Shown here: positions 1 to 60,830 of the stretch, one piece after another
Position numbering within the stretch: position 1 is the stretch's first letter
Layout: the number at the start of each line of letters is the position of its first letter
Origin: a virus
IMG/VR virus record: IMGVR_UViG_3300032053_000074
Coordinates: 1-60,830 of that record
Length of the DNA stretch: 60,830 nucleotides
Strand: one strand, 5' to 3'
The notes under the pieces: model-generated
Told to the model about the DNA's origin: nothing
The model's input: the letters and a program-made list of their open reading frames with translations, nothing else
Databases searched by the model: none
Program-made: the position numbers and the translations under genes

Positions 1-1
1 A

Positions 2-559
2 TGTCAAAAAGCCCGGGAATTTGGGTTAACCTCTGAGAAATCTAAAGTGATAACGGAACAACTGGAACTTAAAAAACAGGGGAAGCGAAAGTGTTATAAA
101 TGCAAAAATATCTATCCATATACCGACGAATATTTCAGGTCTAGGTCGTTATGTAGAGTGTGTGGGTCTATTCACCGGAAGGGACGTTATCAGTCTTTGA
201 TGAATAATTTAACTCTTGAGCAACTACTTGATTTGAGATGCAAGCAGGCATATCAGCGTTCGTGTAAAAAAGGATGGGAGTTCAATTTATCACCGGAATA
301 TTTGGCAAATATCTATCGAAAACAGTCCGGTCTATGTTTTTATTCAGGGATAAAAATGGAAATTTCACTGAAAGGATATGCTACAAACAATTATGTATTA
401 TCCATTGATAGAATAGATTCTTCCAAAGGATATATTACCGACAATATTGTATTGTGCTGTGATGCAGTCAATACAATGAAGATGCAGATGGAAAGTGAAG
501 AGTTCATTCGCTTATGTAGAACAATTGCCGATAACAATCTGAATTCGCTGATTAGATAA
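2..559 (+). CDS. HNH endonuclease, probably partial at the window edge
   Basis: This is the only plus-strand gene I accept. It looks like a free-standing HNH (homing-type) nuclease. A Cys pair (CYKCK) and a second pair (CRVC) near the N-terminus suggest a zinc site. The HNH core follows at roughly residues 95-150 of the GTG-started form, with SGLCFYSG, then IDRIDSSKGY and a C-terminal Asn/Cys segment typical of phage HNH proteins. A GTG start exists at 47, but no clear ribosome site precedes it. The same frame stays open back to position 2 with helix-like sequence, so the true start may lie outside the window. It converges on the next gene. Such genes often invade phage genomes between conserved modules. 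Confidence 0.7.
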   Translation, partial: CQKAREFGLTSEKSKVITEQLELKKQGKRKCYKCKNIYPYTDEYFRSRSLCRVCGSIHRKGRYQSLMNNLTLEQLLDLRCKQAYQRSCKKGWEFNLSPEYLANIYRKQSGLCFYSGIKMEISLKGYATNNYVLSIDRIDSSKGYITDNIVLCCDAVNTMKMQMESEEFIRLCRTIADNNLNSLIR

Positions 560-565
560 TGTCAA

Positions 566-1084
566 CTATTTTATTTGTTCAAATGGAGTATCACATAGAA
601 GATCTACATATTTCATTATCTTTGTATGAGTTTCGTCTTCTATTTTAAAATTCCATTTTTTAGTTGCAGTATTATCAATCCATTCACGGAGAGATGTACC
701 AAATTCTTCTGATCGTGCTTTAATATCACAGCAAAACTCAGCCAAATATACATCTGGCATATCTTTAATTCCTCCAGTCCAATTTTCAGGATGGTGTGAA
801 TTAGTCATATTATGTTGATGAATAGCAAGTTTCAACTTTAACTTATTTTCTTCAGATGGATTATTGAGGGATAAATATTCAAATTCTATACCATAGAATT
901 TACTTGCATCATGAACAAACCCATTGGCAATTAACCGTTTACCTAAGTCAATTTCTCCACTCATAATAAGTTTTTCACCTAGTAAAAAACAATTATCTTC
1001 TACATTACGTATGTGCCTTGTAATAGCACGAATCTTCGTCATTGTTAATTCAGCATCTTTTTTAAGACGATCACTTCTCTTCAT
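566..1084 (-). CDS. DUF5662-like HD-type protein
   Basis: The protein resembles the DUF5662 family, a small all-helical group related to HD phosphohydrolases whose substrate is unknown. Visible motifs are HDASKF around the middle, then AIHQHNMTNSHHPENW, a His-rich metal-binding pattern, and an acidic DIKAR segment. I chose the ATG at 1084 because a consensus promoter places its -10 box (1093-1098) a few bases upstream; an earlier TTG would overlap that promoter. No ribosome-binding site is visible, so the mRNA is probably leaderless. It is transcribed apart from the head operon to its right. The family call is from motif memory; function is not inferred. Confidence 0.6.
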   Translation of the reverse strand: MKRSDRLKKDAELTMTKIRAITRHIRNVEDNCFLLGEKLIMSGEIDLGKRLIANGFVHDASKFYGIEFEYLSLNNPSEENKLKLKLAIHQHNMTNSHHPENWTGGIKDMPDVYLAEFCCDIKARSEEFGTSLREWIDNTATKKWNFKIEDETHTKIMKYVDLLCDTPFEQIK

Positions 1085-1092
1085 ATGTAACA

Positions 1093-1120
1093 ACTATAAC
1101 AGACTCAGTGAAAATGTCAA
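1093..1120 (-). promoter_or_regulatory. Sigma70-type promoter for the DUF5662-like gene
   Basis: On the minus strand TTGACA (1120-1115) and TATAGT (1098-1093) are separated by exactly 16 nt. The predicted start of transcription is within about 3 nt of the ATG at 1084. The same box pair and spacing recur at least seven more times in the window. Confidence 0.7.
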
Positions 1121-1125
1121 GGATA

Positions 1126-1950
1126 TTAACTTCTGTCACCATCACCCATATAATTAGACATATCTGGATCAGGTTGCCGTCTCGATGCACGAGGGTCATG
1201 ATCTAGCTCGATAATGTGATATCCTTGACGTATATATTTTCCAATTTTTTCTGGTGAAATATTAATCTTCCCTCCATTATCTTTATTATCTATCCAATAG
1301 ACATAAGACCCACCCTGTCGGTCTTTATAAATAGTACCAGCGGAATTTTCATCCATTGTTTCATCTTCTTCATAGTCAGGATCAGTTCGCTTATTAAGTC
1401 TTTTCTTATATCCACCTTCTGTTCCTGAACCACCGCAAGATGCACACTTTGTGCCATCATGCATTCCTTCGCCACTTCCATTACAGCTGGAACATACCGT
1501 ACTATTTGATTCATCCATTCCACCAAATAAAGATTCATCTCCCTTCACTGCATCCTGCATTCTTTTACATGCAAGCACTATTTTATCTGCCCATTCTTGA
1601 GAATATGTAGCGGGTAATTTAATAGTTTTTTCTATATGATTACCCGGCATCATGTCAAGACGTTCACTATCATAATATCTTTCTAAAAATACCGTATCTG
1701 ATTCTGTATTTACACTACATCCTACAGTAGCAAATCCACTCATATAATATTCCATAAAATCTCGTGGATCAGTACCTTGTGTATAAAATCTTAATTTTTC
1801 TAATTCAGCATAAATATACTTTTTATATTGTTCACACGCTTCCCCATCATTAGTTTCTTTTATATTGATGTTCGAGGATTTATTTGATAAATTCTCTTTT
1901 AGAATTTCAAATACACATTCTTTAATGAGGGATTTTAAATTAATTTGCAT
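1126..1950 (-). CDS. Hypothetical head-module protein with DnaJ-type zinc motif
   Basis: I do not recognise the family. The N-terminus LKSLIKECVFEILKE matches a short amphipathic helix found at the start of several neighbours. At about residues 152-175 there are two CxxCxGxG units (CSSCNGSG and CASCGGSG), the cysteine-rich repeat of DnaJ-type zinc centres, although no J domain is present. The last 60 residues are acidic and polar. The start overlaps the end of the preceding gene by 11 bp, so both belong to the head operon that runs down from the portal. A role in head assembly or as a minor virion protein is only inferred from position. Confidence 0.6.
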   Translation of the reverse strand: MQINLKSLIKECVFEILKENLSNKSSNINIKETNDGEACEQYKKYIYAELEKLRFYTQGTDPRDFMEYYMSGFATVGCSVNTESDTVFLERYYDSERLDMMPGNHIEKTIKLPATYSQEWADKIVLACKRMQDAVKGDESLFGGMDESNSTVCSSCNGSGEGMHDGTKCASCGGSGTEGGYKKRLNKRTDPDYEEDETMDENSAGTIYKDRQGGSYVYWIDNKDNGGKINISPEKIGKYIRQGYHIIELDHDPRASRRQPDPDMSNYMGDGDRS

Positions 1951-2905
1951 ATGCTAATATTTCATATTTTGCCGGTTGTCCTTCTCCTGCTAAATTTTCC
2001 CAATTAAAGGAAATACGGCTATTTTGAATAGTTGGTTTATCTGTAAAAGTATCTTGTCCTGGATCATTCAATCTTCGATATGGAAGTAAAAGACTTCCTT
2101 TAGGAGTATTTAATCCTCCACTTACCATGTTTAACCCAAATCCTACACTTGATAATGCATTAGTAACCGCAGTCAATCCTTGACCAGGAGATTCAAAATC
2201 ACGCTTATTACCATCTGCTCCAGCAGTTTTTAATGCCATTCCAAGTTTCTTTCTTTCACTGTTGGAAACTTTATCAACTGTTATTGCTCCTGCTTCTTTA
2301 GATCTAATAAATGGAGTCCTAGTTTTTACTGCATTTAAAAATCGTTCCTTTTGATTATTCCAATCTTCCCACATCTTAGGTAATTCTGAAGTTGAATAAT
2401 TACCGAAATTTATTTTACCTCCCTTGTTTGACATTGCATTACTAAAAACATACCATGAACGGTCATCTCCATATCTGCTGTCCAATGAAAAATTTCCTAT
2501 GTATCCAAATGAAATTCCAGGATAATCCTTCTTTATATTATTATCTATATCGTTTTGCAAATTTTCATAAGCAGAATTTATTTGTGATTTATTTGATGCA
2601 TCAGTACGTTCTCTAGGCGAAGGTTGAAATTCATCTGATTGTGAATCATATGGTTCTGGTTGAGAAGTTTCTTTTATTTTAGGTGAGCATTTATGTCCAA
2701 TTGACCATTTTCCACCGCACTTTTCACATGGAGTTGGATGATAAACATCTTTATCATTTTTCAAGCTCCACTTATCGGATGGGTTTGATGGTGGTCTTCC
2801 ATCACCATCTTTATAGTCTGGATATTCAAGAGATGGATCACTACGTTCAGTTATTACTTCTGCAATACACTGTTTCACTAATTTTAGAAGTTGATGTTGA
2901 TTCAT
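1940..2905 (-). CDS. Hypothetical head-module protein, zinc-knuckle-like
   Basis: The protein has no recognised family. It opens with LLKLVKQCIAEVITE, the same helical motif as the next gene. A Cys/His cluster follows near residues 59-73 (CEKCGGKWSIGHKC), which could bind zinc. The middle is polar and low in complexity, and the second half looks globular. It lies directly after the prohead protease, where T4 has its scaffold gene 22, but the sequence does not look like a scaffold. The end overlaps the next start, which suggests coupled translation. Its place in the virion or procapsid is inference. Confidence 0.6.
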   Translation of the reverse strand: MNQHQLLKLVKQCIAEVITERSDPSLEYPDYKDGDGRPPSNPSDKWSLKNDKDVYHPTPCEKCGGKWSIGHKCSPKIKETSQPEPYDSQSDEFQPSPRERTDASNKSQINSAYENLQNDIDNNIKKDYPGISFGYIGNFSLDSRYGDDRSWYVFSNAMSNKGGKINFGNYSTSELPKMWEDWNNQKERFLNAVKTRTPFIRSKEAGAITVDKVSNSERKKLGMALKTAGADGNKRDFESPGQGLTAVTNALSSVGFGLNMVSGGLNTPKGSLLLPYRRLNDPGQDTFTDKPTIQNSRISFNWENLAGEGQPAKYEILAYAN

Positions 2906-2909
2906 ATAA

Positions 2910-3536
2910 TTAACCTAATTCAGATAACACATTATGAATAATTGAATCTGTTTTTTCCCATCTATTAGAAATTGGATTTCTAACCACCCCTTCGGAAAGA
3001 GCAACTTGTCCTGTTTGAAGAGACATAAACGCACCTTGTGTTGAGGGATTTGAAACAAAATCAAATGCAATTAATTCAAAGTCATCTCCGACAATAGCAG
3101 AACTCTCTGATATTTTCTTTAACGAACCCATTCCACGACTGGAAATTCCGAGTTTTATTCCATTTCTAAATAATTCACGGAGAATGTTTCCATTTGGAGT
3201 AGTAAGAACTTCAACTGTTCCCAACAAATCATTTCCATTCCAATGCATTTCTATAACATTATGAGATACATTTTTCAAGTTTACCACAGATGAATCTGGA
3301 TGATCCAATTCGCCCATTGCTCTTCGTTCTTTAATAAACACATTTGCATATTTTTCAGCTTCACGAATAAGAACCTCGTCCGGATAAATTCTTCCATTTT
3401 GATTTTTCCTAGCTTTACGTTGAAGTATTCCCTGTACTCGAAATGGTTGATTTGGATGTTCGGCTGATTCCCGTAACATAACCGGATCTGCCTCAAATGT
3501 TATACATTCCAATAAAAGTTTTTTTTCGTTATTCAT
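2910..3536 (-). CDS. gp21: Prohead core protease (T4 gp21-like)
   Basis: This is the procapsid maturation protease of T4-like phages, which cleaves scaffold and capsid proteins before DNA packaging. Family landmarks are clear: QNGRIYP near residue 46, GELDHP with the likely catalytic His79, a conserved VSHNVIEM strand, and LGISSRGMGS with the catalytic Ser at 132/133. Downstream, FDFVSNPS is the usual last conserved block. At 208 residues it matches gp21 in length. It overlaps the upstream gene by 4 bp (ATGA). The T4 order portal, core proteins, protease is kept here, with extra genes between portal and protease. Confidence 0.9.
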   Translation of the reverse strand: MNNEKKLLLECITFEADPVMLRESAEHPNQPFRVQGILQRKARKNQNGRIYPDEVLIREAEKYANVFIKERRAMGELDHPDSSVVNLKNVSHNVIEMHWNGNDLLGTVEVLTTPNGNILRELFRNGIKLGISSRGMGSLKKISESSAIVGDDFELIAFDFVSNPSTQGAFMSLQTGQVALSEGVVRNPISNRWEKTDSIIHNVLSELG

Positions 3537-4387
3537 ATGGTTGTGTCCGTCATTGTTTTTTTAATTCTAATTGCCCATTCATCCTTAGTATCATTGGATT
3601 CCATTTTTACTAAATCATAACGAGTTGAAATTGTGCCGTTTTGTGTTAACTTAAAAAGAGCTGCTGCAAGAGAATCTTTAGTTAAACCTGGCTTTAAAGT
3701 ATTAGCAGGTATTTTTAAATCAAATAAAGCAACCGATTTACCATTTCCTAAATTCTTCATCCATCCAATTCCTTTAATAAAATCACGAGGAGTTGTCTCC
3801 GGTTTTATTAGAAAATTTGGCAACCATAATTTAATATCTTGAGTAATTGCGTCAATTGAATATGCATCATAATGTCCAGTTCCTCCTGCTTCTTTTAATG
3901 GCAACTCTTTAGTTGGAATATTACTTACAGGTGCATGTGACATTGGTTGTGATTGTGCTGTATCAGGATTATTTTCCGGCGAAATTGGATTTTCTACTTT
4001 AGTGTTTGGATTATGTCCTTTTTGAGGAGATGGTTGTCCAGTCGCAGGTCCAACAATTTGAATCTTAAATCCAGGTTTTAGAAAATACTCTTTTGGTTTT
4101 GGAGTAGAATTATCATGTGCAATAACAACATAATTATCATAATAATCATCAAGAGTTATTTTAGAAACATCAAATTCATAATCCTTTACATATTGCTTAT
4201 ATCCACGAGATGCACGAGCATGTATGCGCTTTCCATTTAATCTTTCCCCAATTGCTTGTTCAAACTTTTGTTTTATTTGGTCACTATTACCATCAATCGC
4301 TCGTTTAAAATTTGCATAATCTCTCCCTAGATCATAATATTGACCCGTCGCACCTTGTTGCTCTATTATTCTCTTTAAAGAAATCAT
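3533..4387 (-). CDS. Hypothetical head-module protein
   Basis: No family is recognised. The sequence has an N-terminal segment with several Tyr and Lys residues, a Pro/Gln/Ser-rich linker at about residues 115-160, and a C-terminal globular part that ends in a charged tail. The two-domain layout with a disordered linker is common in minor virion proteins. It begins MISLKRIIEQ, a shortened version of the N-terminal helix seen in the neighbouring genes. It overlaps the protease start by 4 bp and follows the next gene by 3 bp, so it belongs to the head operon. Confidence 0.6.
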   Translation of the reverse strand: MISLKRIIEQQGATGQYYDLGRDYANFKRAIDGNSDQIKQKFEQAIGERLNGKRIHARASRGYKQYVKDYEFDVSKITLDDYYDNYVVIAHDNSTPKPKEYFLKPGFKIQIVGPATGQPSPQKGHNPNTKVENPISPENNPDTAQSQPMSHAPVSNIPTKELPLKEAGGTGHYDAYSIDAITQDIKLWLPNFLIKPETTPRDFIKGIGWMKNLGNGKSVALFDLKIPANTLKPGLTKDSLAAALFKLTQNGTISTRYDLVKMESNDTKDEWAIRIKKTMTDTTI

Positions 4388-4390
4388 ATT

Positions 4391-5746
4391 TTAATATAAT
4401 TTATCAGCCTTACGTTCCATATCTTCCTCACCTTGAGGAGTGATTTGGAATCCAAGACGTTTAGAAACATCCACTGCTGCTTCACTTCCGCCCCTACTAG
4501 AAAATGCCGCAGGAACATTATACCCACTCACTCCACCTGTATCAGTCATTTCAGATATATTACTATTATCACCAGCCATTATAATATCGCCGGTGTCTGC
4601 TCTCCACGCATGTCCACTATCACAATAATTATAAGGACTTTCTGGTTTATGTTTATATCCCTTATAATTACATATAGGACATAATCTAATTCCATCAGGT
4701 GGAAAATTTAATGGATCAGTGGACATACGCCACCCTTCCATTGTCGTTTTCTTTTTAAAAGCAAATGGTGTAGAAATAGGAGAAACCGCAGAAGTTCCTG
4801 TCTCTTCTTGTACAGGTTCTGATTGAATTGGATTCCATTTCTTAGTCGTCGTGTCAAGTACTTTATAATTCCCAGTCATATCTTTCCATATAAATCTAGT
4901 TCCTCTATTTATACTTGTATCTCTTATTTTATATTGATATACCGTTCCATGTTCTCCAGATTTACTTCTAACAAACCACATATCTTTCCACAATTTCTTA
5001 GCAATAGTATTTGCTGCAAATTCATTATCAGATTTCATTTTGCTAGTAGAAGCATTAGTATAAGAACCAAATCCTTCGCTCACTATTCCTTTAACAATTT
5101 CCTTGATAATTTCTTCTAAAGTAGATTTATTTATGGAATTTTCATTGAGGGGCTTTATTGATTTAACAAATGTCATTAACTTATTACTCTTAAGTTCTTT
5201 TGCTTTGTTATACAAATCAATTATGTCATCGGTTGGAAGTCTAAATCCGTTACCCATTTTTTTCTTAAATTGAGCAATCAAAATATCATCTGGAGCAAGC
5301 GGTTCAGATTTATAATCTGCCGAACGTTCACCAGACCCATCAAATTCAATGTCACTACCACCTTCTCCTCTATCAAGATTTCCATTTACCATTCCAAGAT
5401 AAGTCTTTATAAAATTAGTAGATTTTCCTTCGGGATATTTATCACTACCACTTACCCATTGACTTAAGCTCTTCGCTCCTTTAATCCCTCTTATAATAAT
5501 ACTTGCCCATACCCATATGAACATTGATTGTGGTGCGGAATAATATATCTTTTGATCACCCATGCTGTAATTTTTAGTTATATCAGACCACTCAAATCCA
5601 CCATTGCCTAAAATATCATCAAATTCTTTCGGAGCTCGCTCAGATTGTCCGGAAAATATAAAGTTCTTGATATTTTTATCTTGATCTATAGAAATAGCAG
5701 CATAAACAGAAGATAATTTCTTAAGTACATTAATGTCTAATTTCAT
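4391..5746 (-). CDS. Hypothetical head-module protein with zinc ribbon
   Basis: This 451-residue protein is unrecognised. In the middle it carries LEEIIKEIVKGIVSE, the same helical motif that opens its neighbours, which suggests that two units were joined or that the motif is an internal docking segment. Near residue 380 there is a zinc-ribbon-like pattern (CPICNYKGYKHK, then CDSGHAW). The first 200 residues contain an SGSDKYPEGK loop and look globular. It overlaps the upstream gene by 17 bp. Possible roles are procapsid core or internal head protein; both are inference from position. Confidence 0.6.
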   Translation of the reverse strand: MKLDINVLKKLSSVYAAISIDQDKNIKNFIFSGQSERAPKEFDDILGNGGFEWSDITKNYSMGDQKIYYSAPQSMFIWVWASIIIRGIKGAKSLSQWVSGSDKYPEGKSTNFIKTYLGMVNGNLDRGEGGSDIEFDGSGERSADYKSEPLAPDDILIAQFKKKMGNGFRLPTDDIIDLYNKAKELKSNKLMTFVKSIKPLNENSINKSTLEEIIKEIVKGIVSEGFGSYTNASTSKMKSDNEFAANTIAKKLWKDMWFVRSKSGEHGTVYQYKIRDTSINRGTRFIWKDMTGNYKVLDTTTKKWNPIQSEPVQEETGTSAVSPISTPFAFKKKTTMEGWRMSTDPLNFPPDGIRLCPICNYKGYKHKPESPYNYCDSGHAWRADTGDIIMAGDNSNISEMTDTGGVSGYNVPAAFSSRGGSEAAVDVSKRLGFQITPQGEEDMERKADKLY

Positions 5747-6626
5747 TGTTATCTCCTAGTTGTGTCTTAATCTCTTTCAATAACTCATAAGAAAGCATTA
5801 ATACCATTACGTGACTATCTTTAATCACTTTTCCTGGATTTATTTTGTCCAATTGATTTACAACTTCGTTTATCTTTATCTTGATAACATCCGAATCTTT
5901 AATATTATCAACCAATTCGGTAAGACATACTTTAATCTCCGATACTTTAGTCTTAACAAAAACATCGAAATTATTTGTATTAGCAACATTGCAAATATAT
6001 TCTCTTAAAACTGATTTCTGCTCTTCATCGAGAACACTATCATATTTTTCATTCAATTTCTCAATTAGTAGTTTATAAGTAAGTAACCGTATATCTTCGG
6101 TTTGATATTTATAATAATTTATAAGATCATCACCATTATTTACAATTTTAGGTTTATCGGAAATATGCTCTATTATACAGTTTTTGGATTGGTAAATTTC
6201 ATTTACTTCAAATTTACAATCATCAGATACTATATCTTCGAACACTTTATAAATTGAAGCTAATACTTTGTAATTTCTAATAGGTGCTTGCAACATCTCT
6301 TCAATTGGATATGCGTCCTTTATTTCCTTGATTAACTCATACTTAAGTTGAATAAGTTTTTTGTTATTTAATCTTTTTCTAGCATCACAAACAACTGAAA
6401 AAAAACGTTCGGCATAGGGATTTTCTTTTATTTTTTCATTAATAAGAGTGTTATATAGTTGCCATTCTTTTCCTATCTCCGTATTTTCTCTAAAATATTT
6501 GTAAAGTATGTCTTTGGCTAAAGATGTGTCTCTACCTGCAATTATATCAGCGGTCACTTGCTTTGTTAAGAGTTCAAACAAAATACCGGTATTTCTAAAT
6601 TTAGAATGGCGCATTCTTTTTTGCAT
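5730..6626 (-). CDS. Conserved head-module protein, possible prohead core component
   Basis: The N-terminus SKFRNTGILFELLTKQ is a signature I associate with a conserved protein next to the portal in many T4-like phages of environmental origin, often called a hypothetical or prohead core protein. The rest is almost entirely charged helix, with long Lys/Glu runs and predicted coiled coil, which suits a scaffold or core role. It sits directly after the portal gene, where T4 has the core genes 67 and 68. It shares no clear residue-level similarity with them that I can see, so the assignment stays tentative. Confidence 0.65.
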   Translation of the reverse strand: MQKRMRHSKFRNTGILFELLTKQVTADIIAGRDTSLAKDILYKYFRENTEIGKEWQLYNTLINEKIKENPYAERFFSVVCDARKRLNNKKLIQLKYELIKEIKDAYPIEEMLQAPIRNYKVLASIYKVFEDIVSDDCKFEVNEIYQSKNCIIEHISDKPKIVNNGDDLINYYKYQTEDIRLLTYKLLIEKLNEKYDSVLDEEQKSVLREYICNVANTNNFDVFVKTKVSEIKVCLTELVDNIKDSDVIKIKINEVVNQLDKINPGKVIKDSHVMVLMLSYELLKEIKTQLGDNNEIRH

Positions 6627-6710
6627 ATTACTAGATTTTACTATTCAACTTGATTATAAATATAAAGATATACTCCTAAACCGTATCTTTATACTATATA
6701 TGGCATCAAT

Positions 6711-9700
6711 TTATTTTGTATTGTGGATAATGTTACTTTCATCCATTAAGGATTTACTTGAATTTTCCGAAATAAGTTCCTGTGTTACATCAGTCTGTGA
6801 TTTCTTTAGAAATACGGATAAATTACTAATTAAATCCTTATTCTCCTTCATAGACACAGTTGATAACCTGTGTTCTTTTAGACTGAACGGCGAGTCATTC
6901 TCGAAATTATGATCGAAATTACTCTTGCGTTTACCTTCACTATTCTTATTTGGAGAAGATAATCTTTCCTTAGAACCTAATGGATCTTCTCCAAATGGAT
7001 GCTGTGCTCTGGCATCATGTTCGCCACTTTGGTCTCGTTTTTGCTTAATTTCCTTAACCAAATCTTCTGGTTCTTCTTTATTTTTAGTTTCTCCAGGTGG
7101 AGTTTCTTCGTCACCCTTCCCATCCTCACCCTCGCCCTCACCGCCCTCACCCTCACCGCCCTCACCCTCACCAGGTTTACCTTCAAGGTCTTCTATATCA
7201 CCCAATCCACCACCACCACCACCACCACCACCACCCAATCCACCACCCAATCCACCACCACCACCAGAATCAGATTTTTCAGATCCGCCACTCTTTCCTA
7301 TGCCAATTTTATTAAACGGCTTAGCTGGATCATCACCATCTTCCTCAATTTTACTGAATCTATATTTCTGTTTCGAATCTTCCACTACCTGATCTTTAAC
7401 TTCTTTAATATCATCATCAGACATGTGGAATATATTTTTATAAACCCATTCATAAGAGAAGAATTTATTCTCGATCATGTCGGTTGATACAGAAACTTTA
7501 TCAGACCAAATCTCAAGTTTTTCCTTTTCAAAAATTGTACTTGGATTAGTTAATTCCAGTTTGAAATCAACTAGACTTTCGTCACGATATCCTTGAGCAT
7601 ATAGATGAACAATTCCGATTTTCTCTAGTTCATTTGCAATAATCCTCTGAATTCTCTGAATAGTACGAGCGAACCTGACATCTTCCGACGCAAGTGTAGC
7701 TTTTCCGGAAATACCTTCTTCATACCCAAGAAATGCTTTTGGGATTTTTAAGGCAGACATGAGTTTATTACGTAGATATTCGATATCTTCGGTACCCGTC
7801 CATTCCATACCACCAAGGGTATCGATTTTTGTGCCACTATCACTACCACGAACTGGAATGTAATAGTCTTCAACCATGTTCTGGAGATTAAAACGAAGAT
7901 TATATTCCCCACTCTGTTCATCCATATAAGGGACTTTCTTCATTTTATCCATCATCTTCTGCATGTAATTATCAACTTCGGCAGGAGGGATATTTCCAAT
8001 ATCAGTATAAAATATACGCTTTTCAGGTGCTCTCATTATACGATGGATTAACATAGCATCTTCCATCAATGATAATTGCTTCCAAACACGTCTTGCCCCT
8101 TCCAACATAGATTTTCCATATGGCATGAAATTACTATCGGACATCAATCGGAAATGTGCCATCTCGTAGTTTTCTAATACTTCTGCTTGTGCCGTATCAG
8201 TTGGACGCAATTGAAATTTAACATAACGTTTATTATTTGGATCAGCATTCTCAATACGCTCAACATTGTAGGAAGAAATTGGTTCAACCATGTAAACCCC
8301 ATATTCAGGAGTAATATACAATTTTAGATAAAAATCACCGTATTTACAATTTTTCACAAATACACCACTATCTTTGGTTATATTTCCATCCAAATCTTTT
8401 CCACACATCGCAAAATTATGTCTATCATGTTCCCCATTTGGACCAACAACAGTCATACAATAAACGTCGGAAGATTCGTTTATAATTTCAACGGTTTTAA
8501 CTTTATGATTTGGTAGAATACCGTTCTTTCTAAGTTCCTTCATTTTTTTACTGGCAGATTCTCGTCTATCAGAAGTCCATCCACTCTTCATATTTTCACA
8601 TGCACGTTCTCTTCGAACTGGGTCTTTCCACATTTCTGTTTTTAATTTAGATCGTATTTTATCCGATCTAAGATATTTGTCAATACTTCTTTTTCTTTTC
8701 TCTATAATTTCTGGAGTATGTAATATACGTTTACAATGATCTGCGTGTAGTCGTCGATGATCAAAAAACTCCATCGGAATTAGATTTGTTGGAGAATTGT
8801 CATATTTATTGAAATTTTTATGATGTAAAATTCTATTAATGCTATCAGTTTTAATTCCATATGACTCAGCCACGTTACGATGTGTAAAATCATATTTATC
8901 AAGTCCAGGATTATATATCATCTCATACTTATTCATCCCTCCTTTTTCAGGACTCAATTTTCTATAGAACGGCATTAGACTATCATTTTCTTTAAGATCC
9001 TCTGCACATCGTTCAATTCCATTTCGTAATATAAATGGATGTTCGGGTGAAGTTTCTACAAATGAATTGTCATCGAATGTTATTTTTACTATTTTGTTCG
9101 CTGTATAATTTTTATCACACCAAACAACCTTACCTGGTACAATTTGATTTGTTCCATCTTGAACCGAATATACCCAAACTCCCTCCCCGTTCTTTATTTT
9201 ATTGGATAAATCATCTATTCTTATATTTTCCCCCGATAATAATGGAATATAAGAATCATATTTTACTGGCATGTTTCTAGTCCATGACCACATGTTAAAT
9301 TGTACATTTAAGATATCATTGTATAAATTTTCCAATATTTCTTTTACATTATTATTGCTAGAATGCACCGTCAGCATTTTTCCCATTTCATTATAAGTGA
9401 GGCATTCATCCGCATAAATGTCGAGAGCACTACTCAAAATTGGATCCATATCCATTGTATTTTTTACGATACAACTATCCGTAGCAAAATTTGCAAACTT
9501 CTCAACTGTAACATCATATACATCTATTTGACCAATAGATTCAATAGAAACTATTGTATGATTCAAGGTGGATTCAACTTCTTTTTTAAATGATTTCCAA
9601 TTTGTAAATTTTTCGGTTAATCTATTTTGAAGGACAGAGTAATCGCATCCAATATCTTTTATAAGATCCCAAGAAATTAATTTTCCATTTTTCTTATAAT

Positions 9701-10784
9701 GTTCTATGGCTTTTAACTTTAATACTTCAATCGTCAAATCATTACGGTATTTTGGATTTTTCTTTCCATTTTGATCTCTATTAACAAACACTTTTTTTAG
9801 AGTTTCTGATCTATTCTCATTAGATTCATCGGAATGTATTTTACCATAAAACGGATTATTTTTTCCCTTACGTTCTCCATTCCATTTATGAAATAATCTA
9901 TTTTTATATCCGTTGGATGACTGTATCTTATCAAGTGTGTTTTGTTTGTTTTCTGGCGACCATAATTTATCAGAGATAATTTTACAGTGATATGCTTTAT
10001 GGTCTGATTCTGTCATTATTTGGAGATTATTTGGCAAATTATTATTCTTATCGAAATTCTTATGATGAACCACTTCATTATATTTCAATGGTCTATCGAA
10101 TTGTTCTGCCACAATTTTATGTTCGGATTGCCATCCCTTACTGAAATTATAAATATGTCTATAACCATGACCATAAAAATCTTTTTGATAAAACGGCATC
10201 ACCGATTCCCCCACCTTCAAATCGACAATTTTCTTATATTCTCCATTTCTCATTAAAAACGGGTGTTTTAGGCTTCCAATAACATATTGTCCGTTATCAA
10301 AAGTCACCTTATAACCCATTCGGGTTCCTTTTTTCTTACGAGGATGAAATGCCTTTCCTAATTTTATTGATTTTGACACATGATCATATGAGAATACCCA
10401 AAATCTCTCTTGAGGTTGGTCTTTGTATTTTTCAGAAAGTTCTCTTATAGTTGGACGATTTCCATCCGGCAATGGAATAATGGTATCTGGTCCAACGCAA
10501 TCATAATCACGAAACAAATCCATTCTTGCAGCTTGATAAGATAATGCAAAATCACGAGAATATGCATTATAAGCAGTTGATCTAATTCGATTGAATCTAT
10601 CACGTAACGAATTTCGGTCAGTGGCAAACATGACATTATTAGTGTCCTTTATCTTAATCTGTTTACCACCAACGTTTCTAACAATTACTTCCGTGGAAAA
10701 TAGACTCTTTAATCTTGAAAATAAAGATTGTTTTTTAACATCTATAATCTCGTCTTCAAATGGTTGTAATGATGGTGTTGGCAT
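6711..10784 (-). CDS. gp20: Portal protein (T4 gp20-like) interrupted by two inteins
   Basis: The host protein forms the dodecameric head vertex through which DNA is packaged. Extein blocks are clear: residues 1-95 end in MDLFRDYD, 443-505 begin TMDMDPILSSALDIYADE, and 813 onward begins CKYGDFYLKL and includes AFLGYEEGISGKA, all gp20-type. Removing residues 96-442 and 506-812 gives a 703-residue portal that reads through smoothly. The C-terminal 200 residues are unusual, with a poly-Gly block followed by a Glu/Gly repeat and then a charged tail. The gene precedes the head operon and follows the terminase, the T4 order. Both inteins must splice for a working portal. Confidence 0.9.
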   Translation of the reverse strand: MPTPSLQPFEDEIIDVKKQSLFSRLKSLFSTEVIVRNVGGKQIKIKDTNNVMFATDRNSLRDRFNRIRSTAYNAYSRDFALSYQAARMDLFRDYDCVGPDTIIPLPDGNRPTIRELSEKYKDQPQERFWVFSYDHVSKSIKLGKAFHPRKKKGTRMGYKVTFDNGQYVIGSLKHPFLMRNGEYKKIVDLKVGESVMPFYQKDFYGHGYRHIYNFSKGWQSEHKIVAEQFDRPLKYNEVVHHKNFDKNNNLPNNLQIMTESDHKAYHCKIISDKLWSPENKQNTLDKIQSSNGYKNRLFHKWNGERKGKNNPFYGKIHSDESNENRSETLKKVFVNRDQNGKKNPKYRNDLTIEVLKLKAIEHYKKNGKLISWDLIKDIGCDYSVLQNRLTEKFTNWKSFKKEVESTLNHTIVSIESIGQIDVYDVTVEKFANFATDSCIVKNTMDMDPILSSALDIYADECLTYNEMGKMLTVHSSNNNVKEILENLYNDILNVQFNMWSWTRNMPVKYDSYIPLLSGENIRIDDLSNKIKNGEGVWVYSVQDGTNQIVPGKVVWCDKNYTANKIVKITFDDNSFVETSPEHPFILRNGIERCAEDLKENDSLMPFYRKLSPEKGGMNKYEMIYNPGLDKYDFTHRNVAESYGIKTDSINRILHHKNFNKYDNSPTNLIPMEFFDHRRLHADHCKRILHTPEIIEKRKRSIDKYLRSDKIRSKLKTEMWKDPVRRERACENMKSGWTSDRRESASKKMKELRKNGILPNHKVKTVEIINESSDVYCMTVVGPNGEHDRHNFAMCGKDLDGNITKDSGVFVKNCKYGDFYLKLYITPEYGVYMVEPISSYNVERIENADPNNKRYVKFQLRPTDTAQAEVLENYEMAHFRLMSDSNFMPYGKSMLEGARRVWKQLSLMEDAMLIHRIMRAPEKRIFYTDIGNIPPAEVDNYMQKMMDKMKKVPYMDEQSGEYNLRFNLQNMVEDYYIPVRGSDSGTKIDTLGGMEWTGTEDIEYLRNKLMSALKIPKAFLGYEEGISGKATLASEDVRFARTIQRIQRIIANELEKIGIVHLYAQGYRDESLVDFKLELTNPSTIFEKEKLEIWSDKVSVSTDMIENKFFSYEWVYKNIFHMSDDDIKEVKDQVVEDSKQKYRFSKIEEDGDDPAKPFNKIGIGKSGGSEKSDSGGGGGLGGGLGGGGGGGGGGLGDIEDLEGKPGEGEGGEGEGGEGEGEDGKGDEETPPGETKNKEEPEDLVKEIKQKRDQSGEHDARAQHPFGEDPLGSKERLSSPNKNSEGKRKSNFDHNFENDSPFSLKEHRLSTVSMKENKDLISNLSVFLKKSQTDVTQELISENSSKSLMDESNIIHNTK
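8349..9269 (-). mobile_element. Portal intein 2 (Pro1, atypical mechanism, HNH nuclease)
   Basis: The intein covers portal residues 506-812 (307 residues), between RNM and CKYGDFY of the extein. Aligned on intein 1, its first residue is Pro (PVKYDSYIPL) rather than Cys or Ser. Block F reads DVYCMTV, with Cys where intein 1 has Asp. It ends VFVKN before Cys+1. Pro1 with a block F Cys recalls class 3 inteins, but the class 3 Trp and Thr partners are not in place and Cys+1 is more class 2-like. An HNH core (ILHHKNFNKYDNSPTN) is present. Confidence 0.8.
9459..10499 (-). mobile_element. Portal intein 1 (Cys1, HNH nuclease)
   Basis: The intein covers portal residues 96-442 (347 residues). It starts CVGPDTIIPL (Cys1), has a block B-like SLKHPF, block F DVYDVTVEKF, and ends CIVKN before Thr+1. 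The penultimate residue is Lys where His is usual. The inserted nuclease is HNH type (VVHHKNFDKNNN with a later DHKAYH). A GKNNPFYGK motif resembles the NUMOD3 DNA-binding module. The insertion falls in the conserved RDYD/TMDMDP segment of the portal, a typical choice for a homing element. Confidence 0.85.
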
Positions 10785-10841
10785 TATATTATTTCTGTTA
10801 TAGTTTGTAAATGTGTATGTTCTCTATATAAATAGTATCAA

Positions 10842-13772
10842 TTATGATAATAGCCATCTAATATCCTCGGTATTCTGCTTACCGAATCCTTGACGACCAG
10901 TGTTCATTTCCCATGATTTCTGACCATCTCGGACTTGACCTTGTTTATAAACTGGTACATCTTCAGTTTTGCTCTTGTTTATTTGACTGATTCCAGCACG
11001 AGTTAAATCAATTCCTTCTTGTCTCAATCTTAATGCAGTATCCCGCACCCACAGTCCAATTGCTAATGACATTATTAAATCGTCATTATATGGTTCCATC
11101 GCCTGTGCCTTACCCGCCTTCCATATAAATGTACTTAACTCCATAAGCGTTCTTTTCGAAAATATATCAACTGCGGTGTCCCTAAAATACATTTCCAGAT
11201 TATTTATTATAAGTGGACGAGTCTTCATATTGGTACTAAACCCAGGAACCAATTTCTTTTCTTCCGAATCATACCGATTCGATAATTGTCGCTGAACATC
11301 AACATACTTCAGATCTACTGAACTAAAAAATGTATTCTTGTATTCTCGATCCAAAATTGCTTGAAGAGTCGCCCAACCTACGTTTTCCCGTTCTACAATA
11401 AGAATTGCATTATTATATTCCGTCGCCAAGGCTACTAAGAAATTTCCATAATCTTTAGTTCCCAATGATCCTTTATATTCTGCAACTTGAGTTGGAGTAG
11501 TGCAAGTAATGTCTAATACATGACATGCTGAGAAGTCCATAGCATCTCCTCTGGCAACGTCAGCTGAAACAATATATGAATGAGCATAATCTGGATATTG
11601 CCATACCCATAATCCTTTATCCGCTCCTCTAATATCTACAGGATCTTTCTGTTTATTTTTCTTATAAAATTCTACGATATTTAAATCAATAACGTTATCA
11701 CCAGATGCTAGAAAGTTACAGTCATATTCTTGAGAAGCTTTCTTTGCACTTCCTTGCTTTTCACCCTCAACTCGCCTCCATTCTTCATCACGTTCAGGAT
11801 GTAATTGCCACGGCAAAGAAATAGGATGAAATCCATTTTTACCAATTGTTCCATCATTATTTTCTTCCGCCCCCATCCACATTTGATGAAACCAATTACC
11901 AACTCCTCTAGGCGTAGATAATATGATTGCATTACCACCAGTATTATGGTTGACATATCCTTCACAAACAAACCGCTCCACCAACGGAACTTTCAAATCA
12001 TAACTGAAATCGTTGCAGAGGTATCGAATTGAGATTACCTCGTCAAAAAACTCGGAAGTATCTTTCTCATATTGTTTTTTCAACAACTTGTAATTTTCCG
12101 ATGGATGTAATTTGTTTGAAACATCCAACAAGGATTCGACCGATGTAATACTCAGCCCCTTTCCATTGTACCACAAATATCTATCATAAAAACAGTTGTG
12201 TTTCTTTGAAAAATCTCTAATAGACATTCCACTTTCCAAGATGAGATTCTTTACGAGTGTTTTGTCAGGAAAAATTCGTTTAATGGATTTTCTTGATAAT
12301 TTCCGCCATCCTTCTTGTTTTCTTTTCAATCTAAATCCAACGGTAGAATAAAAAGAATGGGCGTCAAATCCACCAATAAACAACTCAAATCCATAAAATG
12401 TTCGTGTTTTATCTTTGATAACGGTAGATTTTGTTGACTTCCACGTTACATCTCGTATGTAACAATTGATTCCCATATTCAACAATATTGCTCTTACGTT
12501 AGAAAGTAGTTCGTAAGAAACAGAGGTAAGTTTAATTCCCTTCGCCCCCAATGAGCACCCGTCCCCATCAAACAATCCTTGGAGAAATGCTACTTGCTCT
12601 TCTTGTGATGCCGACAAAATTTGAGTAGGAACTCGCTTAGTATGTGCCGTTCCTTCACATCCTATCCATTTCAGAAGTTCTTGAACCCACACAGATTGAA
12701 TGTAATAATGTCGTTCATCACTATTTTTGAATCCAATACTTTTTAACCAATTGATTATTTCCTCATCTGTATTGGTAATACCAACGGTTCCTCTTGAAAA
12801 ATGACCTTCTGCTGTCCACAGTCCGGCTAAATAGCAAGTGTCAGTTGAAGATATGTCATACTTTTTACTATCAACCCGAATATCCGGAACGAATTTAGAA
12901 AAATCTATAGATTTTCCGAATACATTTTGATTATATTTACACAAAACAAAGTCTTTATTTTCTTCTATATTATTTACAGATTTCCAGCCGTTTTTAGTCA
13001 TTAGAGGGTGGTCTTTTGTCGCTATCAATCTCCCGCCACTCTTAAACTGAACTTCGTAGAGATCAGATTTTTCCGACATATAAAAAGAAGACGCATAAAC
13101 TAATTCATCTCCGTCATGAACTCTCAATGTTATATCATTAAATCCAATTTTCGTTTGATTATTTATAAGATGTTCCAATCTCATCAGTCCATTTTCAGTT
13201 AGAATCAGTTGAGATTTATCCAGACACGATAATGTCGGTTGTGCCGAAGTCCACAATTCTGCGGCATCATCGATCAATGCTGCTTCATCGATTATCAACA
13301 ATGAAAGTGCTTGTCCAACACCTGATTTCTTAGTAGTAGAAGCAGCCTTAATCTGAGATCCATTTGCAAATTTAAGTGATAATCTATTATCTTCAAGACA
13401 TTTTACCTTTAACCATGATGGCAAATTCTCATTGGCAAATCTGACCTTTGAAATAATATCTTTTGCATCATCTTGTCTCAATGATATAATAAGGATATTC
13501 TTGTCTTTATTGAATATCATAGTCCACAATGAAAATGCGGATACTAGGGTAGAAATACCCATCTGACGGGATTTTAAAATAATATTAAACTTATAATCAT
13601 GGAATGATTTAAGCGTTTCTTCTTGAAATTGAAATAGGTCGAAATTAATTGTTCCTCTTACAGGATGTTGAATTTTTACATAATGCTTCATGAAATATAC
13701 AGGGGAATCTGCACACTTCGAGTATTGTTGCTTAACTATGTCCTGATAACTTAATTCGGGTTTATCAGACAT
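10842..13772 (-). CDS. gp17: Large terminase subunit (T4 gp17-like) with an intein
   Basis: This is the packaging motor ATPase and headful nuclease. The ATPase half shows a deviant Walker A (KSRQMGIST, residues 67-75) and Walker B LLIIDEA (158-164). After the intein the chain resumes TGGNAIILSTPRG, the coupling motif. The nuclease half has SADVARGD, an ILIVEREN strand and a final DDLIMSLAI, the acidic residues of the RNase H fold. Without the intein it is 548 residues, close to the family norm. The start overlaps the preceding gene by 8 bp, and the portal gene follows, as in T4. Confidence 0.92.
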   Translation of the reverse strand: MSDKPELSYQDIVKQQYSKCADSPVYFMKHYVKIQHPVRGTINFDLFQFQEETLKSFHDYKFNIILKSRQMGISTLVSAFSLWTMIFNKDKNILIISLRQDDAKDIISKVRFANENLPSWLKVKCLEDNRLSLKFANGSQIKAASTTKKSGVGQALSLLIIDEAALIDDAAELWTSAQPTLSCLDKSQLILTENGLMRLEHLINNQTKIGFNDITLRVHDGDELVYASSFYMSEKSDLYEVQFKSGGRLIATKDHPLMTKNGWKSVNNIEENKDFVLCKYNQNVFGKSIDFSKFVPDIRVDSKKYDISSTDTCYLAGLWTAEGHFSRGTVGITNTDEEIINWLKSIGFKNSDERHYYIQSVWVQELLKWIGCEGTAHTKRVPTQILSASQEEQVAFLQGLFDGDGCSLGAKGIKLTSVSYELLSNVRAILLNMGINCYIRDVTWKSTKSTVIKDKTRTFYGFELFIGGFDAHSFYSTVGFRLKRKQEGWRKLSRKSIKRIFPDKTLVKNLILESGMSIRDFSKKHNCFYDRYLWYNGKGLSITSVESLLDVSNKLHPSENYKLLKKQYEKDTSEFFDEVISIRYLCNDFSYDLKVPLVERFVCEGYVNHNTGGNAIILSTPRGVGNWFHQMWMGAEENNDGTIGKNGFHPISLPWQLHPERDEEWRRVEGEKQGSAKKASQEYDCNFLASGDNVIDLNIVEFYKKNKQKDPVDIRGADKGLWVWQYPDYAHSYIVSADVARGDAMDFSACHVLDITCTTPTQVAEYKGSLGTKDYGNFLVALATEYNNAILIVERENVGWATLQAILDREYKNTFFSSVDLKYVDVQRQLSNRYDSEEKKLVPGFSTNMKTRPLIINNLEMYFRDTAVDIFSKRTLMELSTFIWKAGKAQAMEPYNDDLIMSLAIGLWVRDTALRLRQEGIDLTRAGISQINKSKTEDVPVYKQGQVRDGQKSWEMNTGRQGFGKQNTEDIRWLLS
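11943..13226 (-). mobile_element. Terminase intein (Cys1, LAGLIDADG nuclease)
   Basis: The intein spans residues 183-610 (428 residues) between AQPTLS and TGGNAIIL. It begins CLDKSQLIL, has block B ATKDHPLM and ends GYVNHN before Thr+1, a standard class 1 layout. Two dodecapeptide motifs, YLAGLWTAEG and FLQGLFDGDG, mark a LAGLIDADG homing nuclease, unlike the HNH nucleases in the portal. The insertion separates the Walker B side from the coupling motif, so the unspliced protein should be inactive. Confidence 0.9.
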
Positions 13773-14415
13773 ATGATTCTAGTTTATTTTTCTTGGCGAG
13801 TGATAAATATTTCTTCTTTTCAGTATTTTTTATCTTAGAAATTTCAGATATTTTGTCCTCTGCCATCTTAAGATCTTTCCTAGCACTATCTAATATCTCA
13901 TCTTTATTAGTAGTCCTCCATCGTTCAATAAATCCTTCAGAATTACAAATAACTTCTACATCTCCCGAATCATTTGTAAAAAATTTAATGACATCCAGTA
14001 ATTTTGTTTTTATATCATTAAGTATCCCTAATTCATATGATGATAATTTATAAAGTTCGTAGTGTGGATATATTCCCAAAATTCTAAGTTTTGTTTCGTA
14101 ATCTATGAGACAATTTGTACATAATCCAGTACGATTGAATAGTTTCCTATCAGAATTGGTACCCCACTTTATATCTTGTCCACATTTGCATTTTTGGGCG
14201 ATAAGTTCACGGATAAATTCTCCTTGAGTTTTGGTAAGACGAACATTTTTACCGTCCTTTCTCTCCCATTCGATTCCTTTAGTATCCGTCCACTTTTCCC
14301 CGTTTGAACGATGTTTTTTCGCATCCCCTACAAACCCAACTTGTATAAACGGACGCACACCTGCGACGTAATCTTTTAAAATATCAATATTGCTTTTTCC
14401 ATTATATTTTTTCAT
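13765..14415 (-). CDS. Conserved hypothetical protein upstream of terminase
   Basis: The protein starts with a basic segment and a WTDTKGIEWERKDG block that I have seen in proteins next to terminase genes of large phages. Near residues 75-100 two cysteine pairs (CKCG and CTNC) suggest a zinc site. The last 60 residues form a Lys/Glu helix. Its position immediately before gp17, with an 8 bp overlap, makes a small terminase or DNA-recognition role possible. The sequence shows no recognisable gp16 features, so I leave the function open. Confidence 0.65.
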   Translation of the reverse strand: MKKYNGKSNIDILKDYVAGVRPFIQVGFVGDAKKHRSNGEKWTDTKGIEWERKDGKNVRLTKTQGEFIRELIAQKCKCGQDIKWGTNSDRKLFNRTGLCTNCLIDYETKLRILGIYPHYELYKLSSYELGILNDIKTKLLDVIKFFTNDSGDVEVICNSEGFIERWRTTNKDEILDSARKDLKMAEDKISEISKIKNTEKKKYLSLAKKNKLESYV

Positions 14416-14462
14416 AACTTATATCTATATATACTTAAGTATAGTCTCGGAATTATAAAATC

Positions 14463-16718
14463 TTAAGAAAGTTCTGTTTTAGTACCACTCGAATCAATAA
14501 ATATTTTACGCCCATGTCCAGATCCATATTTCGCCGATATAGACCTTCCTACTGTAGTAGTAACTCCAGCTATAGTAGATAGTGAGATGTAGTCTGCCTC
14601 ATTATTGGAATTTACGAAATTCTTAAGTTCTATAATATTTGTATGACAAACTTGTCCATCTGTACCCTGTGGGGGATATCGTGGAGGAGTGTGGGTTGGA
14701 TAATGATATGCTAATAGACGTGTATTTACCGAAGGACATGACGATATATTTGGAAGAAACAAACTTTGGGATACGGTCAAACTTCCTTTTATAAATGATA
14801 AATTTCTTGGATCTAAATTTGGATCTCCTATGAATGTGAATAAACTTACCCCGTCTACATCGAATGTCTGAATAGTCTTTAAATCTGAATATACTAAATT
14901 CGAGTTAATATCAAATAATTCGGATCTAATTTGAAATGGTTCCCCCTTTATATTTATTTGAAATGGTATATTACTAAATAAAACATCGGGGGAGAATCCA
15001 TAATCTCCATATACCTTTAATGATAACTCGGATAATGTTATATTACATTGATATGGTATAATTATTAATGTTCCGTAATAATCATTTACAGGAGTAAAAA
15101 ATATCATTTGCTTTTCTGAAAATACCTTTTTATTTGTTATATCTGGAATGAGAATTTCTCCCATTTTTAACCCATATGGTTCTACGTAGGTTTTTTCCAG
15201 TTTCATTGATGGAATCGATCCTGTAAGGTAGAACGAAACCTTGGCATCAACATTATGCTTATTTTTTTCTGCAACAATATTAGTAGAAATAACATATAAC
15301 GTATCCTTTTTTAAACTTATGAAATTTGAATTATAGGATGAACCTGTAATATTATAAAATGATGCGCTATTATATGGAATATATTTCTCATCATTTATTG
15401 TACCGGCAGAATCCGCTTTAGCAATTATATATTTCGTTCCATCCATGTCTGCATAATTCGGAGAGGCAATTCTAACTGCATTTATATAAGGTGTAGTAGA
15501 ATGTGAGAGTTGTACTGAGTTAGAACTAGTATACCAGTATTTATTAATATGTCTTTGATTATAAAACTCTCCAATTAAATTATATGTTTTATTATTAGTT
15601 ACTGGATCTATTAAAAGTTCTCTTGCTCCAAGAGGTTCGTCCACTACTAATTGAAAATCACCTGGGTATATTAAGCTTTTACGATATAATTTATGACGGG
15701 CTACAAATCCAGAAAATGTACGTATATTTCTATAAACTACTTCAGCGTATGATTGCTTTCCATACACAAGAAGTCCAGTTTCGGAATTAGTATATTTTAA
15801 ATAAGCATCAGATGCCGTATTATATGCTACCCATGTATATGAGGATGTAAGTTCGCCATGATTTATACTAGAGATAATTTGATCTTTTCCATAACTTATA
15901 TAAAGTGGTTCTGCAACTTGGATAGTACTACTGTTTAAAACCTTTTTAATTTTAAATGATTGGGTTATATCTGTAGATGTATCACTATATGAAAATGGAC
16001 TCTGTATTGTATTTACAAATACAGTAATATTCTGTCCTTCCATTTGAGTATTAAATGATGTAGTAGGATATAATGTAGGTTGTGATTGATCGACTGGAGT
16101 GTTAAAAGTTATCCTATAATCAATATCTGTTTTCTTAGAATCAATATTAATCTTATTCTCATCTTTTTTTGGAATTAACGGAAGAGAATAAACACTCCCC
16201 TCAATTGAGATAGTTTTTGTTAATTCACTGGCGGCTTCATTTGTAACAACTGGATATAAAACACCACGACATTCTAGTGATGGTTTATTATAAAATCTAA
16301 CTTTAGAGGTATTTTGTAACGTCTTATCAATCGCTATGTTACCTATCCATCGAACGCTCTCTCCTTTTTTTGTTGTACCAACAAAAATTAATTTACCATT
16401 TCCATTATACGCTTCATTATAGATGTGAATTGATATAATAAAGTTAGAAACATCGGTATATGATACATTTCCCTTTGGTCGTTCTATATACATAGAATTT
16501 CCTTCTGAATCCAAACATTCTATCAGTATCTCACTGCCAGATTTAAGAAGCGAAGAACCATTAAAAGAAACGGGGTTTTTTCCACTAGTTAATACAGAAT
16601 CAAATTCGGATATAACAAAATACTTTGATAAATGAGAAGTATCATTAATATCAACTTTCAGGACATCTAATCCTAGATTAATCCCACGTTTACCGAAACT
16701 TGATAATAATTTTGACAT
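14463..16718 (-). CDS. Large virion structural protein, probably tail-associated
   Basis: The product has 751 residues, rich in Ser, Thr, Asn and Tyr, with predicted beta structure throughout and no membrane segment. The N-terminal FVISEFDSVLTSGKNPVSF and SLLKSGSEILIECLDSEG look like a conserved domain of large structural proteins in T4-like environmental phages. RKSLIYPGDFQLVVDEPLG is another distinctive block. No enzyme motif is visible. The composition suits a fibre or adhesin scaffold. The gene stands alone between the terminase group and the recombination genes. A TATAAATA sequence lies only 3 nt before the ATG, which may be chance. Confidence 0.6.
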   Translation of the reverse strand: MSKLLSSFGKRGINLGLDVLKVDINDTSHLSKYFVISEFDSVLTSGKNPVSFNGSSLLKSGSEILIECLDSEGNSMYIERPKGNVSYTDVSNFIISIHIYNEAYNGNGKLIFVGTTKKGESVRWIGNIAIDKTLQNTSKVRFYNKPSLECRGVLYPVVTNEAASELTKTISIEGSVYSLPLIPKKDENKINIDSKKTDIDYRITFNTPVDQSQPTLYPTTSFNTQMEGQNITVFVNTIQSPFSYSDTSTDITQSFKIKKVLNSSTIQVAEPLYISYGKDQIISSINHGELTSSYTWVAYNTASDAYLKYTNSETGLLVYGKQSYAEVVYRNIRTFSGFVARHKLYRKSLIYPGDFQLVVDEPLGARELLIDPVTNNKTYNLIGEFYNQRHINKYWYTSSNSVQLSHSTTPYINAVRIASPNYADMDGTKYIIAKADSAGTINDEKYIPYNSASFYNITGSSYNSNFISLKKDTLYVISTNIVAEKNKHNVDAKVSFYLTGSIPSMKLEKTYVEPYGLKMGEILIPDITNKKVFSEKQMIFFTPVNDYYGTLIIIPYQCNITLSELSLKVYGDYGFSPDVLFSNIPFQINIKGEPFQIRSELFDINSNLVYSDLKTIQTFDVDGVSLFTFIGDPNLDPRNLSFIKGSLTVSQSLFLPNISSCPSVNTRLLAYHYPTHTPPRYPPQGTDGQVCHTNIIELKNFVNSNNEADYISLSTIAGVTTTVGRSISAKYGSGHGRKIFIDSSGTKTELS

Positions 16719-16757
16719 ATGTATTTATAAGCGTTTGCCTACAAATACATATATGAT

Positions 16758-19700
16758 TCATTCAAAAATAACTTTACTAAAGTTGCCTTCTTGTGTTATT
16801 TCTATGGTTTTATCAACGGAATCTTTCAATGCTTCTAAATGAGATATGACGATAACAAAGTCGAAATAATTCTTTAATAGAGAAAATAGTGTATGCATTG
16901 ACGCAAGATTGTCTGGATCTAAAGTCCCGAACCCCTCATCAATTTGCAAATTGTTGCATTTAGGTAAATTCGAAATTTCTGTCAATGCAACTCGAATTGC
17001 TAACGAAGCAACAAATCTTTCGAACCCCGAAGTCAATTCAATTGGCCAACGTCCGTAGTCATAAACTACATACGGAATAATATTCTTTCCATCTGTTTCG
17101 AATTGGATAGTATAATCTACCACTTGATTTAGAATGGAATTTACCTCCCGTTCTATTTCTGGAACGGTATTACATATAATCTGATATGGAACACCATCTC
17201 TCCCAATAGATTCCAAATAACTCTTATATGAATTAGATTCATTTTCCAAATTAGTAACTTCTTCAATTGTAACAGTAAGATCGTTTATTTTATTTTTTAA
17301 TAATTCTATTTTGACAGATATATCCATCAATAATCTATTCTGCTTCCTAAATTCTATATCTAAATGTGTCAAATTATTTCTATAATTTGAAATTTTAGTG
17401 TTTATTTTTTCATTCTCTTCCACAGAAATTCGGTTTCTATGATAAAGTTCAATGTTTGTATTTTCTATATTTATAGATGATTCCACCTTCTCCAATGCAT
17501 TTGTAATTATAATTATATTATTGTTTAATGATGCACATTCATCTTTTAGTTTACCATACTCACTCAGAAATTTGGTATAAAAACTATAGGATTCTTCAAC
17601 CCATTTATATTTTTCAAAGTCACATTTAAGATTACTTAATTCAGATAACAATTTATCTGCCTCGATCTTATCATTTTCCAACTCTGATTTTGCTTTAGTA
17701 GCATCTTGAACAAATGAGTTGTTATTACAATATTTGCAATTAGGGTCATACTGATGTTTGTCAAGTCTCTCAACTTTCTCAATCTTTCCCTTTACTTGAA
17801 CCTTTTTAATATCAATTTTTTGTTCAACATCTATTATTTTATCATTGAGTATTTTATAGGTCTTATGACTTTCCACTAAATTTGATGATTCTATTTTAGA
17901 AATGCTTTCCCTCACCCTAGATACTAAACCTTCCTTTTCACTTAAAAGTTTCTGTAATCCTTCTAGTTTTGTATTATACTCTTTATAAGAAGTTTCCGAA
18001 GTCTTCTTTCTTAGCTCTAATGCAGGTAAATTTGTAGGGACATTGTTATCTAATTTTATAAGATTTGAAGATTCTGCAATTATTTGCTCATTAACATCTG
18101 AACTTAATTTTATTAAAGATTCTACTTCTTTATTTATATCACTATGTTCGGAAATTGAGTTATCAAGTGAAATCTTAGTATTTTTTATTTCCTCAGTATA
18201 ATTTTTATCCTTATGTAATTTCAACAAAGAATTCAATTCTTTATTTCTATCACCGGCGGATTCATATAATTTATCAAATATATTAAGTCCTATGAATTGA
18301 ACTAAAAGATCTTTCCGTTCACTGTTTCCTATATCAATAAACGAACTATTATTTTTTGCATTTTGAAATGATGCAGATGTTAAAATGAAATCCTCGTATG
18401 TGCCAATATAATCACGTATAATATCATTCGTGTCCCTCCTTGCTGTTCCATGCAATTCTTCCTCAATCCCATCAACAACTTTCCAGAATTTAACATCCAC
18501 TTTAACATTTCCACTTTTGGCAGAAAGTGATCCCTTTCGTTCGATAAAATATCTAACACCTGCTATTTCAAATTCCAGTTTACATTTAAACGATGTCTTC
18601 TGAACATTGAGAACATGTACACCTTTGAATCCTCTATCGAATTTATCAAATAAACAAAATATTATCGCTGACAATATACTGGATTTACCACATCGATTTG
18701 GACCAAATATTCCATAAATTCCATTCATCTGAGTAAAATCTAATACATTATTTTCACCATATGTAAACATATTATCAAATTCAAATCGAATAGGTTTCCA
18801 TTTCAAATTACGAGCAAATTCGTCATGCTTAATTAATGTATTGGTGTGTCTGTTAATTGATAATATACTATCAATTGTAGATTGCTCAGTTATTAATAGT
18901 TTTTTATTGAGAAATTCAGATATAATGCGATTTTGGTAATCTATATTTGTTAAATCGGTAAGTATAATATCAGTGCAAATTGAAATAACATCCTTCTTTT
19001 CCTGTACCTTATCCATCCTCATGTGTACAACTTCTATGACTTGTGTTAGTTCCTTTACCTTAGAAATAACAGACTTTACTTCCGATGCTATACTTTCATA
19101 ACACTTGATACGCAATCTTACTTTATTGGGAAGATTTGATATGTCAGATGTTAAGTGTCCCTTATTAATTTCAATTGTAACATACCCATAATCATTTTTA
19201 ATTTCGTGATGAGTATATGAATGATTAGACAAATCCCATAAACTATATCCATGTCCATTTAATGATTCACCATGATTCTGTTGAATTAGGCTACCCGCAT
19301 ATCTTATACAGGGTTTATTTTCATCAGGAGAATATGATTGCATATCTTGCATTTTATGTATGTCTCCTAATAATGCAATATGATGATTGTCAAATAATGG
19401 ATTCATTATTGAGGGATTGCTTATAGAATATCCACTGTCCAATGACGCATTATCTACTGCCCCATGGAATAGTGCAATGATATGGTCATATTGATTCTTA
19501 TAAATCGCAGGAATATCTTCACCCCTAATGTATTTTTCAGGTGGGTCGAACACACCCATATTATTGAAAAGTATATTTCCAAATCCATATAACCCTGTAG
19601 TCTTCAAGTAATATAAATTGGGATGATTCACCGCATCAACAACTGGAGTAAGACTATCCAATCTGCTTTTGTTAGATAAAGTTGCGTCATGATTTCCTGC

Positions 19701-19967
19701 AATTAAGATGAGTGGACGTAAGTCTGCAATATTCTTAAATAAGTCAGCTGCCATTTGAACACATTCTGGACTTAGATCGGACTTAGAATGAAATATATCT
19801 CCTAATAATGCAATAACAGTTGTTTCTGGACTCTGTTTTATTTGTTCATAAAGAAGTTCAAATACCTCTTTATATTCATCATGACGCTTATTCAATCTTA
19901 TGTGAATATCAGCAACATGAATAATATGCGTGAACTTTTTAATTGAATGATTTAATATATTTATCAT
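16758..19967 (-). CDS. Fused Mre11-Rad50 type nuclease-ATPase (gp47-gp46 fusion)
   Basis: One 1069-residue chain carries both subunits of the SbcCD/Mre11-Rad50 end-processing complex. Residues 1 to about 380 are the phosphoesterase: D20-x-H22 (ADIHIR), GDIFHSK, GNHD, and GDIHK, followed by the gp47-type block AGSLIQQNHGE. From about 390 the ATPase begins, with Walker A GPNRCGKSS near 422, long coiled coils, a zinc hook CKYC near 743, the signature region SGFERFVASLA near 976, and Walker B LQIDEGFGTLD with a final ISHL. In T4 these are separate genes 47 and 46. No stop or frameshift lies between the domains. It follows a small gene with a 4 bp overlap. Confidence 0.92.
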   Translation of the reverse strand: MINILNHSIKKFTHIIHVADIHIRLNKRHDEYKEVFELLYEQIKQSPETTVIALLGDIFHSKSDLSPECVQMAADLFKNIADLRPLILIAGNHDATLSNKSRLDSLTPVVDAVNHPNLYYLKTTGLYGFGNILFNNMGVFDPPEKYIRGEDIPAIYKNQYDHIIALFHGAVDNASLDSGYSISNPSIMNPLFDNHHIALLGDIHKMQDMQSYSPDENKPCIRYAGSLIQQNHGESLNGHGYSLWDLSNHSYTHHEIKNDYGYVTIEINKGHLTSDISNLPNKVRLRIKCYESIASEVKSVISKVKELTQVIEVVHMRMDKVQEKKDVISICTDIILTDLTNIDYQNRIISEFLNKKLLITEQSTIDSILSINRHTNTLIKHDEFARNLKWKPIRFEFDNMFTYGENNVLDFTQMNGIYGIFGPNRCGKSSILSAIIFCLFDKFDRGFKGVHVLNVQKTSFKCKLEFEIAGVRYFIERKGSLSAKSGNVKVDVKFWKVVDGIEEELHGTARRDTNDIIRDYIGTYEDFILTSASFQNAKNNSSFIDIGNSERKDLLVQFIGLNIFDKLYESAGDRNKELNSLLKLHKDKNYTEEIKNTKISLDNSISEHSDINKEVESLIKLSSDVNEQIIAESSNLIKLDNNVPTNLPALELRKKTSETSYKEYNTKLEGLQKLLSEKEGLVSRVRESISKIESSNLVESHKTYKILNDKIIDVEQKIDIKKVQVKGKIEKVERLDKHQYDPNCKYCNNNSFVQDATKAKSELENDKIEADKLLSELSNLKCDFEKYKWVEESYSFYTKFLSEYGKLKDECASLNNNIIIITNALEKVESSINIENTNIELYHRNRISVEENEKINTKISNYRNNLTHLDIEFRKQNRLLMDISVKIELLKNKINDLTVTIEEVTNLENESNSYKSYLESIGRDGVPYQIICNTVPEIEREVNSILNQVVDYTIQFETDGKNIIPYVVYDYGRWPIELTSGFERFVASLAIRVALTEISNLPKCNNLQIDEGFGTLDPDNLASMHTLFSLLKNYFDFVIVISHLEALKDSVDKTIEITQEGNFSKVIFE

Positions 19968-20176
19968 AATCCTATTATTAGATGACCGTCACTATTTATA
20001 TCTGTCTGTGCAGAATGAACTGATTTTAAAAACCTTAAACATTCTTGACGAGTTATCTTACACTTAACCGAAGATTTAAAATCTATCCTTACCATAACAT
20101 AAATTGAATTATTAGGATTATTATCTATCCAATTAATAATATCAGATGTCCACATTAATTTAGTATATTCACTCAT
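19964..20176 (-). CDS. Small hypothetical protein
   Basis: The 70-residue product has no recognised family. It contains a beta-rich middle (IYVMVRIDFKSSVKCKI) and no zinc or membrane signature. It lies between the primase gene (10 bp downstream of its stop) and the fused nuclease-ATPase, overlapping the latter by 4 bp in an ATGA arrangement. Translation coupling to the recombination protein is therefore likely. Conservation of this pair elsewhere would show whether it is a cofactor. Confidence 0.55.
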   Translation of the reverse strand: MSEYTKLMWTSDIINWIDNNPNNSIYVMVRIDFKSSVKCKITRQECLRFLKSVHSAQTDINSDGHLIIGL

Positions 20177-20186
20177 AATTTCTTAT

Positions 20187-21119
20187 TCACAGTTTCAATT
20201 CATAATCTATCAATTCATTAAAATCAACTGGTTGAGACTCATTGATAAGTGAATTTATTTTTTCAAATCCCAATATAGATGGATCTTTACCATTTAATCT
20301 AACAAGATGTACATCGATTCCTAGTTTCATTACCATTCTACAATTTTTCACTGCATCACCCAATGCATCATTGTCTAATATCATATTAACTCGTTTAACT
20401 TTATTGAGAATCATGTTTTCTCTAAGTTTGGCGGATGGATATTTTCCAAAAAGTGGAATTGCATTGTTCCGTATCGCAATCGCATCGAAAAATCCTTCAC
20501 ATAAATTGAGTGGTTCGTTCCAATTTATAAATAATTCCAATCCAACAATATTAAGTGATGCTACAGGTTTTTTATGAGGTATTACTCCTTCGGTATTATA
20601 ATATCTTCTTCCCATGAAAAAATTTAATTTTGCATTAGCATCATATGAAGGAATTATTATGTGTTGGTCATAATCTCCATTTTCACAATACCCTATGTTA
20701 TATCTAAGAATATCTTCATGAATAATACCTCGTTTCTTCAAATAAACCATTGCATTTCTATATTCGGGAGTATTCCTTGAACGTGAAAGTGACCTAAAAT
20801 CTTCTGGCAAAGATAATTCGTCAAATACTTTCGGTTTTCTATTCCTTAATACTGTTCGTATATCGCCTGTTAATTTAAAGAGTCTATTATGATAGTTCTT
20901 TGATGCATTAACTTTAAATAAAAATGCTCCTAAATTAGAACCTTTAATATCACATGTCCAACAATGCCATTGAAAAGTTTCTAAATTAAATTCTAGTTTT
21001 CGTTTATAATGATTACAAACCGGACAGAAATAAACTGCTTGACTTCCGCCTTTCCTGAGACGAGCATCTTGATTAAGCAATTCATTTAAGAGAGATACTA
21101 TTTCTGATTGTAATAACAC
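20187..21119 (-). CDS. DNA primase (gp61/DnaG-like)
   Basis: The protein makes RNA primers for lagging-strand synthesis. A CHC2-type zinc site is formed by C32-x2-C35 and C53-x2-C56 (CPVC, CWTC). The middle has the DnaG-like run LRYNIGYCENGDYDQH and IIIPSYDANAKLNFFMGR. The Toprim domain shows LCEGFFDAIAI (catalytic Glu), then MILDNDALGD and VHLVRLNGKDPS. At 310 residues it is a compact phage form without a helicase domain. It starts with GTG. It is in one transcription unit with the recombination fusion, RuvC-like and GIY-YIG genes. Confidence 0.85.
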   Translation of the reverse strand: MLLQSEIVSLLNELLNQDARLRKGGSQAVYFCPVCNHYKRKLEFNLETFQWHCWTCDIKGSNLGAFLFKVNASKNYHNRLFKLTGDIRTVLRNRKPKVFDELSLPEDFRSLSRSRNTPEYRNAMVYLKKRGIIHEDILRYNIGYCENGDYDQHIIIPSYDANAKLNFFMGRRYYNTEGVIPHKKPVASLNIVGLELFINWNEPLNLCEGFFDAIAIRNNAIPLFGKYPSAKLRENMILNKVKRVNMILDNDALGDAVKNCRMVMKLGIDVHLVRLNGKDPSILGFEKINSLINESQPVDFNELIDYELKL

Positions 21120-21160
21120 ATTCCGATAATATCCTAATTCATGCTCAAACTCAACTTATT

Positions 21161-21466
21161 TTAATATTTCTCAGGATCATTATTATAATCATCGAGAGAT
21201 TCGTCTAATCTCACTTTAGAAACTGCCAGTGATACTTCAAACCATTCTTTACGTTGAGATGTAGCAAATCGCTTCATCATTTCCTTAATTTTTTTCTCTG
21301 CTTTATAACAGTCGGGATGAAAAATATAATATTCTACTTTATAACTTCTCTTTGGGTCACCGGTTTGATAAGTGTGTAGTCTAGCATTAATATCTTCGGA
21401 AACTCCTATTTTTAAAAATCCTGGAAATGATGGATTTGATATGATGTATAAAAAACCTGGTTTCAT
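21161..21466 (-). CDS. GIY-YIG domain protein (T5orf172/MUG113 type)
   Basis: The 101-residue protein begins GFLYIISNPSFPGFLKIGVS, the GIY-YIG nuclease start in the MUG113/T5orf172 form. It continues with RLHTYQTGDPKRSYKV, EKKIKEMM and REWF-like residues (KEWFEV) that complete the small fold. It contains no extra DNA-binding module. These compact proteins occur often in phages, either as free-standing homing-type nucleases or as proteins of unknown cutting activity. It lies 3 bp after the RuvC-like gene and before primase. Confidence 0.8.
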   Translation of the reverse strand: MKPGFLYIISNPSFPGFLKIGVSEDINARLHTYQTGDPKRSYKVEYYIFHPDCYKAEKKIKEMMKRFATSQRKEWFEVSLAVSKVRLDESLDDYNNDPEKY

Positions 21467-21469
21467 TAA

Positions 21470-21970
21470 TTATATTTCAGGAGAAAAGACGCTTACTACA
21501 ATAGCATCATATACGTCTTCCATTTTTTTATCTGGAACATCATTTCTATTCAGTTTTATCCACGGAGTCATATCATAGAGTTTCTCTATCTGTTCCTTTA
21601 CAAAAACCTTGGGTTTAATTCCTTTTACTCTTGCCTTACCAAATAATTGTTTTCTCATTGTGGTTGCATTTGCAAAATAAAATTTCTTTTTATAATGTTC
21701 TTCTAAAATATAACAAATTACTGCCTTGTTCTTAGCCAACATTAATAATGTCTGCTGTGATGTTTTTCCGAATGAGAATCCGGATAAATTTTCCTCCACA
21801 TTAACAGAATCAAATTCTTTTCCAATTAATCCATCTATAATTAATTGTGCCTTTTCTTTATAAGTCTTAACCTTACTTATATCAAAATATCCACAGTCTA
21901 TGATTTTTTTATCTTCTGTGATAGCAAAACCACAGACTGTGGAACTCAAATCTAATCCTAATTTTTTCAT
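21470..21970 (-). CDS. RuvC-like Holliday junction resolvase
   Basis: The protein has the RNase H fold of RuvC-type resolvases. The first strand carries the catalytic Asp (KKLGLDLSSTVCGFA, D7). The second acidic site is VNVEENLSGF, a helix follows with TTMRKQLFGKARVKG, and the last acidic pair is in MEDVYDAIVV. The length of 166 residues is right for a single-domain RuvC. In T4, endonuclease VII has this job; here RuvC replaces it. It probably clears branched DNA before packaging. It is part of the recombination and replication cluster. Confidence 0.85.
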   Translation of the reverse strand: MKKLGLDLSSTVCGFAITEDKKIIDCGYFDISKVKTYKEKAQLIIDGLIGKEFDSVNVEENLSGFSFGKTSQQTLLMLAKNKAVICYILEEHYKKKFYFANATTMRKQLFGKARVKGIKPKVFVKEQIEKLYDMTPWIKLNRNDVPDKKMEDVYDAIVVSVFSPEI

Positions 21971-21971
21971 A

Positions 21972-22535
21972 TTAGAATGAACTCAAATATGCTGGCGATA
22001 CTGAACCACTGGAACATAAACTATTTGCATTAGATGCACCGATACTAACATTATTACTATTTCTCATTGTAATATATCCAGTATTACTTGATATAAAGGA
22101 ATCTCTCCATTCCCACTTATTTCTAATATATTTATCAAATTCAGTATTATCCAATTCAATTTCTTTGTCTACACTTAATTCTAATCTACGTATAGTTCCT
22201 ATGTAATCATCGGAATGATCTTCTGGATATTTACTCTTCATATATACGAATGCACCATCTTTATTCTTTTCAGATACCATTAACAATTCTTTTTTAACTT
22301 GTTCCTTTATTGTCTTCTTAAAATTACGAAGACTTTTTCTCATGTTTTTGAGTTGTACTTTATGATTCTTCTCGACATCAGAAATCGAATCCTTTTCGTA
22401 TTTTTTTAATTTAGTTTCCGCATCTAACCAATAACCATCTATCGCATTTGTTAAAATATTATCGTGTTTTTCTTTATTATCTTTAACAATTTTTAAAATT
22501 TCTTCTCTTTCTACCTTGATTTCTTGTAGTGACAT
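21972..22535 (-). CDS. Hypothetical coiled-coil protein
   Basis: I place the start at the ATG at 22535, which gives MSLQEIKVEREEI and is preceded by AAGGA at about 10 nt. A longer TTG start is possible but has no ribosome site. Residues 1-110 are dense in Lys and Glu and should form coiled coil. The C-terminal part is more globular, and the end is Ser/Asn-rich. The stop is 1 bp from the RuvC-like start. No function is assigned. Confidence 0.55.
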   Translation of the reverse strand: MSLQEIKVEREEILKIVKDNKEKHDNILTNAIDGYWLDAETKLKKYEKDSISDVEKNHKVQLKNMRKSLRNFKKTIKEQVKKELLMVSEKNKDGAFVYMKSKYPEDHSDDYIGTIRRLELSVDKEIELDNTEFDKYIRNKWEWRDSFISSNTGYITMRNSNNVSIGASNANSLCSSGSVSPAYLSSF

Positions 22536-22650
22536 AACTTTTCTATCCTTTATATTTAATTTTATAAGCAAATGTTATCATTGCTATAAACATATATAGT
22601 AATTTATTTACATAAACCATTAAATATATCACTTCAATGAATTATTTTAA

Positions 22651-22681
22651 ATAATAAAAAACCCCCGCATACAGCGAGGGT
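22651..22681 (-). terminator. Rho-independent terminator
   Basis: On the minus strand an 8 bp GC-rich hairpin (ACCCTCGC, loop TGTAT, GCGGGGGT, with one U-G pair) is followed by a T-rich run (TTTTTTATTATT). It lies after the gene ending at 22707, separating the tail genes from the replication cluster. Confidence 0.85.
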
Positions 22682-22706
22682 CTAATTTAGATTTATTAAT
22701 TATAGA

Positions 22707-23009
22707 TTAAGGTTTATATTTATTTGAATTAAATCCTTTGATATATCTCGAAAGTTCTTTTGATTTAGGAGATGGTGATGAATTAGCTTCTTGAGTATCT
22801 AAAAATTCACTTTGACCGATAATTTGCTTGACTGCAAAATCATCCACCGAGTATAGTTTTTCATTGCCATCAATTGGCATTCTATCACCAGTCTTAGGCG
22901 ATGATCCCGGTGATTTTAAACGTTGCTTAACTTCAAATGCTCCACCCGCATGTTGTGTAGCATAACGAGATTCTAAATTTTTTGTAAGAGATGGTCTATT
23001 GTTTGGCAT
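22707..23009 (-). CDS. Small hypothetical protein
   Basis: The 100-residue product is polar, rich in Ser, Pro, Lys and Gln, with no membrane segment or cysteine motif, and is probably partly disordered. It is the last gene of the tail unit, followed directly by a strong terminator. AGAAAG-like bases lie at a usual distance before the ATG, preceded by a TATTTATAAT stretch. I cannot assign a role; a small structural or chaperone protein is possible. Confidence 0.5.
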   Translation of the reverse strand: MPNNRPSLTKNLESRYATQHAGGAFEVKQRLKSPGSSPKTGDRMPIDGNEKLYSVDDFAVKQIIGQSEFLDTQEANSSPSPKSKELSRYIKGFNSNKYKP

Positions 23010-23048
23010 ATATATTATTCTTTCATATTATAAATATACAGAAATATA

Positions 23049-25418
23049 TTAATAATCCATTTTTACAGAAAAGTTAATAGGTAATTCTGGAATAATTTTT
23101 ATAGGAGTTCCTAATTTTGCAACCGAAACTAGATCCAATCCACTATACAATCCAATTGTTGTTGCCATTGGTGCTAAGAATGAACCTGTTTTATCTGATG
23201 CGGTTAATCTTTCATAATCAAAAAATGCTGTATTAATATTAGGAGAAGTATTTTTTCTAGTTGTTAAGTCCATATACTCAATAATATCACTAAATAATCG
23301 CTTATTACATGAAGGTGTAATATAGTTTGTATAATTCTCTTGTGTTAATCGGTTAGTGAAATATTTCCACAATATATTCATATCGTTTAAATCGATCCGA
23401 TTATCGTCATTAAAATCTATGATATCTTGCATCCATGTATCAGTAAACTCCCATCGTAAAATACTTTCGCTAGTTATTCTGGCGATATCTTCGGTATTAT
23501 AACTATCCTGTTCTTGATAATAATTCAATAAACTGATTTCATCATCAGACTTAACAATCGAAGAACTCCAATCAGTTGAATATACTGCACCAAATATGGA
23601 AGTATTTTTATATTGCATATAACGCAATATTACATCCATATCTTTAAAATCGAATGTTCCATTTTTATTAATATCCAACGAAGATGTATTTTTTGTTATA
23701 GAACTTGGATTAGTACTTACATTAAACTCTCCGGGATTAACTGTGCAAATAACTTGTTTTTCGAAAATCGTATGTTGTCCTTTTAATTGTATATCATACT
23801 CGTAAAGGTGAGTATTCACTGGATTTAGAAATAGTCCACTGAATATTGACCCAGATGACATTAATACAATCTTTCCATTTCTATAAAATACATTTCCGAT
23901 ATGAAACTTCTCTCTTAAATTTGCTAAATTATAAATGTATGATTTACCTGCAATATCATCCAATTCAATCTCACCACTTCGAGTTGTAAATACATCTATC
24001 TCTCGACTACTGCCCGTTAAATTTAAAGGTGCTCCAACAACCATAGATCTATTTGCTATAGATACATCATTTCCAAAAGCACGATATGGACTTAAAAATT
24101 TCTTTTTTCTCTGATAAACATTCGTAATTTCCCAATCTAACGATGAGGTGTTTTTCTGAAGAAGCATCGCTTGTCCACTGAGAAAATGTTCTAAATCTCC
24201 ATTACATTGGTGAAGTTGGTTAATTGTGCCTCCCATATAACAAGCAGTCATAGTCTGATTGTTAATCTTCGGCACACCAACAATAATATTATTTTGGAAT
24301 ATATCTACCGAATACCCCATCCTATTGTTTTTTAAAGTAAGCGGTGTGCCGTAAGTTTTCAATACCAACTCAAATAATGTACGTGAACCAGGACACTTTT
24401 CAAATATATAAGTTGAACCTTGTTGATACAATGATGATCCACTAAATTCATATGTTGTCCTGTCCATCGGCGCACCTATGACAACCGTATTTCCAAATGT
24501 AGATACAGCATATCCAAAACTACTGGAATAACTCATAGTTGGGTGATATGGAGTATAACCACCAAATGTCAATGGAAGTATATCTCTCGTTGGTAAAAAG
24601 TTAAAGGTTTGTGTCCAACTTCCTGATACAAATTCAAAATAATATGCTTGATTATTATGATTATTCCCACATCCTACAACCATACTTTGACTTATCGAAC
24701 CACTTTGCTTGTTAAGTTTTAAATCCCATCCAAACGAAGAACTACTAACTGAACCAGATGATTCTAATTTTTGAAAAAATGACCAACTATAATTGCTTCC
24801 AGTGGAAATATTTTTATACATGTAAACCATTCCTTTGGAAGAACTGACAGACGGAGATCCAACAGCAATCCACGTACTATTTATACTAACAGATTTTCCG
24901 AATGATTCAGTTATATTTGAATCTGGATTATAAAGAGATACTACATAACTACTTTGACTTAATGGAATAAATTCGGTTCTTGCAAAATCATGAACCTCAA
25001 CTGATGATACAGATGCACTAAAAATACTTGCACTGGTTATTACAATTTGCGTTGAATATGGATTTCCAATGACAAGTAATTTATCATACATGTCAAGTGA
25101 AGTTCCGAATCCATTATCAATAGATTCAGTATAATTGTTTTTATCAATTAACAACTCTATGGTGGTCTCGGTAGTAATATCTATTGATGCTTCTGTCGCC
25201 AAAATTACATCAATTTCATCATATGATTTATAAATAGTATTGATATAATCATGTTCATCTGTACTTCTATTATATCTAAAATAATCAACTGACCCAGTAT
25301 AATATACACTAGACGAGAGAGCAGTCCATCGTAGAACATCTAAATTAGACACAACTACATAATCACCATAAGTGGCAACCGAACTACCGTAATTTTGATT
25401 TTTTACTTTTACAAACAT
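23049..25418 (-). CDS. Tail adhesin with FG-GAP beta-propeller and dockerin-like repeats
   Basis: Residues of about 95-460 hold several FG-GAP-type blades (FGKSVSINSTWIAVGSP, FGYAVSTFGNTVVIGAP, FGNDVSIANRSMVVGAP, plus weaker copies), as in integrin-like propellers. Near 576 and 664 are two calcium-binding dockerin/EF-hand-like loops (DINKNGTFDFKDMD and DFNDDNRIDLNDMN). The C-terminus has IGLYSGLDLVSVAKLG and ends LPINFSVKMDY, a block shared with the protein at 26921. The make-up suggests a calcium-stabilised surface-binding virion protein. It lies in the tail operon with other adhesin-like genes. Confidence 0.75.
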   Translation of the reverse strand: MFVKVKNQNYGSSVATYGDYVVVSNLDVLRWTALSSSVYYTGSVDYFRYNRSTDEHDYINTIYKSYDEIDVILATEASIDITTETTIELLIDKNNYTESIDNGFGTSLDMYDKLLVIGNPYSTQIVITSASIFSASVSSVEVHDFARTEFIPLSQSSYVVSLYNPDSNITESFGKSVSINSTWIAVGSPSVSSSKGMVYMYKNISTGSNYSWSFFQKLESSGSVSSSSFGWDLKLNKQSGSISQSMVVGCGNNHNNQAYYFEFVSGSWTQTFNFLPTRDILPLTFGGYTPYHPTMSYSSSFGYAVSTFGNTVVIGAPMDRTTYEFSGSSLYQQGSTYIFEKCPGSRTLFELVLKTYGTPLTLKNNRMGYSVDIFQNNIIVGVPKINNQTMTACYMGGTINQLHQCNGDLEHFLSGQAMLLQKNTSSLDWEITNVYQRKKKFLSPYRAFGNDVSIANRSMVVGAPLNLTGSSREIDVFTTRSGEIELDDIAGKSYIYNLANLREKFHIGNVFYRNGKIVLMSSGSIFSGLFLNPVNTHLYEYDIQLKGQHTIFEKQVICTVNPGEFNVSTNPSSITKNTSSLDINKNGTFDFKDMDVILRYMQYKNTSIFGAVYSTDWSSSIVKSDDEISLLNYYQEQDSYNTEDIARITSESILRWEFTDTWMQDIIDFNDDNRIDLNDMNILWKYFTNRLTQENYTNYITPSCNKRLFSDIIEYMDLTTRKNTSPNINTAFFDYERLTASDKTGSFLAPMATTIGLYSGLDLVSVAKLGTPIKIIPELPINFSVKMDY

Positions 25419-25424
25419 ATAAGT

Positions 25425-26789
25425 TTAACTATCTATATCCCATCCTCTTGATATTAATATATTTTTATTTATTATTCCAGCAGCAGTTGGACTTCCTACA
25501 TTTGCATATATCCAACAAAGTCCATTGGTCTTATTATGATTTACTAAATTAAGTAAAATATCATCTATTGCATCGGATGATAATAAATTATTAGGACACT
25601 GCAATCTTATTAATGCAGGATTATTACTTATGTCCAATGTGGTTAATGAATTAAAATCAACCTCCAATCTTATTAATGCAGGATTATTACTTACGTCCAA
25701 AGTGGTTAATGAATTATTAAAGCAATAGAGAATTGTTAATGCAGGATTATTACTTACGTCTAAACTGGTTAATGAATTATGATGGCAAGGCAGTTCCTTT
25801 AATGCTGCATTACCACTTACGTCTAAACTGGTTAATGAATTATGATAGCAAGACAAATATTCTAATGCAGCATTACTACTTACGTCTAAACTGGTTAATA
25901 AATTATAGGTTACGTCTAAAATGGTTAATAAAGGACTATTACTTACATCGAACACAGTTAATAAATTATTATTACTGTATAACTCAGTTAAATTTTGACA
26001 CGTATATCCATGAACTTCTTTCCATGTGCCTCCAGATTGATCTATAGCTCCAACCGGATGTGATATTGTAAGTTCGGATCCTGAGAAATAAAGTATATCA
26101 TAATATATATTATAAGAAGGACAACCATTACTTGATGTTCCTTCAAACAAGATATTTCCTAAATGTCTAACTTCTTGAACCTTGGAGAATAAGTTATCAC
26201 CGGCAATTAAATTTCCATATGAATCATCCACTATCTCAACATTATCATCCAAGTTTGTATCATACATTTGAATAGATCCCTCAAGTAATCTATCGCCCAT
26301 CACTTTTCTAGGAATCGAAAACATCAAGAAGTGATTTGCCAAATATCTATTTGTCTGACTCAGTGGGAAATCAATATTTTCCATTCCGAGTATTTGAAGT
26401 GGATTGCGGTAATTATTATAAAACGACAGTTTCATCTGGTCGTGGATGAGACGCTTATAAGACCCTCTTGGATTAGTATCTTCTGTATCTGGATAGAAAA
26501 TTCCACTTCCACTATTTCCTTCTTCATAAACTGCTAAATCATCTTCTTGTTGTTCAAGAGCAATATTACATTCACGATTTATAATAGGATTGCCGGAATA
26601 ATCTATATAATCTTGAGCGACAAATGTTCCTAATATATTAACACTTGCAGAGAATTCTTCTAATAATACTAAGTCATCATTCTGTACATTGAATAATTCC
26701 CATGCCTTTACAGCTACGAATGGTGTTGTAGAAATAGAATGGCGACTTATATTTTTGATCATATCACAATAATAAGTATCATCACCCAA
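25425..26789 (-). CDS. Virion protein with leucine-rich repeats
   Basis: The N-terminal 250 residues resemble conserved structural proteins of T4-like phages (FVAVKAWELFNVQNDDLVLLEEF; YLANHFLMFSIPRK). From about 266 to 396 there are six or more LRR units of 21-22 residues with consensus LTSLDVSNNPALTxLxCxxN. The DNA repeats are nearly identical and have visibly expanded in tandem. The end (RGWDIDS) resembles the C-terminus of the fibre at 46375. A TTG is the first start in frame; an ATG 27 nt inside is an alternative. The LRR face is probably a host-binding surface. Confidence 0.75.
   Translation of the reverse strand: MGDDTYYCDMIKNISRHSISTTPFVAVKAWELFNVQNDDLVLLEEFSASVNILGTFVAQDYIDYSGNPIINRECNIALEQQEDDLAVYEEGNSGSGIFYPDTEDTNPRGSYKRLIHDQMKLSFYNNYRNPLQILGMENIDFPLSQTNRYLANHFLMFSIPRKVMGDRLLEGSIQMYDTNLDDNVEIVDDSYGNLIAGDNLFSKVQEVRHLGNILFEGTSSNGCPSYNIYYDILYFSGSELTISHPVGAIDQSGGTWKEVHGYTCQNLTELYSNNNLLTVFDVSNSPLLTILDVTYNLLTSLDVSSNAALEYLSCYHNSLTSLDVSGNAALKELPCHHNSLTSLDVSNNPALTILYCFNNSLTTLDVSNNPALIRLEVDFNSLTTLDISNNPALIRLQCPNNLLSSDAIDDILLNLVNHNKTNGLCWIYANVGSPTAAGIINKNILISRGWDIDS
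25600..25990 (-). repeat. Tandem LRR-coding repeats
   Basis: Units of about 63-66 bp recur at least six times inside the LRR gene, containing near-identical runs such as GTTAATGAATTA and CTTACGTC on the plus strand. The similarity at DNA level implies recent expansion or recombination among units. Confidence 0.8.
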
Positions 26790-26930
26790 TACAATTTAGA
26801 ATAATAGATGGATCTTTCTTAATATCAGATTCCCATAAGCGAATAACTTTAATTCCTCTCCTCAATGCCATAAAGTAGCAAACAACATTCTCAAACCTAA
26901 GTTTTATTCGTGGTTCTTGGTCAAAAGTCG
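26790..26930 (-). pseudogene. Fragment of a nuclease-like reading frame
   Basis: Between two structural genes the minus strand encodes an open run with no proper start, ending at a TGA near 26780. The central residues RRGIKVIRLWESDIKKDP resemble the C-terminus of Vsr-like or other homing endonucleases (hydrophobic strand, then WESDI). Only about 45 codons remain, and a TGA interrupts the frame at the left of the run. I read it as the stump of a lost homing endonuclease gene, though the family assignment rests on this short motif alone. Confidence 0.45.
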
Positions 26931-28081
26931 AGGCGAACTTTCAATAATAACTCCGAAGAAAAGTCTTTTATAGCAGGTCTACTTAATTTTGCTACAGCCA
27001 CTAATTCATTGCTATCATTATATAATCCAACTGTGGTGATATAAGTCTTAGGATCAGTTATGAAATCAGTATTTCGTATTGTTCCCTTAGCATGAGTTCC
27101 GTCAGTTCCATCATATATGTAAGTTGGATTATTACTATAATTAAAATCACGGTTCATTACACGTATAAAATAGTGTCGGGCTGGTACATATTCACTTTTA
27201 CGAACCTTCATTGTATCTGTACATAATTGTATTGATTTTGCCAACATTTTGTGATTATATGTAAATGCCCTACTTGTAGCAGTCCCCGCTTCATATATCC
27301 ATCCACCAGTTGTACTAGGACCACCTTCATCAGAACCTAATCCTGCCTGTGCAATAGTGGTTGCATAATTTAATTTTTGGGCTAATAGAGAAGCATTTAA
27401 AATTACAATTCCATCTGAAGGATATAAAAGTCCAAGTCCTTCATAAACAGGTGTTGTAGGCGGATTATCAAGTGTTCCTGCTATAATTTGATATACAGAT
27501 TGATTTTGATTAACATATTGAGAATTATCTATAAAAGAAAACTTAGTTGGATTTCCACCAATATGAGAACCACTTAGAGTTAATTCAAAAAGTCCTTCAT
27601 CAATACGGTCTTTCATTTTATAAGATGAAAAATTTATAATCCAAATTTCAGGAGCATTAACGGTAGTACTTCCACTTTGCATTGTAAATAATCCATCCGC
27701 ATCAGATGTTCCTAACAGTACATTTTTATACTGAGTATAGATAGCTTTTGCAGGGGATGCTTTAATACTCGCAGATTCTATAGTAAATGAACCACTTCCA
27801 ATATCACCGGCAATACTTCCGTACGAAATTGAAAAATATGGGTCATTATTAATCATAACATCTGCCCCAGGAAACATATTTAAATAATACATTGTTCTGC
27901 GAACATCATATGTAGATGTTCCGTAAGAAGGAGTTCCTGCCGATCCGGTTAATGACCAAAAATCATCTACCATTGAGCTTTGACTAAAATTAGTCAACCC
28001 AGATGGCCACAATCCACTGGCAACTCGTGTAGTACGACCGGATACTACGTCTTTATTTTGGTCAAAAGTATTGAATATCAT
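26921..28081 (-). CDS. Virion structural protein with shared C-terminal domain
   Basis: The product has 386 residues and looks like a conserved tail or baseplate-associated protein of T4-like environmental phages. The N-terminus has SGRTTRVASGLWPSG, and the centre is Gly/Ser-rich beta structure. The C-terminal 60 residues read TTVGLYNDSNELVAVAKLSRPA and end VRLDF, matching the ends of the proteins at 23049 and partly at 29501. This recurring domain may attach the proteins to a common partner. It follows the next gene by 15 bp in the tail operon. Confidence 0.65.
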   Translation of the reverse strand: MIFNTFDQNKDVVSGRTTRVASGLWPSGLTNFSQSSMVDDFWSLTGSAGTPSYGTSTYDVRRTMYYLNMFPGADVMINNDPYFSISYGSIAGDIGSGSFTIESASIKASPAKAIYTQYKNVLLGTSDADGLFTMQSGSTTVNAPEIWIINFSSYKMKDRIDEGLFELTLSGSHIGGNPTKFSFIDNSQYVNQNQSVYQIIAGTLDNPPTTPVYEGLGLLYPSDGIVILNASLLAQKLNYATTIAQAGLGSDEGGPSTTGGWIYEAGTATSRAFTYNHKMLAKSIQLCTDTMKVRKSEYVPARHYFIRVMNRDFNYSNNPTYIYDGTDGTHAKGTIRNTDFITDPKTYITTVGLYNDSNELVAVAKLSRPAIKDFSSELLLKVRLDF

Positions 28082-28095
28082 ATTATTTATTTTTG

Positions 28096-28740
28096 TTATG
28101 AATTGCTTGTAGGTACAGTAACGGTTACTTCAATTGAAACATTCCCGCCTGACTCGTTTCCAACAATTGTTAGATTGGTTGTAGTTGTTTTTCCAAGAGT
28201 GCTATTTGGAATAAATCTAAATGTATTTCCAACCGCAACTTGAGCACTTGTTATATTAACATCACCCGAAAATGTTGGTATAGTATTTGATATAGAATTT
28301 ATTGAATTTGTTTGTTGAACAATTAAAGTACCGACATTTTTATTACCTAAAATAAGAGTATATCCAGCCTGAAGATTATATGCCGGATTTGTAGATGGAC
28401 TGATTATAATTTCACCCGTATAGTCTCGTGTAATAAGAATCTTATCTTGAGCAATAGTAATCACCGGAATTGCGGTTACTCCTTGATTAAGCGTGACTAA
28501 TTTATATTTCATAGTTTGCGTTTCATCCGTAAGCGGCTCGAAAACTGGCGTATTACGCAATGCTATATCATAAAATGCGCTTCCATTTGGATGATTTGAT
28601 TGATAAAGGGTATAATCAATTTCGTCATCTGCCAAAGCAAATGATGTTATATTAAGATTCCCAGTTTTAGCAAGAATTTCTCGGCCCTTCTTCGTTAAGA
28701 CTGCATCGACTGTTATGGTTTGGTTATCTATATACGCCAT
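28096..28740 (-). CDS. Conserved virion structural protein
   Basis: The N-terminal half is strongly conserved in cyanophage-like and other T4-type phages as far as I recall: MAYIDNQTITVDAVLTKKGR, FALADDEIDYTLYQ, and DETQTMKYKLVTL. The exact role is not established; it is usually listed as a structural protein near baseplate genes. The C-terminal half is Thr/Val/Ser-rich with Ig-like beta strands and no Cys. It starts after an 80 bp gap without a gene. Confidence 0.7.
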   Translation of the reverse strand: MAYIDNQTITVDAVLTKKGREILAKTGNLNITSFALADDEIDYTLYQSNHPNGSAFYDIALRNTPVFEPLTDETQTMKYKLVTLNQGVTAIPVITIAQDKILITRDYTGEIIISPSTNPAYNLQAGYTLILGNKNVGTLIVQQTNSINSISNTIPTFSGDVNITSAQVAVGNTFRFIPNSTLGKTTTTNLTIVGNESGGNVSIEVTVTVPTSNS

Positions 28741-28820
28741 ATATTTCCTATTTTTTTCTGTTTTATTATAATACGTTAATTAAAAGGTATTCATTTAATA
28801 AGTATCATCAACAAGTTGTT

Positions 28821-29492
28821 TTATTTGTTTATTACATTATCACCTTGAATTAAATTGAGATTTCCAACCTGAGTAGATTGGACTGGTGATGATCCGTCCT
28901 CTAATCCATCTTCTCCTACAGTTGTACTAATCAATTGTCTACATCGTTTATAATATCCATTTACGATTTCACCATCTACTTTATCATAAGTAGGTGTACT
29001 AAATAATGAAAATAACGATCTTTTATGTGTAAGGTGATTTCGTGGATATCCACCTACAACTTCAAAATATTCTCCACTATCAGTTTGAATTGATGGAAGT
29101 TTGTACACATTTCTCATATAAATTGCAGAATCTAAAGCATTATATGTTAGTAAATAATTATTTGAAGTAGCATTTGGACTTCCTATGAATGTATTCATAT
29201 TATGTCTCCATGAATTAGGGAATACTTCTGACCCTCTATCAGCAGGAATAGTATTGATAACAGTATCTTCATGAACTACACTATGAAACCATTCTCGTGA
29301 AACTGCCACATAATCGTAGAGATATATAGAATTTGTAGAATATAAATTTTGCGAAATATTATCAGTGCGGTTATGTGAACCGCTTTTTGCGTAAATAGAA
29401 TATTTTTTCCATCTTTTAAGTATGAATTGTGAGGCAGAACCTGTCGGTTTAACCTCGGCATTCATATTAAATACTATTTCTCCATATCTCAT
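28821..29492 (-). CDS. Virion structural protein
   Basis: I choose the ATG at 29492 (MRYGEIVFN), which has AAGGA five bases upstream, the best ribosome site in the region. A longer TTG-started form would overlap the preceding gene. The sequence resembles a conserved T4-like structural protein: WKKYSIYAKSGSHNRTDN, NMNTFIGSPNATSNNYLL and YPRNHLTHKR. The C-terminus is acidic and polar. It follows the large baseplate-associated gene by 8 bp. The role is probably in the tail; no enzymatic motif is seen. Confidence 0.65.
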   Translation of the reverse strand: MRYGEIVFNMNAEVKPTGSASQFILKRWKKYSIYAKSGSHNRTDNISQNLYSTNSIYLYDYVAVSREWFHSVVHEDTVINTIPADRGSEVFPNSWRHNMNTFIGSPNATSNNYLLTYNALDSAIYMRNVYKLPSIQTDSGEYFEVVGGYPRNHLTHKRSLFSLFSTPTYDKVDGEIVNGYYKRCRQLISTTVGEDGLEDGSSPVQSTQVGNLNLIQGDNVINK

Positions 29493-29500
29493 AATTTTCC

Positions 29501-32500
29501 TTATATTGGACAACCTAGAGTAAAGCTCCATGCATCGCTTGAAGCTGGCGAGTACACATAAACTGTTGCATATCTATTGCTCGTGGTTTTTATAAAATCA
29601 CCAGTTCCTGATGGTGGTTCATAAATAGTTTCTGGAGGCAACCCTCGTAGCCTCAATGCATTATTCAATGCGGTTTGATAACTGGAAAGTCCTCTATATC
29701 CAGTATCAATCACGGTAACTCCATCATATACTACTATAAATTTATTTGGGATACTAATTGCCTCGAATGTTAATTCGACATATCCAGTCCCGGTACCTAA
29801 GTCAATTATATATGTTCCTGGGAAAAGATTACCAACACCGCTTATCAAAGTCCCACATGGATATGATATTACCGCAATTACAGACACAAATCCTACTTTA
29901 ATTTCGGTATCTGTATTAATGCCATTAATAGCTACTAAAGTTACTGTAAATGTTCCGTTTGTAGTATAGGTATGAGTTGGATTTGTGTCTGTACTAGTGT
30001 TTCCATCACCAAAATCCCATTGATATGAAATAGCATTGGTGCTTAAGTTTGTAAAGATTACTACAAGAGGAGATTCTCCGGTTAATATATTTGCTGAAAA
30101 ATCAGCATTTGGAAGTGTTGGATCTATTGGAACAATTGGTTCCATTGGCGCATAAGTTACACCATTTCCTGGGAAATGTCCAAGTTGAAAATCATCCATT
30201 ATATCTGGAATATAGTTTGGATTTGGCAAGTAATTAACAGGATAGTCACAAGTCGGGAGATTGATATATGAAACATTAAGTCCAATTTGGTTATTAATTG
30301 GAAGGGTTGATGTATCAAAATTACTAATAGAACTAGTATCAGTTCCAAAATCGCCATACAATAGAGATTGAGTCATTCTCATTAATGTTGTATTGGAATC
30401 ATGGGAATAGTGAGCCACTGTAAAATCATAAAAGAATACTGACCCGGTATTTACTTCACTATATATAGGTTTTACAGGATATTTTGGTCTTTCCAGAATA
30501 GATGGTTCAATCAATACCCCTACTAAAGCATTGTTACGTGCAGGTAGAACATTCTTTATTGAATCAAATACAGAACGATTGAAATATAATTTGTATAAAG
30601 TTATCAATTCATTAAATAATGTTCTGCTTCCACTTCCTTCATTTAATGATGTAGCATATTCTTTTCGATATATGTTTAATGATTGATAACTGTCCGCATA
30701 TTGATTATATGGATTGCCAATAATATCCATGAAATCTTGATTTCCGAAATATCTTACTACATCTTTGTTTTTAAAATCTTGTGGGTCTGCAAAAAATCCA
30801 ATTTGATTTGAATCGGGCGAGGTATTATTTCTTGGAGTATATGTAGAACGGGACTTGTCATCCAATCTAGTAGATATTGATTGGGTCACATAATGAACTT
30901 TCTCATTATTAAATTTATTTGGTCCATATTTAGAAATACCCCAAGTGCTAGGATAATCAATTATTTTGAATTGATATGGATAACATGATTGTGATACATT
31001 ACGACATGATGAAGTATTATATACCAACTCTTGTGATCCACTCCATGCTCCTTGATTTACCATCATATCCATATTAGCTGGATATGATTGATCTAAATAC
31101 TTGACCTGATTATTAAATGAATTAGAAGAATAAAATGGATTTGCATTTTGCCACTTACCAATCCAAGCAGTGGATGTTCCACTTAATCCATTATATCCAG
31201 GTGGGATTGTCCCTGGAGGAACCTGATGCATATCAAATGGATAATCTGTATGCATACGATAAATTAATGATTGATGTGCGGGGCGAGATCCACTGAAACT
31301 ATAAGCATTTATACTATTGACATAATCTTCATAATTACTATCTGTAATAGAATCATTCCATACCTGAAGTTTGTCCATCGCTCCAGTAAACCCCTGTCCA
31401 TTATGATACGAGAACCATCCTCCAAGCATCAAATATGAACCAGATGCTACAGTAGAAAATAAATAGTTAGTACTATAATCATACGAAACCTTGCTTGATG
31501 TTGACTGGATAATTTGACGCCCAAATTCGTTTCTTTGAACATATAAATCAAACTTACTTGGTACCGCATCTTGATTTATGTTATATTGAAATCCATCAGG
31601 GAATATATTCCTCCTGACCATGATGCTGTAAATATTACCGTCAAATAACGGAAATGCAGAACTAGTCATTTGAAATATTGCATTATCTATATGGCCAATT
31701 CTAAAGAAAATCTTGGCCATATTATGACCATTTTCACGAATAAATCCAACTGACCACTCTCCAGAACCAGAGATAGTATTATAAGCAGCACTACCACTAA
31801 CTAGTCCCATCAGTATTTGTTCTTTTCCATGAGTGTATACGGTAGCATCATCTACACAAACTTTGAGCAAAAATGTTTTACAATCAGATGAAAGATTTGT
31901 TCTGAAATAATCAAATACAGATGAGGTGTCCCATTGATACATATATGCTCTTTCATATGTTGTATATGCAGCTGTATCATCAGTATAATTAACTCCACCA
32001 TATTCACGTATACTCAATAAACTAGATGGAATACCATAACATGAGAGAATTGTTCGAACAGATTCCTCAGTTCCTTTTGTTTTATAAATTCTAGGTAAAT
32101 TTAAAAGAATACGATTACGAACTTCTTTCAATCGTTCTTCATCCGACATTTCCTTCAATCCATACTGTTGATTGGAAGTTAAATAATTTCCTATAAGTGT
32201 AGATTGCTCTATTGAATCTCCAAGATTCCACCCGAATGTTTCCAACATGTAATCTATAATACGCCGTGTAAATGCTTCAGTCGAGTTATGTCCAACTCTA
32301 CTTTCACCTGGCATACTCTTGATATAAATGTAAATCTCATCAAAGAAATGTCCTATCATAGATAAGAACGTAATATACTCGTCATTTGACGGATCTAATA
32401 AAATATGAGATGGGCAATTGTTGATCAAACTATCACGGTTATTCCTATCATAATAACTCGCTGAAGAATCCATTTCTGCAATATAACTCGAACTTATGAA

Positions 32501-34180
32501 TTGTCCATTAGTATAATTATAGTTTCCAGTTCTATACAGATATGATTCATATCCATCAAATGAATCTACAATATCATTTAATTGACTTTGGGCAGATTCA
32601 TATTCCTGTGTATAAAATGGGTATATGCTTGAACTTGCGGATATGAAATTCGTATTTTTTTGATTTAATACTTGAATAGATGCACTCAATGCCGACGAGT
32701 TTATTATCTTATTTTTGAATATCTTAATCCGAATTTCTGCGGACGAAAACACTACAAAGTTATTAAAATTTGTATAATCCAAATTTAATTCCGTTATATT
32801 TTTACTTACAACAACTTCTCTCTCCGTGGTACTATCGTTTAGTAAGTCGTTTGCGGTATATGATAAGTTTGTATTTGTCAAACTAGCATTAGGAATTGGG
32901 ATTGAAAAATCGGGAGGTCCAATAGTATGGACTATATTATTAATCGGATTCTTAATAATAGCATTGACAACATAGGGTGTAAATGATATGTTAGAAACCC
33001 AGCACAAACTCTGTATTGAAAAATTAATAGGCAACTCTGAATTTAATTTTACTAATAAGGTAAGTGGATCTTCCGGATTAACCCGCTCATCCATCATTCC
33101 GTGTGTGACAATAGGGAGTAATAGGTTATCTCCAAAATTCAAGGCATTTTTTAATGGAGAAAGGTATTTTTCTTTATATGATGTTCTTAATATATCTGAA
33201 GTTAACTGATAATAATATTTAGTAAAGAAATCGTATACAAATGCCTTTGCCTTAACATATGGGGGTAATGGATGAAGTCCAACTGGACTGAATTTTCTTT
33301 CTATTGATGCGGACACATATCCATTAAATGTATTATCTAAATCCGAAAAATCGACGATATTATCTGAATTGGATAATAGATAATTTTCAAAATAGGTATG
33401 AATACCTTGAATTCTAAATCCACTTCCACTATTATTTATTAATACCCCATTTTTAATTACAGGATTACTTATATGAATAATACTATCAGTATATAATGAC
33501 TGTAAAAACGTAACTACTTCTCCATCTGTAGTTAAGAAAAATATGGTCTTAATAATATTAATCTCATCTTTATATAACGGACTTATTCTATTGTAAATTT
33601 GATTACATAAACAATTTTGTACTGCGGATTGGTATAGTGGAGAAACATCTTTGAGTAACACTTTCTTATTTACGAATGCATCATAAGATTTGTTATGTCC
33701 ACTAATAGGGATCAATTTAATTTCCCGTCTTGATGGTGAAATATCTTTAATTACAAGAGGACTTGCAAAATTTCCGGCCATGTCTCGTGTAAAGTTATAA
33801 ACTAGAAAATAACTCCCATCAACAATTCCAAATGAAGATGATATTTGGTCATTTGGATTTACAAGTATCTTATCATTTTTATATAAAATAAAGTCACTTT
33901 GTAATTCTGTATAAGAATATGGAACTGAAATATCTACTGTATTCAAATAAGAAAGTTGAACGTCAATATATTTATTGGACTGAGTTATTACATTCCATCC
34001 AATAAAATTATTTGAACGATCCCATACCGAAAGTTCGATTGCATCATTAGGAGAATATCCATACCACAAGTCAGATGTGAATCCATTTACTAATAAGGAA
34101 TGCTCAGTACGATTCAAGTATGATGCCGTATTCAAACTAGAAGTATTGTCAGATACCATTTGATATGATGTAAATTCCAT
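29501..34180 (-). CDS. Very large tail/baseplate protein with LamG-like and PKD domains
   Basis: At 1559 residues this is the largest gene. The middle contains GHNSTEAFTRRIIDYMLETF and LPRIYKTKGTEESVRTIL, blocks I associate with a large baseplate or tail protein of T4-like environmental phages. Residues of about 770-940 (AKIFFRIGHIDNAIF, LFDGNIYSIMVRR) look like a laminin-G/concanavalin-type sheet. Near 1357-1437 a clear PKD domain is present (NADFSANILTGESPLVVIF; WDFGDGNTSTDTNPTHTY). The domain makes the protein a candidate for host-surface or polysaccharide contact. It is one operon with its neighbours. Confidence 0.75.
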   Translation of the reverse strand: MEFTSYQMVSDNTSSLNTASYLNRTEHSLLVNGFTSDLWYGYSPNDAIELSVWDRSNNFIGWNVITQSNKYIDVQLSYLNTVDISVPYSYTELQSDFILYKNDKILVNPNDQISSSFGIVDGSYFLVYNFTRDMAGNFASPLVIKDISPSRREIKLIPISGHNKSYDAFVNKKVLLKDVSPLYQSAVQNCLCNQIYNRISPLYKDEINIIKTIFFLTTDGEVVTFLQSLYTDSIIHISNPVIKNGVLINNSGSGFRIQGIHTYFENYLLSNSDNIVDFSDLDNTFNGYVSASIERKFSPVGLHPLPPYVKAKAFVYDFFTKYYYQLTSDILRTSYKEKYLSPLKNALNFGDNLLLPIVTHGMMDERVNPEDPLTLLVKLNSELPINFSIQSLCWVSNISFTPYVVNAIIKNPINNIVHTIGPPDFSIPIPNASLTNTNLSYTANDLLNDSTTEREVVVSKNITELNLDYTNFNNFVVFSSAEIRIKIFKNKIINSSALSASIQVLNQKNTNFISASSSIYPFYTQEYESAQSQLNDIVDSFDGYESYLYRTGNYNYTNGQFISSSYIAEMDSSASYYDRNNRDSLINNCPSHILLDPSNDEYITFLSMIGHFFDEIYIYIKSMPGESRVGHNSTEAFTRRIIDYMLETFGWNLGDSIEQSTLIGNYLTSNQQYGLKEMSDEERLKEVRNRILLNLPRIYKTKGTEESVRTILSCYGIPSSLLSIREYGGVNYTDDTAAYTTYERAYMYQWDTSSVFDYFRTNLSSDCKTFLLKVCVDDATVYTHGKEQILMGLVSGSAAYNTISGSGEWSVGFIRENGHNMAKIFFRIGHIDNAIFQMTSSAFPLFDGNIYSIMVRRNIFPDGFQYNINQDAVPSKFDLYVQRNEFGRQIIQSTSSKVSYDYSTNYLFSTVASGSYLMLGGWFSYHNGQGFTGAMDKLQVWNDSITDSNYEDYVNSINAYSFSGSRPAHQSLIYRMHTDYPFDMHQVPPGTIPPGYNGLSGTSTAWIGKWQNANPFYSSNSFNNQVKYLDQSYPANMDMMVNQGAWSGSQELVYNTSSCRNVSQSCYPYQFKIIDYPSTWGISKYGPNKFNNEKVHYVTQSISTRLDDKSRSTYTPRNNTSPDSNQIGFFADPQDFKNKDVVRYFGNQDFMDIIGNPYNQYADSYQSLNIYRKEYATSLNEGSGSRTLFNELITLYKLYFNRSVFDSIKNVLPARNNALVGVLIEPSILERPKYPVKPIYSEVNTGSVFFYDFTVAHYSHDSNTTLMRMTQSLLYGDFGTDTSSISNFDTSTLPINNQIGLNVSYINLPTCDYPVNYLPNPNYIPDIMDDFQLGHFPGNGVTYAPMEPIVPIDPTLPNADFSANILTGESPLVVIFTNLSTNAISYQWDFGDGNTSTDTNPTHTYTTNGTFTVTLVAINGINTDTEIKVGFVSVIAVISYPCGTLISGVGNLFPGTYIIDLGTGTGYVELTFEAISIPNKFIVVYDGVTVIDTGYRGLSSYQTALNNALRLRGLPPETIYEPPSGTGDFIKTTSNRYATVYVYSPASSDAWSFTLGCPI

Positions 34181-34181
34181 A

Positions 34182-34649
34182 TTAAATATTATCCTTTCTA
34201 ATAGGAGTGTATGGGAAAGATTCTGAAAAATCTGAATCTACTCTTCCCTGTCCTATTGTTTTACGAAGTTCTAATATAACTTCCTTTACTGCCATCTTAT
34301 CTGCTTCGGAGCTGGTGCTCTCACTAATGGAAATAATAGAATCTAATTGTGCTTTTAATGTTGTATTTTCTTCTTGTACAATATCCAACTTTGTTTGAAT
34401 ATTAGACTCCGCAACATTATCAACTACAGTGGATTCAATAATTTGTGGTATAAATTCTTCGAATTCAGTATTATATATCGTATTTATTTTGGAATCACCA
34501 TATATAATATTTCTAAGAGGAAATGCTATATACACTTGATTAAACTTAATAGATGAACTATCAAATGTAATATTCCCAACATTATCGAACTTATATACAT
34601 AAGTCCCATATTTTTGAAAATTATTTATTTCTTTTGAAAAATCGCTCAT
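34182..34649 (-). CDS. Hypothetical tail-operon protein
   Basis: The product has 155 residues. The first 70 are beta-like (YGTYVYKFDNVGNITFDSS), followed by a coiled coil (LDIVQEENTTLKAQLDSI) and a short C-terminal tail rich in Ser and Pro. No family is recognised. It sits between two large structural genes with gaps of 1 and 3 bp, so it is probably a small structural or assembly protein of the tail. Confidence 0.6.
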   Translation of the reverse strand: MSDFSKEINNFQKYGTYVYKFDNVGNITFDSSSIKFNQVYIAFPLRNIIYGDSKINTIYNTEFEEFIPQIIESTVVDNVAESNIQTKLDIVQEENTTLKAQLDSIISISESTSSEADKMAVKEVILELRKTIGQGRVDSDFSESFPYTPIRKDNI

Positions 34650-34652
34650 ATT

Positions 34653-36884
34653 TTATCTAACAACTTTAAATGTTTTTCCGCAATCAATTGTATAAATTGA
34701 TGTCCCGTCTTCCACACGAATCAATACTTTATAATACCTATCTTGAGGAAGACTAGTTGTGTCGATAAAGAAATAATTTCCATATGGATATTCACATGAT
34801 ATCTTCGTGTATTCATCAAAATCCATTACTATTTCATCAGTCTCATTCTCTTTTAATGCATAATAAGATGATGTAGGTAGATATTCGGGTATAAGATATT
34901 GCACTTGCTGTGTGCTTTTTCCAAATTCTTTTAATGGAAATTGTTTTCTACCAAATACACCAATTTTAGCAATGTCACCTGCTTTATAAGTAGGGTTTGA
35001 ATTCTGTAAAGCAATACTAAATGGTCTTTGAGTATCCATTGGATAAATTATACTTGATGTAAAATCTACACTGCTAGTATAATCATATGATGACGTAGAT
35101 ACACTTCCTGTAATTTGAATGAGAAACGAATTTCCTACCAAATTTCCATTTATAAATTGACCGAAATAACTGGCACTTCCAGGTCCATCTAACGTGTAAG
35201 TTCCCAATGCTTTTCCGTTTACATAAGGACCCGTAATATATGCATAACCATATGTTCCAAAAATAGGAGGGAATGGTATTGTAACAAAAGAACCGGAAAA
35301 GGCATTAGATGTCCAAGGTCCATAAAGAAATGCATTCTCAAATTTAAAGTCTACATAATATGCAGTAAATACACTGCTGCTAAAAGGACCATTATAAAAT
35401 GACCCAGTTGCAGTTTGTGCAACGAACGAGTTTCCGCATAGTCCGGTCACAGTTGAGGATGATAAAGATACGGATGCAGATATAAGACCAAAAACAGGAA
35501 CTCCTATAATGTTACCACTCAAACCAAACCCATCTACAAATCCACTTGCAGATAAGTCTGATAACAATACACTCGCAGAGTAATTGTTATTAAGTATTAG
35601 AAATGCACTGGCAGAAAAATATCCGGCAACATATCCACTTCCATTATTAATTCCATTTCCGTTTAATCCTCCACTACCACTATCGTTAGCAGCATTACTG
35701 CTTGTGAAAAATACAGAAGACCCACTCACAATCATTGCATTATTTATTCCTGCAGTTACGTGTCCAAATGTTACACTTGACGTAACTATACTTCCGGTGG
35801 AAAGTGTGGAATCCGACCACATTACATCTAAATACGGAGAATAAATTGTATTGGTATCTCGTCCAAAGAAATTTAAAATATATCCAGACCCAGTAGGTAT
35901 TAATTCATCTGAACTAATAAAAATTATTCCTTCATTAGGAATACTACCACTCAACCATTTCATAACCATTGTAGTTATGTCCATGTCAATATCAGATGAT
36001 TCATAGTCGAAACTCTGTGAACACCAACTAGAAGTATACCACGTTCCTCCACCATATCCAAATACAGTAGTTAATAAAGATGGATCACTAATAAAATCTA
36101 TACCACTACGACTACTACTCAAAGATCCGGTGTACCATTGAGTTCCATAATTATTATCACGATATGTCCAACTTACTCCTGAATCAGACCCTCCATTTAC
36201 ACAATATCCATTTCCCATATTCCAACTTTGACTTATTGGGAATGCATATATCTTATAAGTTATCGGGAGATCATAATCATTACATGATTTCAGTTTAATT
36301 TCAAATTTAGGATTTACTATTGTTCCACTTGATATAGACGCTGATATAGCAGATAAGTCAAATTTTAGAAGTGCTCTATCAATAAATTGTGTATCAGTAG
36401 TCGTCCATATTTGTTCATTTCTTGTATCTGTTCCAGAACCAGTCCCTGTTAAGCAACCATCTGAACCTGTTAGTTGTCCGGTAAATATTCCAATATTATT
36501 AGAATTTATGATTGAACCTGATATGTATCCTATAATAAAGCTAGATGATACGCTCCCTACACTTCCACTCCCAATTAATGGAACTCCATCCACAGAACCA
36601 GAAAAATAAGATGCGGTAAATCCTAAATTACTTCCGGAAATACTTCCACTTGAAAAAACAATGTTGCCATCAAATGAACCGGTAAATATTCCAGTAAAAT
36701 ATGTTAGTCCCTGCCCTTGGAAAATAGCATCTACATAAACATAATCTCTGGTTGGACTCAACACTCGTTGTGGCACATTCTTGGTACCTACCTGAAGAAG
36801 TTCATCAATTCCAAAATTTTTGTCATCAAATCCACTTCTATTTGTTATGTAAGTATCTTTTGTAGGGAAAATGAAATGGTGCAT
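34653..36884 (-). CDS. Virion protein with DNRLRE-like domain and Ser/Gly-rich repeats
   Basis: The first residues FIFPTKDTYITNRS and, after an insert, RALLKFDLSAISASI with ISQSWNMGNG resemble the DNRLRE/CBM96 type of beta-sandwich found in secreted adhesins. An insert near residues 50-150, and most of residues 380-650, is built of degenerate repeats rich in SGSxxG and ASYF, as in fibrous tail proteins. The last 80 residues (QVQYLIPEYLPTSSYYALKE) are a separate globular end. A surface or fibre role fits, but the exact place in the tail is unknown. Confidence 0.65.
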   Translation of the reverse strand: MHHFIFPTKDTYITNRSGFDDKNFGIDELLQVGTKNVPQRVLSPTRDYVYVDAIFQGQGLTYFTGIFTGSFDGNIVFSSGSISGSNLGFTASYFSGSVDGVPLIGSGSVGSVSSSFIIGYISGSIINSNNIGIFTGQLTGSDGCLTGTGSGTDTRNEQIWTTTDTQFIDRALLKFDLSAISASISSGTIVNPKFEIKLKSCNDYDLPITYKIYAFPISQSWNMGNGYCVNGGSDSGVSWTYRDNNYGTQWYTGSLSSSRSGIDFISDPSLLTTVFGYGGGTWYTSSWCSQSFDYESSDIDMDITTMVMKWLSGSIPNEGIIFISSDELIPTGSGYILNFFGRDTNTIYSPYLDVMWSDSTLSTGSIVTSSVTFGHVTAGINNAMIVSGSSVFFTSSNAANDSGSGGLNGNGINNGSGYVAGYFSASAFLILNNNYSASVLLSDLSASGFVDGFGLSGNIIGVPVFGLISASVSLSSSTVTGLCGNSFVAQTATGSFYNGPFSSSVFTAYYVDFKFENAFLYGPWTSNAFSGSFVTIPFPPIFGTYGYAYITGPYVNGKALGTYTLDGPGSASYFGQFINGNLVGNSFLIQITGSVSTSSYDYTSSVDFTSSIIYPMDTQRPFSIALQNSNPTYKAGDIAKIGVFGRKQFPLKEFGKSTQQVQYLIPEYLPTSSYYALKENETDEIVMDFDEYTKISCEYPYGNYFFIDTTSLPQDRYYKVLIRVEDGTSIYTIDCGKTFKVVR

Positions 36885-36898
36885 ATTTTTTATTTTTG

Positions 36899-38878
36899 TT
36901 AAATCGACGATCCACGTATATCACTATCAGGATATTTTATTTCCCAACAACTTGGGTCTACTGATGGATATATAATACCATTTTTAGTTGCAGATTCTAT
37001 ATCATATTCTACTGAAGAATAATTTCCATCTAGTGCAGTCTTATTATATACTGTTACATCTACAATTGATTGAACTCCATCCACCTTTGCAATTTCAAGA
37101 TTTAATTGACTTAAATTTATTGGCTGTGAAAAGCTCCAATTGTCAATATTAAAAAAATCTTGTACCGCTTTGATGCATGATGATAATGTCTCCTTTTTGT
37201 TAAATCCTTTGTAAATAGTAATTGTAAAATTAACCCCTAAATTAATGATATATCCATCTATTACATTAACGCCATCGGTAAGCATACGGAATTGCTTCAA
37301 GTGTGTTATAAGATTGGTTATTAATGCATTATTTGGACGAGTGAGATTTTTAGATGAATCATACGCAAGTGCATATATATTAATCGCAAAGGGATTTGTA
37401 GAATCATATGCAATATGTCTAAAATAGTTGGAATTGCTATTATCGACTACTGTAGCATTGTTATTCTGGTCAATAGTTCCGAGTAACATTTTATTAACAC
37501 CCACCTGTAAATTTGTATTTGTTACAACTTGAGATTTAGCAATTGAACCAAATCTTGATGGAAGAGAATGAATTCTGACTAAATAATCGTTTTGCGTAAC
37601 TGCTCTACTTTGAGCTGCAAAATTTGCCATGGAATTTAATTTTATTTCTTCATCTGTTTCCGCATCCTTTCCTCCAGTGCAAGGTGAAATATTAGATACC
37701 TTCAATGAATTTTTTACAGTATTTAATAAACTTATTTGCTCAGGCAATAATCCTTCGGATGAATTTTCAAACTCCGCACTTACAATTGTTCTAATCTCGT
37801 CTGCTTGACAATTACTTACCAATCCTCCTCCTACTAAATATCGAATAGTTAAAGTTGTATTAGCTGGTGCTCTCCCATAATTTTCATTTTTTAAAAATGA
37901 AGATGGATCAAGTGGAACATTAACATTACTCAAGTTTGTTAATCCAACATTAATAAGATTAGAATCAAATGTAACGATTTCATCATCAGTTCCATTAATT
38001 CCTGCTCCAAATTGAATTTTTGTTACATTATTTTCATTAACCATAGTAATGAATCTTCGGGAAGTTTTTAAAAACTTTAAAATATATGGTACTGAATCCT
38101 TATACTTGCTAAGTGTCCCCTCAAATTGTGAATCATTTGGAATAGCAATTGGAACCAACTCTTGTGCTAAATAATCAGACTCATACCATTTGTTATTGTC
38201 AGAGTCAACTATATCAAGTATTCCAATAACATTGTCTTCATCTAAATTTATTTCATAGAATAAAGAAGGTTCGGCTACAACGACTTGTTTAGTATAAACT
38301 TGACCAGCACTTACGCTACCTTGCTTTTGAAGCAGGAAAAATTGTGGAGTTCCATCTGGATTACGTGAATAAACAGTATCAACTCTTGTTGAGATAGATG
38401 AACTTATTGAAAAATCAATGCCTTGTGAAAGAATATAATATGACCCTCCATTACTAGATAGTTGACTATTTTCCTTTACTGAAAGCATATAGTCTGGGTC
38501 TGGATAATAATCACCGTAACCATCATCTGTGGAGGGACATAGTTGAAACATATTAACTTCACCCACGGATGGTCTACTTGGTTTTACTTTATATCCAAGA
38601 TATCCTGCTAAATTTATGATATTTTTTCGTTCAGTTGCACTTAATATCAATCCTTCTTTAAAAGCATAATCCGTATAATAACTTAAAATATCACCTACAT
38701 ACGCCACTTGTTCCATAAACATCATACCAGGAGATGCCGCCGAAAAATCGGTATATGTATTTGGGTAATACGTCTTACTGAAATTAATAAGAGATTCACG
38801 TAATTGTGAAAAATCACGATTTATGTAGCGAATTTCTTTACTGTTTGGTAAAAAGCTCTTCTGGATATTGCTGCTCAT
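36899..38878 (-). CDS. gp6: Baseplate wedge protein (T4 gp6-like, baseplate J family)
   Basis: The N-terminus IRYINRDFSQLRESLINFSK and PNTYTDFSAASPGMMF, followed by YVGDILSYYTD, are diagnostic of gp6-type wedge proteins. The middle carries AQSRAVTQNDYLVRIHSLPS, the baseplate J core. Length (659 residues from this ATG) matches gp6. A TTG 15 nt upstream would add five residues; neither start has a strong ribosome site. In T4, gp6 forms the wedge dimer that joins gp25 and gp53. Here gp25 is the neighbour upstream, which supports the call. Confidence 0.9.
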   Translation of the reverse strand: MSSNIQKSFLPNSKEIRYINRDFSQLRESLINFSKTYYPNTYTDFSAASPGMMFMEQVAYVGDILSYYTDYAFKEGLILSATERKNIINLAGYLGYKVKPSRPSVGEVNMFQLCPSTDDGYGDYYPDPDYMLSVKENSQLSSNGGSYYILSQGIDFSISSSISTRVDTVYSRNPDGTPQFFLLQKQGSVSAGQVYTKQVVVAEPSLFYEINLDEDNVIGILDIVDSDNNKWYESDYLAQELVPIAIPNDSQFEGTLSKYKDSVPYILKFLKTSRRFITMVNENNVTKIQFGAGINGTDDEIVTFDSNLINVGLTNLSNVNVPLDPSSFLKNENYGRAPANTTLTIRYLVGGGLVSNCQADEIRTIVSAEFENSSEGLLPEQISLLNTVKNSLKVSNISPCTGGKDAETDEEIKLNSMANFAAQSRAVTQNDYLVRIHSLPSRFGSIAKSQVVTNTNLQVGVNKMLLGTIDQNNNATVVDNSNSNYFRHIAYDSTNPFAINIYALAYDSSKNLTRPNNALITNLITHLKQFRMLTDGVNVIDGYIINLGVNFTITIYKGFNKKETLSSCIKAVQDFFNIDNWSFSQPINLSQLNLEIAKVDGVQSIVDVTVYNKTALDGNYSSVEYDIESATKNGIIYPSVDPSCWEIKYPDSDIRGSSI

Positions 38879-38967
38879 GTCTATAAATATCAATACATTT
38901 GTATTTTATCACAACGATATAACAAGAACTTTTTATATACTAAAAACAAAGAGAGTTTCTATCAATC

Positions 38968-39390
38968 CTATACTTTATTATTATTCATCATAATCTCAAC
39001 GACATCGGACTGATTTATTGAATCAATGGTGAATTTAACTATAATGTATAACTTATAGATATCTCTCAGGTTGGTGCTCGTATCATCTTCTAGGTATTTA
39101 ACTTCAACCGAATTTACGGATACACCTGGTATCCATTTAGATATATCTTCTCTAACTATATTCCCAACTTTATCAGAGATGAAATCGTCATTAGGTTCAA
39201 ATACAAGATTCCATAAGCGACATCCAAATGTAGGATTCATTCTTCTTTCCCCAGGAACAGTTCGTATAAGATTAATAATATTCATCCTATATGCAGTAAA
39301 ACTATCAGTGGATTGATCGAAATATCCACTAACATTTCCACTTTGTATAGGAAGATTTAATCCTATAGGGGTGTTCTTGATTATAGGCAT
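38968..39390 (-). CDS. gp25: Baseplate wedge protein (T4 gp25-like)
   Basis: The pattern GYFDQSTDSFTAYRMNIINL then RTVPGERRMNPTFGCRLWNL and VFEPND is the gp25/lysozyme-like baseplate fold found in all contractile injection systems. It links the wedge to the inner baseplate. The start is the ATG at 39390, with a GAGGG site about 12 nt upstream and only 2 bp of overlap with the stop of the preceding gene; an earlier ATG would overlap that gene by 26 bp. The wedge genes gp25 and gp6 are adjacent here. Confidence 0.9.
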   Translation of the reverse strand: MPIIKNTPIGLNLPIQSGNVSGYFDQSTDSFTAYRMNIINLIRTVPGERRMNPTFGCRLWNLVFEPNDDFISDKVGNIVREDISKWIPGVSVNSVEVKYLEDDTSTNLRDIYKLYIIVKFTIDSINQSDVVEIMMNNNKV

Positions 39391-39391
39391 C

Positions 39392-40051
39392 TTATATTTT
39401 CCCTCGTTTTTTATCAATAAGCTTAAGCATTTGAGAATAATTTCTGGTTAAAGCATGTTTTAATGCTGGAGGTGCTTGTACTTGATTTACTATATCTAAA
39501 GCAGAAACTCCTTCGTTAAGCATTGGCATTGGGGCATGATTACTTTCTTCTCCATCAACCAATCTCTTAGGTTTACTTATTGGAATTGATGGAGTATTTT
39601 TCATGAATGAAGATTCTTCCACTGCTTCACTAGCAACCATTGGACTCATACTTACTGATGGAGAATATCCCCCTTGATATGCCGCTGCGCCCACCAATCT
39701 TTCACGAGAACCAAGATCCGAAGTTGTTTCATTTAAAATTTGGTTAAGTATTGGATTTTTAGTAAAATGTCTAGGTGCTCTAGGTTGAGAAACCTCAGAT
39801 GGTTCCTTCATGACAGGAGTTCCGGCAAATAATTCTCTTAAAGATGTCTTTAAATTTATTGGATCATCAATAGATTCATCTATTTTCTTAATATGTGGAT
39901 TTTCCGCAACATTTCGTTGTTCTGTTACAACAGATTTCCCCATCATATTCTGAAAGGTTTCTGCTATTATAGAAGGAAGTTTTTTTCGAACTTCTCGTTC
40001 TACCAAATGTTCAATTATCTGTGTGAGTTGTGTGAGTTCTGATTTCTTCAT
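39392..40051 (-). CDS. Hypothetical tail-operon protein with N-terminal helix motif
   Basis: The product has 219 residues. It opens LTQLTQIIEHLVEREVRKKL, a helix like those at the start of the head-module genes. The rest is polar and low in predicted structure, with Pro, Ser and Met-rich patches (SPSVSMSPMVA). No enzyme motif is seen. It sits between gp5-like and gp25-like genes, so an assembly or peripheral baseplate role is possible. I cannot name a family. Confidence 0.55.
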   Translation of the reverse strand: MKKSELTQLTQIIEHLVEREVRKKLPSIIAETFQNMMGKSVVTEQRNVAENPHIKKIDESIDDPINLKTSLRELFAGTPVMKEPSEVSQPRAPRHFTKNPILNQILNETTSDLGSRERLVGAAAYQGGYSPSVSMSPMVASEAVEESSFMKNTPSIPISKPKRLVDGEESNHAPMPMLNEGVSALDIVNQVQAPPALKHALTRNYSQMLKLIDKKRGKI

Positions 40052-40068
40052 ATATATAAATATGGTTA

Positions 40069-41658
40069 TTAATTTCGTTTATTCTTACCTTTCCAATCTC
40101 CAGGAACACCTGAACCATTTCCCACGCTTATTTTTACAGGTGGTGTTCCTTCAGGTATAGACTCTCCATTCTGCCCAGGTGCTAATCCACCTCCAGTTAA
40201 AAATACTCGTCTACTCATTAATGTATGTAATTTATCACGCAATGAAATCAATTGTTGAACTTGTACTGGGAGTTGTGTTATTGATGGTGATTCTTCACCT
40301 GCATCTTCATGTGAATGTATATACCAATGAGTATGTGCTAACATCCAATTACAAAGATCATATAACCAACTTACGGTAGTCTGCCCAAGTAATGCAGGTT
40401 CATTTGTATTATCATATTCGCCGAGATATATCGCAGGCGAATTTATAACTGTTTTAGTATTAGTTGTAAGAACAATTTGCTGATGTGCATCTATTGTAAA
40501 TTCATTGTCAGTTACTACCGAAAATCGTTTTTTGGAAAACTGCATCATTTCACCATATCTAGCAGATAAAATCATTCTATCAGTATTAATAATAATCTGA
40601 TCTCCATTTAATACAGGATATTTAAAACTGCTTTTACCTGCAAATTTAGATACTTCTTCACCCACTCCAAATTGTTTTTTGTAACATGTTGTTACCCACT
40701 TACTTATCGTCTGTCCACATGTTATATGAATGGAAGACCCATCGTGATTTATATCTTCTTCTATAAATCCCCCCACATTTTTTTCAAATTTAGTACCGAT
40801 TATAGTTGCTTTATTAGGACTGTGTTGTAAAGATAATATCTGTCCATTTTTTAATAGTGGACGTTGCCTATTCCGAATCATAATCATCGGATTGCCGCCA
40901 TTCTTATAATCTTTATTTTTAGGGTCTCCTATATCATGACTTCTAACTGTATCATATGCAGTCATATGAATAGTTTGCCCATGACGACTCTCAAATAATA
41001 AATCCCCCTCGAATCTCTTAACAGTACGTATCTTATTATTGGCTACAAAATATTTTCCAGCATATCCGTTATATCCAGTAACTTGTTTTTTAGGATCAGG
41101 GTTTGGAGCTTTAATAACCGATTCTATAGCACCCGAAAATAAAGTATTCGTATATAAGTTTGTATTGGGTTTTCCAGAACATGCGGTATTAATTGCAAAA
41201 TCAAGATTATTATTTATCCAGTTATGATGATTGACTTTTCTAGTATAAAAAAGTTTTCCATCAAATGTTGCTAATACTACCAATTCATTTACGAGTGGAT
41301 ATTCGGAAATATTATTTTCCATTGGATATGCCCATGCTAATTGATCTTTATTAGTCAACTTCTCAGAAATTAAAGGACGAACTAATATTCTGCCTATCCA
41401 TGTATAATCTATATCAGTAGATGAATCTGCCATTTTATCAGACAAATCCACCGGCCACCTGTCAGCATCAATTTTATTTTGTAATTTATTTGTAGTAGTA
41501 AAAACTGGGTGCGTCTCGTCTAATACGATATCCAGTACTACTCCAAGTTCTAATTCATAAAATTCTGATAATCCATTTGATTTAGAGTTACCATTGTTAT
41601 ATAAATTGAAATTATCAGATGTTCTAGTATTTTGTGAGGTTAAATTCCAATAAGACAT
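40069..41658 (-). CDS. Baseplate hub/spike-like protein (gp5-like)
   Basis: The N-terminal 110 residues look like an OB-fold (LGVVLDIVLDETHP, then ILVRPL and NELVVLATFDGK). The centre has a conserved spike pattern: GDLLFESRHGQTIHMT and RNRQRPLLKNGQILSLQHS. The region after residue 310 is beta-helix-like, with an AHTHWYIHSHED His-rich motif near 430. It lacks the lysozyme domain of T4 gp5. The protein is the likely central membrane-piercing spike or hub in the baseplate cluster, upstream of gp25 and gp6. Confidence 0.65.
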   Translation of the reverse strand: MSYWNLTSQNTRTSDNFNLYNNGNSKSNGLSEFYELELGVVLDIVLDETHPVFTTTNKLQNKIDADRWPVDLSDKMADSSTDIDYTWIGRILVRPLISEKLTNKDQLAWAYPMENNISEYPLVNELVVLATFDGKLFYTRKVNHHNWINNNLDFAINTACSGKPNTNLYTNTLFSGAIESVIKAPNPDPKKQVTGYNGYAGKYFVANNKIRTVKRFEGDLLFESRHGQTIHMTAYDTVRSHDIGDPKNKDYKNGGNPMIMIRNRQRPLLKNGQILSLQHSPNKATIIGTKFEKNVGGFIEEDINHDGSSIHITCGQTISKWVTTCYKKQFGVGEEVSKFAGKSSFKYPVLNGDQIIINTDRMILSARYGEMMQFSKKRFSVVTDNEFTIDAHQQIVLTTNTKTVINSPAIYLGEYDNTNEPALLGQTTVSWLYDLCNWMLAHTHWYIHSHEDAGEESPSITQLPVQVQQLISLRDKLHTLMSRRVFLTGGGLAPGQNGESIPEGTPPVKISVGNGSGVPGDWKGKNKRN

Positions 41659-41661
41659 AAA

Positions 41662-42069
41662 TTACTTTATAGAGGATGTTAATGGTAATACTGCTGATTT
41701 AAGTTCTGTCTTTATCTTATTAAGTTTGTCAGCAGATAAATTTTGAATAAGTTGTTCCTTCTCTTCATCAGTCAATCCAACAGGTTCTCCACCAGATACA
41801 TCTATTTGTGTAGATTGTAATCTTTGAAGAACTGCCGCTAATTTAATCAATTGCTCGTCATTTTTAATACCAGAATCAATGAACTCTTTAATCTGCGGAA
41901 GAAATACTTGGGCATCATTTACATTTTTTATATAACTTCTCACATCTGTAAACAAAGAATCTAATTGATTTTTCTTAGTCTGCGATCTATTTATGACATC
42001 CGCACACAAATCACGAAAAGTCGTTCCATCACACACCTCAAAATCCATATTAGACACTTGATTATTCAT
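41662..42069 (-). CDS. Conserved small tail-operon protein
   Basis: The core MDFEVCDGTTFRDLCADVINRS, followed by VFLPQIKEFIDSGIKNDEQLIKLAAVLQRL, is a pattern I recall from T4-like environmental phages, where it is unnamed. It is all helical and 128-135 residues long; an internal ATG at 42048 would give the form starting MDFEV. It lies 3 bp from the gp5-like gene. A role as a hub chaperone or linker is guesswork. Confidence 0.65.
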   Translation of the reverse strand: MNNQVSNMDFEVCDGTTFRDLCADVINRSQTKKNQLDSLFTDVRSYIKNVNDAQVFLPQIKEFIDSGIKNDEQLIKLAAVLQRLQSTQIDVSGGEPVGLTDEEKEQLIQNLSADKLNKIKTELKSAVLPLTSSIK

Positions 42070-42133
42070 TTATGTACATAAATAGAGTCATACGTATACT
42101 TTTATACGTATGATCATAAATTAGTTTCCCATT

Positions 42134-43075
42134 TTATGTCGCAGTATATCGATTAGTATTAATGTCACCATCTTCTATATAAGAACGATTAATATTTTCA
42201 TGATATTGTTTCATTCTATTAATAACTTTAGTGATTTGCTGAGTCTTGCACATAGCCATCTCTCTAATATAAAGGTACAGTGCCTTTTTATTATATGCAT
42301 CTATTCTATCGGACTTACGAAAAAGCTCAATAACAGCATTTGCAATATTTAAATCTCGTTGCTTTAGAAATATTTTATCAACATTTTTTTCCCAAAATTC
42401 CACAATTAACCTAATAAAATCTGACATTTCTTGTTGAGCATAATATTTGTCATTTGCCTGAAGCTGAATAGTATGGTCATCTCGATCTTCACTTATTTCT
42501 ACATTTTGATTGAATTTTTTATAATTAGTATTATTTAATAAAATGAGATAATGCTTTGCTATTATTGAAAAATATGAATATGCCTTTGCCTTCTTATTGG
42601 GATCAGTCTTACTTAATCTACTTGGGTCAAACTTATGCATATTAGCAACAAGATGTGATAAACATTCTCGTTGCACATCTTGAGGACCTGTTTCGAAATA
42701 AGAAAATTTAAATGTATTGAAGACATTTTCTACTAATTTCTGAAATGCTTCGTATATAGAATCTCTAAATATTTTTTCACGAATAGATATATCTTCCTGA
42801 AGATTATATGCCACAATTGCATCTTCCGTTTCTTGAGTAAAATACATGCGAGATGTCCCGTTTTTACTCCTCCGTTTTCGTGGATTCTTAACCATTGCTA
42901 TCAATGGTTCTAATTCAGTTGAAATTTTTATAAGTGGTATTTTTAAGACTAATGGTTTAGATTTTAAAAAATTCTTTTTTTTCTTTTTGTTTTTCTTAAA
43001 TGTAATCTTTTTGGATGTAGTCTTTTTAAATGTAATCTTCTTCTTCTTAGATGTAACTTTTTTATGTTTTGTCAT
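42134..43075 (-). CDS. Late sigma factor (T4 gp55-like) with Lys-rich N-terminus
   Basis: The region from about residue 115 to 180 (FNTFKFSYFETGPQDVQREC, HKFDPSR, KAYSYFSIIAKHYLILLNN) matches sigma70 region 2 in the gp55 form, which recognises late promoters on phage DNA. The C-terminal helices (AVIELFRKSDRIDAYNKKAL) also fit. The first 40 residues are an extreme Lys/Thr tract (over half Lys) that T4 gp55 lacks; it may bind DNA or RNA. It is presumably the switch for the structural operons. Confidence 0.8.
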   Translation of the reverse strand: MTKHKKVTSKKKKITFKKTTSKKITFKKNKKKKKNFLKSKPLVLKIPLIKISTELEPLIAMVKNPRKRRSKNGTSRMYFTQETEDAIVAYNLQEDISIREKIFRDSIYEAFQKLVENVFNTFKFSYFETGPQDVQRECLSHLVANMHKFDPSRLSKTDPNKKAKAYSYFSIIAKHYLILLNNTNYKKFNQNVEISEDRDDHTIQLQANDKYYAQQEMSDFIRLIVEFWEKNVDKIFLKQRDLNIANAVIELFRKSDRIDAYNKKALYLYIREMAMCKTQQITKVINRMKQYHENINRSYIEDGDINTNRYTAT

Positions 43076-43077
43076 AG

Positions 43078-43365
43078 TTATTGTATTTTAACATTTAATT
43101 CTTCCATAACATTTAACAATTCCTTAAATATTTGCCCAACCTGATCGTCGGATTCAAATACTCCCTTATCATTCACTGATGTAGCAAATGTTCCCTTATT
43201 ATCAATCTCACGCATTATATCAAGTGTATTTTCTACATCTTTCTTAAAATTAACTATCCATTGTTCATAAACATTAATTTTAAATCGCAAGATTTTTATA
43301 AGTCTAAACATAAATACCGTAAGTAATAAGAGTAACGAAATAATTAAAATTAATGTGAATATCAT
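43078..43365 (-). CDS. Small membrane-anchored protein
   Basis: The first 25 residues form a strong membrane helix (FTLILIISLLLLLTVFMF), then a basic turn and a helical cytoplasmic domain ending ESDDQVGQIFKELLNVME. I recall a similar protein next to gp55-like genes in environmental T4-like phages, without a known function. It is 95 residues long and separated from the sigma gene by 2 bp. Confidence 0.65.
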   Translation of the reverse strand: MIFTLILIISLLLLLTVFMFRLIKILRFKINVYEQWIVNFKKDVENTLDIMREIDNKGTFATSVNDKGVFESDDQVGQIFKELLNVMEELNVKIQ

Positions 43366-43367
43366 AT

Positions 43368-43505
43368 TTATTGTTCATCGCCATGATGTTTGGAGTCTAA
43401 AAATTCTCTCAGAACCTCCTTCGCTTCATCAACGATATCCCAATCTCTATCTGTTGTTGCATTTTTTAAAAGTTCAATAACATATTTAATATCAGATTGA
43501 TCCAT
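43368..43505 (-). CDS. Small acidic hypothetical protein (45 aa)
   Basis: The product is MDQSDIKYVIELLKNATTDR with an acidic helical continuation ending HHGDEQ. It starts with ATG after an AAGG at about 10 nt. Its stop is 2 bp before the next start, so it fits the sigma operon. It is probably a short helical protein of unknown role. Confidence 0.6.
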   Translation of the reverse strand: MDQSDIKYVIELLKNATTDRDWDIVDEAKEVLREFLDSKHHGDEQ

Positions 43506-43594
43506 AATTTATAAGCCTTAGTTTAAGTTTCATAACTCATATATATAGGAAACTAATCGTAATACAAATATTTATTTAATTTTATATATGCAAT

Positions 43595-43621
43595 AGTATA
43601 TTAATATAGCATATTTGTCAA
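43595..43621 (-). promoter_or_regulatory. Sigma70-type promoter for the 43.5 kb operon
   Basis: TTGACA (43621-43616) and TATACT (43600-43595) lie 15 nt apart. Unlike the others here, this one is followed by about 85 nt of leader before the first ATG at 43505, with an AAGG ribosome site. Confidence 0.5.
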
Positions 43622-43625
43622 CTTA

Positions 43626-44672
43626 TTATAACTTAAACATTCGCCTCATATCCGCATCTATAGCTGAAGATAGATCGGGTTTAGGTGGAGATTCTACAAT
43701 AGGGGAAGTATCATTATCTAAAATTAATTGCTTTGTAGGAGATAATACAGGTTCTACAGTAGGATTCACCAACGGTTCTACAATAGGGGAAGTATCATTA
43801 TCTAAAATTAATTGCTTTGTAGGAGATAGTACAGGTTCTTTAGATGGAGTAGGAATAGAAATAACACTATTCTCTGGTTTATAAACAACTACATTATATG
43901 CAAGTATTAAAGCAATTGCCAATGGATCGAAAACAAATATAATTACGAGAATAAACCATTTGGCTACATTATCTAAAGTAGTTCCAAATTGATCTGCTAC
44001 AAATTTGAAAGTTTGGATGTCCTTCTTCCCGGCTGAATCAAATTTCATATGATTTATTTGATCATTGATTTCCATAATCTTAACTTGATTTTCTTTTATT
44101 TTAATATCTTCCGATTTTATTTCCGAATTCGATTCATTGATAAGTGCAATAGTTTGGTCTTGTAATTCTTTTAATTGTAATGGATTTCTACTTAAAAATG
44201 CGTTGGTTATTCCTTCTGAAAGACGTGATTCTTGTACCACTCTCATTTCAGATAACATTTTTATTCTTAATTCTGACTTGGCAATTGTATTTGTGTAAAA
44301 TCCTTTGTTTGATTCTACCATAGCAATCTTATCTTGAGTAGACTTAAATTCAATCGAAGACTTTTGATAAGCGGAACTTAAATATCCAAAAATTCCAATT
44401 GAAGTAACTAGCATAAGAACTACTGAAGCAATGCTTAAATATGTCTTCAATAACTTATTTATTTTATTCCAATACCTGTATAAAAATGTAACCGCAACTA
44501 ATTTTCCTATTTCTAATGATGCTGCCATTATTGCAGTCAATACAAATGCACCTGCAAATAATGTCGCAATTCCATACACAGAGAAGAATGCAGAAACAAA
44601 GGCAATTGTTATAGCGGTTAATCCAAGTAGTTTATCGAATTTAATAATATGATTGGATATGAAGTCTTTCAT
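43626..44672 (-). CDS. Multi-span membrane protein with coiled coil
   Basis: The protein has about three membrane helices in the first 120 residues (LGLTAITIAFVSAFFSVYG, LFAGAFVLTAIMAASLEIGK, LSIASVVLMLVTSIGIFGYL), a coiled coil at about 130-215, and a fourth helix (WFILVIIFVFDPLAIALILAY) near 245. The C-terminal 80 residues are Pro-rich and contain an exact tandem copy of SPTKQLILDNDTSPIVE. I recall similar unnamed proteins in large phages. Possible roles include superinfection exclusion or membrane remodelling, none of which is shown by sequence. Confidence 0.65.
   Translation of the reverse strand: MKDFISNHIIKFDKLLGLTAITIAFVSAFFSVYGIATLFAGAFVLTAIMAASLEIGKLVAVTFLYRYWNKINKLLKTYLSIASVVLMLVTSIGIFGYLSSAYQKSSIEFKSTQDKIAMVESNKGFYTNTIAKSELRIKMLSEMRVVQESRLSEGITNAFLSRNPLQLKELQDQTIALINESNSEIKSEDIKIKENQVKIMEINDQINHMKFDSAGKKDIQTFKFVADQFGTTLDNVAKWFILVIIFVFDPLAIALILAYNVVVYKPENSVISIPTPSKEPVLSPTKQLILDNDTSPIVEPLVNPTVEPVLSPTKQLILDNDTSPIVESPPKPDLSSAIDADMRRMFKL
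43692..43839. repeat. Direct repeat of 64 bp inside the membrane protein gene
   Basis: A 64 bp block beginning TTCTACAATAGGGGAAGTAT recurs 84 bp later with one mismatch. It encodes the duplicated SPTKQLILDNDTSPIVE segment. The near identity implies a recent duplication. Confidence 0.85.
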
Positions 44673-44689
44673 TAATATCAGTAATTAAA

Positions 44690-46366
44690 TTATACCACAC
44701 TAACCAATATCCCGCCTTTAAAAGTACATGTCTTAATACCAGGAGTAACATCAGTAGCAGATCCACTCAAAATACGAAATACTCCGTCAATTCCACCTGA
44801 ACCAGAGCAGAAATATTTTTCAGTTGCATTGATTGAACCACTTACATTTAATGAATATGGATTTACCATAGATGCAAATGTGGCGGCACTTCCTGTTCTA
44901 TCATTTACTGTAGGCCAAATTGTAACTGGATTCCCATGAATATTATAATTTCTAGGAGAAGAATTCGAATTACCATAAACTCCAGGTTCCGGTGGGAATA
45001 TTAAATAAGGACCTTCAGCTGAGGATGAACCAAAACTACCGGTATCTTTAAACACAGGAGGGTCAACATTAATTTCACGCAAAAATTTAATACTTCCATA
45101 TGAATTTAGTCTAAGAGTTACAGTTTCGTCAGGTAGTAATAGTCCATCAATATATAAATCTATAGTAAAGAATGGGTCATTTATCGAATATCCACCACTT
45201 CCGTTCTGTAAAAAAGGTCGCCATTGTGATACACGAATATATCTAATAATATCATATCCATACAGTGGAGCATAATTGACTCTGGCATATATTGCTTTAT
45301 TCATATATTGTTGATTGTAAATATCTACATCAATATATTGGGTTACATTACTTTGAAATGGTGGTGAAGGTCTATTATTACTAGTATTAAGAGTTATAGT
45401 TATTCTTCCTATATATCCCCCGCAAGTTGAAAATCCAGCATTTGTCTCGCCTTTGGCATAATCAGGAGAAAGAACTGCTCCACCACCGCTATAATCAAAT
45501 AGACTATCACATGCTATTCGTACCCATTTCTTATTAAAAGACTGACTTATGCTACCTTCGGAAGTTCCTATTGTCGCATATGATCCATCAGCTCCGCTTC
45601 CAGACCAAAACATATTTGTTAATCCATTAGTTGCATCAACACTTCCGCTAAATCTATGTGTTATAAAATCAGTTCCAATAAACGAAGGACTCACTATATT
45701 GCCAGCCGAATACATTCCAACAGAAGCTCCCGTAGTTCCAGTTCCTAGATTTGTATTGGATTTATAATCAAATCCAAATTGACGACTATAACCTGGCCAA
45801 TTTACCGGGTCAATTTGAGGATCATATCCATCTGCCGCTGCGTATGGTGGATATACTAGAACGACATTTGGAGTAAGTCCAGTACTCCCTGTTACAGACA
45901 AAGGTCCGTCAATTCTTAAATTTCCATTCACGCCACTTCCTGTCCATGAAGGAATATATTTAATTGTTCCATTTAAACTTACATTATCCGCAAAAAGCGC
46001 ATGAGATGCAGAAATTGATTGTGTAGCAAATAATGATTGTGTAGCAAATAATGATTGTGTAGCAAATAATGATTGTGTAGCAAATCGAGATTGTGTAGCA
46101 AATAATGATTGACTTGCAAATAGAGATTGTGTAGCAAATAATGATTGACTTGCAAATAGAGATCCACTTGCAAATAGAGATCCACTTGCAAATAGAGATC
46201 CACTTGCAAATATAGACCCAGATGAATATGTACTTGCCGACAGACTGCTTTTTATAGAATCCAGAGATACTCGATATGTAGTTAACGAACTACTATCTAC
46301 TAATGGAAAGAAATCTTCTCCTAAAATTGCGGCGAAAGAATCTAATTGACTTATTTTTATGCTCAT
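44690..46366 (-). CDS. Tail fibre-like protein with hexapeptide repeats
   Basis: After a short N-terminal domain ([20 protein letters not shown]), residues 49-126 are thirteen hexads of the form SLFASG or SLFATQ. Such regular hexads with alternating hydrophobic positions suggest a trimeric beta fibre. Residues 160-558 form a large globular, Gly/Ser-rich head region with aromatic clusters. The N-terminus ([20 protein letters not shown]) resembles the fibre at 46375, so both may attach the same way. The function is probably receptor binding. Confidence 0.7.
45989..46222. repeat. Tandem 18 bp repeats coding SLFA(S/T)(G/Q)
   Basis: Thirteen 18 bp units, for example AAATAATGATTGTGTAGC on the plus strand, run head to tail within the fibre gene. 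Two unit types (SLFASG and SLFATQ) are interleaved, which suggests repeated gain and loss of units. Confidence 0.85.
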
Positions 46367-46374
46367 ATTTTATA

Positions 46375-48273
46375 TTAAATGATAACAGTCCATGCGTTAG
46401 ATTTCAGTGTATTAATATTGGTTTCTATACTTGATGAATATATCGATCCGACTATTGGTTGACTACCGGTTATATTTAAATATCCATTAGTAAGTCCATA
46501 TCCTGCAAGATCGGAACATATATTTGCTTGAGATGCAGGATTTAAATTTGGAGAATTATTAAATGTGAATAATTTCAATGAAGTAGGTAGCGTGGAAGTC
46601 CATGCGGATAATAATGAACTACTATCGAACGACATAGAAACTATACTATTTGGAAATGTAGTTGATACACTTGTTAAATTTGTATTACTACAATAAAATT
46701 TTGTCAATCCATATGGAAGTGCTGCTGGCAATGATGTTAATGGATTGAATGAACAACTTATATATGACATAGTTCTAGCTAAATCAGGAAGTCTAGTTAA
46801 TACATTAGATGAACAAATTAGAATTGATGCAGATGTATATGTAAGTGGTGCTAATGACATAATACTGTTATCATTAATAGACATTGTAACTATAGAATTA
46901 GGCATTCCACCTATATCTTGCATAAGTGGATTACTTGTACAAGTGAATTTTACTAAATTAGGTAATGTCCATACATATCTAATTCCAGTAACAGATGATG
47001 CATCGATAGAATACATATCAGAGGAGGATGTGGCAATATTTGCCGCAGTATTTACTGCAGGTCCTCCAAGAGATGATGAAAATGTAAGAGTTTCATAAGA
47101 GTAATTAGTCATTAATCGTAAAGATTCTCCTGCGCCAAATGTTATATTATTAGAAGGACTTACCACACCAAATCTTACTGACCTAGTTGTATTTAAGTAT
47201 ATATTATTAGAAGAACTAACATATAATACATAAGAACCACTTAATAACGCTTCTCCTCCTAATGAAAATGGGATGTTAAGTGTACCGGACGTAGTAGATG
47301 TTCCGCCAATATTTACATTAACATCAGCAGAATCAATGGATGCGGTTATCCCTGACCATCTATTTAAAGCAATAAGAGTTATATACTCATTTCGAATTGT
47401 GGAAGAAGTATATGGAACAATCAAATTTCCCCATGCTTGAATATCCGTAGTTTCTGGGATTGATGTAGGCGAACTTATATTAACCAAATCTATAGATGCG
47501 CTTGAAATTGATTTTGTAATTGCATTTTTAATACCCCAATTTATAGGAATACCTGAATTAAGTCCCGCTACTGCTAATGCATATGATGCAGTCCCATTTG
47601 GGACTCCAGTATAACTCAAATTTGCTGCTGTTAGAGCATATGAAGCGGTTCTTGCATTTGCTGCTGTTAGAGCATATGAAGCGGTTCTTGCATTTGATGC
47701 TGTTCCATTATTTATGCCAGGTGTATAAATTAAATATGATGCACTGTCTGCTAAATCTGCCAAGTCTGAATTTGTGACAGATTGATATGAAGTTGATATA
47801 GCATATGATGCTGTGAAAGCATACGATGCTGTTCCATTTGGAATCCCTGTATAAAGCAAGTATGACGCTGTTTGTGAATATGTAGCAAATGCCGCAGAAT
47901 TTACAGTTTCACATGAACATGATAATGCATAAGATGCTGTAAGAGAATATGATGCAGATAAGGCATAAGATGCTGAAATAGCATGAAGGATATAAGATGC
48001 TGTAAGAGAATTCCATGACCAACTCGAAGTGGCAGCGTAACTAGCAGAGGGACAACATGGAGCCCATGAAGCAGATAACGCTTGTAATGCATAACTCGCA
48101 GTGCCGTTGAATGACCCAGTTATATTCCCGCCATTTAAGATATACGAGCGTAAGTCTACTATCTTTAATTTTTTAGATTCAAACTCCGATACATCTGCCA
48201 ATAGAAATAAGTCATCTACTGCTAATTCTATTACACTTATCGGAGCTAATTCTGTTACACGTTTATTTGCCAT
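46375..48273 (-). CDS. Tail fibre-like protein with SYAL repeats and LRR domain
   Basis: The start at 48273 (MANKRVTELAP) follows TATTTATTAGC. Residues of about 60-250 are degenerate repeats of ASYAL, TASYA and NGTASYA, typical of phage fibre shafts. Residues of about 400-600 hold irregular LRR units (LVKFTCTSNPL, LTRLPDL, LTSLPAALPYGLTKFYCSN), and the C-terminus (LTNGYLNITGSQPIVGS) recalls the LRR g end at 25425. The gene lies just downstream of PhoH. It is probably a receptor-binding fibre. Confidence 0.7.
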   Translation of the reverse strand: MANKRVTELAPISVIELAVDDLFLLADVSEFESKKLKIVDLRSYILNGGNITGSFNGTASYALQALSASWAPCCPSASYAATSSWSWNSLTASYILHAISASYALSASYSLTASYALSCSCETVNSAAFATYSQTASYLLYTGIPNGTASYAFTASYAISTSYQSVTNSDLADLADSASYLIYTPGINNGTASNARTASYALTAANARTASYALTAANLSYTGVPNGTASYALAVAGLNSGIPINWGIKNAITKSISSASIDLVNISSPTSIPETTDIQAWGNLIVPYTSSTIRNEYITLIALNRWSGITASIDSADVNVNIGGTSTTSGTLNIPFSLGGEALLSGSYVLYVSSSNNIYLNTTRSVRFGVVSPSNNITFGAGESLRLMTNYSYETLTFSSSLGGPAVNTAANIATSSSDMYSIDASSVTGIRYVWTLPNLVKFTCTSNPLMQDIGGMPNSIVTMSINDNSIMSLAPLTYTSASILICSSNVLTRLPDLARTMSYISCSFNPLTSLPAALPYGLTKFYCSNTNLTSVSTTFPNSIVSMSFDSSSLLSAWTSTLPTSLKLFTFNNSPNLNPASQANICSDLAGYGLTNGYLNITGSQPIVGSIYSSSIETNINTLKSNAWTVII

Positions 48274-48288
48274 GCTAATAAATAGCAA

Positions 48289-50157
48289 TCACAGAGCCTT
48301 TTTTACTTTCTTAATGATAAATCGTACAAGTCCACTTCGAACTATATCGTCTTCTGTAAATCTAAAAACATGAATTCCGTTTTGACGACTCTCTTCATCA
48401 TCAAAACTTCCAATCATTTTCACAAATCCACTCTTTCCATTTATATCACTTTGCTCTGGATCGCCTAATATAAATACTTTTGAAAACTCCCCAGTGCGTG
48501 TAATAAGTGTAAATAGTTCTTTAAATGTCATATTTTGTGCTTCATCAGCTATAATAACTTTAGCATTCCAATTCAAACCACGTAGAAATCCAACCGGAAC
48601 ACCCGATACTCGCTCTTCTTTCAATAAAATATCAATATCCGATTTTGGCAGCATTTCCGCCATTTTATCAAGAAGTGGTTGAATATATGGTGCTAATTTA
48701 TCAGTCGCTTCACCAGGAAGAAATCCAATTTTAGCATCAGAACTCTCCACAGCACTTCTTATATAAATCAAATCACTAACCCGCTTATCATTAATCATAT
48801 TAAGAGCATGATATATGGAAAGAAATGTATTATGAGTAACTATAAAGTTATTAGTTAAATATAAATGAGAAGGATTGTCAACTAATATACATTGACATTC
48901 CTTTCTTCCAATAAATTCTACATTTGTTATGTATCTTGTTGGAACATATTTAGATTTAGGAATTATTTTAATAGATTTTCTTTCCAGCCAACAGGGATTG
49001 ATGGATGGATGCATCGCTATACACACTGAATATGAATTCAACCCCTGCCGTTTTTGTTCTAAATAAGTATAAAAATTTTCACGAATTGATACATGACAAA
49101 CTCCTCCTAAAGATTCGACTATAAATCTAATATCATTTGCTAAATTCTTAGAAGTGGTAGTAAATATCACAGAACTTGATTTTGAACAAACATGTCCGTC
49201 ACTATCCATCAACCCTCGTAATAATTCGATTCTATTTTCTATAGAATCGAATAAATATTCATGTGGAATAAATTTATTCTCGGATTTTAACATATCCAAT
49301 TTTAATTTTATGATCTCATTTTTTATAAGATTTCCATTGTTATAGGCAATTGATTTCTTTTTGTGGATAATCGAATATTCATATTTTGCCGATGGCAATT
49401 TATTTATTTTAACTTCATGTGGAAGTTCTTTATTCATTTTCAATATAATAGATTCGTCCGAAGTTGTAAATGTGACATTTCCTTTTCGGCGAAAACATCC
49501 ATCACCAAGTAAAAACCCCATTATGTATGGAGAAATTATATGGGATTGGTGCTTAAATTTAATTGGCAATGTTATTGGTATAGAATGATTAATTCTATTT
49601 TGTCTAACGTATAATGTATCTTTAATTTCCGATGTCGTTTTTGTAGTTCCTTCTCTTGAGGTTGTCCATTCTCTATGTCGCTTTCCATTGATAGTTGGCA
49701 ACCATCTTCGTTGATTTCTATCATTGGAAGTTTGAGTTTTCCACAAATGATCCTCCGTGCATTCAGTAAATGTTCCATCTGAAAATGATACTTTGCAAAT
49801 TTCCTTTTCTCCTTGTGGATGTAACGATAAAACCGACCACAAATTTCCATCTTCTCCAAATATTTTATCCCCTACTTTAATGTTTCCCATTTTTATCCAT
49901 CCATTTTCTCCTAAAATTATGGAATCTAATGGTTGTGCCTTGCTTGTTCCAGCAGGACCAGAAACAAATACAAGACTTACGTCTTTATTAGATGCTAACT
50001 CTAAAAACTGTTTCTGCTTATCATTTAATTTTCTGTTATATATTTTGAGATTTCCTTTGAATTTAGATCTCTGAGGAACATCTGGACTATAATCTTTTAC
50101 GATGGATTCATGTGGGTTTATCAGGGTTTGATTTATCCGTTTTTTCTTTTTCATCAT
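48289..50157 (-). CDS. phoH: PhoH-like ATPase with class 3 intein
   Basis: The extein is a PhoH family P-loop ATPase, common in phages but of unsettled function. Walker A GPAGTSK-TFLSIYHAL is split by the intein between K73 and T444. Downstream are YIRSAVES, GFLPGEATDKLAPYIQP, Walker B KVIIADEAQNM, and FILGDPEQSD. Without the intein it is 252 residues, the usual size. The N-terminus is basic. It begins the fibre-containing operon and overlaps the preceding gene by 50 bp. The interrupted P-loop means the enzyme is inactive until spliced. Confidence 0.9.
   Translation of the reverse strand: MMKKKKRINQTLINPHESIVKDYSPDVPQRSKFKGNLKIYNRKLNDKQKQFLELASNKDVSLVFVSGPAGTSKAQPLDSIILGENGWIKMGNIKVGDKIFGEDGNLWSVLSLHPQGEKEICKVSFSDGTFTECTEDHLWKTQTSNDRNQRRWLPTINGKRHREWTTSREGTTKTTSEIKDTLYVRQNRINHSIPITLPIKFKHQSHIISPYIMGFLLGDGCFRRKGNVTFTTSDESIILKMNKELPHEVKINKLPSAKYEYSIIHKKKSIAYNNGNLIKNEIIKLKLDMLKSENKFIPHEYLFDSIENRIELLRGLMDSDGHVCSKSSSVIFTTTSKNLANDIRFIVESLGGVCHVSIRENFYTYLEQKRQGLNSYSVCIAMHPSINPCWLERKSIKIIPKSKYVPTRYITNVEFIGRKECQCILVDNPSHLYLTNNFIVTHNTFLSIYHALNMINDKRVSDLIYIRSAVESSDAKIGFLPGEATDKLAPYIQPLLDKMAEMLPKSDIDILLKEERVSGVPVGFLRGLNWNAKVIIADEAQNMTFKELFTLITRTGEFSKVFILGDPEQSDINGKSGFVKMIGSFDDEESRQNGIHVFRFTEDDIVRSGLVRFIIKKVKKAL
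48829..49938 (-). mobile_element. PhoH intein, class 3 (Ala1, WCT), LAGLIDADG
   Basis: The intein covers residues 74-443 (370 residues). Its first residue is Ala (AQPLDSII), so the usual Cys/Ser nucleophile is absent. Instead it has the class 3 set: Trp two residues after the block B His (TEDHLW), Cys at block F (CQCILVDNPSHLYL), and Thr before His-Asn in block G (VTHN), with Thr+1. Two dodecapeptide motifs (MGFLLGDGCF and LLRGLMDSDG) mark a LAGLIDADG nuclease. Confidence 0.9.
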
Positions 50158-50479
50158 GTTTATATTTTAATAGTTTATGCAGTTCATCTACTCGTGGACA
50201 TAATTCATAAATTTCATTTTTTTTATAAAAATTACTTATATGAATTAAATTGGGAATATATTCTCTTTCGCAAATAGTCACGACAAAGGATGTGTTATTA
50301 AATTGAAATACTTCTACTAGATTAAGATTATTTTTGTGGGCAAATTTTATGGAAGAAATTACATGTTCCATCATATCAACTCGAAATTTGGAAATGAATT
50401 CTCGCATTTCATCATTGGTTGATGGTAAAAGATATGGTTCATTTTCGGAGACTTCAATCTTTTTATTTTTATTAACCAT
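50108..50479 (-). CDS. Hypothetical protein
   Basis: I choose the ATG at 50479 (MVNKNKKIEVSEN), with TATTTATTAAC directly upstream; a TTG 15 nt earlier is less likely. The sequence is mixed alpha/beta (VEVFQFNNTSFVVTICERE) with a basic, Lys-rich tail. Its end overlaps the PhoH start by 50 bp, which couples the two genes. No family is recognised. Confidence 0.55.
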   Translation of the reverse strand: MVNKNKKIEVSENEPYLLPSTNDEMREFISKFRVDMMEHVISSIKFAHKNNLNLVEVFQFNNTSFVVTICEREYIPNLIHISNFYKKNEIYELCPRVDELHKLLKYKHDEKEKTDKSNPDKPT

Positions 50480-50529
50480 GTTAATAAATATCATCTGCCA
50501 ATATAATAGTACAAATTATAATTGTGTAC

Positions 50530-50567
50530 AAAAAAAAGGCAAGACCGTTTGGTCTTGCCTTTTTTTA
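50530..50567. terminator. Bidirectional terminator hairpin
   Basis: A perfect 9 bp stem (GGCAAGACC / GGTCTTGCC, loop GTTT) is flanked by A7 on one side and T7 on the other, so it can stop transcription in both directions. It closes the small-gene operon ending at 50580 and isolates the PhoH unit. Confidence 0.95.
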
Positions 50568-50579
50568 TTTTATTTTAAA

Positions 50580-50828
50580 TTACCATACCCGATGTAATCT
50601 TGAGTCGTATTGAACTATTTCTACGGGTTCTCCATGAGAATGCTTTTTTGAAATAAGCTTCCAAAAATCTTTTTCTAAGATTGCATTTGTGTCCGTAGAA
50701 GTAGAATAATCTCTACTTGATACCCGATTCCCATCTCTAATTACTACATATGAAATATTCTTTTCAGAAATATTTTGTTCTACATTACTAATTACCGTAT
50801 TTTGTATTTCAACGTTATTTGTTTTCAT
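50580..50828 (-). CDS. Small hypothetical protein
   Basis: The product has 82 residues. A polar N-terminus is followed by ISYVVIRDGNRVSSRDYSTS and KKHSHGEPVEIVQYDSRLHR. It is a mixed alpha/beta small protein with no cysteine motif. It overlaps the preceding gene by 14 bp and ends 13 bp before a strong terminator. No function is assigned. Confidence 0.55.
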   Translation of the reverse strand: MKTNNVEIQNTVISNVEQNISEKNISYVVIRDGNRVSSRDYSTSTDTNAILEKDFWKLISKKHSHGEPVEIVQYDSRLHRVW

Positions 50829-51105
50829 TATATTCTTCTTTAGGAAGATTTTCTAATATGAATTTAGCAACTCCACGAGCATCATTGTTTGTTGCGATGA
50901 TGCAGTCTGCCCATGGATTACCAGTTTTTATTATATTCCAACACCATCGAAATTTTTCTTTCCATCCACGAATTTTAGAACCATTGCGGGAATAATTCCA
51001 AATTGTAAAGTTGAATCCATTATCGTGTTCATCATAATTATAGCGTTCAACTTCAAGAACATGACAGGTACACTCACATTTAATAAAGTGTGATTTATTT
51101 TCCAT
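50815..51105 (-). CDS. Conserved small phage protein
   Basis: From the ATG at 51105 the product is MENKSHFIKCECTCHVLEVE and continues with IRGWKEKFRWCWNIIKTGNPWAD. The combination of a Cys/His cluster with a WKEKxRWCW block is one I recall in small proteins of diverse large phages, of unknown role. The start overlaps the preceding small membrane gene by 11 bp. Longer forms upstream begin with TTG-type codons and would overlap that gene more. Confidence 0.65.
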   Translation of the reverse strand: MENKSHFIKCECTCHVLEVERYNYDEHDNGFNFTIWNYSRNGSKIRGWKEKFRWCWNIIKTGNPWADCIIATNNDARGVAKFILENLPKEEYNENK

Positions 51106-51271
51106 ATTCATAAAATTTTGAATTAAAAAATGATAAAATAAAATACATCGCACACCATGTCGTTATATTAATAGGTATTTCTAATTTGAATAATGTATTC
51201 AATGCCCATATAATAACTATTGGTGTAACTACTAAAGGTACACATAACCATATAACTCTTAGTAAACTCAT
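51095..51271 (-). CDS. Small membrane protein (58 aa)
   Basis: The product MSLLRVIWLCVPLVVTPIVI continues with a second hydrophobic segment (ITTWCAMYFILSFF) and ends EYGK. It has two probable membrane helices. A promoter places its predicted start of transcription on the A of the ATG, with no ribosome site, which makes a leaderless message likely. The gene leads the operon ending at 50580. Confidence 0.65.
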   Translation of the reverse strand: MSLLRVIWLCVPLVVTPIVIIWALNTLFKLEIPINITTWCAMYFILSFFNSKFYEYGK

Positions 51272-51277
51272 GTGAAC

Positions 51278-51305
51278 AATATACCATAGATTAACAATTT
51301 GTCAA
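51278..51305 (-). promoter_or_regulatory. Sigma70-type promoter at the start codon of the 58 aa gene
   Basis: TTGACA (51305-51300), 16 nt spacer, TATATT (51283-51278). The seventh base after the -10 box is the A of the ATG at 51271, which implies a leaderless mRNA. Confidence 0.75.
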
Positions 51306-51418
51306 TGTTTATTTTCATTATTCAAACTGATATTTATAATAAGTGAAGAGAGAATTTGATTTACAACATCTGAATTTGCATTTTAAATGTATGTATAAAC
51401 TTATATTTAAAACTTATC

Positions 51419-51456
51419 CAAATAAAAATTCACCGAGAAAAATATTCTTTTATTTG
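51419..51456. repeat. Inverted repeat in the gene-free stretch
   Basis: CAAATAAAA and TTTTATTTG form a 9 bp stem around a 20 nt loop. The stretch 51306-51496 contains no gene I can support; this is its only clear structure. Confidence 0.4.
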
Positions 51457-51496
51457 AGAGGGATGTTAAGAAGTATAGGAATTATTAAAAATTAAA

Positions 51497-51585
51497 TGGC
51501 GGATAACTGAGTAATCGAAACCCACCCCTGTTAAGGAGCAATCTGTTTTCGAGGCAGTTCTAGTACCCTGACTAGTTAATTATCC
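51497..51585 (-). tRNA. tRNA-Ser(CGA)
   Basis: The 89 nt gene has acceptor GGATAAT/GTTATCC, D-stem CTAG/CTAG, a long variable arm (CTCC/GGGG), T-loop TTCGATT and encoded GCCA. The anticodon loop CTCGAAA gives CGA. The anticodon stem has mismatches at 27-43 and 31-39. It is a near copy of tRNA-Ser(TGA) at 55784. Confidence 0.8.
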
Positions 51586-51593
51586 ATTAAATT

Positions 51594-51616
51594 TGGCGGA
51601 AGTGGAGAGAATCGGA
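51594..51616 (-). pseudogene. 3' fragment of a tRNA-Ser-like gene
   Basis: On the minus strand, CCGATTCTCTCCACTTCCGCCA looks like the end of a T-arm, a 3' acceptor strand and an encoded CCA. No matching 5' half lies next to it. It sits between tRNA-Ala and tRNA-Ser and is probably a deletion relic. Confidence 0.45.
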
Positions 51617-51638
51617 AAAGAACAATAAATCTTTAGTA

Positions 51639-51714
51639 TGGTGGAGATCCCGGGCTTCGCTCCCGGCACCTACTGATTGCAAATCAGTCGCTCTACTAAA
51701 TGAGCTAGATCCCC
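51639..51714 (-). tRNA. tRNA-Ala(TGC) with atypical T-loop
   Basis: Acceptor GGGGATC/GATCTCC, D-arm GCTC/GAGC, anticodon loop TTTGCAA (TGC) and encoded ACCA are all sound. The T-stem CCGGG/CCCGG carries loop AGCGAAG, without the normal TTC, and the D-loop lacks GG. The D-loop to T-loop contact should therefore be missing or altered. Confidence 0.8.
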
Positions 51715-51729
51715 ATTATTATAATAAAT

Positions 51730-51802
51730 TGGTTGCGGTCGCCAGAATTAAACTGGTCCAATACCTTATGAGAGTATTATGCTATCATTACACCTCCCCG
51801 CA
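51730..51802 (-). tRNA. tRNA with CAT anticodon (Met or Ile)
   Basis: The 73 nt gene has acceptor TGCGGGG/GACCGCA (two mismatches near the base), anticodon loop CTCATAA in stem ATACT/GGTAT, T-loop TTTAATT and encoded ACCA. The D-loop lacks GG, matching the loss of C56 in the T-loop. The stem lacks the GGG/CCC pairs of initiators, so it is an elongator Met or an Ile(CAT) needing modification. Confidence 0.7.
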
Positions 51803-51826
51803 ATAAAATTCAACCATCTACTTATA

Positions 51827-51854
51827 ACTATATCACAAAACTATTAAATGTCAA
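51827..51854 (-). promoter_or_regulatory. Sigma70-type promoter for the CAT/Ala/Ser tRNA cluster
   Basis: TTGACA (51854-51849), 16 nt spacer, TATAGT (51832-51827). Transcription should begin about 18 nt before the first tRNA. The -35 box overlaps the stop codon of the gene ending at 51851. Confidence 0.75.
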
Positions 51855-52348
51855 GAAATTTCTTCTATTGGAAGACTATACCATTTATCAGGAAAGAATT
51901 TTTCATTATTTTGTTCAACAAAATATTCATTTCCGCTTCTATAAATAACAGAAAATCTATTTCCATTATAACCTAATACACTTTCAAATTCTTTTGGTGT
52001 ATGTATAAATATATTGTAAGATATATATTCTTTTCTGCATTTATCACAATATGCTTCAAAATAATATTCTCCACTCTTATACTTTCCCGATTTTCCACAT
52101 CTAATACATGATTCAGAAATCCATTCATCATGGTCTATTTTAATTTCTTTGTATTGTGTTGGTATAGGTTCCATTTTAGAAATAATATTATTTCCAACAA
52201 TTATCTCGTCAAATATGTATTGTCCATATCCAGATTTTACACAATAAACTTGTTTGAATTCAGTAATAATTTTCCCAATTTGAATATCTTTACTTCTATG
52301 AGAATTATACTTGATTATATCACCGACTTTTAAATTATTTATATTCAT
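51851..52348 (-). CDS. Hypothetical protein with zinc ribbon
   Basis: The product has 165 residues and starts NINNLKVGDIIKYNS, an SH3/KOW-like beta segment. Near residues 80-105 a zinc ribbon is visible (CIRCGKSGKY and CDKC). The C-terminal part is aromatic and beta-like (FSVIYRSGNEYFVEQ). No family is recognised. Its last codons overlap the -35 box of the tRNA cluster promoter. Confidence 0.6.
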   Translation of the reverse strand: MNINNLKVGDIIKYNSHRSKDIQIGKIITEFKQVYCVKSGYGQYIFDEIIVGNNIISKMEPIPTQYKEIKIDHDEWISESCIRCGKSGKYKSGEYYFEAYCDKCRKEYISYNIFIHTPKEFESVLGYNGNRFSVIYRSGNEYFVEQNNEKFFPDKWYSLPIEEIS

Positions 52349-52365
52349 AAAATTAGTTTATTGGT

Positions 52366-52761
52366 TTACCAACCTAAATTGTGAAAATACTTTGTAAATA
52401 ATTCCATTCCTTCTTTATATTTTAAATATGCATCATCATAATCTGATTTTATTTTTATTTCAGACCATTTGTCCATAGTCAATGTGAATTTAAAAGCAAA
52501 TATCATTTTATCTAAAATATGATTCCATGCTTCTTCCGATACTTCTCCACCAGGATATGCATTAGTTACTCCTTTAAATCTAATCAATCTTGGAAGAATA
52601 AATTCTGCGATTACTTTATCAAGACACCAAGTTTCAGTATCGGAAAATCCGTTTGACTTCAATTGCTTCATATGCCTATTATAATGTTTATCATTCTTTT
52701 TAATATAGAGCGGCATTTTAATAGACCATTTACTAATTAAATTCTTTGATATTTTTTTCAT
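52366..52761 (-). CDS. Conserved hypothetical phage protein
   Basis: The sequence KQLKSNGFSDTETWCLDKVI, FILPRLIRFK, EAWNHILDKMIFAF and YKEGMELFTKYFHNLGW forms a pattern I recall in unnamed proteins of many phages. It is all helical with conserved Trp, Asp and Tyr residues. No catalytic motif is known to me. It lies 17 bp before the next gene in the small-gene region. Confidence 0.65.
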   Translation of the reverse strand: MKKISKNLISKWSIKMPLYIKKNDKHYNRHMKQLKSNGFSDTETWCLDKVIAEFILPRLIRFKGVTNAYPGGEVSEEAWNHILDKMIFAFKFTLTMDKWSEIKIKSDYDDAYLKYKEGMELFTKYFHNLGW

Positions 52762-52769
52762 AGCTTCTT

Positions 52770-52839
52770 ATTTTTAATTCTAAGTTGTTTCAATCAACTC
52801 ATCACCCCAAAGGGTGATGAAAATTTTTAATTCTAAGTT
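52770..52839. repeat. 17 bp direct repeats flanking two hairpins
   Basis: ATTTTTAATTCTAAGTT occurs at 52770-52786 and 52823-52839. Between them are two inverted repeats, AGTTG/CAACT and CATCACCC/GGGTGATG (8 bp). The arrangement could be a duplication or a small regulatory element. Confidence 0.5.
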
Positions 52840-52948
52840 TACGAGCATCATCCAATAATTTCTGCTTCAACTTAGCATCTAATATAAATTGCCTAAAACT
52901 TCCTTTCGGACAACCGCATACTTCATCAATTGTAATTTTCTTATTCAT
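52802..52948 (-). CDS. Small protein (48 aa) downstream of the dehydrogenase
   Basis: The product begins MNKKITIDEVCGCPKGSFRQ and continues with a Lys-rich helix (DAKLKQKLLDDARK). It starts inside the end of the TyrA-like gene (8 bp overlap), a common arrangement for coupled genes. Its C-terminal codons include one arm of the 8 bp hairpin noted here. I cannot assign a function. Confidence 0.5.
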   Translation of the reverse strand: MNKKITIDEVCGCPKGSFRQFILDAKLKQKLLDDARKLRIKNFHHPLG

Positions 52949-53552
52949 AAGGATTTGCTAATATAGATTCTAATGTTCCCCTTGGCATATCGTCCAAAGT
53001 CTTTACAAAATCACGTAATAATCTGAAACTATTTGGAATCAATTCATCTGGAATATCAGTTGTATCCGTCACAAATGGTTTTATTAATTGTGCAGCATGA
53101 ACAGCTTTTAAATGAGTACGTGCCATTAATTTATCATGAGATTCAGGAGTAAATCTCTCCCATGTCTTATCCATCATTTGATTATTATCAAAGATGTTAG
53201 ACACCTTACCAAATTTATCTATAAATTCCTTTTCTGAATCATAACCACATTCGTAAGTGAGAATGGAATTTCTTTTTAATTCAGGTGTTCTCTTTCCGAA
53301 AAGAGGATGAATACTTGTTACTTCCGAAGTATGTCTTAACAAGATATTAGTACTTGATTCTTGTACTGAACACACGTTGATCAAATGCATTTTTTTTGTA
53401 AAACACAATTCATGTGCCACACTTTCATAAGCAGAAATGGGGACTGCTAAAATAACGCTGTAGGCATCATTTGTAATATTAAATCCATGCACTGGTAACA
53501 ATTCTTTTAAAAATTTACCAAAAGATCCATCTCCTATAATATTAATTTTCAT
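52941..53552 (-). CDS. TyrA-like (prephenate dehydrogenase family) protein
   Basis: The N-terminus MKINIIGDGSFGKFL is a Rossmann fold with a GxGxxG nucleotide site. VILAVPISAYESV, LINVCSVQES and SIHPLFGKRTP (His82) follow the order of the TyrA family, in which the HPxFG segment lines the prephenate site. The helix MARTHLKAVHAAQLI matches the TyrA dimer helix. At 203 residues it lacks much of the C-terminal domain, so it may act on another substrate. A promoter makes its mRNA leaderless. It would oxidise prephenate or a related acid to feed tyrosine synthesis. Confidence 0.65.
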   Translation of the reverse strand: MKINIIGDGSFGKFLKELLPVHGFNITNDAYSVILAVPISAYESVAHELCFTKKMHLINVCSVQESSTNILLRHTSEVTSIHPLFGKRTPELKRNSILTYECGYDSEKEFIDKFGKVSNIFDNNQMMDKTWERFTPESHDKLMARTHLKAVHAAQLIKPFVTDTTDIPDELIPNSFRLLRDFVKTLDDMPRGTLESILANPYE

Positions 53553-53559
53553 ACTAAGG

Positions 53560-53587
53560 AGTATATACTAGATACATAATATGTCAA
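53560..53587 (-). promoter_or_regulatory. Sigma70-type promoter for the TyrA-like gene
   Basis: TTGACA (53587-53582), 16 nt spacer, TATACT (53565-53560). The ATG at 53552 lies 8 nt after the -10 box, so the transcript has little or no leader. Confidence 0.75.
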
Positions 53588-53632
53588 GTGTAAAGTTCAC
53601 TTGATTTTACAGGTAGATAACACTTAGAATTT

Positions 53633-53730
53633 GGACAAATAGTGCATATTATTTCATGACCAACTTTCATTGGTGCGATGCGGCACTTGCGCCCAATCCC
53701 TTACGGAATACTCCTTTCGGGAATTTGTCC
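53633..53730 (-). ncRNA. Structured RNA domain next to RNase P RNA
   Basis: On the minus strand GGACAAAT (53730-53723) pairs perfectly with ATTTGTCC (53640-53633), closing a 98 nt domain. Inside are ACCAA/TTGGT (5 bp), GGCG/TGCC around a CAAG loop, and GAAA, GTAA and GCAA tetraloop-like segments. It does not match a family I know. It could be a separate RNA or a 3' extension of the RNase P transcript. Confidence 0.45.
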
Positions 53731-53739
53731 AAAATTTTT

Positions 53740-53985
53740 GTTGCTGCCGTAGCCGATGTTCTGTTTTATCTCTACATTAATCTCAATATTTCTATTGGCC
53801 AAACTTTATGTTCAGCTGCTCCAACCTTGACTTAATAACGTGTAGAACTACACTCAGTCACTTTAGGATTACTTCTAATATGTGGTTATATCGAATATAG
53901 AGTTAACGCTCCAATTCTCCCAATCATCTTCTATGAAGCATCGAACTTCCTCTAACCTTTCGGTCAGCGTAGAGTCGCATACAAC
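53740..53985 (-). ncRNA. rnpB: RNase P RNA, compact phage form
   Basis: This is the catalytic RNA that matures tRNA 5' ends. P1 pairs GTTGTATGC (53985-53977) with GCAGCAAC (53747-53740). P2 pairs CTCTAC (53974-53969) with GTAGAG (53775-53770). P3 is CTGACC-GAAA-GGTTAG (53967-53952). P4 pairs GAAGTTCGATG (53949-53939), which keeps the universal bulged T, with CATCGGCT (53758-53751). Several pairs are changed compared with E. coli yet still form, which is compensation. The adjoining GAGGAAGTTC, AGATTAATG and ACAGAA match the conserved flanks. At 246 nt it is far shorter than the E. coli RNA (377). Confidence 0.8.
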
Positions 53986-54009
53986 AAAATTCAAATAACT
54001 GACAATATC

Positions 54010-54390
54010 CTACACTGAAGGAGGAACATTGTCAATCTTTTTATCTTCAGGTTTCGGAACAATTTCCAATTCGGTTTTAGCTGATTGTAATTGTGCCATC
54101 TGAAAATCATAATTTAATTGTGATTCATTATCCTTACTCTCAGCAAATCTCTGAACTGGTTTCATTAGACTAAATGCAACGAGTATATATACCCATTCTT
54201 TTGGAGGAACGACTAATGCCCCCGATGACATTGATAGATAGGATACTATTGTCATAAATGTTGCAATAACAATAAATCCAATTATGCGTGAATATGAAAA
54301 TGATGGAGGATCGGTTGCATCAAGAAACATTGACCATATAGGTGGTGCTTTTGGCTTTGCCGGGGTTAAACTTTTTATTTCTTTACTCAT
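54010..54390 (-). CDS. Holin-like membrane protein
   Basis: The product has 126 residues. A Pro-rich N-terminus precedes two membrane segments (IIGFIVIATFMTIVSYLSM and WVYILVAFSLMKPV) with a short periplasmic loop, then a charged C-terminal tail. This resembles small two-span phage proteins often listed as holins. No lysis enzyme is adjacent; a lipoprotein of spanin type is 3.2 kb away. The assignment is weak. It ends 24 bp upstream of the RNase P RNA. Confidence 0.45.
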   Translation of the reverse strand: MSKEIKSLTPAKPKAPPIWSMFLDATDPPSFSYSRIIGFIVIATFMTIVSYLSMSSGALVVPPKEWVYILVAFSLMKPVQRFAESKDNESQLNYDFQMAQLQSAKTELEIVPKPEDKKIDNVPPSV

Positions 54391-54406
54391 ATCTATTCAA
54401 CATAAC

Positions 54407-54754
54407 TTAAATACTTTTTGGTCTATTTTCTTCGATGGATTTCTTCAATCCTTCAAGATCATCCCGATACATCATGATCATATAAGTAAATCCAGGTTTA
54501 TCATTATCTTCGACCATTTCCATTATGAAATTTTTAATATCAATGTCCGATGGTTTCCAATCAAATTCTTCACAAATTGCAACTACCGATTCTCCTAATG
54601 GAGATATATTAAATGCACATTCTACCACTTTCATTTTTGCAAGTTTATCGAGATAACTTATAATCATCATCATCGAAATATATTCTGGCTGAATAACCAG
54701 ACCATCAATTTTCGTACGCTCTATAATTGCACTGAACTTTTCATCATTTGTCAT
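54407..54754 (-). CDS. Hypothetical protein
   Basis: The 115-residue product is acidic and mostly helical (VQPEYISMMM-like Met-rich helix, then FNISPLGESVVAICEEFDW). It shows no known motif. It lies 16 bp before the holin-like gene and shares a transcription unit. A TATACT is upstream, but I see no -35 box. No function is assigned. Confidence 0.5.
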   Translation of the reverse strand: MTNDEKFSAIIERTKIDGLVIQPEYISMMMIISYLDKLAKMKVVECAFNISPLGESVVAICEEFDWKPSDIDIKNFIMEMVEDNDKPGFTYMIMMYRDDLEGLKKSIEENRPKSI

Positions 54755-54784
54755 AGTTTATAAGTATACCTTTTTAGTTAAGAA

Positions 54785-54863
54785 TGGTCCGCCCGGTCAG
54801 ATTTGAACTGACATTATTCCTGACCCCAAATCAGGTGCCATAACCAAGTTAGGCGACGGACGG
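54785..54863 (-). tRNA. tRNA-Pro(TGG)
   Basis: The gene has acceptor CCGTCCG/CGGGCGG, D-stem GCC/GGC, anticodon stem CCTGA/TCAGG with loop TTTGGGG (TGG), T-arm GTCAG-TTCAAAT-CTGAC, and encoded ACCA. It is 79 nt long and canonical. Confidence 0.9.
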
Positions 54864-54872
54864 ATATTTATG

Positions 54873-55001
54873 TTATTTCTTTTTAGAAATTAAAGTTTTT
54901 AATAGATTTAGGAACATCTTCAAAGAATTTATTGATTTCGGCTTTGACTTAACCAATTTCTTTTCCTTGCACTTCGCTTTAGGAACGTGTTTTTTTCTCA
55001 T
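54873..55001 (-). CDS. Very basic small protein (42 aa)
   Basis: The product begins MRKKHVPKAKCKEKKLVKSK and ends LISKKK, with about 40 percent Lys or Arg. No ribosome site precedes the ATG. It could be a nucleic-acid-binding peptide or a chance frame between tRNA-Pro and the next gene. Confidence 0.3.
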   Translation of the reverse strand: MRKKHVPKAKCKEKKLVKSKPKSINSLKMFLNLLKTLISKKK

Positions 55002-55031
55002 TTATAATTGAATTACTAATCTCCCATATCT

Positions 55032-60830: not shown

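Follow-up and report, generated by a model that had tools for sequence, protein, structure and literature searches.

Splicing without a nucleophile at the first intein residue has been treated as one class 2 origin (KlbA) and one origin of the WCT inteins of class 3 (PMC4031507, PMC3196547). KlbA orthologues have Ala1, Asp at F:4 and Ser at G:6. Class 2 requires the Asp at F:4 (PMC4031507), and KlbA is its only known case (PMC4031507, PMC3196547). In class 3 the Cys at F:4 attacks the N-junction and then hands the acyl group to the +1 residue (PMC4031507, PMC5222942). Mutants of Thr G:5 can show minimal effect in class 3, whereas mutants of Trp B:12 are impaired (PMC5222942). The AceL NrdHF intein, for which the branch point at Cys F:4 was established by experiment, splices by the class 3 route with Met in place of the Trp (MCT) and without the His residues at C2:13 and C1:6, and without the penultimate His (PMC7891396). 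The same work gives a working rule for class 3, namely no Cys at position 1 and a Cys at C2:4, which corresponds to F:4 (PMC7891396).

We analysed the window, i.e. the whole stretch of 60,830 nucleotides from a virus, in which a T4 gp20-like portal gene occupies positions 6711 to 10784 of the minus strand (Portal_T4, E 2.5e-63; phrog_213 portal, E 7.5e-60). All features described below are on the same strand. The T4-like portal precursor has 1357 aa and holds two inteins. Intein 1 (9459-10499) has Cys1, Asp at F:4 and the domains HNH_3 and NUMOD3, and is a distant relative of intein 2. The adjoining terminase large subunit gene carries a LAGLIDADG intein with Cys1 that ends in NHN before a Thr (11943-13226). 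Intein 2 (307 aa, 8349-9269) translates as a single open frame within the portal gene. Its order in the precursor is RNM, then PVKYDSYIPLLSG at the start of the intein, VVWCDKNYT, ETSPEHPFILRNG, the HNH region and finally DVYCMTVVGPNGEHDRHNFAMCGKDLDGNITKDSGVFVKN, which is followed directly by CKYGDF. The first intein residue is Pro1 (codon CCA, 9267-9269). Cys51 lies at 9117-9119, the invariant block B His (His77 at B:10) at 9039-9041 and Phe79, which takes the B:12 place of the class 3 Trp, at 9033-9035. The HNH homing endonuclease region covers intein residues 118-187 (8709-8918) and was matched by phrog_7545 HNH (E 8.5e-9, residues 122-187) and phrog_21964 (E 8.4e-7). With this endonuclease located between blocks B and F, intein 2 is predicted to be a homing intein of the HNH type. 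In block F we found Cys271 at F:4 (TGT, 8457-8459) and His284 within DRHNF (8418-8420), which is invariant across a 31-row alignment and likely the F:13 His. Val305 occupies G:5, where class 3 has Thr (8355-8357), and is followed by Lys306 (8352-8354) and the terminal Asn307 (8349-8351). The first C-extein residue is Cys+1 (8346-8348), which is conserved in empty portals.

Both ends of the intein are fixed by empty sites. In 15 portal ORFs, with about 10 different sequences among them, R[NS][LMT] runs directly into CKYGD, which makes Pro the first and Asn the last residue of the insertion. AlphaFold2 models with native flanks reached a mean pLDDT of 88 for intein 2 and 91 for L052, a relative of 165 aa. 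When L052 was compared to solved inteins with VIA-align the best Z was 19.8 (8ubs). Its Pro1 (model residue 9) falls on residue 1 of the solved inteins and its Asn (173) on or close to the last residue of Mtu RecA, PI-PfuI, class 3 6bs8 and 6rix. The Intein_splicing domain scores were over the cut-off. We thus found the features that define an intein: the HINT fold with blocks A, B, F and G, an in-frame insertion in a conserved protein, a terminal Asn and Cys, Ser or Thr at +1. An earlier note on this DNA had named a redrawn N-terminal boundary with Cys or Ser at position 1 as one result that would refute its reading. We checked for such an end and it is ruled out by the empty sites together with the structural alignment. 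A phmmer search with intein 2 against the PDB matched no intein; the family profile described below gave weak matches to DnaE, NrdJ and other inteins in the PDB and matched no class 3 chain.

Intein 2 and 69 relatives have Pro at position 1, where class 1 has Cys, Ser or Thr. Intein 2 also departs from the KlbA pattern of class 2 (Pro1, Cys F:4 and Lys G:6) and from the strict WCT signature of class 3 (Phe79, Cys271 and Val305). The earlier note had described the same residues, that is Pro1 in place of the N-terminal nucleophile, a Cys in block F, no class 3 Trp or Thr, Cys at +1 and a penultimate Lys, and the codons bear it out on each. Its further claim that this mix fits none of the three standard classes stands for the KlbA pattern and for strict WCT, but is too strong as a statement about all three, because the intein would count as class 3 by the working rule of PMC7891396. 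The tolerance of changes at Thr G:5 and the example of AceL NrdHF also mean that the loss of the Trp and Thr is compatible with class 3 chemistry. The note had further taken Cys+1 as a class 2 sign. We had to drop this point, as Cys+1 is known from class 3 as well, in Bvi IcmO (PMC5222942) and in the Settecandela terminase intein, and as proof of class 2 it also fails on the Ser+1 and Thr+1 members of the Pro1 clade. Residues other than His (Lys, Gly, Ser) are common before the last Asn in phage inteins (PMC5050341).

Intein 2 is one member of a larger family, a pattern that the earlier note did not contain. We scanned IMG/VR with intein 2 and with growing alignments, plus one scan of GTDB, and recovered both ends of 70 distinct Pro1 inteins. 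Cys at F:4 was found in all 70 and Cys at position 51 in 69, the exception being an Ala in L131. Judged by the flanks, the host genes are T4-like portals with three or more insertion sites. Across the 67 inteins that were scored, the sites were CKYGD in 22 cases, the SxDED/CxxQD region in 42 and TGDIDD in three. Neither a penultimate His (G:6) nor a full WCT was observed in any of these 67; the last residue is Asn in 65 and Gln in two, and the +1 residue is Cys in 31, Ser in 29 and Thr in seven. Members of 157-175 aa, which are too short for an endonuclease, retain the splicing residues. One scan was anchored on block F alone, with the N-half within reach for the hits counted, and gave 63 Pro1 motif matches versus two Cys1 matches (repeat contigs included). 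Pro1 was therefore not imposed by the search. In a Tblastn search of 50,697 public phage records the intein matches examined were Cys1, and the GTDB scan returned a single MAG contig with two Pro1 inteins. This contig (L253) is labelled Candidatus Wolfebacteria; it holds both inteins in a phage portal and is probably of phage origin, having been binned together with the MAG. We did not find the family described in the open-access literature.

Several portals showed further particularities. One portal carries two distinct Pro1 inteins (L151 and L241; L034), at a site of the type RYNAL/M followed by S and at the TGDIDD site. In L016/L219 a Pro1 intein apparently ends in Gln rather than Asn (GGIFMFQ, followed by SVDED). 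Several apparent inteins (four or five) occur in single-frame portal genes of L086, L090 and L195, and the N-halves of these inteins lie at aa 88, 541, 776, 1184 and 1714 of the L086 ORF and at aa 110, 467, 909 and 1467 of the L090 ORF. At about aa 727 of L149 (L019) there is a portal intein-like domain without a clear Cys1, the start of which resembles IQ followed by SFRGN.

Closest to the Pro1 inteins are Cys1 portal inteins of the HNH type, three of which the family profile matched over blocks A-B as well as the HNH part (E 6.7e-57). HNH-type class 1 portal inteins (e.g. L183, L195, L214 and L131) share the HNH part, the host genes and partly the sites with the Pro1 family, at a mean identity of 35% and up to 49%. 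They differ in having Cys1, in the absence of Cys51 (0/39 outer Cys1 inteins) and in a variable F:4, which is Thr in 14, Asp in 13, Cys in nine and Asn in three of the same 39. With nine occurrences next to Cys1, the Cys at F:4 need not be the first nucleophile in those relatives. In the later tree, which was built without columns 1, 51 and F:4, 58 Pro1 inteins and three inner Cys1 rows were separated from 33 outer Cys1 rows with a support of 96/92. The inner rows (L158, L287 and L292) group with three Pro1 inteins (six rows, 98/89) and all three keep both Cys51 and Cys F:4. These three and L155, L157 and L160 all lie within the Pro1 clade, occupy the same CKYGD site and combine Cys1 with both of these cysteines, and the Cys1 of L158 is encoded by an identical TGT codon in four contigs. 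In the earlier tree, where L158 was the sole inner Cys1 row, monophyly of the Pro1 inteins without L158 was weakly rejected (p-AU 0.044). Two changes at position 1 would suffice to explain this distribution, the simplest course being a switch from Cys to Pro at the base of the clade and a reversal to Cys within it. The family probably originated from an HNH-type portal intein that swapped its Cys1 for Pro; several Cys1 relatives already have a Cys at F:4.

The family could also descend from class 3 itself, if a WCT lineage had shed the Trp and Thr and gained an HNH endonuclease. Both groups have Cys F:4 and lack a position-1 nucleophile, Trp occurs at B:12 in nine Pro1 members (six of them with Ser at G:5), and in one tree class 3 attaches to the Pro1 side with a support of 97/81. 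However, this join leads to a zero-length tip via a branch of about 3.3, and it is not significantly favoured (p-AU 0.34 for a place among the Cys1 rows). Eight WCT phage inteins, Baka and relatives, served as class 3 references; their first residue is Ala, Gly or Leu. Their mean identity is 16.5% to the Pro1 inteins and 17.1% to the Cys1 relatives, compared to 35% between Pro1 and Cys1 inteins, and the HNH part is common to the latter two. As the branches of class 3 are very long and its attachment point shifts from tree to tree, we did not use its tree position. The class 3 inteins Bethlehem DnaB, Deinococcus Snf2, Msm DnaBi1 and Baka terminase (L260) share with the Pro1 family the lack of Cys, Ser or Thr at position 1, Cys F:4, His B:10, the terminal Asn and a Cys, Ser or Thr at +1. 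Their own features are Trp B:12, Thr G:5, mostly His G:6, DxxH in block B, a varied first residue and mostly a LAGLIDADG endonuclease, whereas the Pro1 family has Phe or another residue at B:12, Val or Leu at G:5, no His G:6, [A/T]xxH, an invariant Pro1, Cys51, a long block F loop and HNH. The similarity, the endonuclease type and the form of block F favour a separate origin. The Pro1 family thus probably arose apart from WCT class 3, and descent from that lineage appears improbable. Among the class 3 matches we also observed an intein of Lactococcus phage AM4 (L266) with Cys1, Cys F:4 and THN before a +1 Thr, a possible intermediate between class 1 and class 3.

The constraint on two positions differs between the sets. 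In the earlier tree the total lengths were nearly the same (34.1 changes per column for the Pro1 set and 34.0 for the Cys1 set), and we counted no change at F:4 in the Pro1 set versus at least seven in the Cys1 set, and one change at position 51 versus eight. In the later tree the counts were zero and six for F:4 and one and six for position 51. One-sided sign tests, which are rough and after the fact, gave p of about 0.008 (0/7) and about 0.02 (1/9). As the Pro1 family has essentially one origin, the association of Pro1 with Cys F:4 represents few independent events. The dN/dS of the splicing blocks was 0.03-0.20 where measurable, i.e. these blocks evolve under what the sequences indicate is purifying selection. 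For L003 and L004 the intein dS was 0.3-0.4 while the portal dS was saturated, a sign of recent horizontal transfer. The constancy of F:4, the low dN/dS, the transfer and the short members argue for active splicing and for a Cys F:4 that has become indispensable in the Pro1 clade. An insert that has decayed or does not splice and that the portal tolerates, or a cleaving domain of the BIL type, would account for the missing first nucleophile and penultimate His. It would have to do so for 70 members with invariant catalytic residues under this selection, for an insertion that splits conserved portal sequence and for 157-175 aa members that keep the splicing residues without having the endonuclease, and we consider it extremely unlikely.

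We think it likely that intein 2 is a functional, mobile HNH-type intein which would splice by a class-3-type mechanism through Cys271, without a nucleophile at position 1, and which is probably of separate origin. Cys271 would attack the bond between Met(-1) and Pro1, and the N-extein would be held as a block F thioester on Cys271 with His77 assisting. The acyl group would then move to Cys+1, Asn307 would cyclise and release the intein, and an S-N shift would join RNM to CKYGDF to give a normal portal. Cys, Ser and Thr all occur at +1 inside the one Pro1 clade, as class 3 chemistry permits. AceL NrdHF resembles the family in having neither Trp B:12 nor the usual His residues of the C-terminal part (PMC7891396), and differs in its Ala1, the retained Thr G:5, its split form and its location in nrdHF. 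Against the class-3-type mechanism counts the failure of gp41-1 with an engineered WCT to splice (PMC7664689), which indicates that Cys F:4 alone is insufficient in other scaffolds.

In a class-2-like route Cys+1 would instead attack the Met-Pro1 bond directly, with Cys F:4 assisting as Asp F:4 does in KlbA. Mja KlbA is like intein 2 in having no position-1 nucleophile, Cys+1 and a non-His penultimate residue (PMC4031507); it has Ala1 and the required Asp F:4, whereas the Pro1 family has Cys F:4, invariant within the clade and variable outside it. The need for Asp F:4 in a class known from KlbA only (PMC4031507, PMC3196547) and the 29 Ser+1 and seven Thr+1 members in the same clade make this route improbable.

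For the class-3-type mechanism through Cys271, Pro1 may itself help, as the junction would be a strained prolyl amide. Pro may have been retained because its amide bond is more readily distorted, or because it is poor at taking the acyl group back. Cys51 aligns with the His after the conserved Trp of a DnaE intein. In DnaE inteins, which are not known to have a penultimate His, this His lies near the C-junction. Cys51 may therefore support the C-terminal step, substituting for the absent penultimate His. It may also pair with Cys271 as a redox switch. Msm DnaBi1 requires a second cysteine, Cys48, which on oxidation forms a disulfide with Cys F:4 (PMC6195587). We tried to equate the two cysteines and rejected this: the columns differ, with 26 versus 17 residues before His B:10, so Cys48 is only a possible parallel. 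A bolder reading, which we regard as rather unlikely, is a fourth mechanistic class independent of class 3. Here Pro1 itself would be catalytic, a prolyl amide that the fold keeps twisted or cis would be cleaved by Cys F:4 with Cys51 as partner and without the WCT machinery, and Pro1 and Cys1 would be switchable on one scaffold.

Going by its sequence, intein 2 is a real and functional-looking member of a large family with Pro1 and Cys F:4, and we infer that this family works like class 3 though it fails the strict class 3 signature. With 70 natural sequences it looks like a further origin of nucleophile-less splicing. It raises the question of why Pro is kept at position 1, Cys being the sole alternative seen. 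The short members (157-175 aa) lend themselves to cloning, and there are natural Cys1 inteins inside the clade. How class-3-type chemistry evolved can be tested directly in this family.
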